The notes below the pieces were generated by a model. The model searched no databases, was not told where the DNA came from, and saw only the letters and a program-made list of their open reading frames with translations. The position numbers were made by a program, and so were the translations under genes. Source: Candidatus Sericytochromatia bacterium (GTDB lineage Bacteria; Cyanobacteriota; Sericytochromatia; S15B-MN24; JAQBPE01). From it: a stretch of DNA of 64,000 nt. Below, piece after piece: positions 1-64,000 of the stretch. Each line of letters begins with the position of its first letter. The first letter of the stretch is position 1. Location of the stretch: positions 1 through 64,000 of the forward strand of contig JAYKJB010000061.1 of the NCBI GenBank assembly GCA_035285325.1. The letters are read 5' to 3'.

Positions 1-217
1 CCGTCTCGTACTCCACGTGAGCCGTGTTGATCGTGATACCGCGAGCCTTCTCTTCCGGCGCCGCGTCGATCTCGTCGTAACGCTTTGCTTCCGCCTGGCC
101 CAACGCGGCCAACGTCATCGTGATCGCAGCCGTCAACGTGGTCTTGCCATGGTCGACGTGCCCGATGGTGCCGATGTTCACGTGCGTCTTGTTACGCTCG
201 AACTTTTGCCGTGCCAT
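1..217 (-). CDS. tuf: Elongation factor Tu (5' part only)
   Basis: EF-Tu delivers aminoacyl-tRNA to the ribosome as a GTP complex. Only the first 72 codons lie in the window; the gene runs off the left edge. The visible protein starts [20 protein letters not shown] and continues through the P-loop GHVDHGKT (G1) and the switch-I element RGITIN (G2), both canonical. The ATG at 215-217 follows an AAGGAAC ribosome-binding site. It is the last visible gene of the rpsL-rpsG-fusA-tuf series, 108 bases after fusA. That gap is AT-rich in part and could hold a secondary promoter, but I see no convincing -35/-10 pair. Confidence 0.97.
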
Positions 218-325
218 ATCGTTAAACGTTCCTTTCTTGCATCTTAACCTAAGTTATATAGAAGGAGGGCGGCGAAAACTTGCTTCGGAACGAACGCCCG
301 ATCAAGCTTTCGCCGCGCAAGGAGG

Positions 326-2413
326 TCAGGCCTTGACGCCCTTGACCTTCGCGATAATGCCTTCCGCGATGTTCTTGGGCACCTCGTCGTAGTGACTCGG
401 CTCCATCGAATACGTGCCACGACCCTGGGTCGCGGAGCGAAGGTCGGTGGAATAGCCAAACATCTCGGCCAGAGGAACCATCAAACGAATCGTTTGAAGT
501 CCCATCGCCACTTCCATCCCTTCCACCACGCCACGCCGACGGCCTTGAAGGTCACCGATGACGTCGCCGGTGTACTCTTCAGGCACCACGACCTCAACCT
601 TCATGATGGGCTCGAGCAGGACGGGGTTGGCCTTGGCGGCACCTTCCTTCAGCGCCATCGAACCGGCGATCTTGAAGGCCATTTCGTTCGAGTCCACATC
701 GTGGTAGGAACCGTCGAAAATGGTGACCTTGACGTCGATCAACTGGAAGCCAGCCATCACGCCGCCGCCAAGAGCCTCTTCGACACCCTTTTCGACTGCC
801 GGGATGTACTCACGCGGAACGACACCGCCCACGATCTTGTTGACGAACTCAAAGCCCTTGCCAGCTTCGTTGGGCTCAATTTCAAGCCAGACATGGCCGT
901 ACTGACCCCGTCCACCACTCTGGCGGACGAATCGCCCTTCCTGCTTGACGGCCTTGCGAATGGTTTCGCGATAGGCCACCTGAGGTTTGCCGACGTTGGC
1001 TTCAACCTTGAACTCCCGAAGCAGGCGATCAACGATGATTTCAAGGTGCAGCTCGCCCATGCCCGAGATAATCGTCTGCGCCGTCTCGGGGTCGTTGTGG
1101 ACCCGGAAGGTCGGATCCTCTTCAGCCAGCTTGCCGAGCGCAACACCAAGCTTGTCCTGGTCCGCCTTGGTCTTGGGCTCGATGGCCACGTGAATGACAG
1201 GCTCCGGGAAATCCATCGCTTCGAGAATGATCGGCGACTTCTCATCACACAAGGTGTCACCCGTCGTCGTCACCTTCAAACCAACGCCCGCAGCAATATC
1301 ACCACAGAAAATCTCATCAATCTCCTGACGGGTGTTGGCGTGCATCTGAAGAATGCGGCTGATGCGCTCGCGCTGATTCTTGACGGAATTCAACACGTAG
1401 CTACCCGAGGACAGCGAACCCGAATACACGCGGAAGAAGGTCAACTTCCCGACGAAAGGGTCCGTGATGATCTTGAACGCCAGCGCCGAAAAGGGTTCGG
1501 AGTCAGCTGTGCGACGGCTATCAGCCTCGTCCGTGCCGGGCTTGAGGCCCTTGACGTCTTCAATGTCGGTCGGAGCGGGCAGGAAGTTGATGACCGCATC
1601 CAGCATGGGCTGAACGCCCTTGTTCTTGAAGGCGGAGCCGCAGGTCACGGGCACCAGGTTGATCGCCAGGCAACCCTTGCGGAGGCCGCGAATGATCTCA
1701 TCCGCAGTCAGCTCCTGTCCCTCAAGGTACTTGTTGAGCAGTTCGTCATCCTGCTCGGCCGCCGCCTCGAGCATCTGGTGACGATACTCCTTGGCCTTCT
1801 CGAGCAGGTCGGCCGGAATGTCTTCCTCCCGAATGTCCTTGCCCACGTCATCGTAGTAACGGATGGCGCGCATCGAGATCAGGTCCACCACACCGCGGAA
1901 GTTCTCTTCAGCCCCGATGGGAATCTGAACGGGAACGGGATTGGCCTTCAGGCGCTGACGCATCTGGTCGAGCACGCGATAGAAATCCGCCCCGATCCGG
2001 TCCATCTTGTTGACGAACACCATGCGGGGGACCTTGTACCGGTTGGCCTGGCGCCACACCGTCTCCGTCTGGGGCTGCACACCACCGACCGAGCAGAAAA
2101 CGGTGACCACCCCGTCGAGCACCCGCAGCGAGCGCTCAACTTCGATGGTGAAGTCCACGTGTCCAGGGGTGTCAATGATGTTGATCCGGTGATCGCGCCA
2201 CTGGCAGGTCGTCGCAGCCGACGTGATCGTGATGCCACGCTCCTGTTCATGGACCATGTAATCCATGGTCGCCGCACCCTCATGCACTTCACCGATCTTG
2301 TGCACCTTGCCGGTGTAATAGAGGATTCGTTCCGTGGTCGTGGTCTTGCCGGCGTCGATGTGAGCCGCAATACCAATGTTACGCGTCCGCTCGAGCGGAA
2401 ATTGCCTGGGCAT
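326..2413 (-). CDS. fusA: Elongation factor G
   Basis: Ribosomal translocase, 695 residues, the usual length. G1 is AHIDAGKT at residues 17-24, followed by RGITIT (G2), DTPGHVDF (G3), NKMD (G4) and GSAFKN (G5). Domain IV/V motifs such as GRGQYGHV and the C-terminal [14 protein letters not shown] are also present. The ATG is preceded by AAGGATA. The gene sits 62 bases downstream of rpsG in the str operon and reads toward tuf. There is no sign of a mitochondrial/spd-type paralog or of truncation. Confidence 0.98.
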
Positions 2414-2475
2414 CGCTTATCCTTGCAAACGACCCATCCCCGGGGACAGAGGACTGGGGTAAAGGGAAACCAGAA

Positions 2476-2946
2476 CTACCAGCGGTAGTGCGCGAAGGCC
2501 TTGTTCGCCTCAGCCATCTTGTGGGTATCTTCCTTCTTCTTGACGGAAGCGCCCACACCGGTGGCGGCATCATTGAATTCGCCCGCCAGCTTCTCGATCA
2601 TGGATTTACCCGTGCGCTTGCGGGCATTGGCAATCAACCAGCGAATGGCAAGCGCCGTGCCACGGTCAGCCTTGACTTCGACGGGCACCTGATAGGTAGC
2701 GCCACCAACGCGACGCGGCTTGACTTCAATCAGAGGGCGAACGTTGTGAACCGCCTTCTGGAACGTTTCCAGCGGCTCCTTGCCCGCCCGGGCAGCGGCG
2801 TTATCCAGCGCAGTGTAGAAGATGCGCTCGGCCAGGCTCTTCTTGCCCTGGATCATCATCGTGTTGATGAATCGGGTCACCAGCACGTTGGAGAACACAG
2901 GATCGGGGGTAGGGGGACGCTTCGCGATGCGACCACGACGGGACAT
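2476..2946 (-). CDS. rpsG: 30S ribosomal protein S7
   Basis: Primary 16S rRNA-binding protein of the small-subunit head, 156 residues, the standard bacterial length. It starts MSRRGRIAKRPPTPDPVF and carries the family segments FINTMMIQGKKSLAE, VKPRRVGGATYQVPVEV and ALAIRWLI, ending in an AHYRW C-terminus. An in-frame start six codons upstream (2964) is possible, but the ATG at 2946 has a GAGGAGAA ribosome-binding site and matches the family N-terminus. Between rpsL (gap 32 bases) and fusA. Confidence 0.97.
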   Translation of the reverse strand: MSRRGRIAKRPPTPDPVFSNVLVTRFINTMMIQGKKSLAERIFYTALDNAAARAGKEPLETFQKAVHNVRPLIEVKPRRVGGATYQVPVEVKADRGTALAIRWLIANARKRTGKSMIEKLAGEFNDAATGVGASVKKKEDTHKMAEANKAFAHYRW

Positions 2947-2978
2947 GAACGTACTTCTCCTCAAACAGTCTCGGCGGA

Positions 2979-3386
2979 CTACTTCTTCTTACCGGCGGCT
3001 GCAGCGGCCTGACCCGGCTTGGGACGCTTGGCGCCATACTTTGAACGGCTCTGCATCCGCCCCTTGACACCCGCCGCATCCAGCGTGCCACGAACGATGT
3101 GATACCGAACACCGGGCAGGTCCTTCACACGGCCGCCGCGAATCAACACCACGGAGTGCTCTTGAAGGTTGTGGCCCACGCCCGGGATGTAACTCGTCAC
3201 CTCGATGTGGTTCGTCAATTTGACACGGGCGACCTTCCGAAGGGCCGAATTCGGCTTCTTGGGCGTGGTCGTGTACACGCGGGTGCAAACACCTCGACGC
3301 TGGGGGCACGCCTTCAAGGCCGGAGACTTGGTCTTGACGATCACCTTGATCCGCTCCTTACGGACCAACTGACTAATGGTGGGCAA
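2979..3386 (-). CDS. rpsL: 30S ribosomal protein S12 (TTG start)
   Basis: Decoding-centre protein, 135 residues. The streptomycin-site loop TTTPKKPNS is at residues 39-47 and the second loop [13 protein letters not shown] follows, both wild-type-like. The C-terminus is extended by an Ala/Lys-rich tail (AAAAAGKKK). The family start [10 protein letters not shown] is encoded by TTG at 3384-3386 with an AGGAGGA Shine-Dalgarno nine bases upstream; no in-frame ATG or GTG lies between them. First gene of the str operon, about 185 bases downstream of a strong promoter. Confidence 0.96.
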
Positions 3387-3577
3387 CGGTCTTCCTCCTC
3401 AGGAAAAATGGTCCGAATGCGGCGATTGAACGACCCGTCAGGGCCGAATGAACCCGCACACCGGGGCAGGGCGAGGGCCGAGAGGCCCAGACGAACCCGC
3501 CACGACCAGTGTTCGCGCGGGAACTTAGCACTTCGGGCAGCGAGGCATGAGCCACAAACCACCCATAAGGACCTCTT

Positions 3578-3607
3578 AATATACCTGAATGCCTGAACGG
3601 GTGTCAA
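3578..3607 (-). promoter_or_regulatory. Sigma70 promoter of the str operon
   Basis: On the minus strand a perfect -35 TTGACA (3602-3607) and a -10 TATATT (3578-3583) are separated by 18 bases. Transcription would start near 3571 and give a leader of about 185 bases before rpsL. The rest of the 3387-3767 gap contains no gene I can support. The far end, next to the phosphoesterase stop, has an AT-only inverted repeat (TTAAT/ATTAA around 3751-3765) without terminator character. Confidence 0.85.
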
Positions 3608-3767
3608 ATTGCGGACTTCCGGCCGGTCCAGCCGATCAATCCAAGCCACGGCGGGCAGACCCGCACCCAGCGCGGATTCAGCGACGATCCTCAAGTCAGG
3701 CTCCACGGATCCGGGCGTACACGGATCCAAAGAGACGCGTGATCTAGAGTTTAATTTTTTATTAATT

Positions 3768-4901
3768 CTACCGCCGCACCCGGAACGAATCGAAGGTTCG
3801 TCCCTGCGTATCGATGGCGGCCACCTCCACCTCGTCGTCGGTGAGGTTCACCCCAAGAAAGTGATATACCGGACGCACATATGCACTGTGCGGCTGAGCG
3901 GCTGCGCGCCGTAACCAGGCCCCACCGCCACCTGTCACAAAATAGGTGGTGGGACGCCCATCAGGCACGAAATCCTCCAAGCTGCGCGACCGTTCGTAGT
4001 GATGATCGTGGCCAGAAAAAACGATTTCCACGTCATGGCGCTCGAACAAGGGGCCCAAAGCCTGCCGTACGTACAGACTGGAACCGTGCGCCCCGCCGCT
4101 GTAAGGCGGATGGTGAAAAAAGGCAAACTTCCAGCGAGCCGCACTGTTCCGCAGGGCCGCTTGCAACCAGCGATACTGGGTGCTGCCAGGCGCAAATGGC
4201 GAATTGGTATCGAGCGCAAAAAACTCCGCCAATCCAGCTCGAAACTGATACCATCGCTCGGTTTCGGCCGGGTGAGCGCGGGGCACCTCAAAAAACGCCA
4301 AGTAAGGGCCAGCCGAATCGGTGCGCTGGTCATGGTTGCCGATACTGGGATACACCACACAGCGAGAGAGAAGACGGTGATAAGGAAGCCAGAAGCGACC
4401 CGCGTAGTTCTCCGCCTCGCCTCCCTCATAGATCACATCACCGGTGTGCAACACGAAATCGGGCTTCCAGGCCTCCAATGCATCGGCCACCGCGAACTGC
4501 TGCGGCGCCCCACTACCGGAATCCCCCAGCACCGCAAAGCGAAGGCGCGACCCTGGGGCATCGGGAAGGGTACGGAAGGTCCCCCTGCCTAATTCGCGCT
4601 CTGCTTGCCGGACCACGTAGGCATAGGCCGTTGCGGGACGGAGCCCAGCGAGGCGAACGGCATGCTGGAGACCGGGGCTGGAGTCCCGTGTCAGGACGGG
4701 CTTACCGGCGTCGCTATACACATCGAGACGACAGGCGGCAGGATACCCCAATCGCCACATAACCGTCACGCTCGTGTCCGTACCCGCCTGGAGATAGGGC
4801 CCAACCAGCACGGGCGAGGACGAACTGGCGGCAAGCGCCACCTGACAGGCCAGGGCCCCCAAAGCCAAAGCCAGCCCAGCACGCATCCACCAGACTGCCA
4901 C
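3768..4901 (-). CDS. Secreted purple-acid-phosphatase-like metallophosphoesterase
   Basis: Predicted exported phosphomonoesterase of 377 residues. A hydrophobic signal peptide (about residues 1-24, ending QVALA) is followed by a fibronectin-III-like N-terminal domain typical of purple acid phosphatases (VLVGPYLQAGTDTSVTVMW). The calcineurin-like catalytic domain has the metal-binding blocks GDSGSG, GDVIY, GNHD, FHHPPYS and GHDHHYER, so the active site looks intact. I chose GTG at 4899-4901 because GAGAGG lies six bases upstream; a TTG 12 codons further upstream is less likely. It stands alone between the rpoBC terminator and the str promoter. The substrate cannot be told from sequence. Confidence 0.88.
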   Translation of the reverse strand: MAVWWMRAGLALALGALACQVALAASSSSPVLVGPYLQAGTDTSVTVMWRLGYPAACRLDVYSDAGKPVLTRDSSPGLQHAVRLAGLRPATAYAYVVRQAERELGRGTFRTLPDAPGSRLRFAVLGDSGSGAPQQFAVADALEAWKPDFVLHTGDVIYEGGEAENYAGRFWLPYHRLLSRCVVYPSIGNHDQRTDSAGPYLAFFEVPRAHPAETERWYQFRAGLAEFFALDTNSPFAPGSTQYRWLQAALRNSAARWKFAFFHHPPYSGGAHGSSLYVRQALGPLFERHDVEIVFSGHDHHYERSRSLEDFVPDGRPTTYFVTGGGGAWLRRAAAQPHSAYVRPVYHFLGVNLTDDEVEVAAIDTQGRTFDSFRVRR

Positions 4902-5022
4902 GCAGCACCTCTCAGACTGTGACCCCAATCCCCGCAAAGCCGACGTTCAACACATATGCTGGAAATGGAGAGCGGCATCCACTGAACCCTCGGATGGGGA
5001 ACGCTGCCTCTTCATCCCTAAC

Positions 5023-5061
5023 ACAATGACGGCCGACGCGCGATGCGTCGGCCGTCATTGT
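5023..5061 (-). terminator. Long perfect hairpin downstream of rpoC
   Basis: A 17-bp perfect inverted repeat (arms 5023-5039 and 5045-5061, loop GCGAT) lies about 55 bases past the rpoC stop. It is the best candidate for the end of the rpoBC transcript. The T-tract on the minus strand is poor (TGTTAGGG), so termination may be inefficient or factor-assisted. A second, weaker stem (AGGACGG/CCGTCCT, about 5073-5102) lies between it and the rpoC stop. Confidence 0.6.
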
Positions 5062-5117
5062 AGTGGCTTTTCAGGACGGCCGCGAGTTCGCGCGACCGTC
5101 CTTGAAGACAGCTGCCG

Positions 5118-8100
5118 TTAGATCTCCTCGTCCGGGGCGGACTCATCGCCCAGTTCGTCCTCATCCCCATCTTCGGGCATGATGGCTTCCCCGGGAGAAA
5201 GGTCCTCGGAAGACATCCCAGCGGCGGATTCCTCCGCGAGACGAGCGCCCACCCCAACCGGCGCGCCGATCAGCTCTGAAGCAGAACTGGGCAGCAGGTA
5301 GTCGGGAGCGACGGGCTCATCGTCCTGTTGGTTGAACAAGCCGGTACCGGCCGGAATCAAGCGACCGATCACGACGTTCTCCTTGAGGCCGTGGAGCCAA
5401 TCCTTCTTGCCTTCGATCGCCGCCTCAGTGAGAACACGGGTCGTTTCCTGGAAGGAAGCCGCCGAGATGAAGGACTCGGTGTTGAGCGAGGCCTTCGTGA
5501 TCCCCAGCAGAATCGGCGTGGTCACCGCGGGGCGCCCTTCCTTGTCCGTGATCATGCGCTGTTCCCGGTCAAGCTCGAGAACATCGACCATTTCGCCAGG
5601 GAGCAAGGTGGTGTCACCCGGATCGTCGACCTTCATCTTGCGGGTCATCTGCCGCACGATCACTTCGATGTGCTTGTCGGCGATCTCCACCCCCTGCGAG
5701 CGATAGACCATCTGGACTTCGTCCACCAGGAATCGCTGCAGACGCTCGACCCCCTGCACACGCAGTACGTCGTGGGGATTGATCGGACCGTCCGTGAGCG
5801 GATCCCCCTTGGCGATCGCCTCACCGTCGGACACGATCAAGCGCCCCCCCGGCGGCACGGCATACTCCTCGGTTCCCACCTCGGTCTCGATAAAGACGCG
5901 GACGTTCTCATCGAAGTCGATCAGCAGCTTGACCGTTCCGTCGTGCTCCGCAATCACCGCGGACTCCTTGGGTTTGCGACCCTCCAGGAGTTCCTCGACA
6001 CGAGGCAGACCCTGAATGATGTCGCCGGTCTTGACGCGATCGTAGACGAGCGTCGCGAGGTTCTCACCCCGCTGAACCATATCGCCCTGATCGACCATCA
6101 ACTGAGTACCGCTGCTGATCAGATAGGGACGCCCGTGACGGATGGCCACGTGCCCCTTGTCGTGCAGACGAATCTTGCCACCATCCGGTGCTGCCAAGCC
6201 GTCGGCCAAGGGATCACCTTCCCGCACCATGGCACCGTCTTCCAGAGCAAGCTTGCCCTTGAACGGAACCAGCACCTCATGTTCCGGCGTGATAAGCACC
6301 AAGCGCCGGACCTCGCGCCCATCCCCCGCGTCGTACGAGGAGGGGAACTGAACGATGCCGTCGGTGTGGCTCAGAATTTCGGTCTTCACCACCGTGGTCT
6401 TGGGCTTGATGGTGGCGCCATCCTTGGCCTCAAGGGTGGTGACGATGAATTCTTCCTTGTGTTCGCCGAAGCGGCCCACTGAGGGAAGGTCACGCCGCAG
6501 GGCCATGTTCTCGAGGATCACGATGGCGAAGTCGAACGTCTGCTCCTCGCCTTCCTTGGGTTCTCCCTTGGGCGTGATCTCGATTCGCCCGGCCAGATTG
6601 CCAAGGCCAGGCCCCTTGGTCAGCACCAGTTCGGTCCGGATCAGCGGTGTGCCAGCCTTGACGCGTTCACCGTTCTTGACGGCCAGACGCGTGAGCGACT
6701 TGAGCCCAAGCTCATCCGTGGTGCTCTTGAAGTTCAGGGTCGAATCCGCTGGCAGCACATGGAACCGCTCGATCAGCCGAACGATCACGATGCGCTCGCC
6801 CTCGGGGCCCTCGATAACCTTCACGAGACCCTCGTGGGGGGCCGTGAAGCCCTGCGCGATGACGGCGCCCTTGGCCACCAGATCATCTTCCTTCACGTGA
6901 AGTTCGAGTCCATCCGGAACGTCCACCCGGGTGCCGGGATACACGTAAGCTTCCTTCACCATGTCGTTGTCGATGAACAACTCCAGGATGCCAGCCGTCT
7001 TCGTGTAGTAGTCATGGCCGTCAATCAGGCTCGTGCCCGGCTCGACGAACATGCCCGACTTCAAGCCGAAGCCCAACGCACTATCCGGCTTGTTGATCGT
7101 GATCATCTCTTCAGGGACGAAAAGAATCTCGCCCTTCTTGGTGACCAGACGACGGTCGGAGCGCTCGGAAAGGCTACCCTCCACGAAGCGAACTTCACCG
7201 GTACCAGACACGGTGAACTTTTCGTCCACATGGTCGGCCAGCACCACGGCATCCCCTTCGACCCGCTGACCGTCGACGACGCGCAGGGTGTACTGGGTGC
7301 CGTCCGTTGCCTTCAGGAACAGATCCTTCTTGCCGGCGGTCACTTCGGTGCCAGGCAACACCATGTTGGCCGTGACAATCGCAATGTCGCGACCAGCGGT
7401 GATGACGGTGCGCCCGTCCAATACCTCGGTGCGGATGTCGGCGCCGAGCCGCAGTTTGCCGCCGTGCTCGGTGACCATCCGGTACTCCGTCAGCACCTCG
7501 CCCTGCTTGACACGCTGGCCAGGCTTGATGGCCGCGTGGTATCCAGCCGGCAACGTATAGGTGTCGCCAGCCAGAACCCAAACCTCGCCCGCCCGGTCGG
7601 CGGTCTTGGTCACGTTGCCCTGACGGTCGCGACGCTCCGAAGGCCGGAAGCCGACGAACTCCACCGTGCCGGCGATGTCCGCCGAGATGTCCTTGTAGGC
7701 CTTCTCAAGCGACTTGCGGCTGGTCCGGCCGGACTCCACGACCGACTCGGCAATGAGATCACCCTTGTGGACCTCTTGCCCCTCGGCCACCAGCACCCGA
7801 TAACCGGCCGGCACGACCACCGAATAGGCCTTTTTGGCCGTCTTCAGGCTGAGGACATGTTCCCGCTCGGTCACCATGACCACGTCTCCGTGGCGGGTCC
7901 GATGTTCGCGCGCGGACAGGTCGCCCACGACCATCTGGCCGTTGTGGTCCGCCTTGACGACGGCCGTGCTCGAGTTCTTGGTGAACACGCCGCCGGTATG
8001 GAAGGTCCGCATGGTCAGCTGAGTACCCGGCTCACCGATCGACTGAGCCGCGATGATACCCACCGCTTCACCGATATCGACCTTCTGATTGTTGGTCAAA

Positions 8101-10736
8101 GACCAGCCATAGCATTCCCGACAGACACCATTGCGGCTCTGGCAGGTGAGCGGGGAGCGAATCTTCACCGCCGGGACGTCAGCGCCGACGATCATCGAGG
8201 AAAGCAACTGCGTCAGCACCGTGTTCGCAGGCACCAGGATGTCCCCGGTCGCCGGGTCGAGCACATCGTCTGCGAGCACACGACCCTTGAGACGCTCACC
8301 AAGCGATACCACCACCGAATCGCCATCCTTGATGGAAGTCAAGGCGACGCCACGGTTGGTGCCACAATCCTCCTCGCGAATGATCACATCCTGTGCCACG
8401 TCCGCAAGCCGGCGGGTCAGGTATCCGCTGTCAGCCGTGCGGAGCGCGGTATCGACCAAGCCTTTACGAGCGCCGTACGAGGAGATGATGTACTCCGTGA
8501 CGTTCAGGCCTTCGCGGAAATTGGCCTTGATCGGAAGGTCGATGATTCGACCAGACGGATCGGCCATCAAGCCACGCATGCCGACGAGCTGGCGCACCTG
8601 AGACAGGTTACCGCGGGCCCCGGAGAAGGCCATCATGTAAACCGAGTTGAGGCGGTCGAACTTGTCGACGATCAGCTTGGTGACATCTTCTGTGGCTTCC
8701 GCCCAGGTGTCGATGGCCTTGTTGTGGCGCTCGACCTCCGTGATGGAGCCGCGCAGATATGCCCGACGCGAACGCTCGATTTCTTGTTCTGCCTGCGCCA
8801 GGATCGTCCGCTTCTCGTCAGGGGTGGTCAGGTCGTGGATGGCCACGGTGACGCCTGCGCGGGTCGCGTACTTGAACCCGAGGTTCTTGAGCTGGTCGGC
8901 CAGCAAGGCCGCATCAGCCGGTGAGTACTCCTCGAAGGCACGCATCACCACGTTTTCAAGAACCTTCTTGTTGACGATGGTGTTGATGAACGGGAAACCG
9001 GCCGGCAGAGACTCGTTGAAGATGATCCGGCCGACGGTGGTCTCGATCACCTGGCCCTTGCCACCGTGTTCCAGGTCGGCCACCTCCTCGGTGCTGGTCT
9101 GGAGACGATCGTGCTTGATCCGAACCTTGATCGACGCGTGCAAGTCGAGGTGACCAGTCTGGTAGGCGCCGACGGCATCGGTCAGCGTGCCGAAGACCAG
9201 GCCCTCGCCCTTCTTCTTGGAAGCATCAACCGTCGTGAGGTAGTAGCAACCGAGCACCATGTCCTGAGTCGGCGTGATGATCGGACGTCCGGTAGCGGGA
9301 GCCAGCACGTTGTTGGTGGACATCATCAGCAGGCGGGCTTCCGTCTGCGCTTCCACCGACAGAGGAACGTGAACGGCCATCTGGTCACCGTCGAAGTCGG
9401 CGTTGAAGGCCGTACAAACCAGCGGATGCAGCTGAATCGCCCGTCCCTCGACCAGCACAGGCTCAAAGGCCTGAATGCCGAGTCGGTGGAGCGTCGGGGC
9501 ACGATTCAACAGCACCGGATGGCCCTTGATGACGTCCTCGAGGATGTCCCAGACGATGGTCTCGCCGCGTTCGATCTTCTTCTTCGCGGACTTGATGTTC
9601 TGGACGATTCCGCGCTCGACGAGCTTGTTCATCACGAACGGCTTGAAGAGTTCGAGCGCCATCTCCTTCGGCAGCCCACACTGATGCAGCTTGAGGTAGG
9701 GGCCGACGACGATGACGGAACGACCCGAGTAGTCGACGCGCTTGCCGAGCAGATTCTGACGGAACCGCCCCTGCTTGCCCTCGATGATGTCCGAGAGCGA
9801 CTTCAGCGCCCGGTTGTTCGGACCCACCACGGCGCGACCACGGCGGCCATTGTCGATGAGCGCATCCACCGCCTCCTGCAGCATCCGCATTTCATTGCGG
9901 ATGATGATGTCAGGCGCGTGCATTTCACGCAGGCGATACAACCGGTTGTTCCGGTTGATCACGCGCCGGTAGAGGTCATTCAAGTCGGAGGTGGCGAAGC
10001 GCCCGCCGTCGAGCTGCACCATCGGGCGAAGGTCCGGCGGGATCACAGGAATCACGTCCAGCACCATCCAGCTCGGATCCGTGCTCGACTGAATGAAGGC
10101 GTCGACCACGCGCAAGCGCTTGATGGCCTTGGCCCGCTTTTGTCCCGAAGAGCTCACGATCTCCAGCCGCAGCTTCTCCCCCAACTCAGGCAGGTTGAGC
10201 TCAGCCAGGAGAATCTTCATCGCCTCGGCGCCCATGCCGGCCTCGAGGGTGCAGTTCTCGTCCGCCATCAGCGTCTCGTAATCATCTTCCGAGATGATGT
10301 CCATCCGCTGAAGGTTGGTGGTGCCTGGATCGATGACGATGTAAGAGTTGAAATACACCACATCTTCCAGCTGGCGCAGCGGGATGTCGAGAATCTGCGA
10401 CAGGTACGAAGGAATGCCCTTCAGATACCAGATGTGGGCGACCGGCGCGGCCAGGTCGATGTGGCCCATGCGGTAGCGACGGACCTTGGAATCGGTCACC
10501 TCAACGCCGCAGCGTTCGCAGATTATGCCCTTGTGGCGAACGCGCTTGTACTTGCCGCAATGGCACTCCCAATCCTTGGCGGGGCCAAAGATCCGCTCGC
10601 AGAAAAGGCCGTCACGCTCGGGCTTGAGCGTGCGATAGTTGATCGTCTCGGGCTTGGTCACGGCCCCGCGGGACCAGCTACGAATGCGGTCCGGAGAAGC
10701 GATGCCGACTTTGATGTAATCAAAATGCTGAGTCAT
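5118..10736 (-). CDS. rpoC: RNA polymerase beta' subunit, unsplit, with very large SI3-type insertion
   Basis: Catalytic beta' subunit in one reading frame of 1872 residues. The N-terminal zinc site is C58, C60, C73, C76. The catalytic [12 protein letters not shown] lies near residues 445-456. Near 580-600 is the segment where cyanobacterial RpoC1 ends and RpoC2 begins; here it is continuous. A second zinc site has [13 protein letters not shown]. The trigger loop ([20 protein letters not shown] ... HTGGVF) ends at F918. About 650 residues of beta-rich repeats follow before the conserved [18 protein letters not shown] at about 1572. In E. coli the insertion at this place (SI3) is under 200 residues; in Cyanobacteria it is about 640. 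The C-terminus is acidic ([18 protein letters not shown]). It lies 5 bases after rpoB with only a distant GGAGACC ribosome site, so coupled translation is likely. Confidence 0.98.
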
Positions 10737-10741
10737 AGGAT

Positions 10742-13700
10742 TTACCGAAAGGTCTCCTTCTCCTCGACGCCCATCGGCATCGACATCACACGGGACAGCT
10801 GCGTACGCAGACGATTCCGGGTGTCTTCATCTTCTTCAAACAGCTCGATTTCGCGTCCATCCTGCGTCGCCACGTGAACGTCTAGACACAGGGACTGCAG
10901 CTCGCGAATGAGCACCTTGAAGGACTCCGGGATGCCGGGCTTCGAGAGGTTCTTGCCCTTGACGATCGCCTCGTAGGCCTTGGCACGGCCAGGAACGTCG
11001 TCCGACTTGATGGTCAGGATCTCCTGGAGGGTATAGGCGGCCCCATAGGCTTCCAGGGCCCACACTTCCATTTCTCCGAACCGTTGTCCACCGAACTGCG
11101 CCTTGCCTCCCAGCGGCTGCTGGGTGACCAGCGAGTAGGGTCCCGTGGAGCGCGCGTGAATCTTGTCGTCAACCAGGTGGACGAGTTTCATCATGTAGAT
11201 GGTCCCGACCGTCACGGGCCGGTCAAACGCCTCACCGGTACGCCCGTCATAGAGCGAAATCTTACCGGTGTTGCTGATCCACTCCCGACCAGACTGCTCG
11301 CGAGCAGAGTCCAGCTGGTGTCGCAGCAGGTCGTAGCTACTTTCCTCACCGAACATTTCGTCGAACGGCGGAATCTCGAAGAAAATACCGAGGTTCTTGG
11401 CAGCCCACCCCATCAACGTCTCGTAGGATTGCCCCACGTTCATGCGTGAAGGCACGCCCAGCGGGTTGAGCACGATGTCAACGGGCGTCCCATCGGGCAG
11501 GAAGGGCATGTCCTCGGCGGGCAGAATCTTCGAGACGATGCCCTTGTTGCCGTGGCGTCCGGCCACCTTGTCACCCACCGAGATCTTCCGCTTCTGAGCG
11601 ATGTAAACACGCACCACCTGGTTCACACCCGGCGGCAGATCATCCCCCTGCTCCCGCGTGAAGACCTTGACGTCGACGACCCAGCCTTTCTCTCCGTGAG
11701 GAACACGCAGAGAAGTGTCGCGCACGTCGCGGGCCTTCTCACCAAAGATGGCTCGCAGCAGCTTCTCTTCCGGGGGATGTTCGGATTCACCCTTCGGGGT
11801 GACCTTGCCCACGAGGATGTCGTCGGGTTCCACCTCGGCACCAATGCGAATGATGCCCCGTTCATCGAGGTCCTTCAACGCATCCTCACCGACGTTGGGC
11901 ACTTCGCGGGTGATCTCCTCGTTGCCGAGCTTGGTGGCCCGCGATTCGATCTCGTACTTCTCGATGTGAATCGAGGTGAACACGTCGTCCATGACCAGGC
12001 GCTTGTTGATCAAAATCGCGTCTTCGAAGTTGTAGCCTTCCCAAGGCATGAAGGCCACCAGCAGATTCTGACCGAGGGCCAGCTCACCGAGGTGGGTGGC
12101 AGGGCCGTCAGCAATCACCTGTCCCGCCTCGACGCGGTCTCCGCGCTTGACGATCGGACGCTGATTGAGGCAGGTATCCTGGTTCGAGCGCAGGAACTTG
12201 GTCAGCGGATACCAGCGGTCACGGCCGCTGTCGCTCTTGATCTTGACGCGGGTGGCCTCCACCTGGGTCACCGTGCCTCCTTCGATCGCCGTGACCACCA
12301 GGCCCGAGTCGATGGCGGCGCGGGTTTCGAGCCCCGTGCCGACGCGCGGACGCTCGGGGCGGAGCAGCGGAACAGATTGACGCTGCATGTTGGAGCCCAT
12401 CAGCGCCCGGTTGGCGTCATCGTGCTCGATGAAGGGAATCAGGGCCGTGGCCACCGAAATGATCTGAATGGGGGAAACACCAATCAGGTCGACTTCGTGA
12501 GGAGCGGCGAACAAGAACTCGGCCTTGTAGCGCACAGGCACCTTGTCGTCGCGGAAGCGCTTGCCGTCCGGGGTGAGGGGCGTGTCACCGGCAGCCGTGC
12601 GGAAGGCGTCTTCCTCTTCGGCCGTCAGGTAAACGATTTCATTGGTGATTTCACCGTGCACGACGCGCCGCCAGGGCGCCTCGATGAAGCCATAGTCGTT
12701 GACTCGCGCGTAGGTCGCGAGCGACCCGATCAGACCGGCATTCGGACCTTCAGGCGTCTCAATGGGACAGATGCGGCCGTAGTGCGAGGGGTGGATGTCG
12801 CGCACCGCGAAGCCCGCGCGTTCCCGCGTCAAACCACCGGGGCCCAACGCCGACAGCCTGCGCTTGTGCGTCAGTTCCGCCAGCGCATTGGTCTGGTCCA
12901 TGAACTGCGACAGCTGAGACGAGCCGAAGAACTCCTTGATGGCGGCCACCAAAGGCTTGGCGTTGACCAGGTTCTGGGGCGTCAGCGTCTCGGGCTCCTG
13001 GATCGTCATCCGCTCCCGGATGATGCGCTCCAAGCGTGTCAAGCCGACCCGGAACTGGTTCTGCAGCAACTCTCCGACCGACCGAATGCGACGGTTGCCG
13101 AGATGGTCGATGTCATCCACTTGACCCACGTCGAAGTTGAGGTTGATCAGGTAATCGATGACGCCGACGATGTCCTCGCGGGTCAGAATCCGCTCGGCCA
13201 TGGGCGTCGACAGGCCCAGCTTCTTGTTCATCTTGTAGCGACCGACGCGCCCAAGGTCGTAGCGCTTGGGGTCGAAGAAGCGGGCGCTCAGAACCGAGCG
13301 GCCGCCTTCCACGGAAGGCATGTCGCCGGGGCGCAGCTTGCGATATACCTCGACAAGCGCCTGCTCCATGGTGTCGGTCTTGTCCGCATCCAGGGTCTTC
13401 TGCAGGAACTCCTGGTGGCGGAACAGTTCCTGCATCTCGTGGTTCTGGTAACCCAACGCCCGCAACAGGACGGTTGCCAGCAGCTTGCGGGTCTTGTCGA
13501 TCCGAACGTAGATCAGGTCATTGACGTCCGTCTCGAACTTCAACCAAGCCCCGCGATTGGGGATGATGGTCGCCGAGTACACCTTCTTGCCCGACGGGTC
13601 GGTCTCTCGCTTGTAATAGACCCCGGGCGACCGGACGATCTGAGACACGATGACGCGCTCGGCGCCGTTGATGATGAAGGTGCCCTGATCCGTCATAACG

Positions 13701-14041
13701 GGCAAATCGCCGACAAAGATTTCCTGTTCCTTGACCTCACCCGTCTCCTTCGAGACAAGCCGCACCGGGATGCGCAGCGGGCGGGCGTACGTGGCGTCGC
13801 GGGCCCGGCATTCATCAACCGTGTACTTGGGCGTTCCCAAGGTGTAGTTGGTCAGGAAGTGGAGTTCCAGACGGTTGGAGTAATCATTGATCGGAGAAAA
13901 CGACAGCAGCTCCTCCTTCAACCCTTCCTCGAGGAACCACTGGAACGAGTTGCGCTGAATCTCGATGAGATCCGGCAGGTTATCGGCCAATGAGGTCACA
14001 CCGCTGTAAGGGGTTACCCGGAGCTTATTCGTTGTAGGCAT
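10742..14041 (-). CDS. rpoB: RNA polymerase beta subunit
   Basis: Beta subunit, 1099 residues, close to the short cyanobacterial form and without the large lineage inserts of Proteobacteria. The rifampicin pocket reads [12 protein letters not shown] ... [14 protein letters not shown], wild-type at the usual resistance positions. The active-site segments [32 protein letters not shown] and the C-terminal [20 protein letters not shown] are all present. The ATG follows AAGGGTGG. It has its own promoter about 170 bases upstream. rplJ/rplL, which precede rpoB in many bacteria, are absent; ffh is divergent instead. Confidence 0.98.
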
Positions 14042-14213
14042 TCACACCACCCTTAGCTTGTAAGGACAAACGGACGTCTTCGCGCCCACTGCGCACCCCG
14101 CAACGGCGGGCCGGCTTGCTGACCGCTTCTTCAGCGTCACTGAACTGGGGGGCGCACCCCATTCGGTGGCTGGCGATCACTTAAGATTCCATTAAATTTT
14201 GCGCAGAACAACC

Positions 14214-14242
14214 ATCTTACGCTCCCCCATGGACAACGTCAA
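14214..14242 (-). promoter_or_regulatory. Sigma70 promoter of rpoBC
   Basis: Minus-strand -35 TTGACG (14237-14242) and -10 TAAGAT (14214-14219) with a 17-base spacer. The predicted start near 14207 leaves a leader of about 165 bases ahead of rpoB. No rplJL or attenuator-like structure is obvious in the leader. Confidence 0.8.
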
Positions 14243-14290
14243 GGGCGCATCAGGCCAGGGATCCAACCCTGCCGCGAGGGCTGGCTCAGC

Positions 14291-14320
14291 TTGACTTCGC
14301 GACCTTTGCGGCGGTATGAT
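14291..14320 (+). promoter_or_regulatory. Sigma70 promoter of ffh
   Basis: Plus-strand -35 TTGACT (14291-14296) and -10 TATGAT (14315-14320) with an 18-base spacer, back to back with the rpoB promoter. The 14042-14445 gap is therefore fully used by two leaders and two promoters. No 4.5S RNA gene is recognisable in it. Confidence 0.75.
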
Positions 14321-14445
14321 CGACCGTGATTTTGGGTAGATCGTCGCGCGAGTTTGCGCCGTGCAGACATCTCCAGTACGAGTCGAACATCCGGGTCACC
14401 GACTGCCATCGATTCGAAAACCCACCCAGCAACCCAAGCGGTGCG

Positions 14446-15894
14446 ATGTTCGAGACACTGTCAGACAAGATTCAGGGCGTTTTTAGCCGCCTCGTGCGCG
14501 GCCAAGGCAAACTGACCGAAGACAACATTTCCGAGGCCTTGCGCGAGGTGCGTCGGGCCCTGCTCGAGGCCGACGTCAACCTGGGCGTGGTCAAGACGTT
14601 CGTGGCGCGTGTCAAGGAACAGGCACTCGGCGAAGCCGTCTTGTCGGGTTTGAATCCCGGGCAGACCTTCATCAAGATCGTCCACGATGAACTCATCACG
14701 GTGATGGGCCAGGAAGCCGCGCCCTTGGCCAAGGCCCCAACCGGCGTCACGGTCATCCTGATGGCCGGGCTTCAAGGCATGGGAAAGACCACCACCGCAG
14801 GCAAGCTGGCCCTCCTGTTGAAGCGACAGGGCATGCGCCCCTTGCTGGCAGCCGCTGACATCTACCGCCCCGCGGCCATCCAGCAGTTGCAAACCCTCGG
14901 CAAGCAGATTGACGTTCCAGTGCATGCCCCGGGGGCGATCGATCCGCTGGAAATCGCCGCTCAGGCGTTACAGCGAGCAGAGGCGGAATCATACAACTAC
15001 CTGATTGTCGACACGGCGGGGCGGCTGCACGTCGACGCGTCGATGATGGATGAGATCACGCGTCTGAAAGCCTTCCTGAAGCCTGCCGAGGTGTTGCTGG
15101 TCGTCGATGCCATGATCGGACAAGATGCCGTTCAGATGGCTTCCTCGTTCAATGAGGCCTTGGGGATCAGCGGCGTCGTCCTGACCAAACTCGACGGCGA
15201 CACGCGCGGGGGAGCGGCCCTCTCGATCCGCCAGGTCACCGGCTGTCCGATCAAGTTTATGGGAACCAGTGAGAAGCTGGACGGCCTCGAGGCCTTCCAC
15301 CCAGAGCGAATTGCCACGCGCATCCTTGGTATGGGAGATGTCCTCACGCTGATCGAGCGGGCCCAGCAAGCCATCACCTTGGACGAAGCCAAGGCGCTCG
15401 AAGCAAAGATGCGAAAGGCCGAGTTCACGCTGGAGGACTTTGCGCAGCAACTTCAACAGATGAAGAAGATCGGTTCGATGGGGCAAATCCTCGAGATGCT
15501 TCCCATCCCTGGCTTGAAACAAGCCATTTCCGGGGACCAGTTGGCGCAGGGCGAAGGTCAGCTCAAAAAAATGGAGGTGATCATCGCCTCCATGACCCCC
15601 AAGGAACGCCGCCAACCCAAAATCCTGGACCTCTCGCGCAAACTACGCATTGCCAAAGGCTCCGGCACCAAAGTGGAAGACGTGAACAAGTTGCTCAAGG
15701 ACTTTGATAACCTGAGCAAGATGATGAAGCAATTCGCGGGCTTCCAGAAGTCAATGCCCAAACACCTGCAGAAGGCCATGAAAAAGGGAGGGTTGCCGCA
15801 AAACCCGACGGCAGGCCTGCCCGGAATGCCGCTCAGCGGAGCCCCTTTTGAACTCCCCAAGTTGCCTGGAGGCTTTCCTTTTAAATTCAAATAG
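14446..15894 (+). CDS. ffh: Signal recognition particle protein Ffh
   Basis: SRP54 GTPase that targets nascent membrane proteins together with 4.5S RNA and FtsY; 482 residues. The N domain starts MFETLSDKIQGVFSRLVRGQ. G-domain motifs are GLQGMGKTT (P-loop), DTAGRLH and TKLDGDTRGG, followed by the GTSEKLDGLEAFHP closing loop. The methionine-rich M domain carries the RNA-binding SKLR-type segment (LSRKLRIAKGSGT). The tail is a Gly/Pro-rich extension. The frame is open for 40 codons upstream, but 14446 matches the family start. Likely transcribed with rpsP and khpA, as in many bacteria. Confidence 0.97.
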   Translation: MFETLSDKIQGVFSRLVRGQGKLTEDNISEALREVRRALLEADVNLGVVKTFVARVKEQALGEAVLSGLNPGQTFIKIVHDELITVMGQEAAPLAKAPTGVTVILMAGLQGMGKTTTAGKLALLLKRQGMRPLLAAADIYRPAAIQQLQTLGKQIDVPVHAPGAIDPLEIAAQALQRAEAESYNYLIVDTAGRLHVDASMMDEITRLKAFLKPAEVLLVVDAMIGQDAVQMASSFNEALGISGVVLTKLDGDTRGGAALSIRQVTGCPIKFMGTSEKLDGLEAFHPERIATRILGMGDVLTLIERAQQAITLDEAKALEAKMRKAEFTLEDFAQQLQQMKKIGSMGQILEMLPIPGLKQAISGDQLAQGEGQLKKMEVIIASMTPKERRQPKILDLSRKLRIAKGSGTKVEDVNKLLKDFDNLSKMMKQFAGFQKSMPKHLQKAMKKGGLPQNPTAGLPGMPLSGAPFELPKLPGGFPFKFK

Positions 15895-15960
15895 GGCTTC
15901 ACTCGCCCCTTTGTCCTCAAACGTTCCCCTCCCCTTGATTGATTGACAGGAGCAAGTCAA

Positions 15961-16218
15961 ATGGTAAAAATCCGTCTCAAGCGGATTGGCGCGACCAAGC
16001 GCCCCAAGTACCGCGTCGTCGTCCAAGACAGCCGCACCCGCCGTGACGGGGCCGTGATTGAAGAAATCGGCTTCTATGATCCGCAGGCCAATCCTGTGGA
16101 ACTGCGCATCGACGCCGAAAAGGCCAAGAAGTGGTTGAGTAACGGCGCACAGCCCACGGAAACCGCACTTTCCTTGCTGCGCAAAGCGGACGTCGTCCCT
16201 GCTGCTGCGAAGAAATAA
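15961..16218 (+). CDS. rpsP: 30S ribosomal protein S16
   Basis: Small-subunit assembly protein, 85 residues. The N-terminus [20 protein letters not shown] and the segment [13 protein letters not shown] are diagnostic. The ATG is preceded by AGGAGC. It follows ffh by 66 bases and precedes khpA by about 15 bases, the common ffh-rpsP-khpA arrangement. Confidence 0.97.
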
Positions 16219-16233
16219 CGGGTTCAACCTGTG

Positions 16234-16497
16234 ATGGACCCCGTGCAAAACGTGGCAGAAGTGCTGCTGAAGGCGATCGCCTCCAAACCCGAAGCCGTTG
16301 GCATCGAGGTCGCGGAAGACGGCGTTCGCACGACCCTCACGGTGACGGTCGATGAAGACGACGTACCGCGCATGATCGGCCGTAAAGGCCGCACCATCAA
16401 CGCGGTCCGGACGATTGTCAAGGCAGCGGGGCTCAAGTCGTCGCGCCAGGTCAGCCTGGAATTGATTGCGCCTGACTTGCAGTCGTCAGACCACTGA
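16234..16497 (+). CDS. khpA: KH-domain RNA-binding protein KhpA
   Basis: Small RNA-binding protein (87 residues) consisting of one KH domain. The GxxG loop is within MIGRKGRTINAVRTIV, preceded by the beta strand TTLTVTVDEDDVP. In other bacteria KhpA pairs with KhpB/Jag and acts on many RNAs. Either ATG 16234 or the GTG just before it (16231) could be the start; neither has a strong ribosome-binding site, so translational coupling to rpsP is likely. A terminator follows 14 bases after the stop. Confidence 0.9.
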   Translation: MDPVQNVAEVLLKAIASKPEAVGIEVAEDGVRTTLTVTVDEDDVPRMIGRKGRTINAVRTIVKAAGLKSSRQVSLELIAPDLQSSDH

Positions 16498-16511
16498 ATC
16501 GGTATGCCACG

Positions 16512-16538
16512 AACGCCGGCCTTGCGGCCGGCGTTTTT
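16512..16538 (+). terminator. Rho-independent terminator after khpA
   Basis: A 10-bp GC-rich stem (AACGCCGGCC / GGCCGGCGTT, loop TTGC) ends in a run of five T. It closes the ffh-rpsP-khpA transcript and abuts the convergent DUF1997-like gene. Confidence 0.9.
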
Positions 16539-16539
16539 G

Positions 16540-17070
16540 CTAGGCCCGGGATGAAGCCAGACCACGTCGCAGCAGCGGGCCCAGGCGGCCCGCGAGCGCG
16601 TGCATGGCTGTTTTCATGATGCCACTGCCCGCGCGCTGCAACGCCTGCGGCGGTATGAGCAGCGCGGCCCACGCGGGGATGCCGAGGGAGACTCGCATCG
16701 AAGCCTGGCAGGCCACCACGCAGCCCTGCGAAGCTGGCAGGAACTGGGCCTCACCCGTGAACCCGGCGTCGAATTGAGAGCCGTGATGCGAGGCATCCAG
16801 CAGGACCGCCTCTTGTGAGTGCATCGCGATGCGATCCGGCGGATGATTCTGAAAGGCGACATCGAATCGGGGACTCAGACTGAAACCCAGCGCCCCGTGT
16901 GGCGCCAAACTCACGCGATAAGCCCCACACGTCAGGCGCTCCACCCGATCGCGCCCCAGGAAATCGCGCAACAGGTCGTCATTGTCGGCAAAATAACGGA
17001 ACGCAACCTCCGGTGAACAGGGCAGCGCGATCTCGTGCTGCACGTGCGCTTCCATCTCAATCGGAATCAT
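16540..17070 (-). CDS. DUF1997-like (SRPBCC-fold) protein
   Basis: A soluble protein of 176 residues whose layout resembles the DUF1997 family known mainly from Cyanobacteria and plants: an N-terminal strand (ALPCSPEVAFRYF), the block RVERLTCGAYRVSLAP, an aromatic/beta core and a final basic helix (GRLGPLLRRGLA). The biochemical role of the family is not settled. ATG 17070 has GGAGGAGC six bases upstream and overlaps the stop of the preceding small gene as ATGA. It is the last gene of the ECF-sigma operon. The family call is by pattern only. Confidence 0.65.
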   Translation of the reverse strand: MIPIEMEAHVQHEIALPCSPEVAFRYFADNDDLLRDFLGRDRVERLTCGAYRVSLAPHGALGFSLSPRFDVAFQNHPPDRIAMHSQEAVLLDASHHGSQFDAGFTGEAQFLPASQGCVVACQASMRVSLGIPAWAALLIPPQALQRAGSGIMKTAMHALAGRLGPLLRRGLASSRA

Positions 17071-17354
17071 GGCCGCTCCTCCCGCCAAGAGGAGTCAGGC
17101 GCCGGCGTGGAGCGGGCGTGGCCCCGCACGGGCACAGCCCGAAAGGTCCGACCGTGAGGAGGCGACTCGATCCGCTGAGCGGGGGGCGCCGGCAGCGATA
17201 GGCCCGGCCCAACCTGCAGGGGCAGAACCTCCACCGTCACCGCCCGGATGGCAAGCGGCGAGGGCGTGGGTGAGGCAGCCGCCAGCGCGTCAGAGGGCCA
17301 CACTGCCACGAGCCACAGCAAGCAAGTTACCCCGCGAAGCCAAACGCCAAGCAC
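17067..17354 (-). CDS. Small exported proline-rich protein, unknown function
   Basis: A 95-residue protein with a signal peptide (hydrophobic residues about 8-26, ending SDALAAA) followed by a Pro/Arg-rich mature part of about 70 residues. No family recognised. GTG 17352-17354 is supported by GGAGGG seven bases upstream. The start lies 3 bases past the anti-sigma stop, and the gene's own stop overlaps the next start (ATGA). This tight packing inside the ECF operon is the main evidence that it is real; it may be a partner of the anti-sigma factor outside the membrane. Confidence 0.6.
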   Translation of the reverse strand: MLGVWLRGVTCLLWLVAVWPSDALAAASPTPSPLAIRAVTVEVLPLQVGPGLSLPAPPAQRIESPPHGRTFRAVPVRGHARSTPAPDSSWREERP

Positions 17355-17357
17355 CTC

Positions 17358-18302
17358 TCAACCCTCCACGGGCAGCACGATCGTCGTTCGCCGCATCAGG
17401 GGACCTTTCCGCGCCACCGCCTCGATGGCATAACGCCCGGGACGGATGCCGCGTACCACGATGGGGACCACCGTCTTGCCCTTCGCCAGCGCGCCACGCC
17501 AACTCACGGACTGCGCCAGCATCGGCTGAGCGCGCTCATCGACAAACTGCAGGCCCTCCGGTAGGTCCACCTGAAACACGACGCCATCGACAGGCTCATC
17601 CGTCTCGAACCCGATGTGTACCGCCACATCCTGCCGCACCGGCACCACCGCCGTCTCCAGGCGGGGCAGCCCGACGCCTGGCAGCCAGTTCCACACGAAC
17701 AAGGCCGCCATCGCAGCCGCAGCGCCGAACAGCGCGGAGCGCGCCTGAATCCAGGCCAGGGCCCGAGGTGGCCTGAGCCAGGCCCTCGGCGAGGCGGTCC
17801 CGGAACGAGGTCGCACAGCGGAAACATCCGAGGCTTCTTGACGCAAGCGAGAAAAGGCGATCGCCTCAAGCGCCGTCGGGAGGGGAGGGGCCGGTACGCG
17901 ACGCAGCAAGCCCAAACCGCCCTGATAGGCCGCGAAGGCGCGCCGGCAATCCGAACAGCCTGACAGATGTGCCTGCCAGGCCGCGAGATCTTCGCGTTCC
18001 AACGCCCCTTCGAGCGAGGCGGTGAAGCTGTCCTGAGCTTCCTCACAGCCCATGTCCCAGGCAGGCGTCCTCCGGACCTTCAGGCTGGCCAGACGCTCAG
18101 AGATCCTGACGGGAAGGTCCTCGGGCATCACCGGCGCCGGCATCCGACCGAGACAATCACGTACGACCCGAAAGGCCGCTGCATCGCGGCGGCAAGCGGC
18201 ACAATCCAGGAGATGCGACCGCATCGCAGCCGCCCCCTCGGGCGCCAGCGCTCCGTCAAAATAGTCCGTCAGCCGGTCTCGCACGTCCTGGCAACGCATC
18301 AT
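17358..18302 (-). CDS. Membrane anti-sigma factor with two zinc-finger modules
   Basis: Predicted anti-sigma factor of 314 residues for the ECF sigma factor encoded just upstream. Two tandem zf-HC2 (ZAS) modules lie in the cytoplasmic part. The first begins CQDVRDRL and ends HLLDCAACR; the second begins CEEAQDSF and ends HLSGCSDCR. Each has the HxxxCxxC signature. One transmembrane helix (LFGAAAAMAALFVWNWLP, about 195-212) leads to an external domain of about 100 residues that looks like a beta sandwich. The start overlaps the sigma stop as ATGA. Most family members carry a single ZAS, so the duplication is notable. Release could be by proteolysis or by ligand binding at the external domain. 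Confidence 0.85.
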   Translation of the reverse strand: MMRCQDVRDRLTDYFDGALAPEGAAAMRSHLLDCAACRRDAAAFRVVRDCLGRMPAPVMPEDLPVRISERLASLKVRRTPAWDMGCEEAQDSFTASLEGALEREDLAAWQAHLSGCSDCRRAFAAYQGGLGLLRRVPAPPLPTALEAIAFSRLRQEASDVSAVRPRSGTASPRAWLRPPRALAWIQARSALFGAAAAMAALFVWNWLPGVGLPRLETAVVPVRQDVAVHIGFETDEPVDGVVFQVDLPEGLQFVDERAQPMLAQSVSWRGALAKGKTVVPIVVRGIRPGRYAIEAVARKGPLMRRTTIVLPVEG

Positions 18303-18910
18303 CGGGGCATCCCTCCCAGACCCTCGGAGATGGCCGTCGTCTGCAGGTCCAGGTAACCGTCGAACACCTCCGGTGCAGCCAGAATACGATCCTTCAGCGC
18401 CAGTCGCGCCCGATTCAGGCGGGATTTGACCGTCCCGAGCTGCACGTCCAGGATCGCCGCGATCTCCTCGTAGGAGTAGCCTTCGAGGTCATACAGAACC
18501 AGAGGCTCGCGCAACTTGTCCGAGAGTTCTGCGATGAAGCCCTGCAGGAGTTGCTGCAGTTCCGCCCGCTCAGCCCCCGGCTCGGTCAGATGAACCGGCC
18601 GTTCGGGCAGTTGCTCCGTCGCTTCTTCGTGTCGACGATACGCTCGCTTGACATCGTCCAGCATGGTGTTGCGCACAATCCGCCCCAGCCACGTTCCCAG
18701 TTCCGCCTCTTCGCGATAGTCGGCGAACGCCCGAAAAGCCTTGACCATGCTGTCCTGCAGGATATCCGCCGCGTCATCCGGGTTGCCAACCAGATGATGG
18801 GCCAACCGATACAGGCGCGCCAGGTGAGGAGAGACGAGTTGCTCGAACGCCAGGCGGTCCCCGCCCCGCGCCGCTTGCAGCAAGTGACGATGCGCCGTCG
18901 CATCCATCAT
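18299..18910 (-). CDS. ECF-type RNA polymerase sigma factor
   Basis: Extracytoplasmic-function sigma factor of 203 residues. Region 2 spans about 25-95 (LYRLAHHLVGNPDDAADILQ ... ELGTWLGRIVRN). Region 4 follows (LREPLVLYDLEGYSYEEIAA, then LGTVKSRLNRAR). ATG 18908-18910 was chosen over upstream starts because AGGAGGAGG lies eight bases ahead. It heads a four-gene operon (sigma, anti-sigma, small exported protein, DUF1997-like). A possible extended -10 promoter lies about 70 bases upstream. ECF operons are usually autoregulated, but the target promoter cannot be defined here. Confidence 0.93.
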   Translation of the reverse strand: MMDATAHRHLLQAARGGDRLAFEQLVSPHLARLYRLAHHLVGNPDDAADILQDSMVKAFRAFADYREEAELGTWLGRIVRNTMLDDVKRAYRRHEEATEQLPERPVHLTEPGAERAELQQLLQGFIAELSDKLREPLVLYDLEGYSYEEIAAILDVQLGTVKSRLNRARLALKDRILAAPEVFDGYLDLQTTAISEGLGGMPR

Positions 18911-18982
18911 CCCGAAGGCCTCCTCCTTCAGAGACGAGCGAACCAGCCCAGCGGTTCCATCGAATGCCCCGAAGAACGCGTC

Positions 18983-18991
18983 ATTGTAGCA
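18983..18991 (-). promoter_or_regulatory. Candidate extended -10 promoter of the ECF operon
   Basis: Minus-strand TGC-TACAAT, an extended -10 element, about 72 bases upstream of the sigma-factor ATG. No good -35 box stands in front of it. Paired with the divergent ybaB promoter at 19021-19029. Confidence 0.4.
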
Positions 18992-19020
18992 CTGCCGAAC
19001 GACTCGGGCATCGGAGGCGA

Positions 19021-19029
19021 TGCTATAAT
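19021..19029 (+). promoter_or_regulatory. Extended -10 promoter of ybaB
   Basis: Plus-strand TGC-TATAAT, a perfect -10 with the TGn extension, about 100 bases upstream of ybaB. The -35 region (GACTCG) is poor, as tolerated for extended -10 promoters. Confidence 0.55.
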
Positions 19030-19131
19030 GACCCATCCAAGTTGGTCTTGGAGACGGCTCTTCGGAGGCGAACCGTCGTTCCCCCAGCGTTTGCCCACCC
19101 GGGCAAGCCAGGCAGTGAGGCGAAGAAGACA

Positions 19132-19470
19132 GTGCGCGGTCCCGGTGGTTTTGGCGGCATGGATATGGGCAAGCTCATGAAGCAGGCCCAGAAGATGCAA
19201 GAAGCCATGCAAAAGATGCAGGAAGACCTGAGCAGTCAAACGGTCGAAGGAACGGCCGGCGGCGGGGCCGTCACGATTGTGATGTCTGGCTCCCAAGAGG
19301 TCACCGGCATCACGATCAAGCCCGAAGCGGTCGACCCGGATGATGTCGAAACCTTGGAGGACCTGATTCTCGCAGCTTTCAAGGATGCCAAGGCGAAAAT
19401 TGAATTGCTGACGCAGAGTCAGATGGGGGCCGTGACGGGGGGGCTGAACATCCCTGGCCTGAAGTTCTGA
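19132..19470 (+). CDS. ybaB: YbaB/EbfC nucleoid-associated protein
   Basis: DNA-binding dimer-forming protein, 112 residues. The N-terminus MRGPGGFGGMDMGKLMKQAQ and helix KMQEAMQKMQEDL are typical, followed by the three-strand core (GGGAVTIVMSGSQEVTGITI). GTG 19132 fits the family N-terminus; the alternative ATG at 19159 would drop the glycine-rich lead. It stands directly upstream of recR, the usual ybaB-recR pair. Confidence 0.92.
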   Translation: MRGPGGFGGMDMGKLMKQAQKMQEAMQKMQEDLSSQTVEGTAGGGAVTIVMSGSQEVTGITIKPEAVDPDDVETLEDLILAAFKDAKAKIELLTQSQMGAVTGGLNIPGLKF

Positions 19471-19495
19471 TCACCGCCTTCACACCACGCAACTC

Positions 19496-19516
19496 GAGGA
19501 GGCCCGTGGCCTCCTC
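19496..19516 (+). other. Hairpin between ybaB and recR
   Basis: A 9-bp perfect stem (GAGGAGGCC / GGCCTCCTC, loop CGT) lies 26 bases after the ybaB stop and about 11 bases before the recR start. It is followed by TTGGAG, the recR ribosome site, not by a T-run. It may be a partial terminator or a translational modulator of recR. Confidence 0.45.
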
Positions 19517-19527
19517 TTGGAGTCTTT

Positions 19528-20142
19528 ATGCTGTATACCAGGCCACTCGCCCGGCTGATCGAAGAGCTGGAAAAACTACCGGGCATCGGGTCGAAGTCAT
19601 CTCAACGGCTGGCCTTCCATCTGATCAAGCAACCGGAGGCGGCCATCGAAACGCTCGCGCAAACGTTGCTGGACGCCAAACGCCAGGTGCGTTTCTGCTC
19701 GACCTGCCAGAATTTGAGCGCCGACGACCCGTGTGAAATCTGCCTGCATCCGAACCGCGATCGCCGGGTCGTCTGCGTGATCGCAGAACCGCGTGATCTG
19801 GTGGCTCTGGAGCGAACCCGGGAATTCAAAGGGCTCTACCATGTGCTTGGCGGGCTGATGTCGCCCCTTGACGGGGTGGGCCCCGAGCAACTGAAGGTCA
19901 AGGAATTGCTGGCCCGGCTCCAGACCCAGAGCGAGGAAGCGCACACCGTGCAAGAGGTCATTCTGGCCCTGAACCCCTCCGTCGAAGGGGAAGCGACCAG
20001 CCTTTACCTGAGTCGGCTGTTGAAGCCGGCCGGTCTGCGCGTCACGCGCATCGCCTTTGGCTTGCCGATGGGGGGCGACCTGGAGTATGCCGATGAGATG
20101 ACGCTGGTGAAGGCCCTGGAGGGGCGCCGCGAAGTGGTGTGA
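19528..20142 (+). CDS. recR: Recombination protein RecR
   Basis: DNA repair mediator that works with RecF/RecO in gap repair; 204 residues. Helix-hairpin-helix [16 protein letters not shown] at 17-32, a four-cysteine zinc site (CSTC ... CEIC) at about 57-71, and a Toprim domain ([26 protein letters not shown]). The ATG is preceded by GGAG at six bases. It converges with kamA 38 bases downstream. Confidence 0.97.
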
Positions 20143-20180
20143 GGGTGCAGCCCCTCGTCGCTCGGGGCCGCCCTGAATCC

Positions 20181-21578
20181 TTAAAGGAGCTCTTGAGCCT
20201 TCCTGACGGCTTCGCGGACCATATCATCGTAGATCGTCTTATCACGCCAGCGCGCCTGCGCCACCGGCCCAAGGCGGTCGATCGGGTCGAAATAGATAAA
20301 ATGCTGGCCAGGCTTGACGCTGGGCGCCGTGAAGACTGAGATGCCATTTTCACGGTCATAGTACTCATAGCTATGCACGTCCCGCTTGCCGCCCCCGCCG
20401 GGAGCATCACACACGAAGGTGGGGGTGTTGAACCCCGCCGTGGTGCCACGCACGTACTTCTCGATGTCCAGCGCGGTTTGCAGGGTCGTGCGCAGGTCTT
20501 CCACCCCTTTGACCAGGTCATGCAAGTAGACGTAATACGCATGGACGTTGATGAACCCGAGGCGTTTGACCAGCAGCCGCATGGTTTCCGGGTCATCATT
20601 CACGCCACGTTGCAGGACCGACTGATTTCGGACGAAGATGCCCCGCTCAAAACAGCGCGCCATGGCTCGCTCGGTGATCCACGTGATCTCGTTGGGATGG
20701 TTGTAATGGGTGTGCAGCACCACCTCTTTGCCCATCTTTCGTCCCAGTTCGACGACGTGAGACAGGGCGTCGAACCAGGCCGTATCCGTCAGGATCTTCA
20801 TCGGCATCACCGCCGGTCCCTTGGTGGCAAACCGCATGCGCCGGATGTGGGGAATGTTGAGCAGGGTTTCCCCGATGGTTTTGAGGTGGGGCGCGGCCAG
20901 CTGGTACATGTCACCACCGGAAATGACGATGTCCTCCAATTCGGGACGCTCAGCGATGTACTGAAAGACCCGCTGCCAGCGCTTGGGGCTGGCGTTCAGA
21001 GAAACCTTCTCAACCTCCTCGGTATCACCACCCACCGCGTAGGAGCGTGTGCAGAAGCGACAGTACACCGGACAGACATCCAGAGCCAGAAACAGAGCCT
21101 TGTCCGGATACCGGTGCGTCAACCCAGGCACAGGGGCATCGCCTTGCTCGTGCAGGGAGTCGAGCGTGAGCATGGGATGGTCGGGTCGCAGGCGCGAACC
21201 GAGTGGCAGGAACTGGGTGCGGATCGGGTCATTGTACGGATCGGTCCAATCAATCCCGGCCATCATATACGGCGAGACCCGCACCGCCATCGGGGCTCGG
21301 GCGAAGCCTGCCCGCGCGTCTTCGACAAACTCCGGCGAGACCAGCCCCTGGATGGTCTCGATCAGCTTTTCGACGGTGGTGATGGAATTCTTCCCCTGCC
21401 AGATGTGGTCCAGAAAGGTGGCCTCATCAATGTCCTTGTAGGCGGGAATGGCGCGCCAGAATTCCCCCTGGCGCAAATTCCGATGAGCAAACGCTTCCGG
21501 ACCAGCCGGCGGGCGCTTATGGATGATCGGCGGCTCAGCGTCGAGCGGCACGAGCTTGTCTGGTGGCGTGGTAACCAT
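20181..21578 (-). CDS. kamA: Lysine 2,3-aminomutase family radical SAM enzyme
   Basis: PLP- and SAM-dependent enzyme that moves the alpha amino group of lysine to the beta position, or a close relative; 465 residues. The radical-SAM cluster motif CPVYCRFC lies near residue 170. NQSVLQRGVND and the PLP-lysine loop DAPGGGGK follow in family order. ATG 21578 has GAGGA eight bases upstream. Monocistronic, with a candidate promoter 180 bases upstream. A glutamate 2,3-aminomutase or EpmB-like role cannot be excluded, but length and motifs fit KamA best. Confidence 0.88.
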   Translation of the reverse strand: MVTTPPDKLVPLDAEPPIIHKRPPAGPEAFAHRNLRQGEFWRAIPAYKDIDEATFLDHIWQGKNSITTVEKLIETIQGLVSPEFVEDARAGFARAPMAVRVSPYMMAGIDWTDPYNDPIRTQFLPLGSRLRPDHPMLTLDSLHEQGDAPVPGLTHRYPDKALFLALDVCPVYCRFCTRSYAVGGDTEEVEKVSLNASPKRWQRVFQYIAERPELEDIVISGGDMYQLAAPHLKTIGETLLNIPHIRRMRFATKGPAVMPMKILTDTAWFDALSHVVELGRKMGKEVVLHTHYNHPNEITWITERAMARCFERGIFVRNQSVLQRGVNDDPETMRLLVKRLGFINVHAYYVYLHDLVKGVEDLRTTLQTALDIEKYVRGTTAGFNTPTFVCDAPGGGGKRDVHSYEYYDRENGISVFTAPSVKPGQHFIYFDPIDRLGPVAQARWRDKTIYDDMVREAVRKAQELL

Positions 21579-21756
21579 CGCGGTGTTCCTCGTCTCAAAA
21601 CGGCCTGGAGGCCAGGGCAACCATCCGCCCGGTCCTCACAGACCGTAATGCGGGTGCCGACCATTGGAGAAGGCAGGGTGAAACAAGGCGCACGTCATCG
21701 GGCTACCAATCAGTTGGGGGCGAAGTCGGGCGCGAACGGCCGACCGGCGCTCTTCC

Positions 21757-21785
21757 AGTTTAGCGTGTCTTTCGGGCGCGGCCAA
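21757..21785 (-). promoter_or_regulatory. Candidate promoter of kamA
   Basis: Minus-strand -35 TTGGCC (21780-21785) and -10 TAAACT (21757-21762), spacer 17 bases. Each box matches the sigma70 consensus at four of six positions. It lies just downstream of the cysteine desulfurase stop and would give a leader of about 170 bases. Confidence 0.4.
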
Positions 21786-21800
21786 GCCCACGCCCGCGAA

Positions 21801-22985
21801 TCACGGACGCTGAGCCCGCAGCAGGTCCCAGAGTGGCGAAACGGCACGCAAAGCCCGCACCACCTCAATGATCCGATTGACGGCCTCCTCGACCTCCGTT
21901 TCGGAGGTGTAACGTCCCAACCCGAAGCGCACACACGCGGCAGCCTGCGCGTCATTCAAGCCCAAGGCACGCAGCACGTGAGACGGCACCTGGGCGGCAG
22001 AACTGCACGTCGCCCCCGAAGAGGCGGCCAAGCCACGCAGATTCAACAGCAAGTCATCGGCGCGGATGCCATCGAAGCGCACCATCGCGTGGCCAGGCAA
22101 ACGCAGTTGGGGATGCCCGACCATGTGAATGCTCGGCAAAGCCTCCGCGAGCATCCGGAAAAAACGATCGCGCAATTGCGCGACGCGGGCCGCCTCGGTC
22201 GGCATCAAGGTGGCGGCGAGTTCAGCGGCCTTGCCGAAACCGACAATGCCCGGCACATTCAACGTGCCAGAACGCACCCCTCGCTCCTGGCCGCCTCCGT
22301 GAATCTGAGGCACAAGCTGCACGCGAGGCTCACGGCGCCGAACGAACAGCGCGCCGACGCCCTTGGGGCCATACACCTTGTGCGCGGACATCGACATCAG
22401 GTCAATGCCCATCTCGTGAACATCCAGTGCGACCTTGCCGAATGCCTGCGCCGCATCCACGTGAAACAGGATGCCGTGCCGCTTGGCGATGCGACCGATC
22501 TCGCTGATGGGCTGCAAGGTACCGATCTCGTGATTTCCTTGCAACAGGGTGATCAACACGGTCTGCGTGGTCAATGCATTTTCCAGATACTGGGGGTCCA
22601 CCAGCCCGGTGGGATCGACCGGCAGGTAGGTGACACGCCAACCGCGATCGGCGAGGTGGCGCAACGGAGCCAAGGTCGCCGGATGTTCCGTGACGCAAGT
22701 GAGGATGTGGCGGCCTTCCCCGGCCAGCGCCTCGGCGGCTCCCAGCAGGGCCAGATTGATCGACTCGGTGGCGCCGGAGGTCCAGACGATCTCCCGGTCC
22801 GACGCGTGGATCGCGCGAGCCAGTGCCCCCCGGGCGGTCTCGACGGCGTCCTCCGCTTCCCATCCCATCGCGTGCGAGCGGCTGCCCGCATTCCCGAACC
22901 GGTCAGTCAAAAAGGGCATCATGGCCTCGAGAACCGCCGGATCGAGCGGTGAGGTGGCGTGATGGTCGAGGTAAATGTGCTTCAT
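21801..22985 (-). CDS. Cysteine desulfurase (NifS/IscS class)
   Basis: PLP enzyme that removes sulfur from cysteine for Fe-S clusters and thio-modifications; 394 residues. N-terminal YLDHHATSPL, PLP-lysine loop SAHKVYGPKGVGAL (near residue 200) and the sulfur-accepting cysteine in SSGATCSSA (near 326), followed by PSHVLRALGL. The usual NNE(I/V)G motif reads NHEIG here. It is divergent from ygfZ, whose product supports Fe-S enzymes, which fits a role in Fe-S supply. No iscU or iscR is adjacent. Confidence 0.93.
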   Translation of the reverse strand: MKHIYLDHHATSPLDPAVLEAMMPFLTDRFGNAGSRSHAMGWEAEDAVETARGALARAIHASDREIVWTSGATESINLALLGAAEALAGEGRHILTCVTEHPATLAPLRHLADRGWRVTYLPVDPTGLVDPQYLENALTTQTVLITLLQGNHEIGTLQPISEIGRIAKRHGILFHVDAAQAFGKVALDVHEMGIDLMSMSAHKVYGPKGVGALFVRRREPRVQLVPQIHGGGQERGVRSGTLNVPGIVGFGKAAELAATLMPTEAARVAQLRDRFFRMLAEALPSIHMVGHPQLRLPGHAMVRFDGIRADDLLLNLRGLAASSGATCSSAAQVPSHVLRALGLNDAQAAACVRFGLGRYTSETEVEEAVNRIIEVVRALRAVSPLWDLLRAQRP

Positions 22986-22995
22986 TCGGCGTCAT

Positions 22996-23020
22996 GCTCC
23001 CGGCCTGCCGCCCCGGGAGC
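22996..23020 (-). other. Hairpin in the desulfurase 5' region
   Basis: Perfect 8-bp inverted repeat (GCTCCCGG / CCGGGAGC, 9-base loop) located 11-35 bases upstream of the cysteine desulfurase ATG, in the 110-base divergent gap with ygfZ. In the desulfurase transcript it would sit next to the ribosome site. On the plus strand it is followed by TTTCTC but precedes ygfZ, so a terminator role is unlikely. Confidence 0.4.
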
Positions 23021-23095
23021 TTTCTCATCGTTCCGGGAGACCGACACGCACCACGCTATCATGAAGCGTCTCACGCAGATCAAGAGGCTCATCCG

Positions 23096-24094
23096 ATGAC
23101 CCATCCCCGTTCGACTGATCACCCACACGCCTGCCGCGCCGTCGTCACGGACGCCCCCTACGCGCTGGTGAAGGTGAGCGGAGCTGACCGGCTCACCTTC
23201 CTGCACAACATGACCACCGCAGCGGTCAAAGGGCGCTCCCCCGGTAGCCGCTGTGAGGCGGCCGTGGTGGATCACAAGGGCCTGCTGCTCGCATGGGTCG
23301 GCCTGCTCGTGGACCGTGATTGGGTCTGGGTCACCCTTGAGGCAGGGGACCAGGATGCGCTGATCGCCTGGTTCGACCGCTACATCATCACAGAGGATGT
23401 GACCGTGGAGCGCGTCACGGCGCGGCACCCCGTCTGCTTGTTGCTAGCCCCAGCGGCCTATCGCGCTCCATCGGAAGATGGCAAGAAGACGCCGCTGAGC
23501 CGGATAGGTCAGGCCTTTGTGGTACCGGGCCTGATGAACGAAGCCATTTTGATGCTTCCGGAAAGTGACCCGACCACCTGGCTGGAGCCGCTCCGACAGG
23601 ACGGATTTGAGGTATGGACGCACCAGGAATGGGAGGACTGGCGGATTGCCTGGGGACTCCCGGCGGCCCGTCGCGACCGAGACGCACGCACCAACCCGTG
23701 GGAATGGGGACTCACGGCGGCCATTTCCCTGGACAAGGGTTGCTACCTGGGACAGGAAGTGATCGCCCGCTTAAACACCTATGACAAGGTCCAGCGATGC
23801 TTGATGGGGCTCGATTTCGAGACGGATGCGGTCCACCTGGGGGCGGAGATCCAGATTCTGTCCGACCCCGCCGCCCCCGTTGCGATCGGTGTGATTACAA
23901 GCCTGACGCCACCCGTCGGGCCCTCCCCTGGGCGGGCTTTGGCCCTGATCAAACGAAATCAAGCGGAAGAGGGCCGCCCCGTGGCGATCGTCACGCCCGA
24001 CGGCAGGACACACCTCGCACACCTTCGTGCGCGGTGGTTTCAACGCGGGCAAGCATCCCTTACGCTTGGCACGGAATCACCGCAAACCCAGTAG
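23096..24094 (+). CDS. ygfZ: YgfZ/GcvT-family folate-binding protein
   Basis: GcvT-fold protein of 332 residues; YgfZ homologs help maintain Fe-S enzymes such as MiaB. The signature KGCYLGQEVIAR is intact and lies after the GcvT-like N-terminal half (VSGADRLTFLHNMTT). The protein is much shorter than true glycine-cleavage T protein and lacks its neighbours. ATG 23096 has AAGAGG about seven bases upstream. The divergent cysteine desulfurase supports a function in Fe-S metabolism. Confidence 0.9.
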   Translation: MTHPRSTDHPHACRAVVTDAPYALVKVSGADRLTFLHNMTTAAVKGRSPGSRCEAAVVDHKGLLLAWVGLLVDRDWVWVTLEAGDQDALIAWFDRYIITEDVTVERVTARHPVCLLLAPAAYRAPSEDGKKTPLSRIGQAFVVPGLMNEAILMLPESDPTTWLEPLRQDGFEVWTHQEWEDWRIAWGLPAARRDRDARTNPWEWGLTAAISLDKGCYLGQEVIARLNTYDKVQRCLMGLDFETDAVHLGAEIQILSDPAAPVAIGVITSLTPPVGPSPGRALALIKRNQAEEGRPVAIVTPDGRTHLAHLRARWFQRGQASLTLGTESPQTQ

Positions 24095-24175
24095 ACATAA
24101 CACCTTTCCATTTCAGAGCAGGCGTGTTTGCGCCGATGTTCAGGACAAGCGGCCCCCACCACTCACCCGACGTCG

Positions 24176-24622
24176 ATGCTGATGACTTACACGCCCACCG
24201 CGCTACACGATACCCCTTGTTACACCTTGCACGAGGCTGCCATGGGCCTCGGCGTCAGTGAATCAACGCTGCGAGAATGGCTCTCCACCTTCAATTGTGA
24301 GCGTCATTTCGACGCCCAGGGGAGTGAGAAGCTGAGTCCCAAAGGCGTCGACTTCCTGCGCATGGTGAAGTCCCTGCGCGACGTGGACCGCTCTTGTGAG
24401 TCGATCGTGAGGCTGCTGGGGGCGTCGTCCGCTGAACCGCCCGCGGACGCAGAGGACAGCCAAGCGGTCGAAGACCCGGAGTATTTCCTGGACGAGCTCG
24501 ACCTGTTGGAAGACCTGCCCTCTGCGGCCTCGGACCTGGAGCAGGTGGAATCTCTGAAGGCCGAGTTGAAGGACCTCCACGCCGCTCCGGCTACGAGAAA
24601 ACCTTTCTGGAAGTTCTGGTAA
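24176..24622 (+). CDS. Small MerR-like helix-turn-helix protein
   Basis: A 148-residue protein with a MerR-type winged helix near the N-terminus (YTLHEAAMGLGVSESTLREW ... LSPKGVDFLRMVKSLRD). The middle part is very acidic (EDPEYFLDELDLLEDLP), a short coiled segment follows, and the last residues are RKPFWKFW. It has no effector-binding domain of the classical MerR type. The start is uncertain: ATG 24176, ATG 24182 or an upstream TTG at 24128; none has a strong ribosome site. It may regulate the flagellar block that begins 240 bases downstream, but nothing in the sequence proves it. Confidence 0.65.
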   Translation: MLMTYTPTALHDTPCYTLHEAAMGLGVSESTLREWLSTFNCERHFDAQGSEKLSPKGVDFLRMVKSLRDVDRSCESIVRLLGASSAEPPADAEDSQAVEDPEYFLDELDLLEDLPSAASDLEQVESLKAELKDLHAAPATRKPFWKFW

Positions 24623-24863
24623 CCCGACCAGAGGCGCGTCCAGGACACACCCGAGCGGTTGGCCTGTCCGTCGCCCCCGTGAGCCTGATCATAGTCAAGC
24701 CTCCGGCCTTCGCTACATAATGCATGTCGACGCAGGCCGTGGGGGGTCCTCTTCGGAAGGCGTCGATCCCTCCTCCAGATAGGTCCCATCCCTTGTCTGC
24801 GACCGTTTTTGCGGTGATGCGCTGGGGTACAGACTGAATGTCGGGCGCGCGTTGAGGTCCCCC

Positions 24864-25976
24864 ATGCCTGAAATACCAGGCAACTCGTCCATTCCTGGCT
24901 CGGGCGTCGCGGGAGGCCGTGTCCCGGCTCAACCGCTTGGTGCAGGGCTGGCCGGGCCGGGCGGTGCTGGCGGGACCGAGCGCACAGGGGGGCCTGGCGA
25001 CGACCTCCAGCGCGCACGCGCGCTCAAGCCCTCTCCGCGCTATTTCGGCTTCCACACCGATGCCTCGATCATGGCGCGTTTGGCTGCGATGGGGGTGTCG
25101 CCAACGCTCTCGAACTTGCGAGTGGCCCAGCAATTGCTCCGCTACGGGCTCGGGTTGAACGTCGAGAAACTCAACGAGGTGGCGCAGACATTCAGCTTGC
25201 ACGGTCAGGGCGATCCCAGCAAGCTGGAAGCGATCGTGCTTCTGATGGCCCGCCAGTTACCCGTGACGAATCCGAACATCCAGGCCATGACCCAACTTCT
25301 GGCCGGAGGCCCACTTCCACATCTGCTCGCCCGCCTCACGATGGCGATCAAGTCCGAAAATCACCCGCAGCTGTCCGCCCTGGGACAAAAGCTGAACGGT
25401 CTCTGGCAACTGGGCCACCTGGACAAGCCCCTGATGAAGCAATTGACAGAGTTCCAGCGCATCCTTCACGGCATCTCGGAGGAACGTGAACGGCTGGAGT
25501 CCCACACCCTGTCAACGGAAACCCGCCAGGAGCTGAACCGCCTGGGGGACCTCTTGGAGGCACACGAGCTGCTCTCCCAACAGCAGAACCAGGTGCTGTA
25601 TCTGCCCTTCTTCATCTGGCGCCAACAGCAGCCCCTTCCCGCGGAGATCCTGATCACCGAAGAGGGGGGAGGGACGGAGCACACCAGTTCGTTCACCAAG
25701 ATCACCTTGGCGGTCGATACCCTCACGATGGGCCGCGTGGTGGTGGACCTGAGTACGGTCCGCGGGCACCTGTCCGTGCGGTTTGACGCCCCCGATACGG
25801 CCGTCAAAAAACGCATCGATCCCCGTCTGGTAGCGCTGCGCCAACGTTTGACGGAGCGTCGCTATCAGGTCGACATCCTGGCCTGTCAGACCAATGGACC
25901 ACTGCGTAGCATCTGCACCTTGTTGCCGCAGCGGCGCGACCTCAAGCGCCTGTCGCGCGTTCAGGGAGTGCTTTGA
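24864..25976 (+). CDS. Divergent FliK-like flagellar hook-length control protein
   Basis: A 370-residue protein. A Gly/Pro-rich N-terminus (about 1-45) precedes a helical middle. The C-terminal domain (about 245-360) has the pattern of FliK-type Flg_hook domains: LYLPFFIWRQQQPLPAEILI, a strand pair at TMGRVVVDLSTVRGHLSVRF, then a helix with LRQRLTERRYQVDIL. It opens the flagellar block; ATG 24864 is preceded by GAGG at eight bases. Another, more typical FliK is at 48655-49506, so this one may act in a different step or be a secreted regulator. No clear sigma28 promoter is visible in the 240-base gap upstream. The assignment is by pattern and context. Confidence 0.55.
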   Translation: MPEIPGNSSIPGSGVAGGRVPAQPLGAGLAGPGGAGGTERTGGPGDDLQRARALKPSPRYFGFHTDASIMARLAAMGVSPTLSNLRVAQQLLRYGLGLNVEKLNEVAQTFSLHGQGDPSKLEAIVLLMARQLPVTNPNIQAMTQLLAGGPLPHLLARLTMAIKSENHPQLSALGQKLNGLWQLGHLDKPLMKQLTEFQRILHGISEERERLESHTLSTETRQELNRLGDLLEAHELLSQQQNQVLYLPFFIWRQQQPLPAEILITEEGGGTEHTSSFTKITLAVDTLTMGRVVVDLSTVRGHLSVRFDAPDTAVKKRIDPRLVALRQRLTERRYQVDILACQTNGPLRSICTLLPQRRDLKRLSRVQGVL

Positions 25977-25979
25977 CCG

Positions 25980-26327
25980 ATGTCGCCCCCTGACCTGCCG
26001 CCGGATGACCGGCGCCGCCGTCCACGCAGCAAATCGCGCCCCGGTAGTCCGGCCTTGAGAGCGGTGCCTCCGCTCCCGGCGGAAACCCCTGTTTCTCAAG
26101 GCAGCGCCTTTCCCATCCGACTGGATCCGAACAGCCCGCCCGGTGAATTCCACTTTGTGGTCCCGGCTGCGGCCGGCCCCACGGAAGGACGGGTGCCACG
26201 CGGCGTGGAAGCCGATGGCCCGATTCCGCACGAACTGGTCAATGCCGTGGATGAGGTCCTCGGATTCATTTTCGGCCTGGACGATGCTCCCCCCCCTGGT
26301 AAAGCTGGACGCGGAAAGCGTCCCTGA
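25980..26327 (+). CDS. Stand-alone FlhB C-terminal-like protein
   Basis: A 115-residue protein with a Pro/Arg-rich first half and a C-terminal segment (IPHELVNAVDEVLGFIFGLD, about 82-101) that matches the end of FlhB, normally IPEELYxxVAEVLxFVY. Small FlhB-tail proteins (YlqH in Bacillus, FlhX in Helicobacter) are known. The NPTH autocleavage site and the PVP cleft of FlhB are not recognisable. It starts 3 bases after the FliK-like stop, and FlhB and FliK cooperate in switching export substrates, so the pairing makes functional sense. Confidence 0.5.
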   Translation: MSPPDLPPDDRRRRPRSKSRPGSPALRAVPPLPAETPVSQGSAFPIRLDPNSPPGEFHFVVPAAAGPTEGRVPRGVEADGPIPHELVNAVDEVLGFIFGLDDAPPPGKAGRGKRP

Positions 26328-26357
26328 AACCCTCGCACGCCTTGAGGTTGCCCCGCC

Positions 26358-27092
26358 ATGCTCAAAGGAATTTACACCGCCGCGTCCGGAATGAACTTCC
26401 AGTTGCAGCAACTCTCGGAAGTGTCGGCCAATCTGGCCAACGTGAATACTCCCGGCTACAAGCGGACCCAGCTGGTGTCCGAGACGTTCGGTGACCTGGT
26501 GACGGCTTTCACTTCCCCGACGAGCCAGAACCGGGTCGGAGTCGGACTCCAAGAGGCTGGCCGCGCCCGTTGGGAGAGCCAGGGGGCCCTGGTGCGCACC
26601 AACAATCCGTTGCACCTCGCCCTGAGTGGCGACGGATACTTCCAGACGCTCGACGCCAACGGCACGGTCAAGGTGACTCGCAATGGAGACTTTCGACTCG
26701 ATGCGGAAGGCTTTCTCGCCACGCAGGATGGCGCCCGGGTCCTCGGCGCGGATAACCAGCCGATCCGGCTCGCGGCGATCGCCTCGGACACCTTACGGAT
26801 CCGCCAGGACGGCGTGTTGATGTCCGGAACGAATGAGGTCGGGCGGATCAAGGTGGTCGGTAACGAACAGGCCGCAGGGCCTCGCTTCCCTGTGAGCACC
26901 GCCACGGCCCCCGCGCTACAGGCGGGTTACTCCTTGGAACAGGGATACCTGGAGAATTCCAACGTCAACGTGGTGAGTGAAATGGTGAATCTCATCACGC
27001 TGAACCGGGCTTTCGGTTTCGACCAGAAGGCCATCACGATTCAGGACAACCTGTTGAACAAAACCGTCAACGATCTCGCTCGCATCCAGTGA
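26358..27092 (+). CDS. flgF: Flagellar rod protein, FlgF/FlhO-like
   Basis: Axial rod subunit of 244 residues. The N-terminal rod motif is MLKGIYTAASGMNFQLQQLS ... NLANVNTPGYKR. The C-terminal segment is QGYLENSNVNVVSEMVNLI ... LLNKTVNDLARIQ, as in FlgF/FlgG/FlhO proteins. The central domain is short. It precedes flgG by 52 bases. Whether it is the FlgF or a second FlgG paralog cannot be settled by motif; order and length favour FlgF. Confidence 0.85.
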   Translation: MLKGIYTAASGMNFQLQQLSEVSANLANVNTPGYKRTQLVSETFGDLVTAFTSPTSQNRVGVGLQEAGRARWESQGALVRTNNPLHLALSGDGYFQTLDANGTVKVTRNGDFRLDAEGFLATQDGARVLGADNQPIRLAAIASDTLRIRQDGVLMSGTNEVGRIKVVGNEQAAGPRFPVSTATAPALQAGYSLEQGYLENSNVNVVSEMVNLITLNRAFGFDQKAITIQDNLLNKTVNDLARIQ

Positions 27093-27144
27093 TGTCCAGC
27101 TTCGGTCACCCCTCAACACCCAATTCTCGCCTAGGAGAACCTTC

Positions 27145-27936
27145 ATGATTCACGGCATCTGGACAGCCGCGACGGGTATGCAAGCGCAGCAGATGCGCAT
27201 CGACACCATCGCCAATAACCTGGCGAACGTGAACACCACCGGCTTCAAGAAGTCGATGGTGGACTTTCAAGACCTGGTCTATCAAACCCTGAATCAGCCC
27301 GGGTTGGAATATGCGGGTTACCAGGTGGGTCGCGGTGTCCGCCCGATTGCCTCGACCAAACTGTACTCGCATGGATCCTTCCAGGTCACCAACAACCCTC
27401 TGCACCTCGCCATCGACAACTCCAGCAATGCGATCGGCCTGGTCAATGACTTCTTCGTGGTGCAGGAGCGGGACGGCACTCTGGCTTTCACCCGGGATGG
27501 CTCCTTCAAACTGGACGCCAACCGCCGCATGGTCACCTCCACGGGCCTGGTGCTGTCGCCGGAAATTCAGATTCCGGCGGACGCGACCGACATTCACATT
27601 CGGGAGGACGGGCTTGTCCTGGTGCGTCGCCCTCTGAGCGCGCAACAAGAAGAAGTCGGCGTGTTGCAAATCGCGCGATTCCCGAACCCCGCCGGTCTGG
27701 CGGCTGTGGGGAACAACTTGCTCAAACAGACCCCTGCCTCAGGCGAGCCCACCGTGGGCCGCCCCGCGCTGGAAGGTCGTGGCCTGGTCAAACAGGGCAT
27801 GCTGGAAACCTCCAACGTCGACATCGTGACCGAGATGGTCACCATGATCGCGACGCAGAAGTCGTATGACACTGCCTCCAAAGCCATTCAGGTCTCGGAC
27901 AAGATGATGGATACCGCCAACCAGCTCTCACGGTAA
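27145..27936 (+). CDS. flgG: Flagellar distal rod protein FlgG
   Basis: Distal rod subunit, 263 residues, the usual length. N-terminal MIHGIWTAATGMQAQQMRID and NNLANVNTTGFKK; C-terminal GMLETSNVDIVTEMVTMIAT and KAIQVSDKMMDTANQL, the classical FlgG ending. The ATG has TAGGAGAA seven bases upstream. It is followed by a probable terminator, so flgF-flgG may form a transcript separate from flgA onward. Confidence 0.92.
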   Translation: MIHGIWTAATGMQAQQMRIDTIANNLANVNTTGFKKSMVDFQDLVYQTLNQPGLEYAGYQVGRGVRPIASTKLYSHGSFQVTNNPLHLAIDNSSNAIGLVNDFFVVQERDGTLAFTRDGSFKLDANRRMVTSTGLVLSPEIQIPADATDIHIREDGLVLVRRPLSAQQEEVGVLQIARFPNPAGLAAVGNNLLKQTPASGEPTVGRPALEGRGLVKQGMLETSNVDIVTEMVTMIATQKSYDTASKAIQVSDKMMDTANQLSR

Positions 27937-27963
27937 GGCTTCGATATCCAAGGCTTTCCTTCG

Positions 27964-28019
27964 CTCGGCTGTTCAAGCTGGTGCACGCCCGTGCCGATGC
28001 TCTGTTCAGCCGAGTTTTT
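27964..28019 (+). terminator. Probable terminator after flgG
   Basis: An 8-bp outer stem (CTCGGCTG / CAGCCGAG) encloses an inner hairpin (GCACG-CC-CGTGC), and five T follow directly. It lies 27 bases after the flgG stop. Confidence 0.55.
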
Positions 28020-28107
28020 CGTTGGCGTGCGCGTTCCAAGGTTCCACAGGAACCGTAACGCCCCTCACCGACCCATCCCCTGCATCTGGCTACGCTGGTG
28101 CCACACT

Positions 28108-28818
28108 ATGTTCCGCGCCGTGCTCTTTTCCTTGGTGTTTCTCGTGCCTCAGGCGGCCTGGGCGCTGCCTGGGTTACGAGAACAGGACGTGCTCGATCTG
28201 GTGCGCAACGAAGCCTGTGCTCGCCTGCAGATTCCGCGACGGGACGTCGACGTGGCGTGGAAGGACATGGCCCTGGACAGCCTGGTCACGGCCTTACCCC
28301 CTGGTCGGGTCTCCCTCCAACTCGGCCCGGTCACCCGCCTCGGAGGCGCCCGCAATCTCCCCGTTCAGGTGCTGGTGAATGGCCAGAAGTATCGCACGAT
28401 CTTTCCGCGCCTCGACGTCCAGATCACCCAGGACGTGCTGGTGACTGTCAATCGCATTCCGCGTGGCAGCGTGCCGCAATCAAGCGATTTCGAGCTGGTC
28501 CGTCAACCGGTCGCGCACATGGCTCAGCCCGCGTTGACCAGTTGGAGCCAGGTGGTCGGAAACGAGACCACCCGAGACATCTTGCCCGGCACGGTCCTGA
28601 CCTCGGGCATGTTCCGCCAGGCCCCGCTCGTCAAAGCGGGAGACGAGGTGACGGTAGTGGTGCAAAGCGGCGGGCTGAGTATCCTGTCGCGCGGCATCGC
28701 CCGTTCAGCGGGAGGGAGCGGAAATCTGGTGAAGATCGTCCATCCGGATACCAAGCACGAGTTCGTGGCCCGCGTGACGGCCCCCGGTAAGGTGGAAGTC
28801 CGCCTGGAGGAACCATGA
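28108..28818 (+). CDS. flgA: Flagellar P-ring assembly chaperone FlgA
   Basis: Periplasmic chaperone for the FlgI P-ring, 236 residues. A signal peptide (MFRAVLFSLVFLVPQAAWA) is followed by an N-terminal domain and the SAF/ChapFlgA domain (VTVNRIPRGSVPQSSDFELV, then DILPGTVLTSGMFRQAPLVK). It ends with GGSGNLVKIVHPDTKHEFVA, typical of FlgA (normally RVRNxxSGKVV). ATG 28108 begins the signal peptide; longer readings are possible in frame but lack a signal. The stop overlaps the flgH start (ATGA). Confidence 0.9.
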   Translation: MFRAVLFSLVFLVPQAAWALPGLREQDVLDLVRNEACARLQIPRRDVDVAWKDMALDSLVTALPPGRVSLQLGPVTRLGGARNLPVQVLVNGQKYRTIFPRLDVQITQDVLVTVNRIPRGSVPQSSDFELVRQPVAHMAQPALTSWSQVVGNETTRDILPGTVLTSGMFRQAPLVKAGDEVTVVVQSGGLSILSRGIARSAGGSGNLVKIVHPDTKHEFVARVTAPGKVEVRLEEP

Positions 28819-29414
28819 AACCCACGCCCATCGTCTCTGTTGCGTTGACCTGTGTGTGGCTGCTCGCGCAGCCTGCTCCGGCATTGGCTGATTCGCTCTT
28901 CACCGAGGGGCCCAATGAAAACCTGACCAGCTTCTCGCGACCGTTCCTGGGCGTGGGCAACCTGATCACCATCGTGGTGACCGAGCGAACCATCGCAGAG
29001 TCAAGCGCGCTCACAAACCGTCGCAAGGACGGACGGGTCCGCACCGACTTCGACTTCGGAGGCCTGATTCCGGGCTTGATCAAAAATGCCACGGACATCC
29101 GCGGCCGGGATGATTTCCAGGGAGAGGGACTCACCAGCCGCAACGGGCGCCTTCAAATGGATGTCACCGCACGCATCGAGGAGGTGCTGGCCAACGGTAC
29201 CCTGCGCATCGTGGGATTGAAGCACCTGCGGGTCAATGACGAGGAGACCGACATCGTCATTCGCGGCATCGTGCGCCCCATGGACATCTCCCCGGACAAT
29301 CGAATCGACTCCAGCCGCATCGCCGATGCCAGCGTGGACGTGAAGGGTTCCGGCCCCGCCACGGCCAAGGCGACGCCGGGCTTGCTGACACGCCTGTTCA
29401 ACTGGCTCTGGTAA
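28815..29414 (+). CDS. flgH: Flagellar L-ring protein FlgH
   Basis: Outer-membrane ring subunit, 199 residues. GVGNLITIVVTERTIAESSA, the glycine-rich middle and NGTLRIVGLKHLRVNDEE / IVRPMDISPDNRIDSSRIAD are diagnostic. The signal peptide ends APALADS without a cysteine, so the lipoprotein anchor found in most FlgH proteins is missing. Presence of FlgH with FlgI implies an outer membrane. Translation is coupled to flgA. Confidence 0.93.
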   Translation: MKPTPIVSVALTCVWLLAQPAPALADSLFTEGPNENLTSFSRPFLGVGNLITIVVTERTIAESSALTNRRKDGRVRTDFDFGGLIPGLIKNATDIRGRDDFQGEGLTSRNGRLQMDVTARIEEVLANGTLRIVGLKHLRVNDEETDIVIRGIVRPMDISPDNRIDSSRIADASVDVKGSGPATAKATPGLLTRLFNWLW

Positions 29415-29438
29415 TCCTCACGAGAAGGGACGCTGCCC

Positions 29439-30578
29439 ATGCGCCTGTCAACCCGCCTGTTTGTCTGTATGAACCTCGCGCTCGGCTTCGCGGGCGCCCC
29501 TCAGGCACGGGCAGAAATTCTGACCCAAGGGGCGGACGTGCGGGTCAAGGACATCGCGTCCTTCCAGGGGGCACGTCCGAATCAGGTCGCGGGCTTGGGG
29601 TTGGTCGTTGGCCTGCAGGGCACGGGCGATAGCCAACAGGTCCGCATCACCAACCGGGCCATCGAAAACATGATCCAGCGTCTCAACAACATTCCGCCCA
29701 ACGAGCTGCTGAACTCCTTGCAAACCCGCAACGCGGCCCTGGTGACCGTCACGGCAACCTTACCGGCCTTTCTGAAGCCAGGCCAAAGCGTGGACGTGAC
29801 GGTGGCGAGCCTGGGTGACGCGCGCGCCATCACGAACGGCGTGCTGCTGCAGACGCCGTTGAAGGCGACGGACGGAAAAACCTACGTCGTGGCGCAGGGT
29901 CCCATTTCCACCGGAGGTTTTGTTTCGACGGCCTCGGGCTCCCAGACGACCAAGAACAACGTGGTGGTGGGTCGGGTCCCGAACGGCGGCCTGGTAGAGC
30001 GAGAAGTCCCCGTGACGGTCGTGGACAATACCGGCTTCATGCACATCAACCTGGTCAACCCCGACTATGCCACGGCGGCCCGCATGGCCGAGTCAATCAA
30101 CAAGAGTGCCCTGGCGGTGGCTCAAGCCACCGATGCCGGCACCGTGCGCTGCTACGTCACCTCCGTGTATCGAGACAGGGTTCCCGAACTGATCGCGCGG
30201 ATCGAACAACTGACCCTACGTCCCGACCACATCGCCAAGGTCGTGATCGAGGAACGCTCGGGCACGGTGCTGCTCGGTGCCAACACGCGCATCGATCCGG
30301 TGGCCATCTCGCACGGCGGTCTGATTGTGAAAGTCGACACCAAAACGGAAGTGTCCCAACCACCGGCATTCAGCCAGGGGCGGACGGTCGTGACTCAGAA
30401 CTCCAACATCAGCGTGATGGAGCAACCGGCCAAAACCCTCTCCTTCGAATCCGGTGCCACGCTGGGTCAGTTGATCCGAGCGCTGAACGCCCTGGGGGTC
30501 AAACCCCGCGAAATGATTTCCATCGTGCAAAACATCAAAGCCGCAGGCGCGCTGAATGCCCACCTCGAAATTATCTGA
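29439..30578 (+). CDS. flgI: Flagellar P-ring protein FlgI
   Basis: Peptidoglycan-layer ring subunit, 379 residues, normal length. A signal peptide (to about residue 25, QARAE) is followed by RVKDIASFQGARPNQVAGLG and GLQGTGDS. It ends with LIRALNALGVKPREMISIVQ and an NAHLEII tail, all typical of FlgI. The gap to flgH is 24 bases. Confidence 0.95.
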   Translation: MRLSTRLFVCMNLALGFAGAPQARAEILTQGADVRVKDIASFQGARPNQVAGLGLVVGLQGTGDSQQVRITNRAIENMIQRLNNIPPNELLNSLQTRNAALVTVTATLPAFLKPGQSVDVTVASLGDARAITNGVLLQTPLKATDGKTYVVAQGPISTGGFVSTASGSQTTKNNVVVGRVPNGGLVEREVPVTVVDNTGFMHINLVNPDYATAARMAESINKSALAVAQATDAGTVRCYVTSVYRDRVPELIARIEQLTLRPDHIAKVVIEERSGTVLLGANTRIDPVAISHGGLIVKVDTKTEVSQPPAFSQGRTVVTQNSNISVMEQPAKTLSFESGATLGQLIRALNALGVKPREMISIVQNIKAAGALNAHLEII

Positions 30579-30635
30579 CCCGGCAACCGGATCGTCTACC
30601 AACGCCTTGGGGTAAAAGGGAATCAAGGAGCGCCC

Positions 30636-30977
30636 ATGCAACCGATCGCCTCGCCTGCCTTTCTGCCGCTACCCGCCGCCGGTTTTCAGAAACCTGATGC
30701 GGCTGCGCGCGAAAACCAGCTCAAGCAGGCAGTCGATGATTTTGCCAGCATCTTGTTTTCGCAGATGTTCCGAGAGATGCGCGAGGCGGGTAAGGACGAA
30801 GACGAGGGCAGTGTCTTTGGCGGTGGGGATACCAATCTGTTCATGCACCTGATGGACCAAGAACTTGGCGATAGCTACGCCCGTGCAGGCGGAAATCCGC
30901 TGCGCGAAGCCATGCTGCGTCAACTGAACAAACCCACCGATCCGGCCCTCACAGGTCGCCAAGGGGGTAGCCTGTGA
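30636..30977 (+). CDS. flgJ: Rod-binding protein FlgJ (no muramidase domain)
   Basis: A 113-residue rod-cap protein corresponding to the N-terminal half of proteobacterial FlgJ: DDFASILFSQMFREMREAGK, then GGGDTNLFMHLMDQELGDSYA. The glucosaminidase domain is absent, so another enzyme must open the peptidoglycan for the rod. AAGGAG stands about five bases before the ATG. The stop overlaps the fliA start (GTGA). Confidence 0.85.
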   Translation: MQPIASPAFLPLPAAGFQKPDAAARENQLKQAVDDFASILFSQMFREMREAGKDEDEGSVFGGGDTNLFMHLMDQELGDSYARAGGNPLREAMLRQLNKPTDPALTGRQGGSL

Positions 30978-31699
30978 CGACGCAGAAACCGGATACTCCC
31001 GCCAAAGTACGGGGCCATGCTGGGTTCGATGATGAGCAGATCAAAAAATATCTGCCGATGGTCCGCTCGATTGCCCGCCGCATCTCGACCAAACTGCCAC
31101 GACACTACGACATCGAGGACCTCGTCTCCGATGGCATCATGGGCCTGATGGCCGCGGCCGACCGGTTTGACCCTGAACGCGGCGTGAAATTCGAAACCTT
31201 TGCCACCTACTACATCAAAGGCGCCATCCTCGATAACCTGCCCAAGCTTCCGACCATTCCGAACAAACCTCAGAAGCCCGTCGAAGAAGACGTCGTGCCC
31301 AACGAGGATGAAGAACTGCAGTCTGACGCGGTGGCCCTGAGCAGCAAGGTCACCCAGATCACCTACTCCTATATCCTCTCGCTTGATGCGCCGCAGGGCT
31401 CAGGAGACGACGGCGAAGACTTCAACCTTCTGAAGCAACTGGGCAAATCGGACACCGTCCAGCACGAAATGGAACTCGAAGAGTTGCAGCAGATTCTGCG
31501 CCTCGCCATCGAGCAGTTGCCGATTCAGGAACGCACCACGTTGCGTTACTACTATTTTCACCACATGTCTTTCTCCGAAATTGGCCAAAAACTGGGCCTC
31601 TCGGAATCGTGGGTGAGTCGCATCCACCGTCGCGCCCTCGAACAACTGCGCCACAAACTGGGCAAGAAGAAATCCATCGACGATTTCATCAGTTGGTGA
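30974..31699 (+). CDS. fliA: FliA/WhiG-family sigma factor with atypical region 3
   Basis: Sigma28-class factor of 241 residues that would direct late flagellar genes. Region 2 is clear (residues about 26-90: YLPMVRSIARRISTKLP, DIEDLVSDGIMGLMAAADRF, FETFATYYIKGAILDNL). Region 4 is clear (about 180-230: LPIQERTTLRYYYFHHMSFS, EIGQKLGLSESWVSRIHRRA). Between them, where FliA normally has the helical region 3 beginning near WVPRSVRR, there is an acidic, proline-rich linker (KPVEEDVVPNEDEELQSD). GTG 30974 has AAGGGGGT six bases upstream and overlaps flgJ. Confidence 0.88.
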   Translation: MTTQKPDTPAKVRGHAGFDDEQIKKYLPMVRSIARRISTKLPRHYDIEDLVSDGIMGLMAAADRFDPERGVKFETFATYYIKGAILDNLPKLPTIPNKPQKPVEEDVVPNEDEELQSDAVALSSKVTQITYSYILSLDAPQGSGDDGEDFNLLKQLGKSDTVQHEMELEELQQILRLAIEQLPIQERTTLRYYYFHHMSFSEIGQKLGLSESWVSRIHRRALEQLRHKLGKKKSIDDFISW

Positions 31700-31780
31700 T
31701 CGAGGCCACGGTTCTCCCACGCCTCTCTCCGGCTTCATGGAAGAACATAACGTGGAGCCAGGACGGCTCCGGGAGGGTCC

Positions 31781-32203
31781 ATGCACCTGACATCCCTGTC
31801 CATGACGGCCGTGGAGCGGTCGCTCGATGGCCTGGCGGCTCGACAAGCGGCGATCGCCCACAACATCGCCAACATCGCCACGCCAGGTTATGTCAAACGG
31901 GAGGTTCCGTTCGAAGAAACGTTGCTTCAGGCCTTGGACGAAGCGCATCGCCCGATTTCGAGCTCAGGTGGTTTCACGCCGGAAGATGGTGCCCCTGTCA
32001 CATCTTTACATAACGATCCTCTGATATCGTGGCGCCCGGTTACCACGACTTCCTCGGAGGGCCCCCAACGGCTCGACGGGAACCAGGTGGCGGTTGAAAA
32101 GGAAATCAGCGCGATGGCCAGCAACGCCATCAAGTTCAACGCGCTAAGTGCCGTTATTGCGAAGGACTTTCAGTTACTGAGAACCATCGCCCAGGCCCGT
32201 TGA
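31781..32203 (+). CDS. flgB: Flagellar proximal rod protein FlgB
   Basis: Proximal rod subunit, 140 residues. N-terminal rod motif RQAAIAHNIANIATPGYVKR; the C-terminal part NQVAVEKEISAMASNAIKFN and the closing helix are typical. The ATG follows GGGAGGG closely. It starts the flgB-flgC-fliE-fliF run, 81 bases after fliA. A small GGAGCC/GGCTCC hairpin lies just upstream without a T-run. Confidence 0.92.
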   Translation: MHLTSLSMTAVERSLDGLAARQAAIAHNIANIATPGYVKREVPFEETLLQALDEAHRPISSSGGFTPEDGAPVTSLHNDPLISWRPVTTTSSEGPQRLDGNQVAVEKEISAMASNAIKFNALSAVIAKDFQLLRTIAQAR

Positions 32204-32244
32204 GTTCGCCCGAGGGGTCGCCCCTCTCGCCATAAGGAATCCGC

Positions 32245-32664
32245 ATGTCGACCCTCTCCCAGGTCCTTGACATCTCCGCCTCAGCCATGACGGCCAACCG
32301 CTTTTGGTTGGAACGTATTTCCAACAACCTCGCCAATGCCAACACGACCCAGGGCCCTAACGGCGAAGCCTACCGACGGGAAATTCCCATCTTTGCCGAA
32401 ATTTTGCGCCAAGAAGTCGGCGGGACCCAACTTCCGATGGGGGTCGAAGCCACGGGCGTGGCCAAGGACCCCTCACCCTTCCCGCGCGTCTACAATCCGG
32501 GGCACCCTCATGCCGATGCGCAGGGCTTCGTGTCGATGCCCAATGTCAACGTGGTCACCGAGATGGTCGACATGATCACGGCGTCGCGCACCTACGAGGC
32601 CAACATTTCGGTCTCCAGCGCGGCCAAGAATATGATGAGCAAGGCCATCGAAATCGGTAAGTAA
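32245..32664 (+). CDS. flgC: Flagellar proximal rod protein FlgC
   Basis: Proximal rod subunit, 139 residues. N-terminal segment LERISNNLANANTTQGPNGE, middle YNPGHPHADAQGFVSMPNVN, and C-terminal VVTEMVDMITASRTYEANIS with a final MMSKAIEIGK, all canonical. AAGGAA stands five bases before the ATG. Confidence 0.95.
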   Translation: MSTLSQVLDISASAMTANRFWLERISNNLANANTTQGPNGEAYRREIPIFAEILRQEVGGTQLPMGVEATGVAKDPSPFPRVYNPGHPHADAQGFVSMPNVNVVTEMVDMITASRTYEANISVSSAAKNMMSKAIEIGK

Positions 32665-32710
32665 GCGCGTCAGCTTCGGCCACCTCGCCCCAGTCAGGAA
32701 CACCCTCGAG

Positions 32711-33085
32711 ATGATTCAAGGCATTTCTTCCGGCACACCGACAGACCCCTTCAAGCTGTTTGAACGGGAATTCACGGCACCACTCAATCGGGTTCGGCAG
32801 AGTGCCCCTGTGATGGCCGACGGCATGCCGCTCGATGCGGCGGAAGGCCTGGGCGTCACCGATGGCCCCACCTTTGGGCAGGTCCTGCAGGATGCGCTGC
32901 AATCCGTGGAAGCGGAGAAGGCCAAAGCCGAGTCGCTCACCCTGGATTTTGCGACCGGAAAACCGGTGGACATTCACACGATGATGATTCAGGTGGCCAA
33001 GGCGGACGTGATGATGCAAGTCACCTCGGCGGTGGTGTCCAAGAGCGCCACCAGCCTCAACCAACTTCTACAGACCCAGGTGTAG
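32711..33085 (+). CDS. fliE: Flagellar MS-ring-rod junction protein FliE
   Basis: A 124-residue junction protein joining the MS ring to the rod and the first exported subunit. The C-terminal half is typical (FGQVLQDALQSVEAEKAKAE, PVDIHTMMIQVAKADVMMQV, SATSLNQLLQTQV). The first 50 residues are variable, as is usual. Confidence 0.92.
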   Translation: MIQGISSGTPTDPFKLFEREFTAPLNRVRQSAPVMADGMPLDAAEGLGVTDGPTFGQVLQDALQSVEAEKAKAESLTLDFATGKPVDIHTMMIQVAKADVMMQVTSAVVSKSATSLNQLLQTQV

Positions 33086-33136
33086 GCGAATAGAATCGCC
33101 CGCCTGGCGCTTCGATGGGGATAGCGGAGACCAGCG

Positions 33137-34960
33137 GTGAACTTCTTTGCGGAACTTCCGGCACCAGCCAAGGCCTTGATCGGGGGCCTGGTTCTCTTGG
33201 TTCTGGTCTTGGCCGGGGTGGCCTTCATGCCTCGCGGGGGTGCCTCGGGTACCAATGACGCGCTCGCGGGCCCAGCCCCGGGTTACACCGTCCTGTTCAC
33301 CAACATGGAACCCAAAACTGCGGGGGAAGCCGGCAAAACCTTGCAGGCCTCCCAGATTCCGTTTCGCATCTCGCGCAACGGCACGGCGCTGGAAGTTCCG
33401 GCAGACCGGGCAGACGACGCCCGGGTCAAGCTGGCCAGTGAGGGAATCCCCAAGGAAGGCGATCTGGGCTTTTCCCAGATCTTTGGCGAAAAACTTTCCT
33501 CGCTGGTCGCCACCGATTTTGAGAAGAAAGTGGCCTTCAACCGGGCACTGAACGGAGAACTTAGCCGCATCATCCGAAAGATCGACGGGGTTCAGGGCGC
33601 TTCGGTCATCGTGAACATGCCGGATGACCAGCTTTTCACGGAGCAACGGAAGCCCACCACCGCGTCGGTGATGATCAAGCAAGATCCCGCCAAGCGGCTC
33701 AGCAAACAACAGGTAGAGGGCATCCAGCACCTCGTGGCCAGCTCCGTCCCAGGCCTCAAAACCAACAATGTGACAGTTGTTTCAGACACCGGAACGCTGA
33801 TGTCAGACGGCATGACCGAGAACGCCGGCGACGTCGAGGACCGGGTGCTCGCCAAGGCCCTCGATCGCCAACTCATGCTCACCCGCGAACGAGAAACGGC
33901 CGTTGAGAACAAGGTTCAAAGCCTGCTCGACAAGATTTTCGGGCCCGGCAAGAGCGTGGTGCGCGTGGCCGCAGACCTCGATTTCACGCAAAAGCGAACC
34001 AAAACCAGGCTTTTCGCGCCACCTGCCGATGGTTCAGGACGCGCGGCCCCCAGTCAGATGCAACGCGTCAGCGAACGCACCAACGGAGGCGCCGCCGGCG
34101 GTGGGCTGCCCGGCTTGGCTGCAAACACGCCCAAGGTCCCTGGTTATCCGCTGGAAACGATTGGCACGCCGAGCGGCAATAGCTACGAGCGAACGGCCGA
34201 ATCCACCCAGCACGGGACCTACAGCATGAATGACACGTTGACGGAGGAAGAAGTCGGCACCATCAAGCGCCTGTCGGTCACCGCTCTGATCCAGGGGCTG
34301 CCGGCCGAGAGGATTCCCGCGATGGTCCAGATTGTCGCCGCCACCTCGGGTGCCGACGTGGCGGGCCGCGGGGACCAGATCGTCGTGCAACCGGTCGCTT
34401 TCGACTCTTCGCAGACCGATATGTTGAAGCAGCTGCTGGAACAGCAAGAGCAGGCCAAACAACCCAACAGCATCAAGAAGAAAGAGGGGGGCATCCCCTT
34501 GAGCTGGATCATCGGCGTGGCCGCCGGCTTCCTGGTGCTCTTGCTGATTCTGGCCATCGTGCGCCTCTCGAACCGCAAGGAGGACACCACGGATGTGCTG
34601 GTGGACTCGCTGGGTGACACGGGCATGCCCGCCAACTTCGACCCGAATGCCCTGGGTGCCTTCAGCCAAGGTGAGATGACCGGCCAGGTTCCCCAGATGG
34701 GAGAAGATGGCCCCTTCAGCTTCTTGGAGCAAACAGACCCTGAGATGACGGCCGACCTGCTGTCGCAAGAACGCCCGGCCACGGCGGCGGGGGTTCTCAG
34801 CCAGGTCAATCCGGGCTTCGCGGAAATGGTGCTGTCCGTGATGTCCCCTGAACTCCAGGACGACATCTTGAATCGGATGCAGAGCGGCTCGACGCTCCCG
34901 GCTTTCCAGGCTCGCCAGGTGGCAAACAACCTGAAGCGCCGACTTGGCGTTCCGGCGTAG
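33137..34960 (+). CDS. fliF: Flagellar MS-ring protein FliF with FliG-like C-terminal tail
   Basis: MS-ring protein of 607 residues. TM helix 1 at about 12-31, ring-building motifs (GYTVLFTNMEPKTAGEAGKT, ASEGIPKEGDLGFSQIF, DFEKKVAFNRALNGELSRII), a Pro/Gly-rich periplasmic stretch, and TM helix 2 at about 455-478 (LSWIIGVAAGFLVLLLILAI). The cytoplasmic tail (about 535-585) reads LLSQERPATAAGVLSQVNPG, then FAEMVLSVMSPELQDDILNR. This aligns by eye with the FliG repeat EHPQTIALVLAHLDP ... VLALLPEELRADVLLR. GTG 33137 has GGAGA seven bases upstream. No fliG follows in this cluster. Confidence 0.93.
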   Translation: MNFFAELPAPAKALIGGLVLLVLVLAGVAFMPRGGASGTNDALAGPAPGYTVLFTNMEPKTAGEAGKTLQASQIPFRISRNGTALEVPADRADDARVKLASEGIPKEGDLGFSQIFGEKLSSLVATDFEKKVAFNRALNGELSRIIRKIDGVQGASVIVNMPDDQLFTEQRKPTTASVMIKQDPAKRLSKQQVEGIQHLVASSVPGLKTNNVTVVSDTGTLMSDGMTENAGDVEDRVLAKALDRQLMLTRERETAVENKVQSLLDKIFGPGKSVVRVAADLDFTQKRTKTRLFAPPADGSGRAAPSQMQRVSERTNGGAAGGGLPGLAANTPKVPGYPLETIGTPSGNSYERTAESTQHGTYSMNDTLTEEEVGTIKRLSVTALIQGLPAERIPAMVQIVAATSGADVAGRGDQIVVQPVAFDSSQTDMLKQLLEQQEQAKQPNSIKKKEGGIPLSWIIGVAAGFLVLLLILAIVRLSNRKEDTTDVLVDSLGDTGMPANFDPNALGAFSQGEMTGQVPQMGEDGPFSFLEQTDPEMTADLLSQERPATAAGVLSQVNPGFAEMVLSVMSPELQDDILNRMQSGSTLPAFQARQVANNLKRRLGVPA

Positions 34961-35146
34961 GCCATTCCACCACGCTCGCCTGCACCCCATTCAGGTGGAC
35001 GGAAATCCACCCCCCTGACCGCGTCACGGGGTCACCCCATGTGCGCAGATCACATGCCGCGGCGTATCACCACGCTAAACTGGGTAGAGATTATGTAAAT
35101 CTGCGCGCCCTGGTCTGAGCGCGTCAACGATGAAAGGCCTCTCCAC

Positions 35147-37270
35147 ATGGCCGGTCCGGGCGCGTCCCCAGCCGCTTCGAATCTTTTGTACGACCTTGCC
35201 CTGGCAGCGGTCGTCATGTGCGTGCTGGCCATCCTGATTTTGCCCATTCCACTGTGGCTGCTCGATGTCCTGATCATCGCAAACCTCGCGATGGCCCTGA
35301 TCACGGTTGTCGTCTCGCTGTACATCATTCGCCCACTGGACTTCGCATCCTTCCCTTCGCTGTTGCTGATCCTCACGCTGCTGCGCCTGAGTATCAACGT
35401 GGCGACCGCGAAATGTATTCTGCTACACGCTGAAGCGGGTTATGTCATTCATACTTTTGCCGAATACGTCATCCGCGGGAACTACCTCGTCGGTATTTTG
35501 ATCTTCCTGATCCTCATCCTGATGCAGTTCATCGTCGTGACGGAGGGTTCCAAGCGGGTGGCCGAAGTGGCCGCACGCTTCACCCTGGACGCGATGCCCG
35601 CCAAGCAGATGGCCATCGATGGCGAACTGGCGCAAGGCATGATCGACCTGCACGAAGCTAAGCGACGGCGGCGTGACGTGGAGCGCGAAGCCAACTTTTT
35701 CGGCTCGATGGACGGTGCCAACAAGTTCGTCAAAGGCGACGCGATCATGGGGATCGTGATCATGGTGGTCAACATCATCGGCGGATTCCTGGTAGGCGTC
35801 CTGATGAAGGACATGGAGATGGCGGACGCCGCAGAGACCTACACCCTGCTGACGGTCGGCGATGGGCTGGTCACCATGATTCCCTCGCTGCTCATCTCGC
35901 TCTCGGCAGGCTTCGTGGCCACGCGCGCGAACTCGGACTTCAATCTGGCGATGGACCTGAAGACCCAGCTGTTCACGGACGCCAAGACCATGGGCATCGC
36001 CTCTGCCATCTTGATGTTGTTCGGCTTCTTCCTCCCACCGCACTGGCCATTTTTCCTGATCGCCCTGGCGGTTGCCATCACGGCCTTCCTGGCCTACCGC
36101 GCCAAATTGCTTGGAAACCAAACCACGGCCGATGGCTTGCCCGCAGAGCCCGGCGACGCGGCCTATGGCGGCGACGAACCAGACCCGGACGAGGACCTCA
36201 AAAACCCCGAAACCGTGATGAAGATGATCGGCGTGCCCCCCTTGACCCTGGAACTGGGGCTCGATCTGGTTCCCCTGGTGGATCCCACCCTCGGCGGCGA
36301 ACTGATGGACAGGGTCGTTCCGATGCGGGTGACGATCGCCATGGAACTCGGCTTCATCATGCCCGGCATCCAGTTCAAGGACAATCTGAATCTGCGTCCC
36401 AACACCTACCAGGTCCTCGTGAAGGGCAACGTGGTGGCATCAGGTGAGTTGCTGATTGGCTATATGCTCGCGATCCAGAACAACAACACCGATACGTCAG
36501 AGGAACTGGTCGGATTCCCGACCACCGAACCGGCCTTCGGCAAACCCGCCGTCTGGGTGGCAGGAGCCGAAGCGCAACGCGCCACCCAACTCGGCTACAT
36601 TGTGCAAGATCCGACCAACGTGCTGATCGCGCACCTCGATGAAGTGGTCCGCGCGCACGCGTCGGAAATTCTCAGCCGTGAAGAAGTCCAGATCATGCTC
36701 AACAAGGTGCGTGACAAGGCTCCCACCACCGTCAAAGAACTGGTACCGGACAAGCTTGAACTCGGCGAGGTCCAACGTGTTCTGCAATCCCTGCTGAAAG
36801 AGAGGGTCAGCATCCGCGACCTGGCCACGATCCTCGAAAAACTGTCGGATTTCTCGAAGACCGTCAAGGATCCCCTGCTTCTATCCGAACTGGTCCGAGC
36901 GACCATGGCGCGCCAGATCTGCGCGTCACTGGCCGACGAGAATGGAAACCTGTACGTCATCACGCTCGACCAGCGCACGGAGCAATCCATGAAGGATGCC
37001 ATCGTTCAAGGCCCGGCAGGACAGGTCATGGCCATCAATCCACAAATTCGCGCACTGATCGTGGAGCGCCTGTCTCAGGCATACCAGGAAGCCGCCATGC
37101 AGGGCCGCACACCGGCCGTGCTGTGCGACCCCGTGGTGCGGCCTCACCTCAAACCTCTGATGGAGCGATTCTTGCCCACCCTGACCGTACTCTCGCACAG
37201 CGAGATCCACCCCAAGTTCCGCGTGCAAGCTGTCGGGAATGTGAGTCTCAGCGCCATCGCGGCCAGCTGA
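35147..37270 (+). CDS. flhA: Flagellar export gate protein FlhA
   Basis: Inner-membrane export gate subunit, 707 residues. About eight TM helices occupy residues 15-325. FPSLLLILTLLRLSINVATA and the FHIPEP signature region ARFTLDAMPAKQMAIDGELA are present, with Ala and Gly at positions that are usually Gly and Ala/Asp. The soluble C-terminal domain (about 350-707) includes GFIMPGIQFKDNLNLRPNTY and VRATMARQICASLADENG. Context assigns it to the flagellum, not to a virulence injectisome. It stands 186 bases after fliF, with no fliG, fliH, fliI, fliP, fliQ, fliR or flhB between. Confidence 0.95.
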   Translation: MAGPGASPAASNLLYDLALAAVVMCVLAILILPIPLWLLDVLIIANLAMALITVVVSLYIIRPLDFASFPSLLLILTLLRLSINVATAKCILLHAEAGYVIHTFAEYVIRGNYLVGILIFLILILMQFIVVTEGSKRVAEVAARFTLDAMPAKQMAIDGELAQGMIDLHEAKRRRRDVEREANFFGSMDGANKFVKGDAIMGIVIMVVNIIGGFLVGVLMKDMEMADAAETYTLLTVGDGLVTMIPSLLISLSAGFVATRANSDFNLAMDLKTQLFTDAKTMGIASAILMLFGFFLPPHWPFFLIALAVAITAFLAYRAKLLGNQTTADGLPAEPGDAAYGGDEPDPDEDLKNPETVMKMIGVPPLTLELGLDLVPLVDPTLGGELMDRVVPMRVTIAMELGFIMPGIQFKDNLNLRPNTYQVLVKGNVVASGELLIGYMLAIQNNNTDTSEELVGFPTTEPAFGKPAVWVAGAEAQRATQLGYIVQDPTNVLIAHLDEVVRAHASEILSREEVQIMLNKVRDKAPTTVKELVPDKLELGEVQRVLQSLLKERVSIRDLATILEKLSDFSKTVKDPLLLSELVRATMARQICASLADENGNLYVITLDQRTEQSMKDAIVQGPAGQVMAINPQIRALIVERLSQAYQEAAMQGRTPAVLCDPVVRPHLKPLMERFLPTLTVLSHSEIHPKFRVQAVGNVSLSAIAAS

Positions 37271-37408
37271 GGCAGGCCGAGCCCCCTCCATTCAGGGCCT
37301 CCTCTCCTCTGAGTTGCGGGCTCAAGTCTCTGCCTGTTTGGTACGACACATGGGTTGGCGAACCGAGCGAGCCCAAGGATGGGCACGCGGTAGACAAGGG
37401 AGACGTCC

Positions 37409-38398
37409 ATGCTGTCCACGATTCACAACTCGATGCTGGCAAGCCGGGTTTCCGACTTCACCAAGAAGACCAATCAGGCCATGGACCGCATTTCGAGCGG
37501 CAGCAAGCTGAACACGTCTTGGGAAAACCCTGCCGCCTTCAGCGTCGCGGAAACCTACCGCACCGAGGTGAACACCGCGCGCTCGGTAGCAAGCTCGCTG
37601 CAGGACGCCATCAACATCGTCCGCATCGGCGAGGACGGCATCCGGAGCATCGTAGACGTCTTGCAAGACATGCGCGAGGTGGTCGTGCAAGCGGCCAACG
37701 GAACCAACACGCAGGAAAACTTGGGTTTCTATCAAAAACAGCTGGACACCATGAAAGGTGTGCTGTTTCAGGCCTACATCACCGCCAAGAACTTTCGCGT
37801 CAGTTTTGAGGGCGATGAAACGGCAGACCGAGTCTTGAACTTCATGGTGGGCACCAATCCAGGTGACACGATGGCGGTCGACTATAACCCGCTGAGAGAC
37901 ACCATGAAGGCACTGGTCATGGAAGCTTATGGATACAAGGCCCTATACGAAGATCCACAAGCTAAACTCTTCCTCGGCACGCTGGGAGTGTACCCGCCCC
38001 CCCCACCGTCCATGCCCGTGCCTCCCAGCATGCTCCAACCGGGCTTTCCGCTCGGCACCACGTTTGACCAGATGTATCCCAACAAGTTGCTGATCAACCC
38101 GTCAACACCGGAAAACGTGTCCGCCGCCTTCGCCACGCTCGACAAGGCCAAGGGTGGACTCCTTCAGCAGGAGACGTATCTTGGCACGGTGAGTCAACGC
38201 CTCGAACTGCATCTCACAATCGTACAGAAGTTTGAAGCCTCGGTCGCCACGGCCGAGTCGTCCCTGCGCGACGCCGATCTCGCGGTGGAATCCACCAACC
38301 TGACCAAGGCGCAGGTGCTTCAGTCCGCCTCGCAAGCCATGCTGGTTCAGGCCAACGCCCGCCTGTCTCAGGTCCTTGAACTCATTCGCCAGAACTGA
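37409..38398 (+). CDS. fliC: Flagellin
   Basis: Filament subunit of 329 residues. N-terminal D0/D1 region: TKKTNQAMDRISSGSKLNTS, NPAAFSVAETYRTEV, LQDAINIVRIGEDGIRSIVD. C-terminal D1/D0 region: SSLRDADLAVESTNLTKAQV followed by QSASQAMLVQANARLSQVLE and a final IRQN. The variable centre contains a proline-rich run (YPPPPPSMPVPPS). The ATG has GGGAGA seven bases upstream. A FlgL-type junction role is less likely, because the N- and C-terminal cores match flagellin. The 17 terminal bases overlap the convergent hydrolase gene. No convincing sigma28 promoter was found in the 138-base gap. Confidence 0.88.
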   Translation: MLSTIHNSMLASRVSDFTKKTNQAMDRISSGSKLNTSWENPAAFSVAETYRTEVNTARSVASSLQDAINIVRIGEDGIRSIVDVLQDMREVVVQAANGTNTQENLGFYQKQLDTMKGVLFQAYITAKNFRVSFEGDETADRVLNFMVGTNPGDTMAVDYNPLRDTMKALVMEAYGYKALYEDPQAKLFLGTLGVYPPPPPSMPVPPSMLQPGFPLGTTFDQMYPNKLLINPSTPENVSAAFATLDKAKGGLLQQETYLGTVSQRLELHLTIVQKFEASVATAESSLRDADLAVESTNLTKAQVLQSASQAMLVQANARLSQVLELIRQN

Positions 38399-39596
38399 GC
38401 CCGGCGCTGGGTTGGGGCGGGGCGAAGAAGTAACTCAGGTGTTGAGAAGCGGCCTGGTAGACCTCGACCACATGTGACCAGGCCACAGGCTGACCATCGC
38501 CGCCGAGCTTGAACAAGCCCTTGGGATCCTGAGCGGCCTTGTACAGCGTGTCGAGTGTGCTGCCCGCCTCCGCATTGGTGCCCATCAGGTAGACCGGCGT
38601 TGGGGCGATCCGCTGCAACAGTTCAACCAGCGAGGGTCCCGGAGGCCCACCACCGAATTTCAAGCCCGCGGCGACGCGCCAGTAAAGTCGGCCCGGTAAA
38701 TGACGGGGGTCCCATTGAGAGCCCAAGGAGTCTGCCCAGCGCAGCGTGGGCGCCAGCAGGACCAAAGCGTCCACGTTGCGCCCCTCCACCGCGGCATACA
38801 CCGCCGGCCGGGCCGCATCCTGCTCTGCAATCACCGCGACACGCGAATGGCCCTGCTGGCGCAAGTATGCCACACCGGCGGCCACGTCGTGCCGTTCGCG
38901 AGCGTCAGGGGTTTTGAAACCCCCGCTTTCCCCCTGCCCGCGTGGGTCGAGCACCAGCACATCGAAATCATTGGCCCACCAGGAGGCCAGGGCAACCACG
39001 GCAAACGCCCGTCGATGGGCCCGCCAGGAGGGCACATAGAGCAGGGCGAAGGGCCGGCGAGCCCCCAGATAGGTGGCACGCAGGTCGACACCATCCGAGG
39101 TGCGAAGCGACACCTCCTCGGACGCGACCTCATAAGCCACCGTTTGCGCCGGTAAGGTGTAGAAGGGGTTACCGGACAAACCTCGCTGCCAATGGCTCTT
39201 CGCCCCCACACTGGCCAGAGCCAAGGCGAAGCTCAGCCCACTAAATCCCACCACCAGCAGGGGACCCCGATCCCAACGGCGGCTCGCCACGACCATCGAG
39301 GCCAACAAAACACACGCCAACGCAACCGACAGCCATGACCCATACGCGAACCAGGGAAACCATTCGAAGAGCGGCGTTGCAAACTGAAAACACCCGGTCA
39401 CCCCGCCCAGCAGACCGGCACCCACAGCCACCCACGCCGCCTGAGGTGTCAGGACCGAGGAAGCCCACTCGAGCCAAGGTGGGTAGACTTCCAGCCAGGA
39501 TGCCTCTTCCTCATCGCCCTCGTCATCGACGTCAGTCCAAGCCAGCTGTTGCGACCGCTCGACAAGGGGCTGTCGTTCATGATTTTCAGGCTGCAT
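38382..39596 (-). CDS. Membrane-anchored, degenerate alpha/beta hydrolase
   Basis: A 404-residue protein. An acidic N-terminus is followed by about three TM helices (between roughly 50 and 135), then an alpha/beta-hydrolase domain from about 155. Recognisable parts are FALLYVPSWRAHRRAF, the DPRGQGESGG turn, and the nucleophile-elbow region HSRVAVIAEQDAARPAVYAA. There the GxSxG motif is replaced by AEQDA, so the catalytic serine seems to be lost. The start lies inside the 3' end of the GH35-like gene (11-base overlap), suggesting co-translation. Function unknown: a pseudo-enzyme, or a hydrolase with altered chemistry. Confidence 0.75.
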   Translation of the reverse strand: MQPENHERQPLVERSQQLAWTDVDDEGDEEEASWLEVYPPWLEWASSVLTPQAAWVAVGAGLLGGVTGCFQFATPLFEWFPWFAYGSWLSVALACVLLASMVVASRRWDRGPLLVVGFSGLSFALALASVGAKSHWQRGLSGNPFYTLPAQTVAYEVASEEVSLRTSDGVDLRATYLGARRPFALLYVPSWRAHRRAFAVVALASWWANDFDVLVLDPRGQGESGGFKTPDARERHDVAAGVAYLRQQGHSRVAVIAEQDAARPAVYAAVEGRNVDALVLLAPTLRWADSLGSQWDPRHLPGRLYWRVAAGLKFGGGPPGPSLVELLQRIAPTPVYLMGTNAEAGSTLDTLYKAAQDPKGLFKLGGDGQPVAWSHVVEVYQAASQHLSYFFAPPQPSAGLSSGE

Positions 39597-41913
39597 CGGA
39601 GCGTTTCCAAATGCCGACCAGCACGTCTTCTGTCGCGACGATCCCGATCAGCCGCTCACCGGTCCATTCCAGTCTTGCTGATTCCGTCCCCCAAGCCGAC
39701 TGAAACCTCCACCCTCGCCAATCCATCCGCAGTTGCAAGTCAAACGCCCGCTGGGGGCCCCGATTCAGCACGAAGGCCATCCGCCAATCCGGCCCCTCTC
39801 GCACCACCAGTTCCAGGTCCGAGGCAGGCGTGACGAAAGGCGTGACGCCCCACCCGTGAAGCAACTGTTGCAGGAACGCCTTGATGGACGCCTTGTTGGC
39901 GGGTTCGTCCAGATAATAGCCAGGCGAATCGAAGGCCGCGCCGAGAAGGGTTCCCAGAAAGACACTTCGCCCCCCCCCAAGACGGGCCACATAGCCGGCC
40001 AAGCGTTTTCCTTGCCACAGCAAGGGTTCCACCTCGCCACGCGGCGTCGACAGGGTCACCAGGCGCGAAGCCCAGATGCGTGCTCCATCCAGACCGCTTC
40101 GCAGCCAGAGCCCCGCCCGCGTGGCGTGTTTGTTCAAGAGCATGGCGGGATACATGCCCTCCACCGTGTAGGCACAAAGGCGGTGGCGAAAGGACCGGGC
40201 CACGCGCAGGTAGAATCGCACGTAATCCCAGGCGATCCGCCCCATCACCCACCACGACTGGGGATTCGAAACCGCTTGCACGGTCGCTGGAAAAAGATAC
40301 GTATTTTCCTCGAACGGCGTACCCAGCGTGACCAGGGTGCCACCTTCCCGCACAAATTGTTCGAGTTTCTGCCGATTCCGAGCGTCCAGAACCCCGATGG
40401 CATTGAAGAAAACCACCTGAAAACGGCGCAACGTTTCGAGGCTCACCTGTTCCAGGTTGCATACGGTGGGCTGATGTCCCGATTCAGCCAGGGCGCCAAA
40501 CAAGCCGGCATTGACCGACACAATCGTCATGACCTCATCAATGGGACGTTGGGACCCCTTCAAGAAGGCCCCCACCGGGTCCAAGGCAGCCGACATCATT
40601 TCCCGCGTCACCGCAGGATTGTGCAAAATCGCAATGGGAGAGGCAACCTCCTGCGTTTCCGCGAGCACGGCGCCACAATGTCGCTTGAAGTCGGCCAAGC
40701 GATTCAGCACCGCCAGCCGTCCCGTAGGCTCCCCATCGAGGCCCACGAAGGAATCAAACACGTAATCCCCGTCGGGATCACGCCCATCGGCCAGGATGTA
40801 AAAGAAAATCGCTTGAGTGCCGTGGGCATAGGCCGCCATGGCACTGAGAAAGGTCGCTTCGTTCCTCACCTGACATCCCGGATCCAACCAGCCGGCCCCC
40901 AGTTCGGCCGACATCAAGGGTCCGTCCTGCAAACACGATCCGAATAAGCGCGGGACGTAAGAAATGCTGAACGGCTGATCGAAGGTGACCGGCAAATCGG
41001 AATAGCGGGGATAAATGTCGAAGGCGAGCGGCGCAACGCGATTTTTCTTGCCAAGATGAGAAGGCCAGGAATCCAGCCAGATGTCATTCAGGAACAGGAA
41101 TATCCCCAGGTCCAGTTCCAGCCACATATCGCGCAATGCAGTCAGATAGCGGACGATGTAATCCTCGACCCAGCGGGCCATGGTGTCCATCTGCGCCGCA
41201 TTGAACTGCCTCTCCTCTGGCGGCTCCACCGCATCGAAAGACACGAATGAAGTCCCCCAGGCCGCGTTGAGGGCCTGAACCGTACCGAAATGTTCCTTCA
41301 AGACCAGGCGTAGCAGGGAGAGCGTCTCTGGATTCCGGTCCGTCAGGTGAGGCCCCTGCCCGAACTGCGGATAGCCGGTTTCATTGTCGATCTGAAGGGC
41401 CACCACCACGCCTCGCCCCACATAGGGACGCAGAATGACCGCCACCTGCTCGAACCAGGCGCGGACCAACGCCAGATAACCAGGATGGTTCAAGGCAGGC
41501 TGAGGAAAGGCCTGGGGCCGATGAACCACCATCAAGCACTCGGGATGGCGCTCCTGCAACCACAATGGAATGCCAAATCCCTGGTACTCGGCGAAGATGA
41601 ACGGCCCAGGCTTGATGAACACGGGAAGACCAAGCTCTTCGCAAAGGTCCAAAAATCCCACGAGGTCACGATCGGGATGACTTTGCCCCGTGAAATCAAA
41701 ATGACCCGGCTCCCACTCGTGCCAGACCCATGGAACATAAGCCGAAACCGAATCGAGGCCCGCAGATTGAAGTGTTTGTAGCGTTTCTCGCCAGCGGGCC
41801 CGCGGAAGCCTGAAATATTGGAATTCCCCGCCGAGAAGCAGATTGGGAACACCGTGAACTTCGATCCGGCGTCCACGAAAGGAAATCGACAACGAAAGGC
41901 CCCCACGCGCCAC
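39586..41913 (-). CDS. GH35/GH42-type glycoside hydrolase (beta-galactosidase-like)
   Basis: Predicted glycosidase of about 775 residues. The N-terminal TIM barrel starts with the GH35-like block LLGGEFQYFRLPRARWRETL, then SAYVPWVWHEWEPGHFDFTG and KPGPFIFAEYQGFGIPLWL. The proposed acid/base glutamate is in ALQIDNETG and the nucleophile in MSAELGAGWLDP. The C-terminal third has beta-galactosidase trimerisation-like and beta domains. No signal peptide is evident. The frame is open upstream to 42177 but overlaps the preceding gene; I chose GTG 41911-41913, with weak support (GGGA). The GH family (35 or 42-like) is by eye. Confidence 0.8.
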   Translation of the reverse strand: MARGGLSLSISFRGRRIEVHGVPNLLLGGEFQYFRLPRARWRETLQTLQSAGLDSVSAYVPWVWHEWEPGHFDFTGQSHPDRDLVGFLDLCEELGLPVFIKPGPFIFAEYQGFGIPLWLQERHPECLMVVHRPQAFPQPALNHPGYLALVRAWFEQVAVILRPYVGRGVVVALQIDNETGYPQFGQGPHLTDRNPETLSLLRLVLKEHFGTVQALNAAWGTSFVSFDAVEPPEERQFNAAQMDTMARWVEDYIVRYLTALRDMWLELDLGIFLFLNDIWLDSWPSHLGKKNRVAPLAFDIYPRYSDLPVTFDQPFSISYVPRLFGSCLQDGPLMSAELGAGWLDPGCQVRNEATFLSAMAAYAHGTQAIFFYILADGRDPDGDYVFDSFVGLDGEPTGRLAVLNRLADFKRHCGAVLAETQEVASPIAILHNPAVTREMMSAALDPVGAFLKGSQRPIDEVMTIVSVNAGLFGALAESGHQPTVCNLEQVSLETLRRFQVVFFNAIGVLDARNRQKLEQFVREGGTLVTLGTPFEENTYLFPATVQAVSNPQSWWVMGRIAWDYVRFYLRVARSFRHRLCAYTVEGMYPAMLLNKHATRAGLWLRSGLDGARIWASRLVTLSTPRGEVEPLLWQGKRLAGYVARLGGGRSVFLGTLLGAAFDSPGYYLDEPANKASIKAFLQQLLHGWGVTPFVTPASDLELVVREGPDWRMAFVLNRGPQRAFDLQLRMDWRGWRFQSAWGTESARLEWTGERLIGIVATEDVLVGIWKRSDAA

Positions 41914-41989
41914 AATGTCCCACGGTGGGCCACGCGCTTCCCATGACGCTTCACCGAGACCCCCCCAGTATAATTGCAGCGCCCCCGTC

Positions 41990-42958
41990 TCACCAGACGA
42001 GCAGACGTTCGAGCAGTCGTCGATTGGCACCCGTCTCGAGGTTTGGCTTGCCCACGCCGCTCGAATCGGAATCCCGCCAGAGAGACGTATCGGCAACGGC
42101 CATGACCTTCCCACGTCCGAGCGGTCCAACCGCCGCGACCACGTGGTTATCGCCGATTGCCAGAACCGAGTAGGCACTGGTTTTGGAGACCAACAGGGGC
42201 CTGGCCGGACCGCTCAAGCTCAGTTCACACGTCCCCCACATGGTCACGGCGTCCCGCGCTTCCAGAGAGAGGAGCGGCGCAGCTTCCGGTGTCGTGACCA
42301 CCAGCCTGAAAGGGTCTTCCGCATTGCTTTTGAGCGTAGCGCCCGTGAACTGGATGCCGGCCGGTTGGACCAAGGCGTTCACGCAAGTCTTGTCGAAGTC
42401 CCGCTCCCCTCCCCACTCCCCACAGACAAGCAGGCGTCCCCCGCGTCGCACCCAGTTCAGTATCCGTATCGTCTCCGAAGAGGCGAGCCCGCGTGGCATC
42501 AGCAGAACCAGCAAGTCGACCTGGTTGAGATCAACCTCCGGGTAACGCCGCAGCTTGGACTTGGCCCACGCCCCCAGCGCGGATTCCAGCCCCGACAGTT
42601 CGGTCCTGGCGCCGTCCACGCGCCAGGCCAATCGGCCACGCAGACTGGAAACCCTCAATTCAACCGGCAGGGACAGCCCCGACTTGAGCGGCACAAGCTT
42701 GTCAGAGAACCCAGGTTTGATAAACGAAAGGGCATTGGCCCGGCCCTTCCAGCGAAAATGACCGAGCCCATCGGAAATCACGCTGTTCACCCCATCGGTG
42801 ACCACCGTGCCCGGGAGGGGCCGGCGCATGGGGTCAACCACCCGACCCGACAGTGACGTGAGTTGGGTCGATGTCGGCCAGGCCGCACAACCGAACAGTA
42901 GTCCAGCCAGCAGGACTCCGAAGGCGCACTGACCACCATGCCCCACACGCGCAGGCAT
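41990..42958 (-). CDS. Predicted lipoprotein with carboxypeptidase-regulatory-like and GATase-like domains
   Basis: A 322-residue exported protein. The signal peptide ends in a lipobox (LLAGLLFGC, cysteine at about 24). A beta-sandwich of the carboxypeptidase-regulatory type follows (LSGRVVDPMRRPLPGTVVTD). From about 145 to the end the pattern is that of GIFT/DUF4350-type Rossmann domains (VDLLVLLMPRGLASSETIRI, GGRLLVCGEWGG, GRGKVMAVADTSLW), which bind ligands or sugars in other proteins. The start is coupled to the subtilase stop (TGATG). It lies upstream of the GH35-like gene, so a role in glycan handling is plausible but inferred. Confidence 0.65.
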   Translation of the reverse strand: MPARVGHGGQCAFGVLLAGLLFGCAAWPTSTQLTSLSGRVVDPMRRPLPGTVVTDGVNSVISDGLGHFRWKGRANALSFIKPGFSDKLVPLKSGLSLPVELRVSSLRGRLAWRVDGARTELSGLESALGAWAKSKLRRYPEVDLNQVDLLVLLMPRGLASSETIRILNWVRRGGRLLVCGEWGGERDFDKTCVNALVQPAGIQFTGATLKSNAEDPFRLVVTTPEAAPLLSLEARDAVTMWGTCELSLSGPARPLLVSKTSAYSVLAIGDNHVVAAVGPLGRGKVMAVADTSLWRDSDSSGVGKPNLETGANRRLLERLLVW

Positions 42959-44013
42959 CAGTGGAGATCGTGCTCCGACAAGCGCAGGGCGCGCGACAGA
43001 TTGAGCCGTCCATAGCCGGTCTGGGAATCGTGTCCGGTCAGGTTCAGATCATCCGTGGCCGCCAGGATGCGGGCTCGCACTTGCATCGCCGAGAGGCTCG
43101 GTTCCAGGCCCCACAGAACGGCAGCCGCCGCACTGACGTGGGGAGCGGCCATGGAGGTACCAATCAGGCCAGCCCAGATCTCGCGGGAGACCTCTGCCGC
43201 CTGCCAGTCGCTCACGGTGAGGTAGGTAGGCCAGGCCGACACAATCGGCGCCGAGTCGTCCCCAGCAGGCGCCAGCAAATCAAGAGGCGCCCCGAAGCTG
43301 GAATAAGCGACCCGTTCTCCAGTCAGACCTGTTCCCCCCACGGTCAGAACCTCCTCCATCGACGCGGGAAAAGAGACGGATTGCCCATCATTTCCGGCGG
43401 CAGCAACCAGCAACGCGCCTTCCGCAGCAGCGCGCCGAATCGCTCCCGCCAATCGTTCCGATGGTTCGGGACTGGACAGACTCAGATTGATCACCTGAAC
43501 CCGAGTGTGAGGGTCGCTCGGGTCACGCCACGCCAGGGCCGCCTCGATGCCGCGAGCGAGGGCCACGTCATTGCCAACCCCCTCACAGGGAATCACCTTG
43601 ACGGGAAGAACCCGCACATCAAAGCCGGCGGAAGCGGCAAGAATGATGCCGACCACGTGGGTTCCGTGACCATTCCCATCGCGAAAGCTGTAGTCGACCT
43701 GCCCTGATCTCGCGCGATAGAGATCGGGGCCAACCAGATCAATGCCGGCGTAGACGCGCTCCTGAAATGCCGGATGCCCTGCATCGATCCCCGTGTCCAG
43801 TACAGCCACCACCACCGACTGACCTGTCGAGGCCGAGGGGAGCTCAATCTGCTCAAGATTCCAAGGCACCGCCGCTGATTCGGAAGCCGCCCGAACAGGC
43901 CGAGTCTGCACCGGGAGGACTCCCACGGGCCTGGTCTCGGCCACTTGTAAAGGAGAATGGCAACCAACCAGCAGCAGCGCGAACAGGCAGTTTCCAATCA
44001 AGCCAAGCTTCAC
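42958..44013 (-). CDS. Subtilisin-like serine protease, lipoprotein
   Basis: S8-family peptidase of 351 residues. A signal peptide with lipobox (ALLLVGC) predicts anchoring to the outer face of a membrane. The catalytic triad is in VLDTGID (Asp), GNGHGTHVVGI (His) and GTSMAAPHVS (Ser); the oxyanion Asn is in AAAGNDG. No long I9 propeptide is evident. GTG 44011-44013 is preceded by TTGAGG at about six bases. That Shine-Dalgarno lies inside a hairpin (44019-44037). It heads the run of exported-protein genes toward 38382. Confidence 0.9.
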   Translation of the reverse strand: MKLGLIGNCLFALLLVGCHSPLQVAETRPVGVLPVQTRPVRAASESAAVPWNLEQIELPSASTGQSVVVAVLDTGIDAGHPAFQERVYAGIDLVGPDLYRARSGQVDYSFRDGNGHGTHVVGIILAASAGFDVRVLPVKVIPCEGVGNDVALARGIEAALAWRDPSDPHTRVQVINLSLSSPEPSERLAGAIRRAAAEGALLVAAAGNDGQSVSFPASMEEVLTVGGTGLTGERVAYSSFGAPLDLLAPAGDDSAPIVSAWPTYLTVSDWQAAEVSREIWAGLIGTSMAAPHVSAAAAVLWGLEPSLSAMQVRARILAATDDLNLTGHDSQTGYGRLNLSRALRLSEHDLH

Positions 44014-44018
44014 GACAC

Positions 44019-44037
44019 ACCTCAATGCTCTTGAGGT
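44019..44037 (-). promoter_or_regulatory. Hairpin covering the subtilase ribosome-binding site
   Basis: A 7-bp perfect stem (ACCTCAA / TTGAGGT, 5-base loop) whose downstream arm contains the GAGG ribosome-binding site of the subtilase gene. Pairing would hide the site and could limit translation, for example in a temperature-dependent way. Confidence 0.4.
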
Positions 44038-44098
44038 CAGTCTAATTCAAGGGGGCGTGAGCGCCTCGGCCGATTCAGACAGTCAGGTTCATCCGTGC

Positions 44099-44136
44099 GA
44101 AAAGGCTCATCCCCCCGGCGACCCGGAGGGATGAGC
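44099..44136 (-). terminator. Terminator after the AMIN-repeat gene
   Basis: Minus-strand 9-bp stem (GCTCATCCC / GGGATGAGC, 14-base loop) followed by CTTTTC, 19 bases past the stop of the AMIN-repeat gene. It separates that gene from the downstream subtilase. Confidence 0.75.
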
Positions 44137-44154
44137 GAGCTTGACGGTCAGACG

Positions 44155-46440
44155 TCAGGAGTTGGTCTGAAGGCCGGAGGTCGGCACGCCAGGCGCCTCT
44201 CTCAGAGCGCCAGGCCAGGGTTCAGGCACTCTCAGCGCCTTGGTGTCGTTGTTCTGCACCACCGGCACATCCTGGCCGAAGGAGACCACGAGTCGGGCAT
44301 TGGTGGGGTCCTGATACACCGCCGTGGAGGCCGGCTTCGTCAGGGAGAGGGCCAGCCGAACCGTGCTGGTTCCATCCGGTTGCGTCACCAGGGTGTAGTT
44401 CAACATCGGGTGCATCGCTGGCGTCTGGAACTGAACACCGGCATCCTTCAGGGCAGCCGCTTCGAAGACCACGTACGCGAAGGTAGGCGTCACCTGCTCG
44501 ATCACGTAGCGCGGCACTTCGCCCTGATACGGAATGAACAGGTTATCTCCTTGGGTGTCGACCGAGACGTTGGAGAGCGAAGAGCGCACGGCAGAGCCTT
44601 CAGCCACGGCCACCTGGCTCAGTTTAGGCTGAGGAATCACCAGCAGTTGCTTACGCTCCGGATCTGCGGCAATCGATACCTCCGAAGGGTTGGTGAAGCT
44701 CATCTCGAGCGCCAGCAGACCCGGGCGACCCCGGCGGCTCAACTTCCAGCTGCCCCAGGCCAGCTGACGCCGGGCCTCTTCCTGCAGATGCGTGGCACTG
44801 AGCACGTCCGCTTTCAGTTCAATCACAGCCAGATTCGCCGACTTGGTTGCCCAGCGGAACAACGGCGTCCGTCCCTCGTAAGGAATGGCCAAGCCAAACC
44901 GCTCAGCGTCATAGAAGGGGCGGCGCAGGCGAGTCTCGATCACGCCGGCGGGGGCGGGGTTGCGGCGCACCACCGCGTCCTTGGGCGCGATGGGCTCCAG
45001 ACGAGGCTCGCCGGAAGGTGCTGGCAAACCGGCTTCAGCCACCACTGGGCCTGGCCGGGATTCGGAAATGGACTTCCCGTCACTATTTCCCGTGGATGCG
45101 GGCTTGCCCTCGGCCACCCAGTTCGGGTTGACCAGGTTCGCCAGTACTTTCTCGGTTGGCACGACCGCCACCACCAAGGCATCTTGCTTGAGCTGATGGT
45201 CCAGCCGGACCGAGACACCGGAAGCGAACGAGAGACGCGTCACGGTCTGTCCCGGACGCCGGGCCATCACCCAGCGCTGAAAGGCAAAGTCCGGGCGTTC
45301 CTCATAACGAACGCCTTGGAAACTTGGAAGGGCTCCCGCCACATCGATGTAAGACCACCGCTTGTTCAGGCGAACCGATTGAAGGGCTTCGGCGGACAGG
45401 CTCCCCTTCAACACGGGCACGACCAGATGGCCCTCAGCCTGATCGACGTGAGGAAGGCCGAGGCGAACCAGCGGACGAGCCGCCAAACGATGAGGCGTCG
45501 ACTTCACAAGGCGGCGATTCTTGTGGGTTCCGCCCCCCCAGCGGACGAGCCGCAAGGAAGAGGGCACGCGACGAACCACGGACTGATTGGCAGCGGCCAG
45601 CAGCACCAGTGGCATCGCGACGGGACGGCTCAACAACCGCCGCCCGGCCGTGGCCTCACCCATCATCTCGGCACGCAGGCCTGCGCCGTGCGAGTGCGAC
45701 ACCAGGGCCACCGGTTTGAGGTCGCTGCCAGCCGCCGCCGCTTGCGGGGCCGTTGGCAACGCCGCGCGCTGGACTTCGCCAGACGGCCGGGCACCGGTTT
45801 TGGGTGCAACAGCCGGACTGTCAGCCTCGCGGCTAGACTTGCCACCGGCTTCCGCCTGCTGCGTGGCGGGCCTGGCCGCGAGCGTGCGCTCCAGTTCAGC
45901 CGCCTGCCCGCGAACCTGCTTCGGCGTCAGCCCCACCAGCGGAGGCCGGGAGGGACGGAGCGGCAGCACCGGTTCGGGGGTCTGGGCCGCCGCCGTCTTG
46001 ACCGTCCGAGCCTCTGCGCGCCGCGCGAACGAGAACACCACGAAACCGCGGTTCTGATCGTAGCGCGCTTCTGGCTTCACCCCTTCGCGCAGGGTCAAAC
46101 GAAGCCTGACAGCGCTGAGCGACGGTTCCGAGGACAGTGACCAGCCGGCCAGCGGGCTGTAACGCAAGCGGTTCCCCATGGAGGAGCCGCCCAGAAGTTG
46201 ACAGCCCGTGAGATCCGCCACGAACTGCCGCGGCGACAGTTGCTGCACATGGACCCGAGGATCTCCACCCGTGACCGGGACCAGGAGTTCATCCCGATCG
46301 TAGTCGTAGCTGGCGGCTCCCACGACCGCCACCTGGAAGGCATCAGGAGCGGCACACGCAACGTCGGGTTGGGAGACACCCAGCGCTGCGGCAAACACCC
46401 CAAGTGCCATCAATGGCTTGAAAAACGAATCCGGTATCAT
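44155..46440 (-). CDS. Exported protein with four AMIN-like repeats
   Basis: A 761-residue protein with a signal peptide (to about residue 30, VACAAPDA). By eye it holds four divergent copies of one module near residues 33-140, 335-430, 515-620 and 635-740. Each has a strand of the form LLVPVTGG / HLVVPVLKG / GLAIPYEG / NLFIPYQG, a middle YxxVxG/VxF strand and an end such as LVVSFG. This is the pattern of AMIN domains, which target periplasmic proteins to peptidoglycan or to the secretin PilQ. An Ala/Pro-rich linker separates modules 1 and 2. No amidase or secretin domain is present. ATG 46440 starts the signal peptide. Monocistronic with its own terminator. Confidence 0.6.
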   Translation of the reverse strand: MIPDSFFKPLMALGVFAAALGVSQPDVACAAPDAFQVAVVGAASYDYDRDELLVPVTGGDPRVHVQQLSPRQFVADLTGCQLLGGSSMGNRLRYSPLAGWSLSSEPSLSAVRLRLTLREGVKPEARYDQNRGFVVFSFARRAEARTVKTAAAQTPEPVLPLRPSRPPLVGLTPKQVRGQAAELERTLAARPATQQAEAGGKSSREADSPAVAPKTGARPSGEVQRAALPTAPQAAAAGSDLKPVALVSHSHGAGLRAEMMGEATAGRRLLSRPVAMPLVLLAAANQSVVRRVPSSLRLVRWGGGTHKNRRLVKSTPHRLAARPLVRLGLPHVDQAEGHLVVPVLKGSLSAEALQSVRLNKRWSYIDVAGALPSFQGVRYEERPDFAFQRWVMARRPGQTVTRLSFASGVSVRLDHQLKQDALVVAVVPTEKVLANLVNPNWVAEGKPASTGNSDGKSISESRPGPVVAEAGLPAPSGEPRLEPIAPKDAVVRRNPAPAGVIETRLRRPFYDAERFGLAIPYEGRTPLFRWATKSANLAVIELKADVLSATHLQEEARRQLAWGSWKLSRRGRPGLLALEMSFTNPSEVSIAADPERKQLLVIPQPKLSQVAVAEGSAVRSSLSNVSVDTQGDNLFIPYQGEVPRYVIEQVTPTFAYVVFEAAALKDAGVQFQTPAMHPMLNYTLVTQPDGTSTVRLALSLTKPASTAVYQDPTNARLVVSFGQDVPVVQNNDTKALRVPEPWPGALREAPGVPTSGLQTNS

Positions 46441-46590
46441 AGTCTTTAAACCTTCTTCATCGCGACCAGCTAAGGACACACCCTGGGCGAGCGGGGTGGG
46501 AGGGCCCTGCCCGAGCGTCCGACTTCAGACTAAGATGAAGTCAAACCTGAATTTGGTCTTTACACTGATTCGCGGTCATTATGCCCAGGC

Positions 46591-46633
46591 ACCAGGTCAA
46601 GCGAATGTGCGAAACGCACAAAATCAACCTGGT
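46591..46633 (+). other. Structured leader element upstream of the NrdD-like gene
   Basis: A 7-bp outer stem (ACCAGGT 46591-46597 / ACCTGGT 46627-46633) encloses a 6-bp inner hairpin (TGTGCG-AAA-CGCACA, 46606-46620). A further ACTTCA/TGAAGT hairpin lies upstream near 46521-46540. A TTGACG at 46671 has no matching -10. The element is 80 bases before the start of the NrdD-like gene and may be part of its leader RNA. Confidence 0.4.
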
Positions 46634-46712
46634 TGAACGCCTGCCATTTCAGCCTCGCGCGGCGTGGTGCTTGACGTTTTTTCCGGATCAAAATTCTTTC
46701 GAGGAGTGATAC

Positions 46713-48647
46713 ATGAAATCGCCCGGTACGAACCCTCTGGAGATCAAAAAACGCGACGGACGTGTCGTGGCCTTCGATCGCTCCAAGATCGTCACGGCGA
46801 TCATGAAAGCCGCGCAGTCTCTGCAGGGAAGCGATTATCGTCTGGCCGAGGAACTGACTGATCTGGTGGTGACCTCGCTTTCCAAAACCCATCCAGATAT
46901 AACCCTGCCAAGCGTCGAACGTGTTCAGGACGTGATCGAAAAAACGCTGATCGAACAGGGGCACGCCCGGACGGCCAAGGCCTTCATTCTCTACCGTGCC
47001 AAGCGAAGCCGGATCCGCGAGACACAGTCTGCCTGGATGAACCTGGTCGCAGAGAAAATGGGGAATCAGCCCAGCGAAGGAGAAGGCCCGATGTCCGCGG
47101 CCAAGCACCATGCCGTCGGATGCGCGGCAGCGAGAGACTTTTACCTACATCGCGTGCTGCGCGACCGAGAGGCGGAGGCGCACCGCAGCGGTTCCTGGTT
47201 CATGCATGCGCTCAGCCACTATGACCTGAGCCCCCACAGCGCCAGCTTGGCCCTCGCCCCTGCCTTGAAATCGGGATTTCACTGTGGCCATAGCCACTTG
47301 AGGGCCTCGCGTCGACTCGCTTCTCTGCCCGCGCTGACGTCGGCTCTGGTCCACGCCTTTCAGAACGAAGTGCATGGGGGCGGCACCATCCCTCACTTTG
47401 AATCGGCTTGGGCCGACCTGATCGATGCAGACGTCTCGTCCGAGAGCATTGACGGGGCCGTCGAGGCACTCGCCTATCATCTGAACACCAGCTTGGCCGT
47501 TGGTGCCCGCGCCTTGCCGCGAATCACGCTGCAGATCGGCCTGGATACAAGGCCCCAGGCACGCGCCATCACCTCCGCCCTGTTGACCCTGATGGGCCGG
47601 GAAGACGGCCAGAACGACATCTGGGGCGCGCCGCACGTGACGTATTGCTTGAAAGAGGGCGTCAACCTGGCCCCCGGCGACCCCAACCACGATCTCACCA
47701 AGCTGGCCTTGGCGGCCTTCCCGCACGCGTCGAATATGTCCTTCAGTTCTGAGCGCACGCCAGCTTGGCAATTCGGTCAGGTCGCCCGCCTTGCAGACGT
47801 ACCCGCAGCGCCCTGCAATGCAACCATTTTCGCCAGACTGTCGATCAATTTGCCACGGCTGATTCTGCAATCCAAGCGTCAAGGTTTTGAAACCACCGCG
47901 GCCCTGCAAACCACCATCGCGGAAGCCTACCAACACCTCACCCACAGGCTCGAAAGCCTTGCAAGGCGCCCCGCGAGGGCTTTCCCGATACTTTTGAACA
48001 CCCACCTGCCAGGCAGCCAGCCACCCGGGGCCGAGGAGGCGCTGGGCGATCGCCTGGGGCCCCCGCTGGCCTTGCTCAACCTGGTCGGGTTGTCTGAGGC
48101 GGTCTTCCTCCTCAGCGGCGTGAGACCAGAGGCGTCGCCAAGCGCACGGGCGGAAGGTGTGCAACTGATTAAAACGGCTGCACATTGCACCGCGGAGCTC
48201 TGCAGCTCGGGAAAATTACAGGTGCACCTGCAATGTACCGAGGCTCCCTTGGCCGCCAGCCATTTCGCCCGACTGGATCGCAGGGAGTTCGGCATCATCA
48301 AGGACGTGACCGACCGTCCGCGTTACACCACAGGCCTCCCAGGCGTGGACGTCAGTTCAGCCAAAGAGGAGCTTTTGGCGACGGAAGCGACGTGCGCTCG
48401 CTTGCTGAGCGGAGGCAGTTGGAGCGAATGGCCAGAAGGCCTGCCACAAGAACAGGCCCTTGACTGGCTGCAACGGGGCTACCACGAAGGGATCGGGGGA
48501 TGGGGGCGCACCCGTCTCCTCGTGGCGTGCCCCGCTTGCCGGGCAACCCTGGCCTCGACAGAGTCCCCAGGCTGCCCCGTGTGCGGGTCGACAGAGCCCT
48601 TGACCCGCGTGCCGCTCCCTCACGCTTACTGGGAGTCGGACGACTGA
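46713..48647 (+). CDS. ATP-cone protein related to anaerobic ribonucleotide reductase NrdD, apparently without glycyl-radical site
   Basis: A 644-residue protein. An N-terminal ATP-cone (about 9-100: IKKRDGRVVAFDRSKIVTAI) is followed by a region with distant NrdD features (HGGGTIPHFES; FARLSINLPRLILQSKRQ, like the NrdD strand VxINLPRIAL). A C-terminal four-cysteine zinc site is C606, C609, C621, C624. In NrdD this site is followed by RxxGY carrying the radical glycine; here the protein ends TRVPLPHAYWESDD with no glycine. The cysteine pair near the NrdD substrate site (NCC) is also not evident. No nrdG lies nearby. ATG has GAGGAG seven bases upstream. It could be a regulatory pseudo-enzyme; homology should be tested. 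Confidence 0.7.
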   Translation: MKSPGTNPLEIKKRDGRVVAFDRSKIVTAIMKAAQSLQGSDYRLAEELTDLVVTSLSKTHPDITLPSVERVQDVIEKTLIEQGHARTAKAFILYRAKRSRIRETQSAWMNLVAEKMGNQPSEGEGPMSAAKHHAVGCAAARDFYLHRVLRDREAEAHRSGSWFMHALSHYDLSPHSASLALAPALKSGFHCGHSHLRASRRLASLPALTSALVHAFQNEVHGGGTIPHFESAWADLIDADVSSESIDGAVEALAYHLNTSLAVGARALPRITLQIGLDTRPQARAITSALLTLMGREDGQNDIWGAPHVTYCLKEGVNLAPGDPNHDLTKLALAAFPHASNMSFSSERTPAWQFGQVARLADVPAAPCNATIFARLSINLPRLILQSKRQGFETTAALQTTIAEAYQHLTHRLESLARRPARAFPILLNTHLPGSQPPGAEEALGDRLGPPLALLNLVGLSEAVFLLSGVRPEASPSARAEGVQLIKTAAHCTAELCSSGKLQVHLQCTEAPLAASHFARLDRREFGIIKDVTDRPRYTTGLPGVDVSSAKEELLATEATCARLLSGGSWSEWPEGLPQEQALDWLQRGYHEGIGGWGRTRLLVACPACRATLASTESPGCPVCGSTEPLTRVPLPHAYWESDD

Positions 48648-48657
48648 GCAGTCGTCA
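48640..48657. terminator. Convergent hairpin between the NrdD-like gene and fliK
   Basis: A 6-bp stem (GACGAC / GTCGTC, 6-base loop) spanning both stop codons. There is no T-run on either strand, so efficiency is doubtful. Confidence 0.35.
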
Positions 48658-49506
48658 GACCAGATCGACGACTTGGTCGCCCTGCGACGGCCGGCGGCGG
48701 CGAGCCCCTTGCTGGAAAGGGGCCGAACCCGGATCTTGGCGAGCGCCTGCTCCCCCAGTCGCTGAGCGGGCCATGACCACCTTGAGGGGCCCGGGCACAA
48801 AATGAGAGGTGGTCAGAATCTGATGAATCGCCCCGACCTGCTGCTCCAAGGCCAACTTGGCGTGTAGGGTTTGTGCCGTCAACTGAACCTCCACCAAGCC
48901 TTGCTGGTAGCTGACATGAAGGTGAACCGGCCCCAGCGCCGGGGGATCCAGGTGAAAGTCGAGGTGGCTGACAGGTTGGTCATTGCGAATCGCCTGGGTC
49001 AACTGTCCAAACACCAGCCGCGGCACCTCGCCCGCCACGTGGCCCCCCTCCGAAGCAGCTGAAAATTCTCCCACCGGTGGCAGCCAGGGCAGGAGCTGCA
49101 AGATAACAGGCGTCTCTGATGCCGAAAACCGGGGTTCCCTGCCCTCAAGCCCCATGTCTCGAGGGGGTTCCTGGTCCTCTGGACCGAAACCTGGCTCGAC
49201 ACGACGTTTTGGCGTCACGGCAGCCCCTGGGAGCCCCGTCACGACCGGCGAGGCCAACAGCTCGGAGAGGCCGGGTGACCACGCTCCCGAGACACTCCCA
49301 CCCAGAGGAAGCGAAGGTGAAGCCACCGAGAGGGATCCCGGAGGTGCCAGTTCACGCTGCACGAGAGCTGCGAAGTCGACCTCCGCTCGGGTGCGCCCTG
49401 CCGGAGAGGGCTGTTCCCGTCTGTCCTGCTCAGCCCTGAGCGCCTGTTCGCTGGCTGGGGAAGGCAATGGCGGAGGCGTGGGCGTGGCAAACGACAAGGG
49501 CAGCAT
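48655..49506 (-). CDS. fliK: Flagellar hook-length control protein FliK
   Basis: A 283-residue secreted ruler protein. A long low-complexity N-terminal part precedes the C-terminal Flg_hook domain (about 185-265): HLDFHLDPPALGPVHLHVSY, then a QQGLVEVQLTAQTLHAKLAL helix-strand unit and HFVPGPLKVVMA. This matches the LRLxPxELGxVxVxL pattern of FliK. The start overlaps the fliJ stop (TGATG). The pair fliJ-fliK sits away from the main flagellar block and without fliI. Confidence 0.8.
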   Translation of the reverse strand: MLPLSFATPTPPPLPSPASEQALRAEQDRREQPSPAGRTRAEVDFAALVQRELAPPGSLSVASPSLPLGGSVSGAWSPGLSELLASPVVTGLPGAAVTPKRRVEPGFGPEDQEPPRDMGLEGREPRFSASETPVILQLLPWLPPVGEFSAASEGGHVAGEVPRLVFGQLTQAIRNDQPVSHLDFHLDPPALGPVHLHVSYQQGLVEVQLTAQTLHAKLALEQQVGAIHQILTTSHFVPGPLKVVMARSATGGAGARQDPGSAPFQQGARRRRPSQGDQVVDLV

Positions 49507-50048
49507 CAGCGATGCTCCCTCTCGCGACGCTCGCGCAACAATTTCAATAGCCGCAGCTTCTCCATCTTCTCGAGCCGTTCCGCCAGTTCGCGGTTCTCTT
49601 CCTCCAGCACTAGTCGACGCTTCATGAAGATGGTCCCGGCCATCTCATCGATCCGTCGCGCTTCCTTGCGGCGTTCCTGTTCTTGCCATTCAGCCCGCTT
49701 CATTTCCCGATGCTTTTCCAGCTTCTTTCGCTCCCGCCGCACCGCTTCTTGAACCGACTGAATGGCCTTGAGGGATTGTTCTGCTTCCTGCAGAGACCGC
49801 TGCTGGGCCCCCATTTTCTGGCCGAGAAATTGGATGTAGTCGTGGTGAGCCGCCACATCAGAGGTCGCCCCCTGGGCCATCTGGGCGTTCAGGCCCTTCT
49901 GGGCCGACACCCGGCGAAACTCGATCTCGGCGAGCTTGGCCACTTCCTGGTCGCGCCGGGCCGCCGCCGCCATCACTTTGGCGTCGACCTCTTGTTCCTT
50001 GCGCTCGATCAGCTCGAGCACCCGTTGCAGGGAATACTGAAACGCCAC
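49506..50048 (-). CDS. fliJ: Flagellar export chaperone FliJ
   Basis: A 180-residue, almost entirely coiled-coil protein starting MAFQYSLQRVLELIERKEQE, the typical FliJ opening. It is highly charged throughout and ends in an Arg/Glu-rich helix. FliJ links the FliI ATPase ring to FlhA. GTG 50046-50048 has GGAG seven bases upstream. Coupled to fliK; fliI and fliH are not in the window. Confidence 0.8.
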   Translation of the reverse strand: MAFQYSLQRVLELIERKEQEVDAKVMAAAARRDQEVAKLAEIEFRRVSAQKGLNAQMAQGATSDVAAHHDYIQFLGQKMGAQQRSLQEAEQSLKAIQSVQEAVRRERKKLEKHREMKRAEWQEQERRKEARRIDEMAGTIFMKRRLVLEEENRELAERLEKMEKLRLLKLLRERREREHR

Positions 50049-50190
50049 AACACGCTCCGACCGCGAGCCACCCCCATGTCATACCCCAAATGGCAGGCGT
50101 GTGCGGTGATCCGCGCCGGGACAGGCTTCGCCGCCTCGCATCAGCAGCACTTCCCTGGTCTCACCCCAGCGATTAGAGTAAGATGCGACT

Positions 50191-50781
50191 ATGCCACTCC
50201 TGCGTCTGTCCGGCCTGCTATCTGCGCTGCTGGTGCTCTCCCTGCTCGGGCCCCTGCCTGCCCAAGCCCGAAACCCGAATCATCCGCCCTTCCGAGAAGC
50301 CAAGGCCGACTTTCACGACAAGGAACTCGCCTTGACCTATGGCATGGGAGGCCCGGCTTCACTCGATTTTGCCTTGCTGCCCCCCTTGAGCGTGGGGGCG
50401 GCCGTGGATCACGTGCTACAACCGCGTAGCTGGGCTTACCGGGCGGTCTTGAAGGTGGTGGACGAAGAGCAATCAGGCATCGGGATCGCCTTCACTGGCG
50501 CGGCCACGCACATTCGCGAGTTGATTGTCGGCCAACCCGACAATGCCGCATTGTGGGGCTGGCAAGCCGGCATGACCACCTCTCTCATGCTCGAAATGGG
50601 GTTGACGCTGCGACTCGGCATTCAAGCTTACGACACCAGCCTGGACGAACCCGGGGGACAAGCCGTCCTCCTGTCACCGGAAATCGCCTACCGCATGGGA
50701 CTGATCGAATGGATCGTCGTGCCTCGCTGGCCCCTCCAGGAATGGGGATGGGACTGGATGGGCGCCCGGATTCGTCTGTAG
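50191..50781 (+). CDS. Exported protein, possibly a small outer-membrane beta-barrel
   Basis: A 196-residue protein with a signal peptide (MPLLRLSGLLSALLVLSLLG to about residue 26, AQARN). The mature part has alternating hydrophobic strands (SLDFALLPPLSVGAAVDHVL; SGIGIAFTGAATHIRELI; LTLRLGIQAYD) and an end IVVPRW ... MGARIRL, as in small barrel-like proteins. No family recognised. There is no clear ribosome site; a TAAGAT (50179-50184) lies seven bases before the ATG. The last 108 bases overlap the convergent HAD gene. Confidence 0.65.
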   Translation: MPLLRLSGLLSALLVLSLLGPLPAQARNPNHPPFREAKADFHDKELALTYGMGGPASLDFALLPPLSVGAAVDHVLQPRSWAYRAVLKVVDEEQSGIGIAFTGAATHIRELIVGQPDNAALWGWQAGMTTSLMLEMGLTLRLGIQAYDTSLDEPGGQAVLLSPEIAYRMGLIEWIVVPRWPLQEWGWDWMGARIRL

Positions 50782-51513
50782 GGCAAATACGCCCGGCAAG
50801 ACGTGCGGGGTCCAGAGGCCCAAGCGCGCCGCATCCGACACCCCGGACAACACCCCAATCCCTCCAGCGGCTCCAGCCGCACGGGCCATCTCGAAGTCAG
50901 CCGGGGCATCTCCAACCATCCAAGCCTCGCCAGGTGCAATTCCGGCCCGCTCACAGGCCAACAAAAACAAATCAGGCCAGGGCTTGCCGCGCGCGACGAG
51001 GTCAGCCCCCACCACGGCATCGAACCAGGGCAGTACCCCGAGGGCCTCAAGAAACTCAGACGAGGGTCGGCTGTGGTCGGAGGTGGCGAGCGCCAAGCGC
51101 CAGCCTTGGGCCTGAAGCCCACGCAAGGTAAGCCAGACGCCTGGTAATGCTTGAGTATGCGCCAGACGCGAAAACGTGCGGTCGACGGTTTCAAAACCCA
51201 GCTGCACCCCGGCCTCGATGTCTGCAACCGATCGCCCGGCCCCACGAACGACCTGCCGCGCAGCCTCCAAGGCATCCTGCCGACGACCGACCACCAAGAC
51301 CCCATCGGGGTCGATGGCCCCGTCCGGGGCGACACCCCAAGCAGCCAAAAGACCGGACACCAGATCGGGAGCCGCGAATTGAGAGGCGACGGCGCTCGCC
51401 CTGGCCCGTGCCATCGCCCCCCAGAGCCGATGAAAGTCTACCAGCACGCCATCCTTATCAAACACGAGGAGGCGACCCTGCACCGGCCCAGCCGGCAGGA
51501 GCAGGCGTGGCAT
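50674..51513 (-). CDS. HAD-superfamily phosphatase (phosphoglycolate-phosphatase-like)
   Basis: A 279-residue HAD hydrolase. Motif I is VFDKDGVLVDF (nucleophile Asp), motif II the TSD in ALATSDHSR, motif III the lysine in RGKPWPDLF, and motif IV GDAPADFEMA. The cap is of the helical C1 type. The domain ends near TPHVLPGVFAL; the remaining 36 residues are Pro/His-rich and are encoded over the end of the opposite gene, so the true 3' end could differ. ATG 51511-51513 lies one base after the GHL10 stop. The substrate is unknown. Confidence 0.85.
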   Translation of the reverse strand: MPRLLLPAGPVQGRLLVFDKDGVLVDFHRLWGAMARARASAVASQFAAPDLVSGLLAAWGVAPDGAIDPDGVLVVGRRQDALEAARQVVRGAGRSVADIEAGVQLGFETVDRTFSRLAHTQALPGVWLTLRGLQAQGWRLALATSDHSRPSSEFLEALGVLPWFDAVVGADLVARGKPWPDLFLLACERAGIAPGEAWMVGDAPADFEMARAAGAAGGIGVLSGVSDAARLGLWTPHVLPGVFALQTNPGAHPVPSPFLEGPARHDDPFDQSHAVGDFR

Positions 51514-51514
51514 A

Positions 51515-53263
51515 TCAGTCGCCCTGGCCGCCAGCGCGCTCTTCGGCACGTTCGCGGGGAGGCGGAGCAGGTGGAACGTAGCGGTTCGCCTCCACGCGAT
51601 GCTGATTGGCTGCGAGCAGCGCATCCGCATACAGCATGCGCGACAGGAATTCTCTGCGCGCGGCGAGGGGCCACGGCGCCAATTCGGCCATAGACCGCAC
51701 CTGGCGCAGACGCTCCCGCAGGGCCGGGGCTTGATAATAGACCCGATCACGCAGAGGCAGGCTCTGGCTGATCCGCTGAACTTCTTCGTGCAGCATCAAG
51801 GCCGTGGCCGCCGCCTCGAAATCACCTTGGGCGTGGACCAGACGCAAATGCTGCATGACCTGCGCCAGGGTCTTTCGGACTGCCCGCGGAAAGCTGCGAT
51901 GAGGCAGCAATGCCGGCTCCCGGAAGGGGCCTGCCCGAAGGTCCTCCAGTCGCGCCAGATCGAAATGCCCCAGGGCGAACAAGAAACCGCCGGGGACGTG
52001 CTCCGCCCTCAACTCGGCCCATTGCTCGAACAGGTCACTGGGCTGGTCAAAGCGATGCAAGCCCAGAATGGGAACCAGTAGATTTCGCCGCGTGTGTCGG
52101 TCCGTCTCCCAGGACAACCAACGAGAAAGCTCCTGCGTTTTGCCCGTGTAGAGCATCGGCGAGGGCCAATCAATCCAGGCATTGTCCATCCAATGTCGCC
52201 AGTTCTGAAGTTTCGCGGCCCGTGCATAGGCCTCCCCCCGAAATACGGCGGCCGAGATGGCCAGGTGCGGGCGATGAACACGCGCGCGAGCGGCGATCTC
52301 CTGGACCGTGGTGTGCACCTGCTGCTCACGCCAGAGTTGCCACTCAAGCCGCAAGGGCGAGTCTGCGGGCAACGGATCAGGCGGGTAAACCCCGTGCTGG
52401 GCGTGGTAAGCCAGGGCGAACTGGGTTTTGCTGACCTCGTCTTCTGGGATGGCCTCGTCGTATCGAATGTAGTCCAGCAAGAGGCCGTCCACATCGTAAT
52501 GGCGGGTCAGTTCCTCAACCGCTCGCAAGACGAAATCGCGGGCATCGGGATGGGCCGCGCTCAGAAATCGCGATTCTTTCCCTTCGGCCCGTGCCGCCAA
52601 GGCCGGCAAATGCCCCAGCAGGGGATTGCCAAACCCCGGTGAACGCACCCGGAAGGTCCAGATCCAGGGATGCACTTCCATCCCGCGACGGTGCGCCTCC
52701 CGAATCAGGACCTGCAGGACATCCAGGTCCTGGCGAAAGTCCGGATCGCGGTCGAGCAACTGGCTGGGATAGATGGCATAGCCGCGTCGACACACCTCCG
52801 GCAGAAGCACGTTGAAATGGGCCCGCGCAAACTGCTGGACGAGGGCCACAATACCTGACTCGGAGCGCGGCAAGCTGGAGGCATCCAGCAGGATGCCCCG
52901 GGTTTCAGCGCCTCGCGATGGCAGCAAATGAAGCGCTGCTTCCCGCAAATACCCCTCTCCGCGGGTGAGCCAGGCGCGGACCTCCGTCTGCGCCCCGCCC
53001 GTGCGCAATGTCAGAGCCGCGGTCTCAATGGCCATTTTCGCCATCGAGAGACTCACGCCAGCCCGCGCCAACGGAACATCGAGATGGGCGACACGAGCAC
53101 TTTCCAGGCGTCCCTCTATCCGCTTCAACTCGCCTTTGGCCTGGATCAGCGCCTGTTCATACGCCTGCCGGGACGGATCGGCCTCCTGGGCGTGCGCAGA
53201 ATGCGGCATCCACCCGAGGAGACAGACCAGACTTGAAAGCAGCAAACGCGTCAGGGAAGACAA
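51515..53263 (-). CDS. Exported GHL10-type (DUF187) glycoside hydrolase
   Basis: A 582-residue protein. A signal peptide (LTRLLLSSLVCLLGWMPHSA, cleavage near AHAQ) and an alpha-helical segment (about 30-115) precede a TIM-barrel of the glycosyl-hydrolase-like 10 family: RGILLDASSLPRSESGIVAL, FNVLLPEVCRRGYAIYPS, GMEVHPWIWTFRV and DVDGLLLDYIRYDE. The C-terminal 120 residues are helical and Pro/Arg-rich at the end. Family members act on polysaccharides, but few are characterised. TTG 53261-53263 is chosen because GAGG lies about six bases upstream and it begins the signal sequence; a GTG 40 codons further upstream gives no signal peptide. Likely co-transcribed with the HAD gene. Confidence 0.8.
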   Translation of the reverse strand: MSSLTRLLLSSLVCLLGWMPHSAHAQEADPSRQAYEQALIQAKGELKRIEGRLESARVAHLDVPLARAGVSLSMAKMAIETAALTLRTGGAQTEVRAWLTRGEGYLREAALHLLPSRGAETRGILLDASSLPRSESGIVALVQQFARAHFNVLLPEVCRRGYAIYPSQLLDRDPDFRQDLDVLQVLIREAHRRGMEVHPWIWTFRVRSPGFGNPLLGHLPALAARAEGKESRFLSAAHPDARDFVLRAVEELTRHYDVDGLLLDYIRYDEAIPEDEVSKTQFALAYHAQHGVYPPDPLPADSPLRLEWQLWREQQVHTTVQEIAARARVHRPHLAISAAVFRGEAYARAAKLQNWRHWMDNAWIDWPSPMLYTGKTQELSRWLSWETDRHTRRNLLVPILGLHRFDQPSDLFEQWAELRAEHVPGGFLFALGHFDLARLEDLRAGPFREPALLPHRSFPRAVRKTLAQVMQHLRLVHAQGDFEAAATALMLHEEVQRISQSLPLRDRVYYQAPALRERLRQVRSMAELAPWPLAARREFLSRMLYADALLAANQHRVEANRYVPPAPPPRERAEERAGGQGD

Positions 53264-53410
53264 GGACGACCTCGCGCGACAGGGCTGCACCAGTCTAACG
53301 GCACTTGGCGCCACAGGGAAGCAAGCAGTCTTGCTGGCTGCGGGATGGGCGGCCTGGGAGCAGGAAAAAAACAGACTTGTCACCCTCCGGCCCTGAGCGA
53401 GGTAGCCATG

Positions 53411-53440
53411 AAAAAGGCCCCGGCCGATGCGGCCGGGGCC
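53411..53440 (-). terminator. Rho-independent terminator after the second subtilase
   Basis: Minus-strand 11-bp GC stem (GGCCCCGGCCG / CGGCCGGGGCC, 3-base loop) followed by TTTTTC, 13 bases past the subtilase stop. Confidence 0.92.
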
Positions 53441-53452
53441 ATAAGCTGAAGG

Positions 53453-54778
53453 TCAGCGAGCGCTGAAGGTGACAGCCTTGTAGGCGTTGATCCGACCGAA
53501 ACCGAACTTCTCGTTCCAGTTTTCGCCGTTCATATCAGGCGTCTTGTCGGCCGTCTTCTCAAGCAGTTCCTTGACCTGGGCAGGCGCCATGCCCGGGTAC
53601 TTCGAGCGCACCAGGCCGGCGAGCCCAGCCACCAGAGGGGTGGCCATCGAGGTCCCGGTCATGAAGGAGTATTCCTTGGTGATCCGACCGCCGCTGTTCT
53701 TGGTCAACCACACATCGTAGGTGGGCGTGGTCGCGAAGATCTTCACCCCAGGGGCGCTCACGGAGCAGTACTTGTTGAAGGAGGAGAACATTCCGATCTT
53801 GTCGTCCGCATCGGTCGCCCCCACCGAGATGACACCGGGGTAGGCCGCCGGATAGGAGATCGGGTTGCCCTGATGGCCGCTGTTCCCCATCGCCGCCACC
53901 ACAACGACATTCTTCTTCAAGGCGTGCGCCACGGCCTCACCCAGCGAGGCCATGGTTCCAGGGCCTCCCAGGCTCAGGCTGATGACATCCGCGCCATGGT
54001 CAGCCGCCCATGTAATGCCCTTGGCCACTGACAGCAAGGAGCCAGAACCGGCACCGGCCAGAACACGGACGGGCATGATCTTGCAGTTGACGGCCATGCC
54101 GACAATGCCCACGCCATTGTTGGTCACCGCCGCCGCGATACCGGCGCAGTGGGTTCCGTGGCCGTTGTCGTCGGCTGGACTGCCCACGCCGAACAGACCG
54201 CCCACACCGGTCGCGTTGTAACCCTTGACCAGTTTCTCCTTGAGATCGGGATGCCCGAGGTCGGCGCCGGTGTCGACAATGGCCACCACGACGTCCTTGG
54301 AGCCACCCTTGGTGGCCGCGATCGCCTCGGCCTGCTGGGTCTTGGCGATGCCCCACTGGTCCTTGGCCATCGGGTCGTTGAAGGTCTCCTTCGGCGCTTC
54401 CGTCTTGGCGGTGAAGCCACTGGTCAGCGTGTCCAGGCCGTCGGCCAAGGTGATCGTCACATCGGGCTCGATGTATTCCACGCCAGGCCCGAATTCACGC
54501 TTCAGTTCGTTGATGGAGCGACCCGCCGGCGCCTCAACGCCATAAATGTTCAGGCTATCGATGGCCCGCTCGGCCTTGGTGCCCGAGCCCTGGCGCATCC
54601 GCAGCACCTGACCGGGGCGCATCTTGACGATGAACTTGCCCGGGATCGGCTTGCCGGCGACCAACATGGCCTCCTGCGTCCGTGCCACCGCGGCCGAAGG
54701 ATTGACTGACTTGGCACAACCAGCCGTGGAAGCGAGCATGACGCTGGCAGCCAGTGCCAAGGAAAGTTGGCGATTCAT
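53453..54778 (-). CDS. Subtilisin-like serine protease with propeptide, lipoprotein
   Basis: S8 peptidase of 441 residues. A lipobox-type signal peptide (MLASTAGC, cysteine at 21) precedes an I9-like propeptide (about 45-110: PGKFIVKMRPGQVLRM ... VEYIEPDVTITLADG). The catalytic domain has VAIVDTGAD (Asp), GHGTHCAGIAA (His), MGNSGHQ (oxyanion Asn) and GTSMATPLVA (Ser). ATG has AAAGGAG upstream, within a short palindrome (AGGAGTTCTCCT). The AT-rich gap upstream (54830-54900) probably holds the promoter. It differs from the other subtilase (42958-44013) in having a propeptide. Confidence 0.92.
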   Translation of the reverse strand: MNRQLSLALAASVMLASTAGCAKSVNPSAAVARTQEAMLVAGKPIPGKFIVKMRPGQVLRMRQGSGTKAERAIDSLNIYGVEAPAGRSINELKREFGPGVEYIEPDVTITLADGLDTLTSGFTAKTEAPKETFNDPMAKDQWGIAKTQQAEAIAATKGGSKDVVVAIVDTGADLGHPDLKEKLVKGYNATGVGGLFGVGSPADDNGHGTHCAGIAAAVTNNGVGIVGMAVNCKIMPVRVLAGAGSGSLLSVAKGITWAADHGADVISLSLGGPGTMASLGEAVAHALKKNVVVVAAMGNSGHQGNPISYPAAYPGVISVGATDADDKIGMFSSFNKYCSVSAPGVKIFATTPTYDVWLTKNSGGRITKEYSFMTGTSMATPLVAGLAGLVRSKYPGMAPAQVKELLEKTADKTPDMNGENWNEKFGFGRINAYKAVTFSAR

Positions 54779-54949
54779 TCGAGGAGAACTCCTTTCGGCG
54801 CGAAGACCGTTACAATGGGCAGAAGCAGGTCATCGTTAATTGTAACTTACGACCTTCTTATAGCTCATTTAAACTTCAACTTGCTTCGAAACCTACTTTT
54901 TTAGGGTCAGGATCGCCTGAACACGCTCACGACGGCTCTGATCAAGAAC

Positions 54950-54958
54950 TGATAAAAT
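54950..54958 (+). promoter_or_regulatory. Candidate extended -10 promoter of mnmG
   Basis: TGA-TAAAAT, an extended -10 element without a good -35, about 97 bases before the mnmG start. The rest of the 275-base divergent gap (54779-55054) is AT-rich toward the subtilase and shows no gene. Confidence 0.4.
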
Positions 54959-55054
54959 CAAGAGAGCGGTGTCGCGCTCGGTGCCTGATGGCGCGAGCTG
55001 GACCTTGATGGGGCTGCCCCCCGCGCTCCCTTGCTTGAGAAAGGCGAATTCATC

Positions 55055-56965
55055 GTGTCGAATCCCGTGTGGGACGTCATCGTCATCGGCGGCGGCCACG
55101 CCGGGGTCGAGTCGGCGCTGGCCTCCTCGCGTCTGGGCGCCAACACCCTGATGGTGACGCTGAATCTGTCGGCGATCGCCACCATGCCGTGCAATCCGGC
55201 CATCGGTGGACCGGCCAAGGGGCACCTGGTGCGCGAGATCGACGCCTTGGGCGGAGAAATGGGCAAGGCCGCCGATGCCACCGCCTTGCAGGTGCGGGTG
55301 CTGAACGAATCAAAAGGGCCGGCAGTGCAGGCCCTCCGAGCGCAGAGCGACAAGGCCCGCTACAGCGCCTATATGACAGACATCTGCCATTCTCAGCCCA
55401 ACTTGAGCTTGAAAGAAGGCCACATCGACGCCCTGGAAGTCGGCGCTGATGGCGAGCTGATTCTCACCAGTGCGCAGGGTGAGACGCTGCGCGCGCGCGC
55501 GGTGGTGGTGACCACGGGCACCTTTTTGAATGGGATCTGCCACACGGGCGATCGCCAGACCGTGGCCGGCCGGGCGGGAGAACCCTCGGCCCAGCGCTTT
55601 TCCGACAGCTTGAGGAAACTCGGCTTCGAACTCCATCGTCTCAAAACCGGCACGCCGCCTCGCCTCGATGCCGCAACCATTGACTACCAGCGCATGAGCG
55701 AAGAGCAAGGCGACGAGGCACCGCCTCCCTTTTGCCTCGATCACGACCCGACCAGGCCGCCCAATCCTTTGCCACGTCTGTCCTGCTGGCTGACCCACAC
55801 CACGCTGGAAACGCACGCGGTGATCCAGGCCAACCTGCATCGTTCCCCCATCTACGGGGGGCAGATCGCCAGCATCGGTCCGCGCTACTGTCCCTCCATC
55901 GAGGACAAGGTGGTGCGCTTCCCGGACAAGGAGTCGCACCCCGTTTTTGTCGAACCTGAGACGGCGCTGCAAGATGTGATGTACCTGCAGGGATGTTCGA
56001 CCAGCCTGCCGGAGGACGTTCAGGACGCATTCGTCCGAACGATTCCTGGCCTGGAGCAAGTCCGGATCGTGCGATACGGCTACGCCGTGGAATACGACTG
56101 CATTCCGGCTACCCAGTTGCACGCGACGCTGATGACCAAGCAGGTGCCAGGCTTGTTCACGGCTGGCCAGATCAACGGCACCAGCGGCTACGAGGAAGCG
56201 GCCGCCCAGGGCCTGGTCGCGGGCATCAACGCCGCCCACTGGGCCCTGGGCCGCGCCCCTGTCGTCATCCCTCGCACCCTGGCCTATATCGGAACCTTGA
56301 TCGACGACCTGGTAACCAAGGATATCCGCGACCCTTATCGCATGCTCACCTCGCGCTCTGAGCACCGCCTGACCCTCCGACAGGACAATGCCGACCAGCG
56401 TCTGACGCCACTGGGACGCGAGATCGGCCTGATCGATGACGAGCGCTGGCGCCGCTTCGAGGCCAAGTGCGAGGCGATCGCCCAAGGACTGGCCTGGCTG
56501 AAACAGGCCAAGGTTTATCCGGGCTCCCCGCTCGCCCAACGCCTGCAAGCCCAGACCGGCGAATCGATCGAACGGGTCTACACACGCGAAGAGTTGCTAC
56601 GGCGCCCGCCCATCCCGGTGGAACTGCTGTTGCCCGATCCTGAGGAAGCGGGCTTCAGCCTCGCTCCCGCGGTCGCCTGGCAACTGAGCATCGAGGTGAA
56701 GTACGAGGGTTATATCAAGCGCCAGCAGATGGCCATTGAGCGCCAGCAACAACTGGAATCCAAGGGATTGCCGGCCGACCTGGACTATCGGGCGATCAAA
56801 GGGCTGTCGCGCGAAGCGCAGGACAAACTGGACCGCATTCGGCCCCGCACGATCGGACAAGCCTCCCGCGTGGGCGGTGTCACCCCCGCGGACATCTCGC
56901 TACTCCTGGTCTTTCTGGCGCTCTCGGAGCGGAAGGAACGGGACAGACTGGAGCCCGTCGGCTGA
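55055..56965 (+). CDS. mnmG: tRNA uridine-5-carboxymethylaminomethyl modification enzyme MnmG
   Basis: FAD-dependent enzyme that, with MnmE, modifies the wobble uridine of several tRNAs; 636 residues, normal length. Dinucleotide motif VIGGGHAGVE near the N-terminus, then TMPCNPAIGGPAKGHLVREI, the flavin-region signature GPRYCPSIEDKV, and GLFTAGQINGTSGYEEAAAQ. The C-terminal helical domain is complete. GTG 55055 gives the family start MSNPVWDVIVIGGG; a TTG eight codons upstream is less likely. No mnmE or rsmG is adjacent. Confidence 0.97.
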   Translation: MSNPVWDVIVIGGGHAGVESALASSRLGANTLMVTLNLSAIATMPCNPAIGGPAKGHLVREIDALGGEMGKAADATALQVRVLNESKGPAVQALRAQSDKARYSAYMTDICHSQPNLSLKEGHIDALEVGADGELILTSAQGETLRARAVVVTTGTFLNGICHTGDRQTVAGRAGEPSAQRFSDSLRKLGFELHRLKTGTPPRLDAATIDYQRMSEEQGDEAPPPFCLDHDPTRPPNPLPRLSCWLTHTTLETHAVIQANLHRSPIYGGQIASIGPRYCPSIEDKVVRFPDKESHPVFVEPETALQDVMYLQGCSTSLPEDVQDAFVRTIPGLEQVRIVRYGYAVEYDCIPATQLHATLMTKQVPGLFTAGQINGTSGYEEAAAQGLVAGINAAHWALGRAPVVIPRTLAYIGTLIDDLVTKDIRDPYRMLTSRSEHRLTLRQDNADQRLTPLGREIGLIDDERWRRFEAKCEAIAQGLAWLKQAKVYPGSPLAQRLQAQTGESIERVYTREELLRRPPIPVELLLPDPEEAGFSLAPAVAWQLSIEVKYEGYIKRQQMAIERQQQLESKGLPADLDYRAIKGLSREAQDKLDRIRPRTIGQASRVGGVTPADISLLLVFLALSERKERDRLEPVG

Positions 56966-56983
56966 ACGATCCATCCAGCCGAC
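56957..56983 (+). terminator. Hairpin at the end of mnmG
   Basis: A perfect 8-bp stem (GTCGGCTG / CAGCCGAC, 11-base loop) spanning the mnmG stop codon, between convergent genes. It is followed by C/G-rich sequence with no T-run, so it is a weak terminator candidate. Confidence 0.4.
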
Positions 56984-56998
56984 CCGGGGGAGGTCAGC

Positions 56999-57424
56999 TC
57001 AGGGCTTCACCTCAATGCTTCGGGTCGACACGCTGCCGCCAAAGCTTTGCACCTCAAGGACCCAGCGCCCAGGCGCAAGGCCCGGCACCTTCACATCGAG
57101 CTTGAAGGGAACGAGGACCTGCATGACGGGCTCCGTGGTCACCCGCCGCAACCAGGGCCGAACGGTGACAACCCCGTCTCCCGTCATCACCTCAGGCTCC
57201 GCGCAAGCCCAGCTGGGGTCAGGGAGATTTCCCTGCAGATGCACGACAAAGGCCTGCTTGGGCTTGAGGGTCGGCGGCGCGTCGACCGTATCGAGATAGC
57301 CAAGTCGCCGATTCGCCTGGTCCTCGCGCGGTGCCTGTGACTTGGCAGCCATCGCGAGGGCAGCTTGTCCGAGCAATCCGATCGTCACGAGTCCAAGGGC
57401 CAAGAGCCCGGTCCTGTGCTTCAC
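56999..57424 (-). CDS. Small exported protein of unknown function
   Basis: A 141-residue protein with a signal peptide (LLALGLVTIGLLGQAALAMA) and a mature part of about 115 residues that looks like one beta-sandwich (KPKQAFVVHLQGNLPDPS; VLVPFKLDVKVPGLAPGRWV; a final SVSTRSIEVKP). No family recognised. GTG 57422-57424 is well supported by AAGGAGG eight bases upstream. It lies downstream of the LysM gene, behind a terminator-like hairpin. Confidence 0.75.
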   Translation of the reverse strand: MKHRTGLLALGLVTIGLLGQAALAMAAKSQAPREDQANRRLGYLDTVDAPPTLKPKQAFVVHLQGNLPDPSWACAEPEVMTGDGVVTVRPWLRRVTTEPVMQVLVPFKLDVKVPGLAPGRWVLEVQSFGGSVSTRSIEVKP

Positions 57425-57445
57425 GCCTGATCCTCCTTCAAGGGA

Positions 57446-57469
57446 AAGGGGCGCCCGCAGGCGCCCCTT
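57446..57469 (-). terminator. Terminator-like hairpin after the LysM gene
   Basis: A perfect 10-bp stem (AAGGGGCGCC / GGCGCCCCTT, 4-base loop), 14 bases past the stop of the LysM gene on the minus strand, followed by TCCCTTG. It probably ends the LysM transcript, with some read-through into the small exported gene. Confidence 0.65.
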
Positions 57470-57483
57470 CGAATTTGGTCGCT

Positions 57484-60400
57484 CTAGGGCGTCCGGCTTG
57501 ACTCTTGAACGGCGTTGAGCAAGGCATCCGCCGTCCGGCCATCCACATAGGGGGTGTACACCGCCTGCCCCTTGTCATCCTTGAAGCCCGCCGCGATGTC
57601 CCGCCTCCGCTTGAAGTCAAGAATCGCCTCGGTGGTCGATTCATCGAACTGGCCGCTCGTCGGCACCGCGTAGCCCAAGGCTGCGAGATACTGCTGGACC
57701 AGCTGACGACCTTCCCGGGAACCCACCTCGGGACCGATGGACGACGCTTGCAAGCGAGCCGCCTCACGGGCCGCGGCCTCCATGGTCTCGTTTTGCCGGA
57801 GGTCCGGATTCTGCAGCAAGCGCAGGGCCACCGTCATCGTTTCCCGGGTCCGCGCATCAACGTACTCGTTGACATCGGCTTGCGGCTTCCCATCCCCCCC
57901 CAGCACCTGATACGACTGCTTGATGCCGGCCAAGCGCTTGAAATGAATCACGGCCGCAGCGGTCGGGCTGACGGGCATCCCTTGCGCATCGGTTTTGGGC
58001 TGGCCATCCGCCCCCTTTTCGAAATAATCGCCCGTCACTTCCACCTCATATCCGAGGTTTTTCAGCAACGTTTGGAGACCCTTCCGGTCCGCTTCGGTGC
58101 CGGTATCAGGACCCACAGCGGTCTGCGGGTAGGCACTGACCTCGCGCCAAAAAGCGTCGAAATTGGAGCCTTCCGGCGCCAGGTTGAACTGCTTGACCAG
58201 CTCTGCGCGTTGACTCCCGCTAGGGGCGGCGGGCACGGGTGCGGACGCCGTCTCTGGGGCCGCAGGAGCCTGAGCCGCAGGGCGAGCGGTCGCTGGGGGC
58301 GTCGATGGCGCCACCGGAGTCGCAGCGTTGGGCGGGACGGGCCCTGTGGGCGGTGTCACCGAGGGCGGGGCCGCTTCACCCCGCCGTGGCGGCGCAGAGG
58401 GAGCTGGAGGCGAAACCGGCAGGTCAAGCTTCCAACCAGGCAAGATGAAATCCGGATTCTGGCTCAGGTTGGGGTGACGCTTCGCGTTGGCGTCGACCAG
58501 GTCGCGCCAGCGCCTGGGGTCACCGAGCCGCTGGCCGGAGATATCCCACAATGTATCGCCCTCCTTGACCGTATAAGGAGAGGGCGGAGCGGGGGGAGCG
58601 GCCGGAGCCGCTGCGGGGGCGGCAGGAGGAACCGCTGGCCCAGCCGGGGAGGCCACGGGAGCGGTCGACGGAGCCGAAGGCGACGCAGGGCCCTGCGGGG
58701 AAGCTGCCGGTGTTGAGGGCGCCGCAGGCCCCTGAGCGGGGGCCGCCGGAGTCGCAGACCCCTCCCCGGGTTTCGTGGGCCCGGCTTGACTGGTGGGAGC
58801 AGGGCCGGTCACCTCTGTCGGCGGCACGGCCGCAGGCGGCGGCGTCACGATGATGCCTTGCTCTTCCAGACGAGGGCGCAAGGCAAGCACCTCCGCAGGA
58901 GGCATGCCCTCAAGCCGAGCTTTCATGGCCTCAAGGACCTTGCGAGTTTCCGCGTCGCCCGTCGTCGCCAGTTCGCTCGACAACGCTGCCAGCAGCGCGG
59001 TCTTGTAGGCCTTCGCCTCTTCTTCGCTGCCAGGCGCGGTCGTGGCGGGCGCAGCCGGGGCAGTCTGACTCGCCTGGGGAATCTTGATGCGCGTGCCGAC
59101 CCCAATCACCCCGTCTTCACCCAGGGAATCAAACAACTCTTTATTGGCCGCGTAAATTTCTTCCCAGCGCTTGGCATCACCCAATTCTCGACGCGCAATG
59201 TCCTCCAACGTGTCCCCGTCGCGCAATTCGTAGTAGCGGAACCCCGGTTCAATGCGATCCGCATCGATCCGCTCACTGACATCGCGGGCCGCTTGGGCTT
59301 CGCCCAGCTTCGCCACATTGCCGGTGGTGCCCATCAAGCTCAGGGCCCCCAGGGCACGACCTGGGTTGCGCAGCGCCCAGCCTGCCGCGCCCAAGGGAAC
59401 GGCCACCGGGGCCGTCAGAATCTCCCAGGGCGACGGCACGCGAATCTTGGAAATGGCACTCCAGCTGAGATCAGGCAACGCAATCCGGGGGAGCAACTCC
59501 AAGCCCTTGCGAAGCGTTGCAATCGTGCCCTCATAGGCCGCATCCAAGGCGGCGCCGATCGCGACCGGCACATTGCCGACCACGCGGGCATAATCCCCCA
59601 CCGTCTTCGGCGCATCCAGCACGTTCTTGACGGCCTTGCCGCCTTCCGCGATCTTCTCGCCAACCTTCCCGACGTTGTCGATCCCGGCGCCGACGGAGGC
59701 CCCGGCCCGCTCGAAACGACCGATCTTCTGTCCCTTGAGCAGGGATTCGACCAGCTGGGCCGTCCGGGGTTGGGCCACGGTCGCCGCCTTCAGGGCGTCG
59801 AGTTGCCCCTTGTAGCCGGCCCGCAGGGCATCGTCCGTGGTGGTGTTCATCAGCGTGTTCAGCCGCTTCATCTGCGCGGCGATCGCCTCGGCGGATTTCA
59901 CATTCGCGGCCCCCGCGATCAGGGCGGCATTCGGCCCCGAGGACATCAACAGCTTGGTGGCCACCGGAAGTTGCGCGGCGGCCGTCTTGCTGACGCCGTG
60001 CTTGGCCAGTTCCGCGGCAATCGCCTCGGGTTTCATGCCGGCCTTGAGCGCCTGCGTCGCATACCGATAGGCTTGAGATGCCCCCACGTGCTTGCCACCC
60101 GCGCTCATCACGCGCGTGACGGCCTCATCGCCGAGACCACTCGCGGCAATGTTGGTGGCCAGCTTCTCGGCCAGACCACGCTTCGCCAAGCGCGCGGCCA
60201 CGTCCTCTGCGTATGTCGCCGTCAGGGCGGCCAGCTTCTTGTTGTAGGCCGCACCCTTCAGGGTGGAGCCTGCCAGCTCCGCAACGGCCTTCTTCGAGGC
60301 GATGTGCCGCGCGAAGTCGTCGGTCACCTGCGTGGCCGCCTGGGTCATCGTGGCCGTGGGCTGGGCGACTTTGGTGGCCTTATCGGCCTTGGACAGGGCA

Positions 60401-60807
60401 CCCGTCGTCAGCACCATGGTCAGCACCTGGAAGCCGGCGCGACCCACCAGTTCGCCGTAGCGGCCGTCCTTGTAGGCCGTGGTGTAGGGTTGCGCGATGG
60501 CCTGCACCGCCTGAGCAGGGTGCGTGGCCATGTAGACCAGCCCCTTGGCGGTGGTAATGGGGTTGGTCGTGACGAGCGTGTAGAGGCCCGCCACCGTTTC
60601 GGTGCCCTCGCGCACGAAGCCTTCGAAGAAGCCCATCACGTGGTTGGGTTCGGCCTTGGGGCGTGCCGCCGCGGGCGCGTCTGCCGCCGGTGAAGCCGCC
60701 GCGTCACGGGCAGGAACTGGCCTCCCAGCATCGTCCGAGGGCCGCACGGGAACCGGGTTTGCTGGCCGGCCGGCAGGCGAGACGGACTTGTTGAGGTCGG
60801 AAGCCAT
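57484..60807 (-). CDS. Large LysM/peptidoglycan-binding protein with polymorphic-toxin-like N-terminal region
   Basis: A 1107-residue protein without a signal peptide. After a Pro/Ala-rich start, residues about 55-130 read FFEGFVREGTETVAGLYTLV, NPITTAKGLVYMATHPAQAV and KDGRYGELVGRAGFQVLTMV. This is the layout of the segment that precedes toxin domains in Rhs-type and other polymorphic toxins. An Ala-rich helical region follows (about 130-510). LysM domains lie at about 524-575 (LRDGDTLEDIARRELGDAKR) and 744-795 (VKEGDTLWDISGQRLGDPRR), separated by a Pro/Ala linker. Two PG_binding_1-like domains lie at about 895-985 and 1030-1100. No toxin domain is recognisable at the C-terminus. ATG 60807 has AGGAGG nine bases upstream. 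Function unknown; a non-Sec-exported cell-wall-binding protein is one option. Confidence 0.7.
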   Translation of the reverse strand: MASDLNKSVSPAGRPANPVPVRPSDDAGRPVPARDAAASPAADAPAAARPKAEPNHVMGFFEGFVREGTETVAGLYTLVTTNPITTAKGLVYMATHPAQAVQAIAQPYTTAYKDGRYGELVGRAGFQVLTMVLTTGALSKADKATKVAQPTATMTQAATQVTDDFARHIASKKAVAELAGSTLKGAAYNKKLAALTATYAEDVAARLAKRGLAEKLATNIAASGLGDEAVTRVMSAGGKHVGASQAYRYATQALKAGMKPEAIAAELAKHGVSKTAAAQLPVATKLLMSSGPNAALIAGAANVKSAEAIAAQMKRLNTLMNTTTDDALRAGYKGQLDALKAATVAQPRTAQLVESLLKGQKIGRFERAGASVGAGIDNVGKVGEKIAEGGKAVKNVLDAPKTVGDYARVVGNVPVAIGAALDAAYEGTIATLRKGLELLPRIALPDLSWSAISKIRVPSPWEILTAPVAVPLGAAGWALRNPGRALGALSLMGTTGNVAKLGEAQAARDVSERIDADRIEPGFRYYELRDGDTLEDIARRELGDAKRWEEIYAANKELFDSLGEDGVIGVGTRIKIPQASQTAPAAPATTAPGSEEEAKAYKTALLAALSSELATTGDAETRKVLEAMKARLEGMPPAEVLALRPRLEEQGIIVTPPPAAVPPTEVTGPAPTSQAGPTKPGEGSATPAAPAQGPAAPSTPAASPQGPASPSAPSTAPVASPAGPAVPPAAPAAAPAAPPAPPSPYTVKEGDTLWDISGQRLGDPRRWRDLVDANAKRHPNLSQNPDFILPGWKLDLPVSPPAPSAPPRRGEAAPPSVTPPTGPVPPNAATPVAPSTPPATARPAAQAPAAPETASAPVPAAPSGSQRAELVKQFNLAPEGSNFDAFWREVSAYPQTAVGPDTGTEADRKGLQTLLKNLGYEVEVTGDYFEKGADGQPKTDAQGMPVSPTAAAVIHFKRLAGIKQSYQVLGGDGKPQADVNEYVDARTRETMTVALRLLQNPDLRQNETMEAAAREAARLQASSIGPEVGSREGRQLVQQYLAALGYAVPTSGQFDESTTEAILDFKRRRDIAAGFKDDKGQAVYTPYVDGRTADALLNAVQESSRTP

Positions 60808-61233
60808 CTGTTGTTCCTCCTGACGCCTCCCCCTGGGGGGCACGCAATTTCAATTCAAGCGGCCCGCGGACGCGACCGCAAAGCCAGAAAACCAGTCACT
60901 CTCCGGAATACACCAAGGCAGCTTATCGGGCTCGGCGGACCAGAGCTTGCGCCAAGCGCACCCCCTGGTCGGGGGAGGCCCCAAGCATGTCCTACCCATC
61001 TGGAAAGCGCTCACAACCAAGTAGAGGAGCGATTGACAGGCATTTAATATCTGCCCGGCGCAAGCGGATACCTGACTAAGGACTGGTTAAGCCGAGCCAA
61101 GGACTGAGTGGGGCTCTGCGGGCCGATTCTCCAGCCCCAAGGGCCTCGGAGGACATGAGCAGCGGGAAAGACATAAACAAATATTTCACGAAAAATTAAA
61201 GTTCAGAGACGATCACGCCGCGGGGGCACGCCA
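60808..61233. other. 426-base intergenic region without recognised gene
   Basis: It lies between the Yip1-like gene's 3' end and the LysM gene's 5' end, so it should hold the LysM promoter. I see no coding frame with support, no RNA gene and no clear minus-strand -35/-10 pair. The right part (about 61170-61205) is strikingly AT-rich for this genome. A TTGACA at 61033-61038 on the plus strand has no -10. Confidence 0.6.
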
Positions 61234-61842
61234 TCACGCCACCAGCAAGGCGGTCGTCAGCAAGGTCAGGACCCCGGCCAGAACGGGCATCGCCACCAGC
61301 AGTAACTCTGCCAGCAATAACGCCAAAGAGGCCTGATTACCGGTCAGCCCCATCACGCCTCGGAGGGCCGCCAACAGGCCCCGCAGACAGGCCAGAAGCG
61401 CAATCAGGCCCACCAGAGCAGCCCAGGATGGGCCCTGCCCCCCCGACAGGCCCCACGCGCAGGCGGGCCCCACCAACATGAGCGGCAGGGTGGCGAACGA
61501 CACGGCTGCCACCAGACCCTGCCAGGCCCCTCGCCCCCCGAGCAGCGAGCCGGTGGCAAACAACGCGGCACTGACGATCAGGCTCCCCCACAGCAACCAC
61601 CCCAGCGCCACCGCGAACGTGGAGGCCAGGGGTACCAAACCAGCCGGCGCGAGAGAGAAGGCCAAGCAAGCGGCCACGAAAAACAGCGCGGCCAAGGCCT
61701 GTGTCAGTGGCAAGGCGTCACCCCAAGCCGCAAAGGCTTGGTCGGGGCGAAACATGACCCGATACCAGAGCAGGATGCCCCGGGGAGGCTCGCCCGATCC
61801 GGGCGGCGAAAGGACAGGCGCAGCGGCTTCCATCAGGCTCAT
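61234..61842 (-). CDS. Yip1-like multi-spanning membrane protein
   Basis: A 202-residue, very hydrophobic protein with about five TM helices (from residue 45 to the end: ALAALFFVAACLAFSLAPAG; FAVALGWLLWGSLIVSAALF; and others). The N-terminal lead YRVMFRPDQAF resembles the entry segment of Yip1/YIP1-family proteins, for which no precise bacterial function is known. The ATG overlaps the sppA stop (ATGA), so it is translationally coupled to the protease. Confidence 0.6.
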   Translation of the reverse strand: MSLMEAAAPVLSPPGSGEPPRGILLWYRVMFRPDQAFAAWGDALPLTQALAALFFVAACLAFSLAPAGLVPLASTFAVALGWLLWGSLIVSAALFATGSLLGGRGAWQGLVAAVSFATLPLMLVGPACAWGLSGGQGPSWAALVGLIALLACLRGLLAALRGVMGLTGNQASLALLLAELLLVAMPVLAGVLTLLTTALLVA

Positions 61843-62819
61843 TCCAGCAACATCAGCGGGACGCGATCATACAGCCGCGAGGCCAGCGCAGGATTCCCTC
61901 TGGCCACATTCGAGACCAGGTCGGAGCGAACCGCCAGAAGTTTCCAGAGTTGCTGCCAATCGTCCCCGTCGAGTTCTTCGGCCTCGGTGTCTTTCGGCAA
62001 ACGCGCCACGCGTCGGGCTTCGTCCTTGGCGACTTCGAAATTGCCCAAGCCGTCGACAAGACCCAGTTCCTTGGCCTGACGCCCGGTATAGATCCGTCCC
62101 TCTGCCAGGGCGCGAACCTTGTCGAGCGGCCACCCTCGTCCTTTCGCCACCGCATCCAGAAACAGGGCGTAGGTGTCGTCCACGATGCCCTGCAAGAGGC
62201 GTCTCTCCTCCGGTCGCATGGTGCGATCCGGCGAGGCAATGTCCTTGAGACGACCCGCCTTGATCGTCACACTACGCACCCCCACCTTGCCCATCAAGCC
62301 CTCGTAGTTGGCCAGATGCATGATGACGCCGATGCTGCCCGTCAGCGTCGCAGGGTTGGCCACGATCCGATCGGCGGCGGCTGCAATCATGTAGCCCCCG
62401 GAGGCACAGACATCGCCCATCGACACGACGATCTTGACCCCTTTTTCCCGTTTCAAGCGCATCAATTCGTCATAGATTGCCTGGGAGGCCGCCGCCGATC
62501 CCCCGGGACTGTTGATCCGAATCAACAGCGCCTTGGGCGGGTCTTCGCGCAGGCGGGCGATCGCCTTGGTCAGAGAGCGGCTGCTGGCTTTTCCTCCGGA
62601 CAGACCGCCTCCGCCATCCCCCTCGAGGATCATGCCATCCACCGACAGCACCACCAGGTCGGCCGTGGGCGCCGCCCAGGCGCGCGACAGCGACGGCGCA
62701 GCGGCGCCTGGCATCGCCCCACCTCGCGGCGCATCTTGAGCGCGGTCACGCCAGACGCCGACCGCGGCAAAGGCGCAGGACACGGATAGGGTCAGCGCAA
62801 CCAGCTTCTCGAAATTCAC
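61839..62819 (-). CDS. sppA: Signal peptide peptidase SppA (short form)
   Basis: Membrane-bound S49 serine protease that removes leftover signal peptides; 326 residues, the single-domain form. An N-terminal anchor (about 5-22) precedes the S49 core: LLIRINSPGGSAAASQAIYD, the nucleophile serine in DVCASGGYMIAAAAD, TGSIGVIMH, and the general-base lysine in IKAGRLKDIASPDR. GTG 62817-62819 immediately follows the tmk stop with GGGAGG six bases upstream. Operon: ycf45-type gene, tmk, sppA, Yip1-like gene. Confidence 0.92.
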   Translation of the reverse strand: MNFEKLVALTLSVSCAFAAVGVWRDRAQDAPRGGAMPGAAAPSLSRAWAAPTADLVVLSVDGMILEGDGGGGLSGGKASSRSLTKAIARLREDPPKALLIRINSPGGSAAASQAIYDELMRLKREKGVKIVVSMGDVCASGGYMIAAAADRIVANPATLTGSIGVIMHLANYEGLMGKVGVRSVTIKAGRLKDIASPDRTMRPEERRLLQGIVDDTYALFLDAVAKGRGWPLDKVRALAEGRIYTGRQAKELGLVDGLGNFEVAKDEARRVARLPKDTEAEELDGDDWQQLWKLLAVRSDLVSNVARGNPALASRLYDRVPLMLLE

Positions 62820-63458
62820 CTAGGACCTCCCTGTCGCCACACCCAAACGCGCGGCGATCGCCGTGCGCAACGCCGCTTGAACCTCGCTGGGGCTGGCCGA
62901 GGCATCCACCACGACGAAACGTTCGGGTTCAGCCTGCGCCAGCGCCAGATAGCCCGCGCGCAAGCGGTGGTGAAAGGCGATCGCCTCCACCTCGAGGCGG
63001 TCGACCTGACGACTCGCCACAATTCGCTCCAACCCGATTTCGGGCGCGAGATCCAGCAGCAGGGTGAGGTCGGGCCGCTGACCGCCAGTCGCGAGCTGAT
63101 TGAGCGAACCGATCAGGGCCTGGTCGAGCCCACGCCCGAAACCCTGATATGCCAGCGTGGAATCGGTAAAGCGGTCACACAGGACCACACTCCCCTGCGC
63201 CAGCGCGGGGCGCACCACGGTTTCGACGTGCTGGGCGCGGTCGGCCGCGTACAGAAGCAACTCCGCCAGTGGCACGAGCTCTCGATTGGCCGGTTTCAGC
63301 AAGATCTCCCGAATCTGTCCCCCGATCGGGGTGCCCCCGGGATTCTTGGTCGTGACGACGGTGTATCCGTCCACCTCCAACCACGCCGCCAGCTGATGCA
63401 GCTGGCTGCTCTTGCCTGCCCCTTCCGGGCCTTCCAAAGTGATGAAAAAACCTCGCAT
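62820..63458 (-). CDS. tmk: Thymidylate kinase
   Basis: Phosphorylates dTMP to dTDP for DNA synthesis; 212 residues. P-loop LEGPEGAGKSSQLHQL near the N-terminus, the DR(F/Y) motif in VLCDRFTDSTLAYQGFGRG, and LLLDLAPEIGLERIVAS before the LID. ATG 63458 fits the family start MRGFFITLEGPEG; a frame extension to 63503 would overlap the upstream gene. It follows that gene's stop by 4 bases. Confidence 0.95.
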   Translation of the reverse strand: MRGFFITLEGPEGAGKSSQLHQLAAWLEVDGYTVVTTKNPGGTPIGGQIREILLKPANRELVPLAELLLYAADRAQHVETVVRPALAQGSVVLCDRFTDSTLAYQGFGRGLDQALIGSLNQLATGGQRPDLTLLLDLAPEIGLERIVASRQVDRLEVEAIAFHHRLRAGYLALAQAEPERFVVVDASASPSEVQAALRTAIAARLGVATGRS

Positions 63459-63462
63459 CCCA

Positions 63463-64000
63463 TCAACCGGGGAAGATGCGCAAACGCCGGTTAGGCTCCT
63501 CACCGTAGGACTCGGAGCGAAGATTGTAGCGTTCGGCCATCATGTGCTGGATGCGGCGAATCTTGGGGGAGGCGGGGTTCAACTCGGCCGGCTCCGCGCT
63601 GGAAAGCACCGACTCGATAGCCGCTTGCGTCTCCTGGATCGCTTCCTCCTCGTCCTCGGTCAGCGCGTCTGGCAAGGCCGCCTCGTGCGTCTTGGGGAGG
63701 GGGCCGAGCGGCCCGGTGAGCGCGCCCTGACCAGGGGTCTGGTCGAGGTGCATGACCTCGCGCATCGACTTCTGAATCTGAGGAATGGTGTTCGCCTTCA
63801 CCACATAGACTGGAATGTTCTTGCGCTGGGCCTGTTCGAAGATCTGACCGCCATTGCGCGCATAGCTCTTCAAGACCAGCACCACATCAGCATCCGACAC
63901 GTTCTTGGTCACGATCGCGGGCACCCGCAGGGTGCGGATGACGCGTTCGAGTTGGGAGCGACTGACCGCGTAAGGGAAGATGCGCATCTTGCCTTGGGCT
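63463..64000 (-). CDS. Ycf45-type R3H-domain ATPase (C-terminal part only)
   Basis: The gene enters from the right edge; only about 179 C-terminal codons are visible and the AAA ATPase part is outside. What is seen matches the end of the Ycf45/R3H family of Cyanobacteria and plastids: AQGKMRIFPYAVSRSQLERV, then DADVVLVLKSYARN and a PVYVVKANTIPQIQKSMREV segment. An acidic linker leads to the R3H domain (SPKIRRIQHMMAERYNLRSE, RRLRIFPG), which binds single-stranded nucleic acid. It is upstream of tmk with a 4-base gap, so it is probably the same operon. Confidence 0.85.
   Translation of the reverse strand, partial: AQGKMRIFPYAVSRSQLERVIRTLRVPAIVTKNVSDADVVLVLKSYARNGGQIFEQAQRKNIPVYVVKANTIPQIQKSMREVMHLDQTPGQGALTGPLGPLPKTHEAALPDALTEDEEEAIQETQAAIESVLSSAEPAELNPASPKIRRIQHMMAERYNLRSESYGEEPNRRLRIFPG

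Follow-up and report, generated by a model that had tools for sequence, protein, structure and literature searches.

A class III ribonucleotide reductase homolog of Sericytochromatia that has lost its catalytic residues and may persist as a nucleotide sensor

Ribonucleotide reductase is essential and has long been assumed to be kept for catalysis. At positions 46713–48647 the window, by which we mean the whole 64,000-nucleotide stretch analysed here, carries a gene for a protein resembling the class III reductase NrdD, and the question which this locus raises is whether the product is still a reductase and, if not, why it has been kept. The original prediction was that it is not an active class III enzyme and could be a nucleotide-sensing pseudo-enzyme. 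The features of the gene and its product are as follows:

46713..48647, + strand: coding sequence (644 aa) of an almost certainly catalytically dead NrdD, a pseudo class III ribonucleotide reductase
46700..46705, + strand: Shine-Dalgarno-like GAGGAG, the ATG lying 7 bases downstream (from the sequence)
46740..47009, + strand: ATP-cone, residues 10–99 (Pfam)
47028..47111, + strand: linker, residues 106–133, at the site of the NxN flap of active NrdDs, both Asn being lost (alignment)
47112..48437, + strand: alpha/beta barrel, residues 134–575 (profile, and a predicted fold like that of solved class III reductases)
47238..47240, + strand: Ser176, which replaces the first barrel cysteine (alignment)
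47757..47816, + strand: finger loop, residues 349–368, predicted to be disordered, the thiyl position having no Cys (alignment and model)
47847..47849, + strand: Asn379, the active-site Asn of the NLPR motif, kept (alignment)
48528..48584, + strand: zinc site, C606, C609, C621 and C624 (from the sequence)
48624..48626, + strand: Ala638 in RVPLPHAYW, the radical-glycine position (alignment)

The protein possesses Pfam ATP-cone (5.7e-21, residues 10–99) and NRDD (2e-43, residues 134–632) domains, both far above the curated cut-offs, and gives clear but sub-cut-off matches to the NCBIfam NrdD equivalogs PRK07111 (248 of 764 bits) and TIGR02487 (128.5 of 326). An AlphaFold model, for which the relatives collected in this analysis were the input, has a mean pLDDT of 81, its main internal low-confidence stretch being the finger loop, and Foldseek ranks solved class III reductases first, namely the entries of Prevotella copri (PDB 8p23–8p39) and Streptococcus thermophilus (9d3x), with a TM of about 0.7. 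By fold and descent the protein is therefore a member of the NrdD superfamily; it does not have the architecture of NrdR, in which an N-terminal zinc ribbon is followed by an ATP-cone within about 150 aa. The ATP-cone, NrdD-like barrel and four-cysteine zinc site that had been read from the sequence were all confirmed, and the structural comparison that had been proposed with them returned the NrdD fold.

The residues required of an active class III NrdD were located by alignment. Ala638, in RVPLPHAYW, aligns with Gly681 of the Escherichia coli enzyme, the motif expected here being RxxGYL; as the protein ends at residue 644, the glycyl-radical domain is without its C-terminal helix. The thiyl cysteine (E. 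coli C384) is gone, its place being taken by Gln356 or Val357, with C368 as the nearest Cys. On the first barrel strand Ser176 stands in place of the cysteine numbered C175 in E. coli, C171 in P. copri and C79 in T4, so that this strand provides no second catalytic cysteine. Both Asn of the NxN flap, which couples the state of the ATP-cone to substrate binding in P. copri NrdD (PMC11226230), are lost. The equivalents of the catalytic residues in that enzyme are C171, C416, N435 and G711 (PMC11226230). What has been kept is Asn379 and the four zinc cysteines. The original prediction placed the end of the protein where the RxxGY loop should begin: the radical glycine is indeed absent, but its position is present as Ala638 and only the segment downstream is missing. 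Since the thiyl and first barrel cysteines, both overlooked at the time, are also lost, the defect is wider than the loss of a glycine. A frameshift near 48600 hiding a normal tail, for which the prediction had allowed, was ruled out, as an RxxGYL tail is absent from all three frames past 48550.

The genome is 98.6% complete in 138 contigs. Profile searches revealed one NRDD match, the protein described here, and no second NrdD; the sole reductase found is a class II NrdJ (PRK08665, 1037.8 bits) in which no ATP-cone was detected, and the single detected ATP-cone of the genome is that of the 46713–48647 protein. An nrdG gene is not adjacent, as had been noted, nor did the profile search reveal one anywhere in the genome (no TIGR02491 match; other radical-SAM proteins only). 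The search for other nrd genes that had been suggested thus gave NrdJ but no nrdG, nrdR or second NrdD. nrdR was likewise undetected in one other member of the order, G001. The idea that a YfiD-type protein provides the glycyl radical in trans was rejected, there being no Gly_radical match in this genome or in G001 to G008. The absence of the radical glycine, of the thiyl and first barrel cysteines, of the NxN flap and of nrdG gives good support to the claim that class III activity is lacking, and as a reductase the protein is almost certainly inactive. One locus of the same genome, L057 (G000:C11), has a MoaA-like N-terminus running into DTNDKAIV repeats and then into an unrelated low-complexity protein, a structure explained either by a local join made in assembly or by recombination of a repeat.

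The order was represented by ten genomes including that of the window (G000), nine of which contain a homolog; the tenth is 64% complete. No homolog was found in other genomes of the class Sericytochromatia, outside the order. Two defects are common to the order, namely loss of the first barrel cysteine (9/9 homologs) and the want of a bona fide nrdG. Other losses vary. The position of the radical glycine holds Gly in five homologs and Ala in three, the window protein among them, while G006 is missing the whole C-terminal domain; absence of the glycine is, contrary to one expectation raised at the outset, not a conserved property. The C-terminal tail is cut in three members (the window, G001 and G004) and the finger-loop Cys is lost in three. 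In most homologs this Cys is displaced by one residue (YLSGCARI, compared with YMGCRTRV), and several members retain RxxGY together with the shifted Cys. The G007 copy (L077:4885–6942) has kept RRHSGYL with a finger loop YLSCCARI, and this genome alone in the order specifies, elsewhere (L041), a protein that weakly resembles NrdG (87.6 bits, the cut-off being 126); the G007 copy may be the least degenerate member or one with altered chemistry. A radical SAM gene behind the nrdD of G002 was examined as a candidate NrdG and discarded, its sequence being MoaA-like (CNFRCRYC).

In seven of the nine order members nrdR immediately precedes the gene and is transcribed in the same direction; in G004 the two overlap by 4 bases. 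The window gene has no link to any nrd gene, its neighbours being flagellar genes. In the window's family the surroundings are conserved at two loci (L079, L071), with fliJ/fliK-like genes on one side and AMIN-like and S8 protease genes on the other, so that the departure from nrdR is older than the split of the two genera.

The regions upstream of nrdJ were scanned with what we take to be the NrdR-box consensus. Box-like sites are paired about 43 bases apart in four nrdR-bearing members (G004, G005, G007 and G008) while G003 and G006 have one each; the window genome and G001, both without nrdR, gave no site scoring above shuffled sequence. Palindromes such as ACACTAGATGTAGCGT precede nrdJ in G004 and G003 (L024, L026). 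As the consensus is our working assumption, the co-occurrence of boxes and nrdR is a lead only, striking though the fit is; the sites are likely to represent the NrdR regulon of Sericytochromatia. The NrdR circuit seems to have been lost in the window's family, leaving the window protein as the only detected ATP-cone.

The more distant relatives were found with the order alignment as the query. The closest are in Clostridia (49–53% identity). In Caloramator, Thermobrachium and Syntrophomonadaceae the protein is intact, with every catalytic residue present in an nrdR-nrdD-nrdG operon, nrdG being identified behind nrdD by neighbourhood listing and family scan. A second set of Bacillota, comprising Dethiobacter and others (group B), specifies, in the sigG-ylmC-nrdR-pgeF locus shared with the intact Clostridia, an NrdD some 630 aa long; it has retained the barrel but has neither cysteine and no glycyl domain, and nrdG is missing at the locus. 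There Dethiobacter has an intact nrdR, another genome a truncated one, and three have none. The supposition that group B possesses no other NrdD proved wrong, since five of the six genomes carry a second, intact-looking one elsewhere. The dead NrdDs of the order form one clade and those of group B another, which the best tree separates; it does not favour a single origin for both, but the AU test does not reject one (p 0.142). The terminal branch of the window copy is about fourfold longer than that of its sister (1.25 against 0.33). Two NrdD frames of Bacillota contain intein-like inserts: in the intact lineage a frame of 1122 aa (L191, G048:C110) has its insert beginning right at the active-site cysteine motif (RSMC/LHSEENILV), and in a metagenome-assembled genome a frame of 1227 aa (L122:2619–6302) has one within the barrel after IYNLNTMHS.

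Purifying selection on the dead relatives is evident from dN/dS, calculated by the Nei-Gojobori method with Jukes-Cantor correction, with dS near saturation at these distances: 0.117 in a group B pair (L123/L133) and 0.105 in the order pair G005/G008, values similar to those of neighbouring genes, against 0.03 for one active NrdD pair. Constraint falls preferentially on the ATP-cone. The similarity of group B to active NrdDs is 0.63 in this domain and 0.38 in the barrel, the active proteins scoring 0.64 and 0.68 among themselves. The window copy has evolved 1.3-fold faster than its sister in the ATP-cone and 2.9-fold faster in the barrel, with dN/dS of 0.24 and 0.51, respectively, and its specificity-loop region is degenerate. 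It has kept 25 of the 44 residues of the barrel that are invariant in active NrdDs and 16 of the 18 of the ATP-cone. The 644-codon frame contains no stop, whereas a copy evolving neutrally over 0.4 substitutions per site would have at least 6, about 7 by estimate. In the GC-rich pair G003/G007 the ATP-cone shows no excess constraint. It is likely that the dead NrdDs are functionally retained in the relatives.

From the catalytic loss, the absence of nrdG, the synteny, the selection on dead relatives and the preferential preservation of the ATP-cone, all of which were established by computation, we infer, at about even confidence, a pseudo-enzyme kept for ATP/dATP sensing and derived from an nrdR-nrdD-nrdG operon such as present-day Clostridia possess. 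Its ancestor would have been the NrdD of such an operon; in Sericytochromatia class II NrdJ would have taken over deoxynucleotide supply, nrdG would have been lost, and the radical chemistry would have followed while the ATP-cone was retained. This domain would bind ATP or dATP and shift the oligomeric state of the protein, as in active NrdD and NrdR, and the dATP/ATP state would be reported by that change or by contact with another protein. Because flap, cysteines and glycine are gone, an oligomer change cannot gate catalysis and would have to exert its effect through another protein. Over most of the order the pseudo-NrdD would act beside NrdR, the two being encoded in one operon. NrdR and its boxes have disappeared from the window's family, where this is the sole detected ATP-cone, which would make the ATP-cone-less NrdJ the most natural target. 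That a dead class III reductase regulates NrdJ in trans through its ATP-cone, having replaced both its own catalysis and NrdR in this family, is a bolder proposal which we consider rather unlikely. No single target fits all cases, as those group B genomes that lack nrdR possess an active NrdD that itself bears an ATP-cone.

The main rival is slow decay, in which NrdD became jobless after the loss of nrdG and the window copy is drifting towards loss with no function of its own; we regard this as a serious possibility, though short of an even one. It would account for erosion that differs by lineage (glycine to alanine, tail, finger-loop Cys, and the C-terminal domain of G006), for the long branch and the barrel dN/dS of about 0.5, and for a gene standing alone after nrdR was lost. 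It sits poorly with a frame free of stops, with the low dN/dS (about 0.1) of two independent pairs of dead NrdDs, with the constraint still seen in the ATP-cone of the window copy, with presence of the gene in all order genomes but the incomplete one, and with Bacillota that retain a dead NrdD even without nrdR. The nucleotide-sensing role of the original prediction thus gains from the preserved ATP-cone, the selection on dead relatives and the nrdR linkage, and is weakened in so far as the window lineage may hold a relic; whether the window copy itself is a working sensor stands at about even odds. Alternatively, the dead NrdD could pair its ATP-cone with that of NrdR and tune assembly of the repressor at the nrd promoter. 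The shared operon in the order and in Dethiobacter, and the ATP-cone contacts through which NrdR acts (PMC9110341), would fit, but an inherited nrdR-nrdD-nrdG operon would leave the same linkage, and the dead NrdD remains where nrdR is undetected (window genome, G001) or is missing or truncated (four group B loci). We hold this to be quite improbable in general, and for the window itself it was discarded, nrdR being undetected in that genome.

A reductase or other glycyl-radical enzyme of unusual chemistry has a precedent in Thermotoga maritima NrdD (subclass NrdDh), in the finger loop of which Ile occupies the expected Cys position (PMC4493059); neither that loop nor the one described here has a Cys at the expected place. 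Retention of Asn379 and the zinc site, the order members that combine RxxGY with a Cys shifted by one, and the weak NrdG-like protein of G007 point the same way. Yet the T. maritima enzyme is active and possesses Gly621, the barrel cysteine Cys125 and an SCCR motif (PMC4493059), whereas the window protein lacks adjacent cysteines, has Ala instead of Gly at 638 and carries Ser176, and so falls outside NrdDh; Ala at residue 638 already makes a glycyl radical unlikely, and a bona fide NrdG is wanting in the window genome and the order, save for the weak candidate. Such chemistry is very improbable. An error of sequencing or assembly truncating a normal NrdD is refuted in practice: the genome is an assembly of many contigs, but no other frame holds the tail, catalytic residues are lost far upstream as well, and the same kind of loss recurs across the order and in group B.

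With the class III enzymes of P. copri (PDB 8p23–8p39) and S. thermophilus (9d3x) the window protein shares the ATP-cone, 10-strand barrel, NLPR Asn and zinc site, but not the radical Gly, thiyl Cys, first barrel Cys, NxN flap, C-terminal helix or NrdG. With NrdR it has in common the ATP-cone as nucleotide sensor and, in the relatives, adjoining genes; in place of the N-terminal zinc-ribbon DNA-binding domain it has a barrel and a C-terminal zinc site. In NrdBi of Leeuwenhoekiella blandensis an ATP-cone on the radical subunit controls a reductase that has none of its own (PMC5794259), a precedent for control by an ATP-cone located on a different protein. The NrdBi ATP-cone, however, belongs by fusion to an essential subunit of the holoenzyme it controls, whereas the one described here is carried by a dead enzyme from a different class.

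Neither this pseudo-reductase form nor the reductases of Sericytochromatia were found described in the open-licence literature searched. An automatic label of 'anaerobic ribonucleotide reductase' would mispredict anaerobic DNA synthesis in these genomes. A dead reductase preserved in two phyla, its sensor intact and its activase lost, would show that a ribonucleotide reductase can be turned entirely to regulating the supply of deoxynucleotides.
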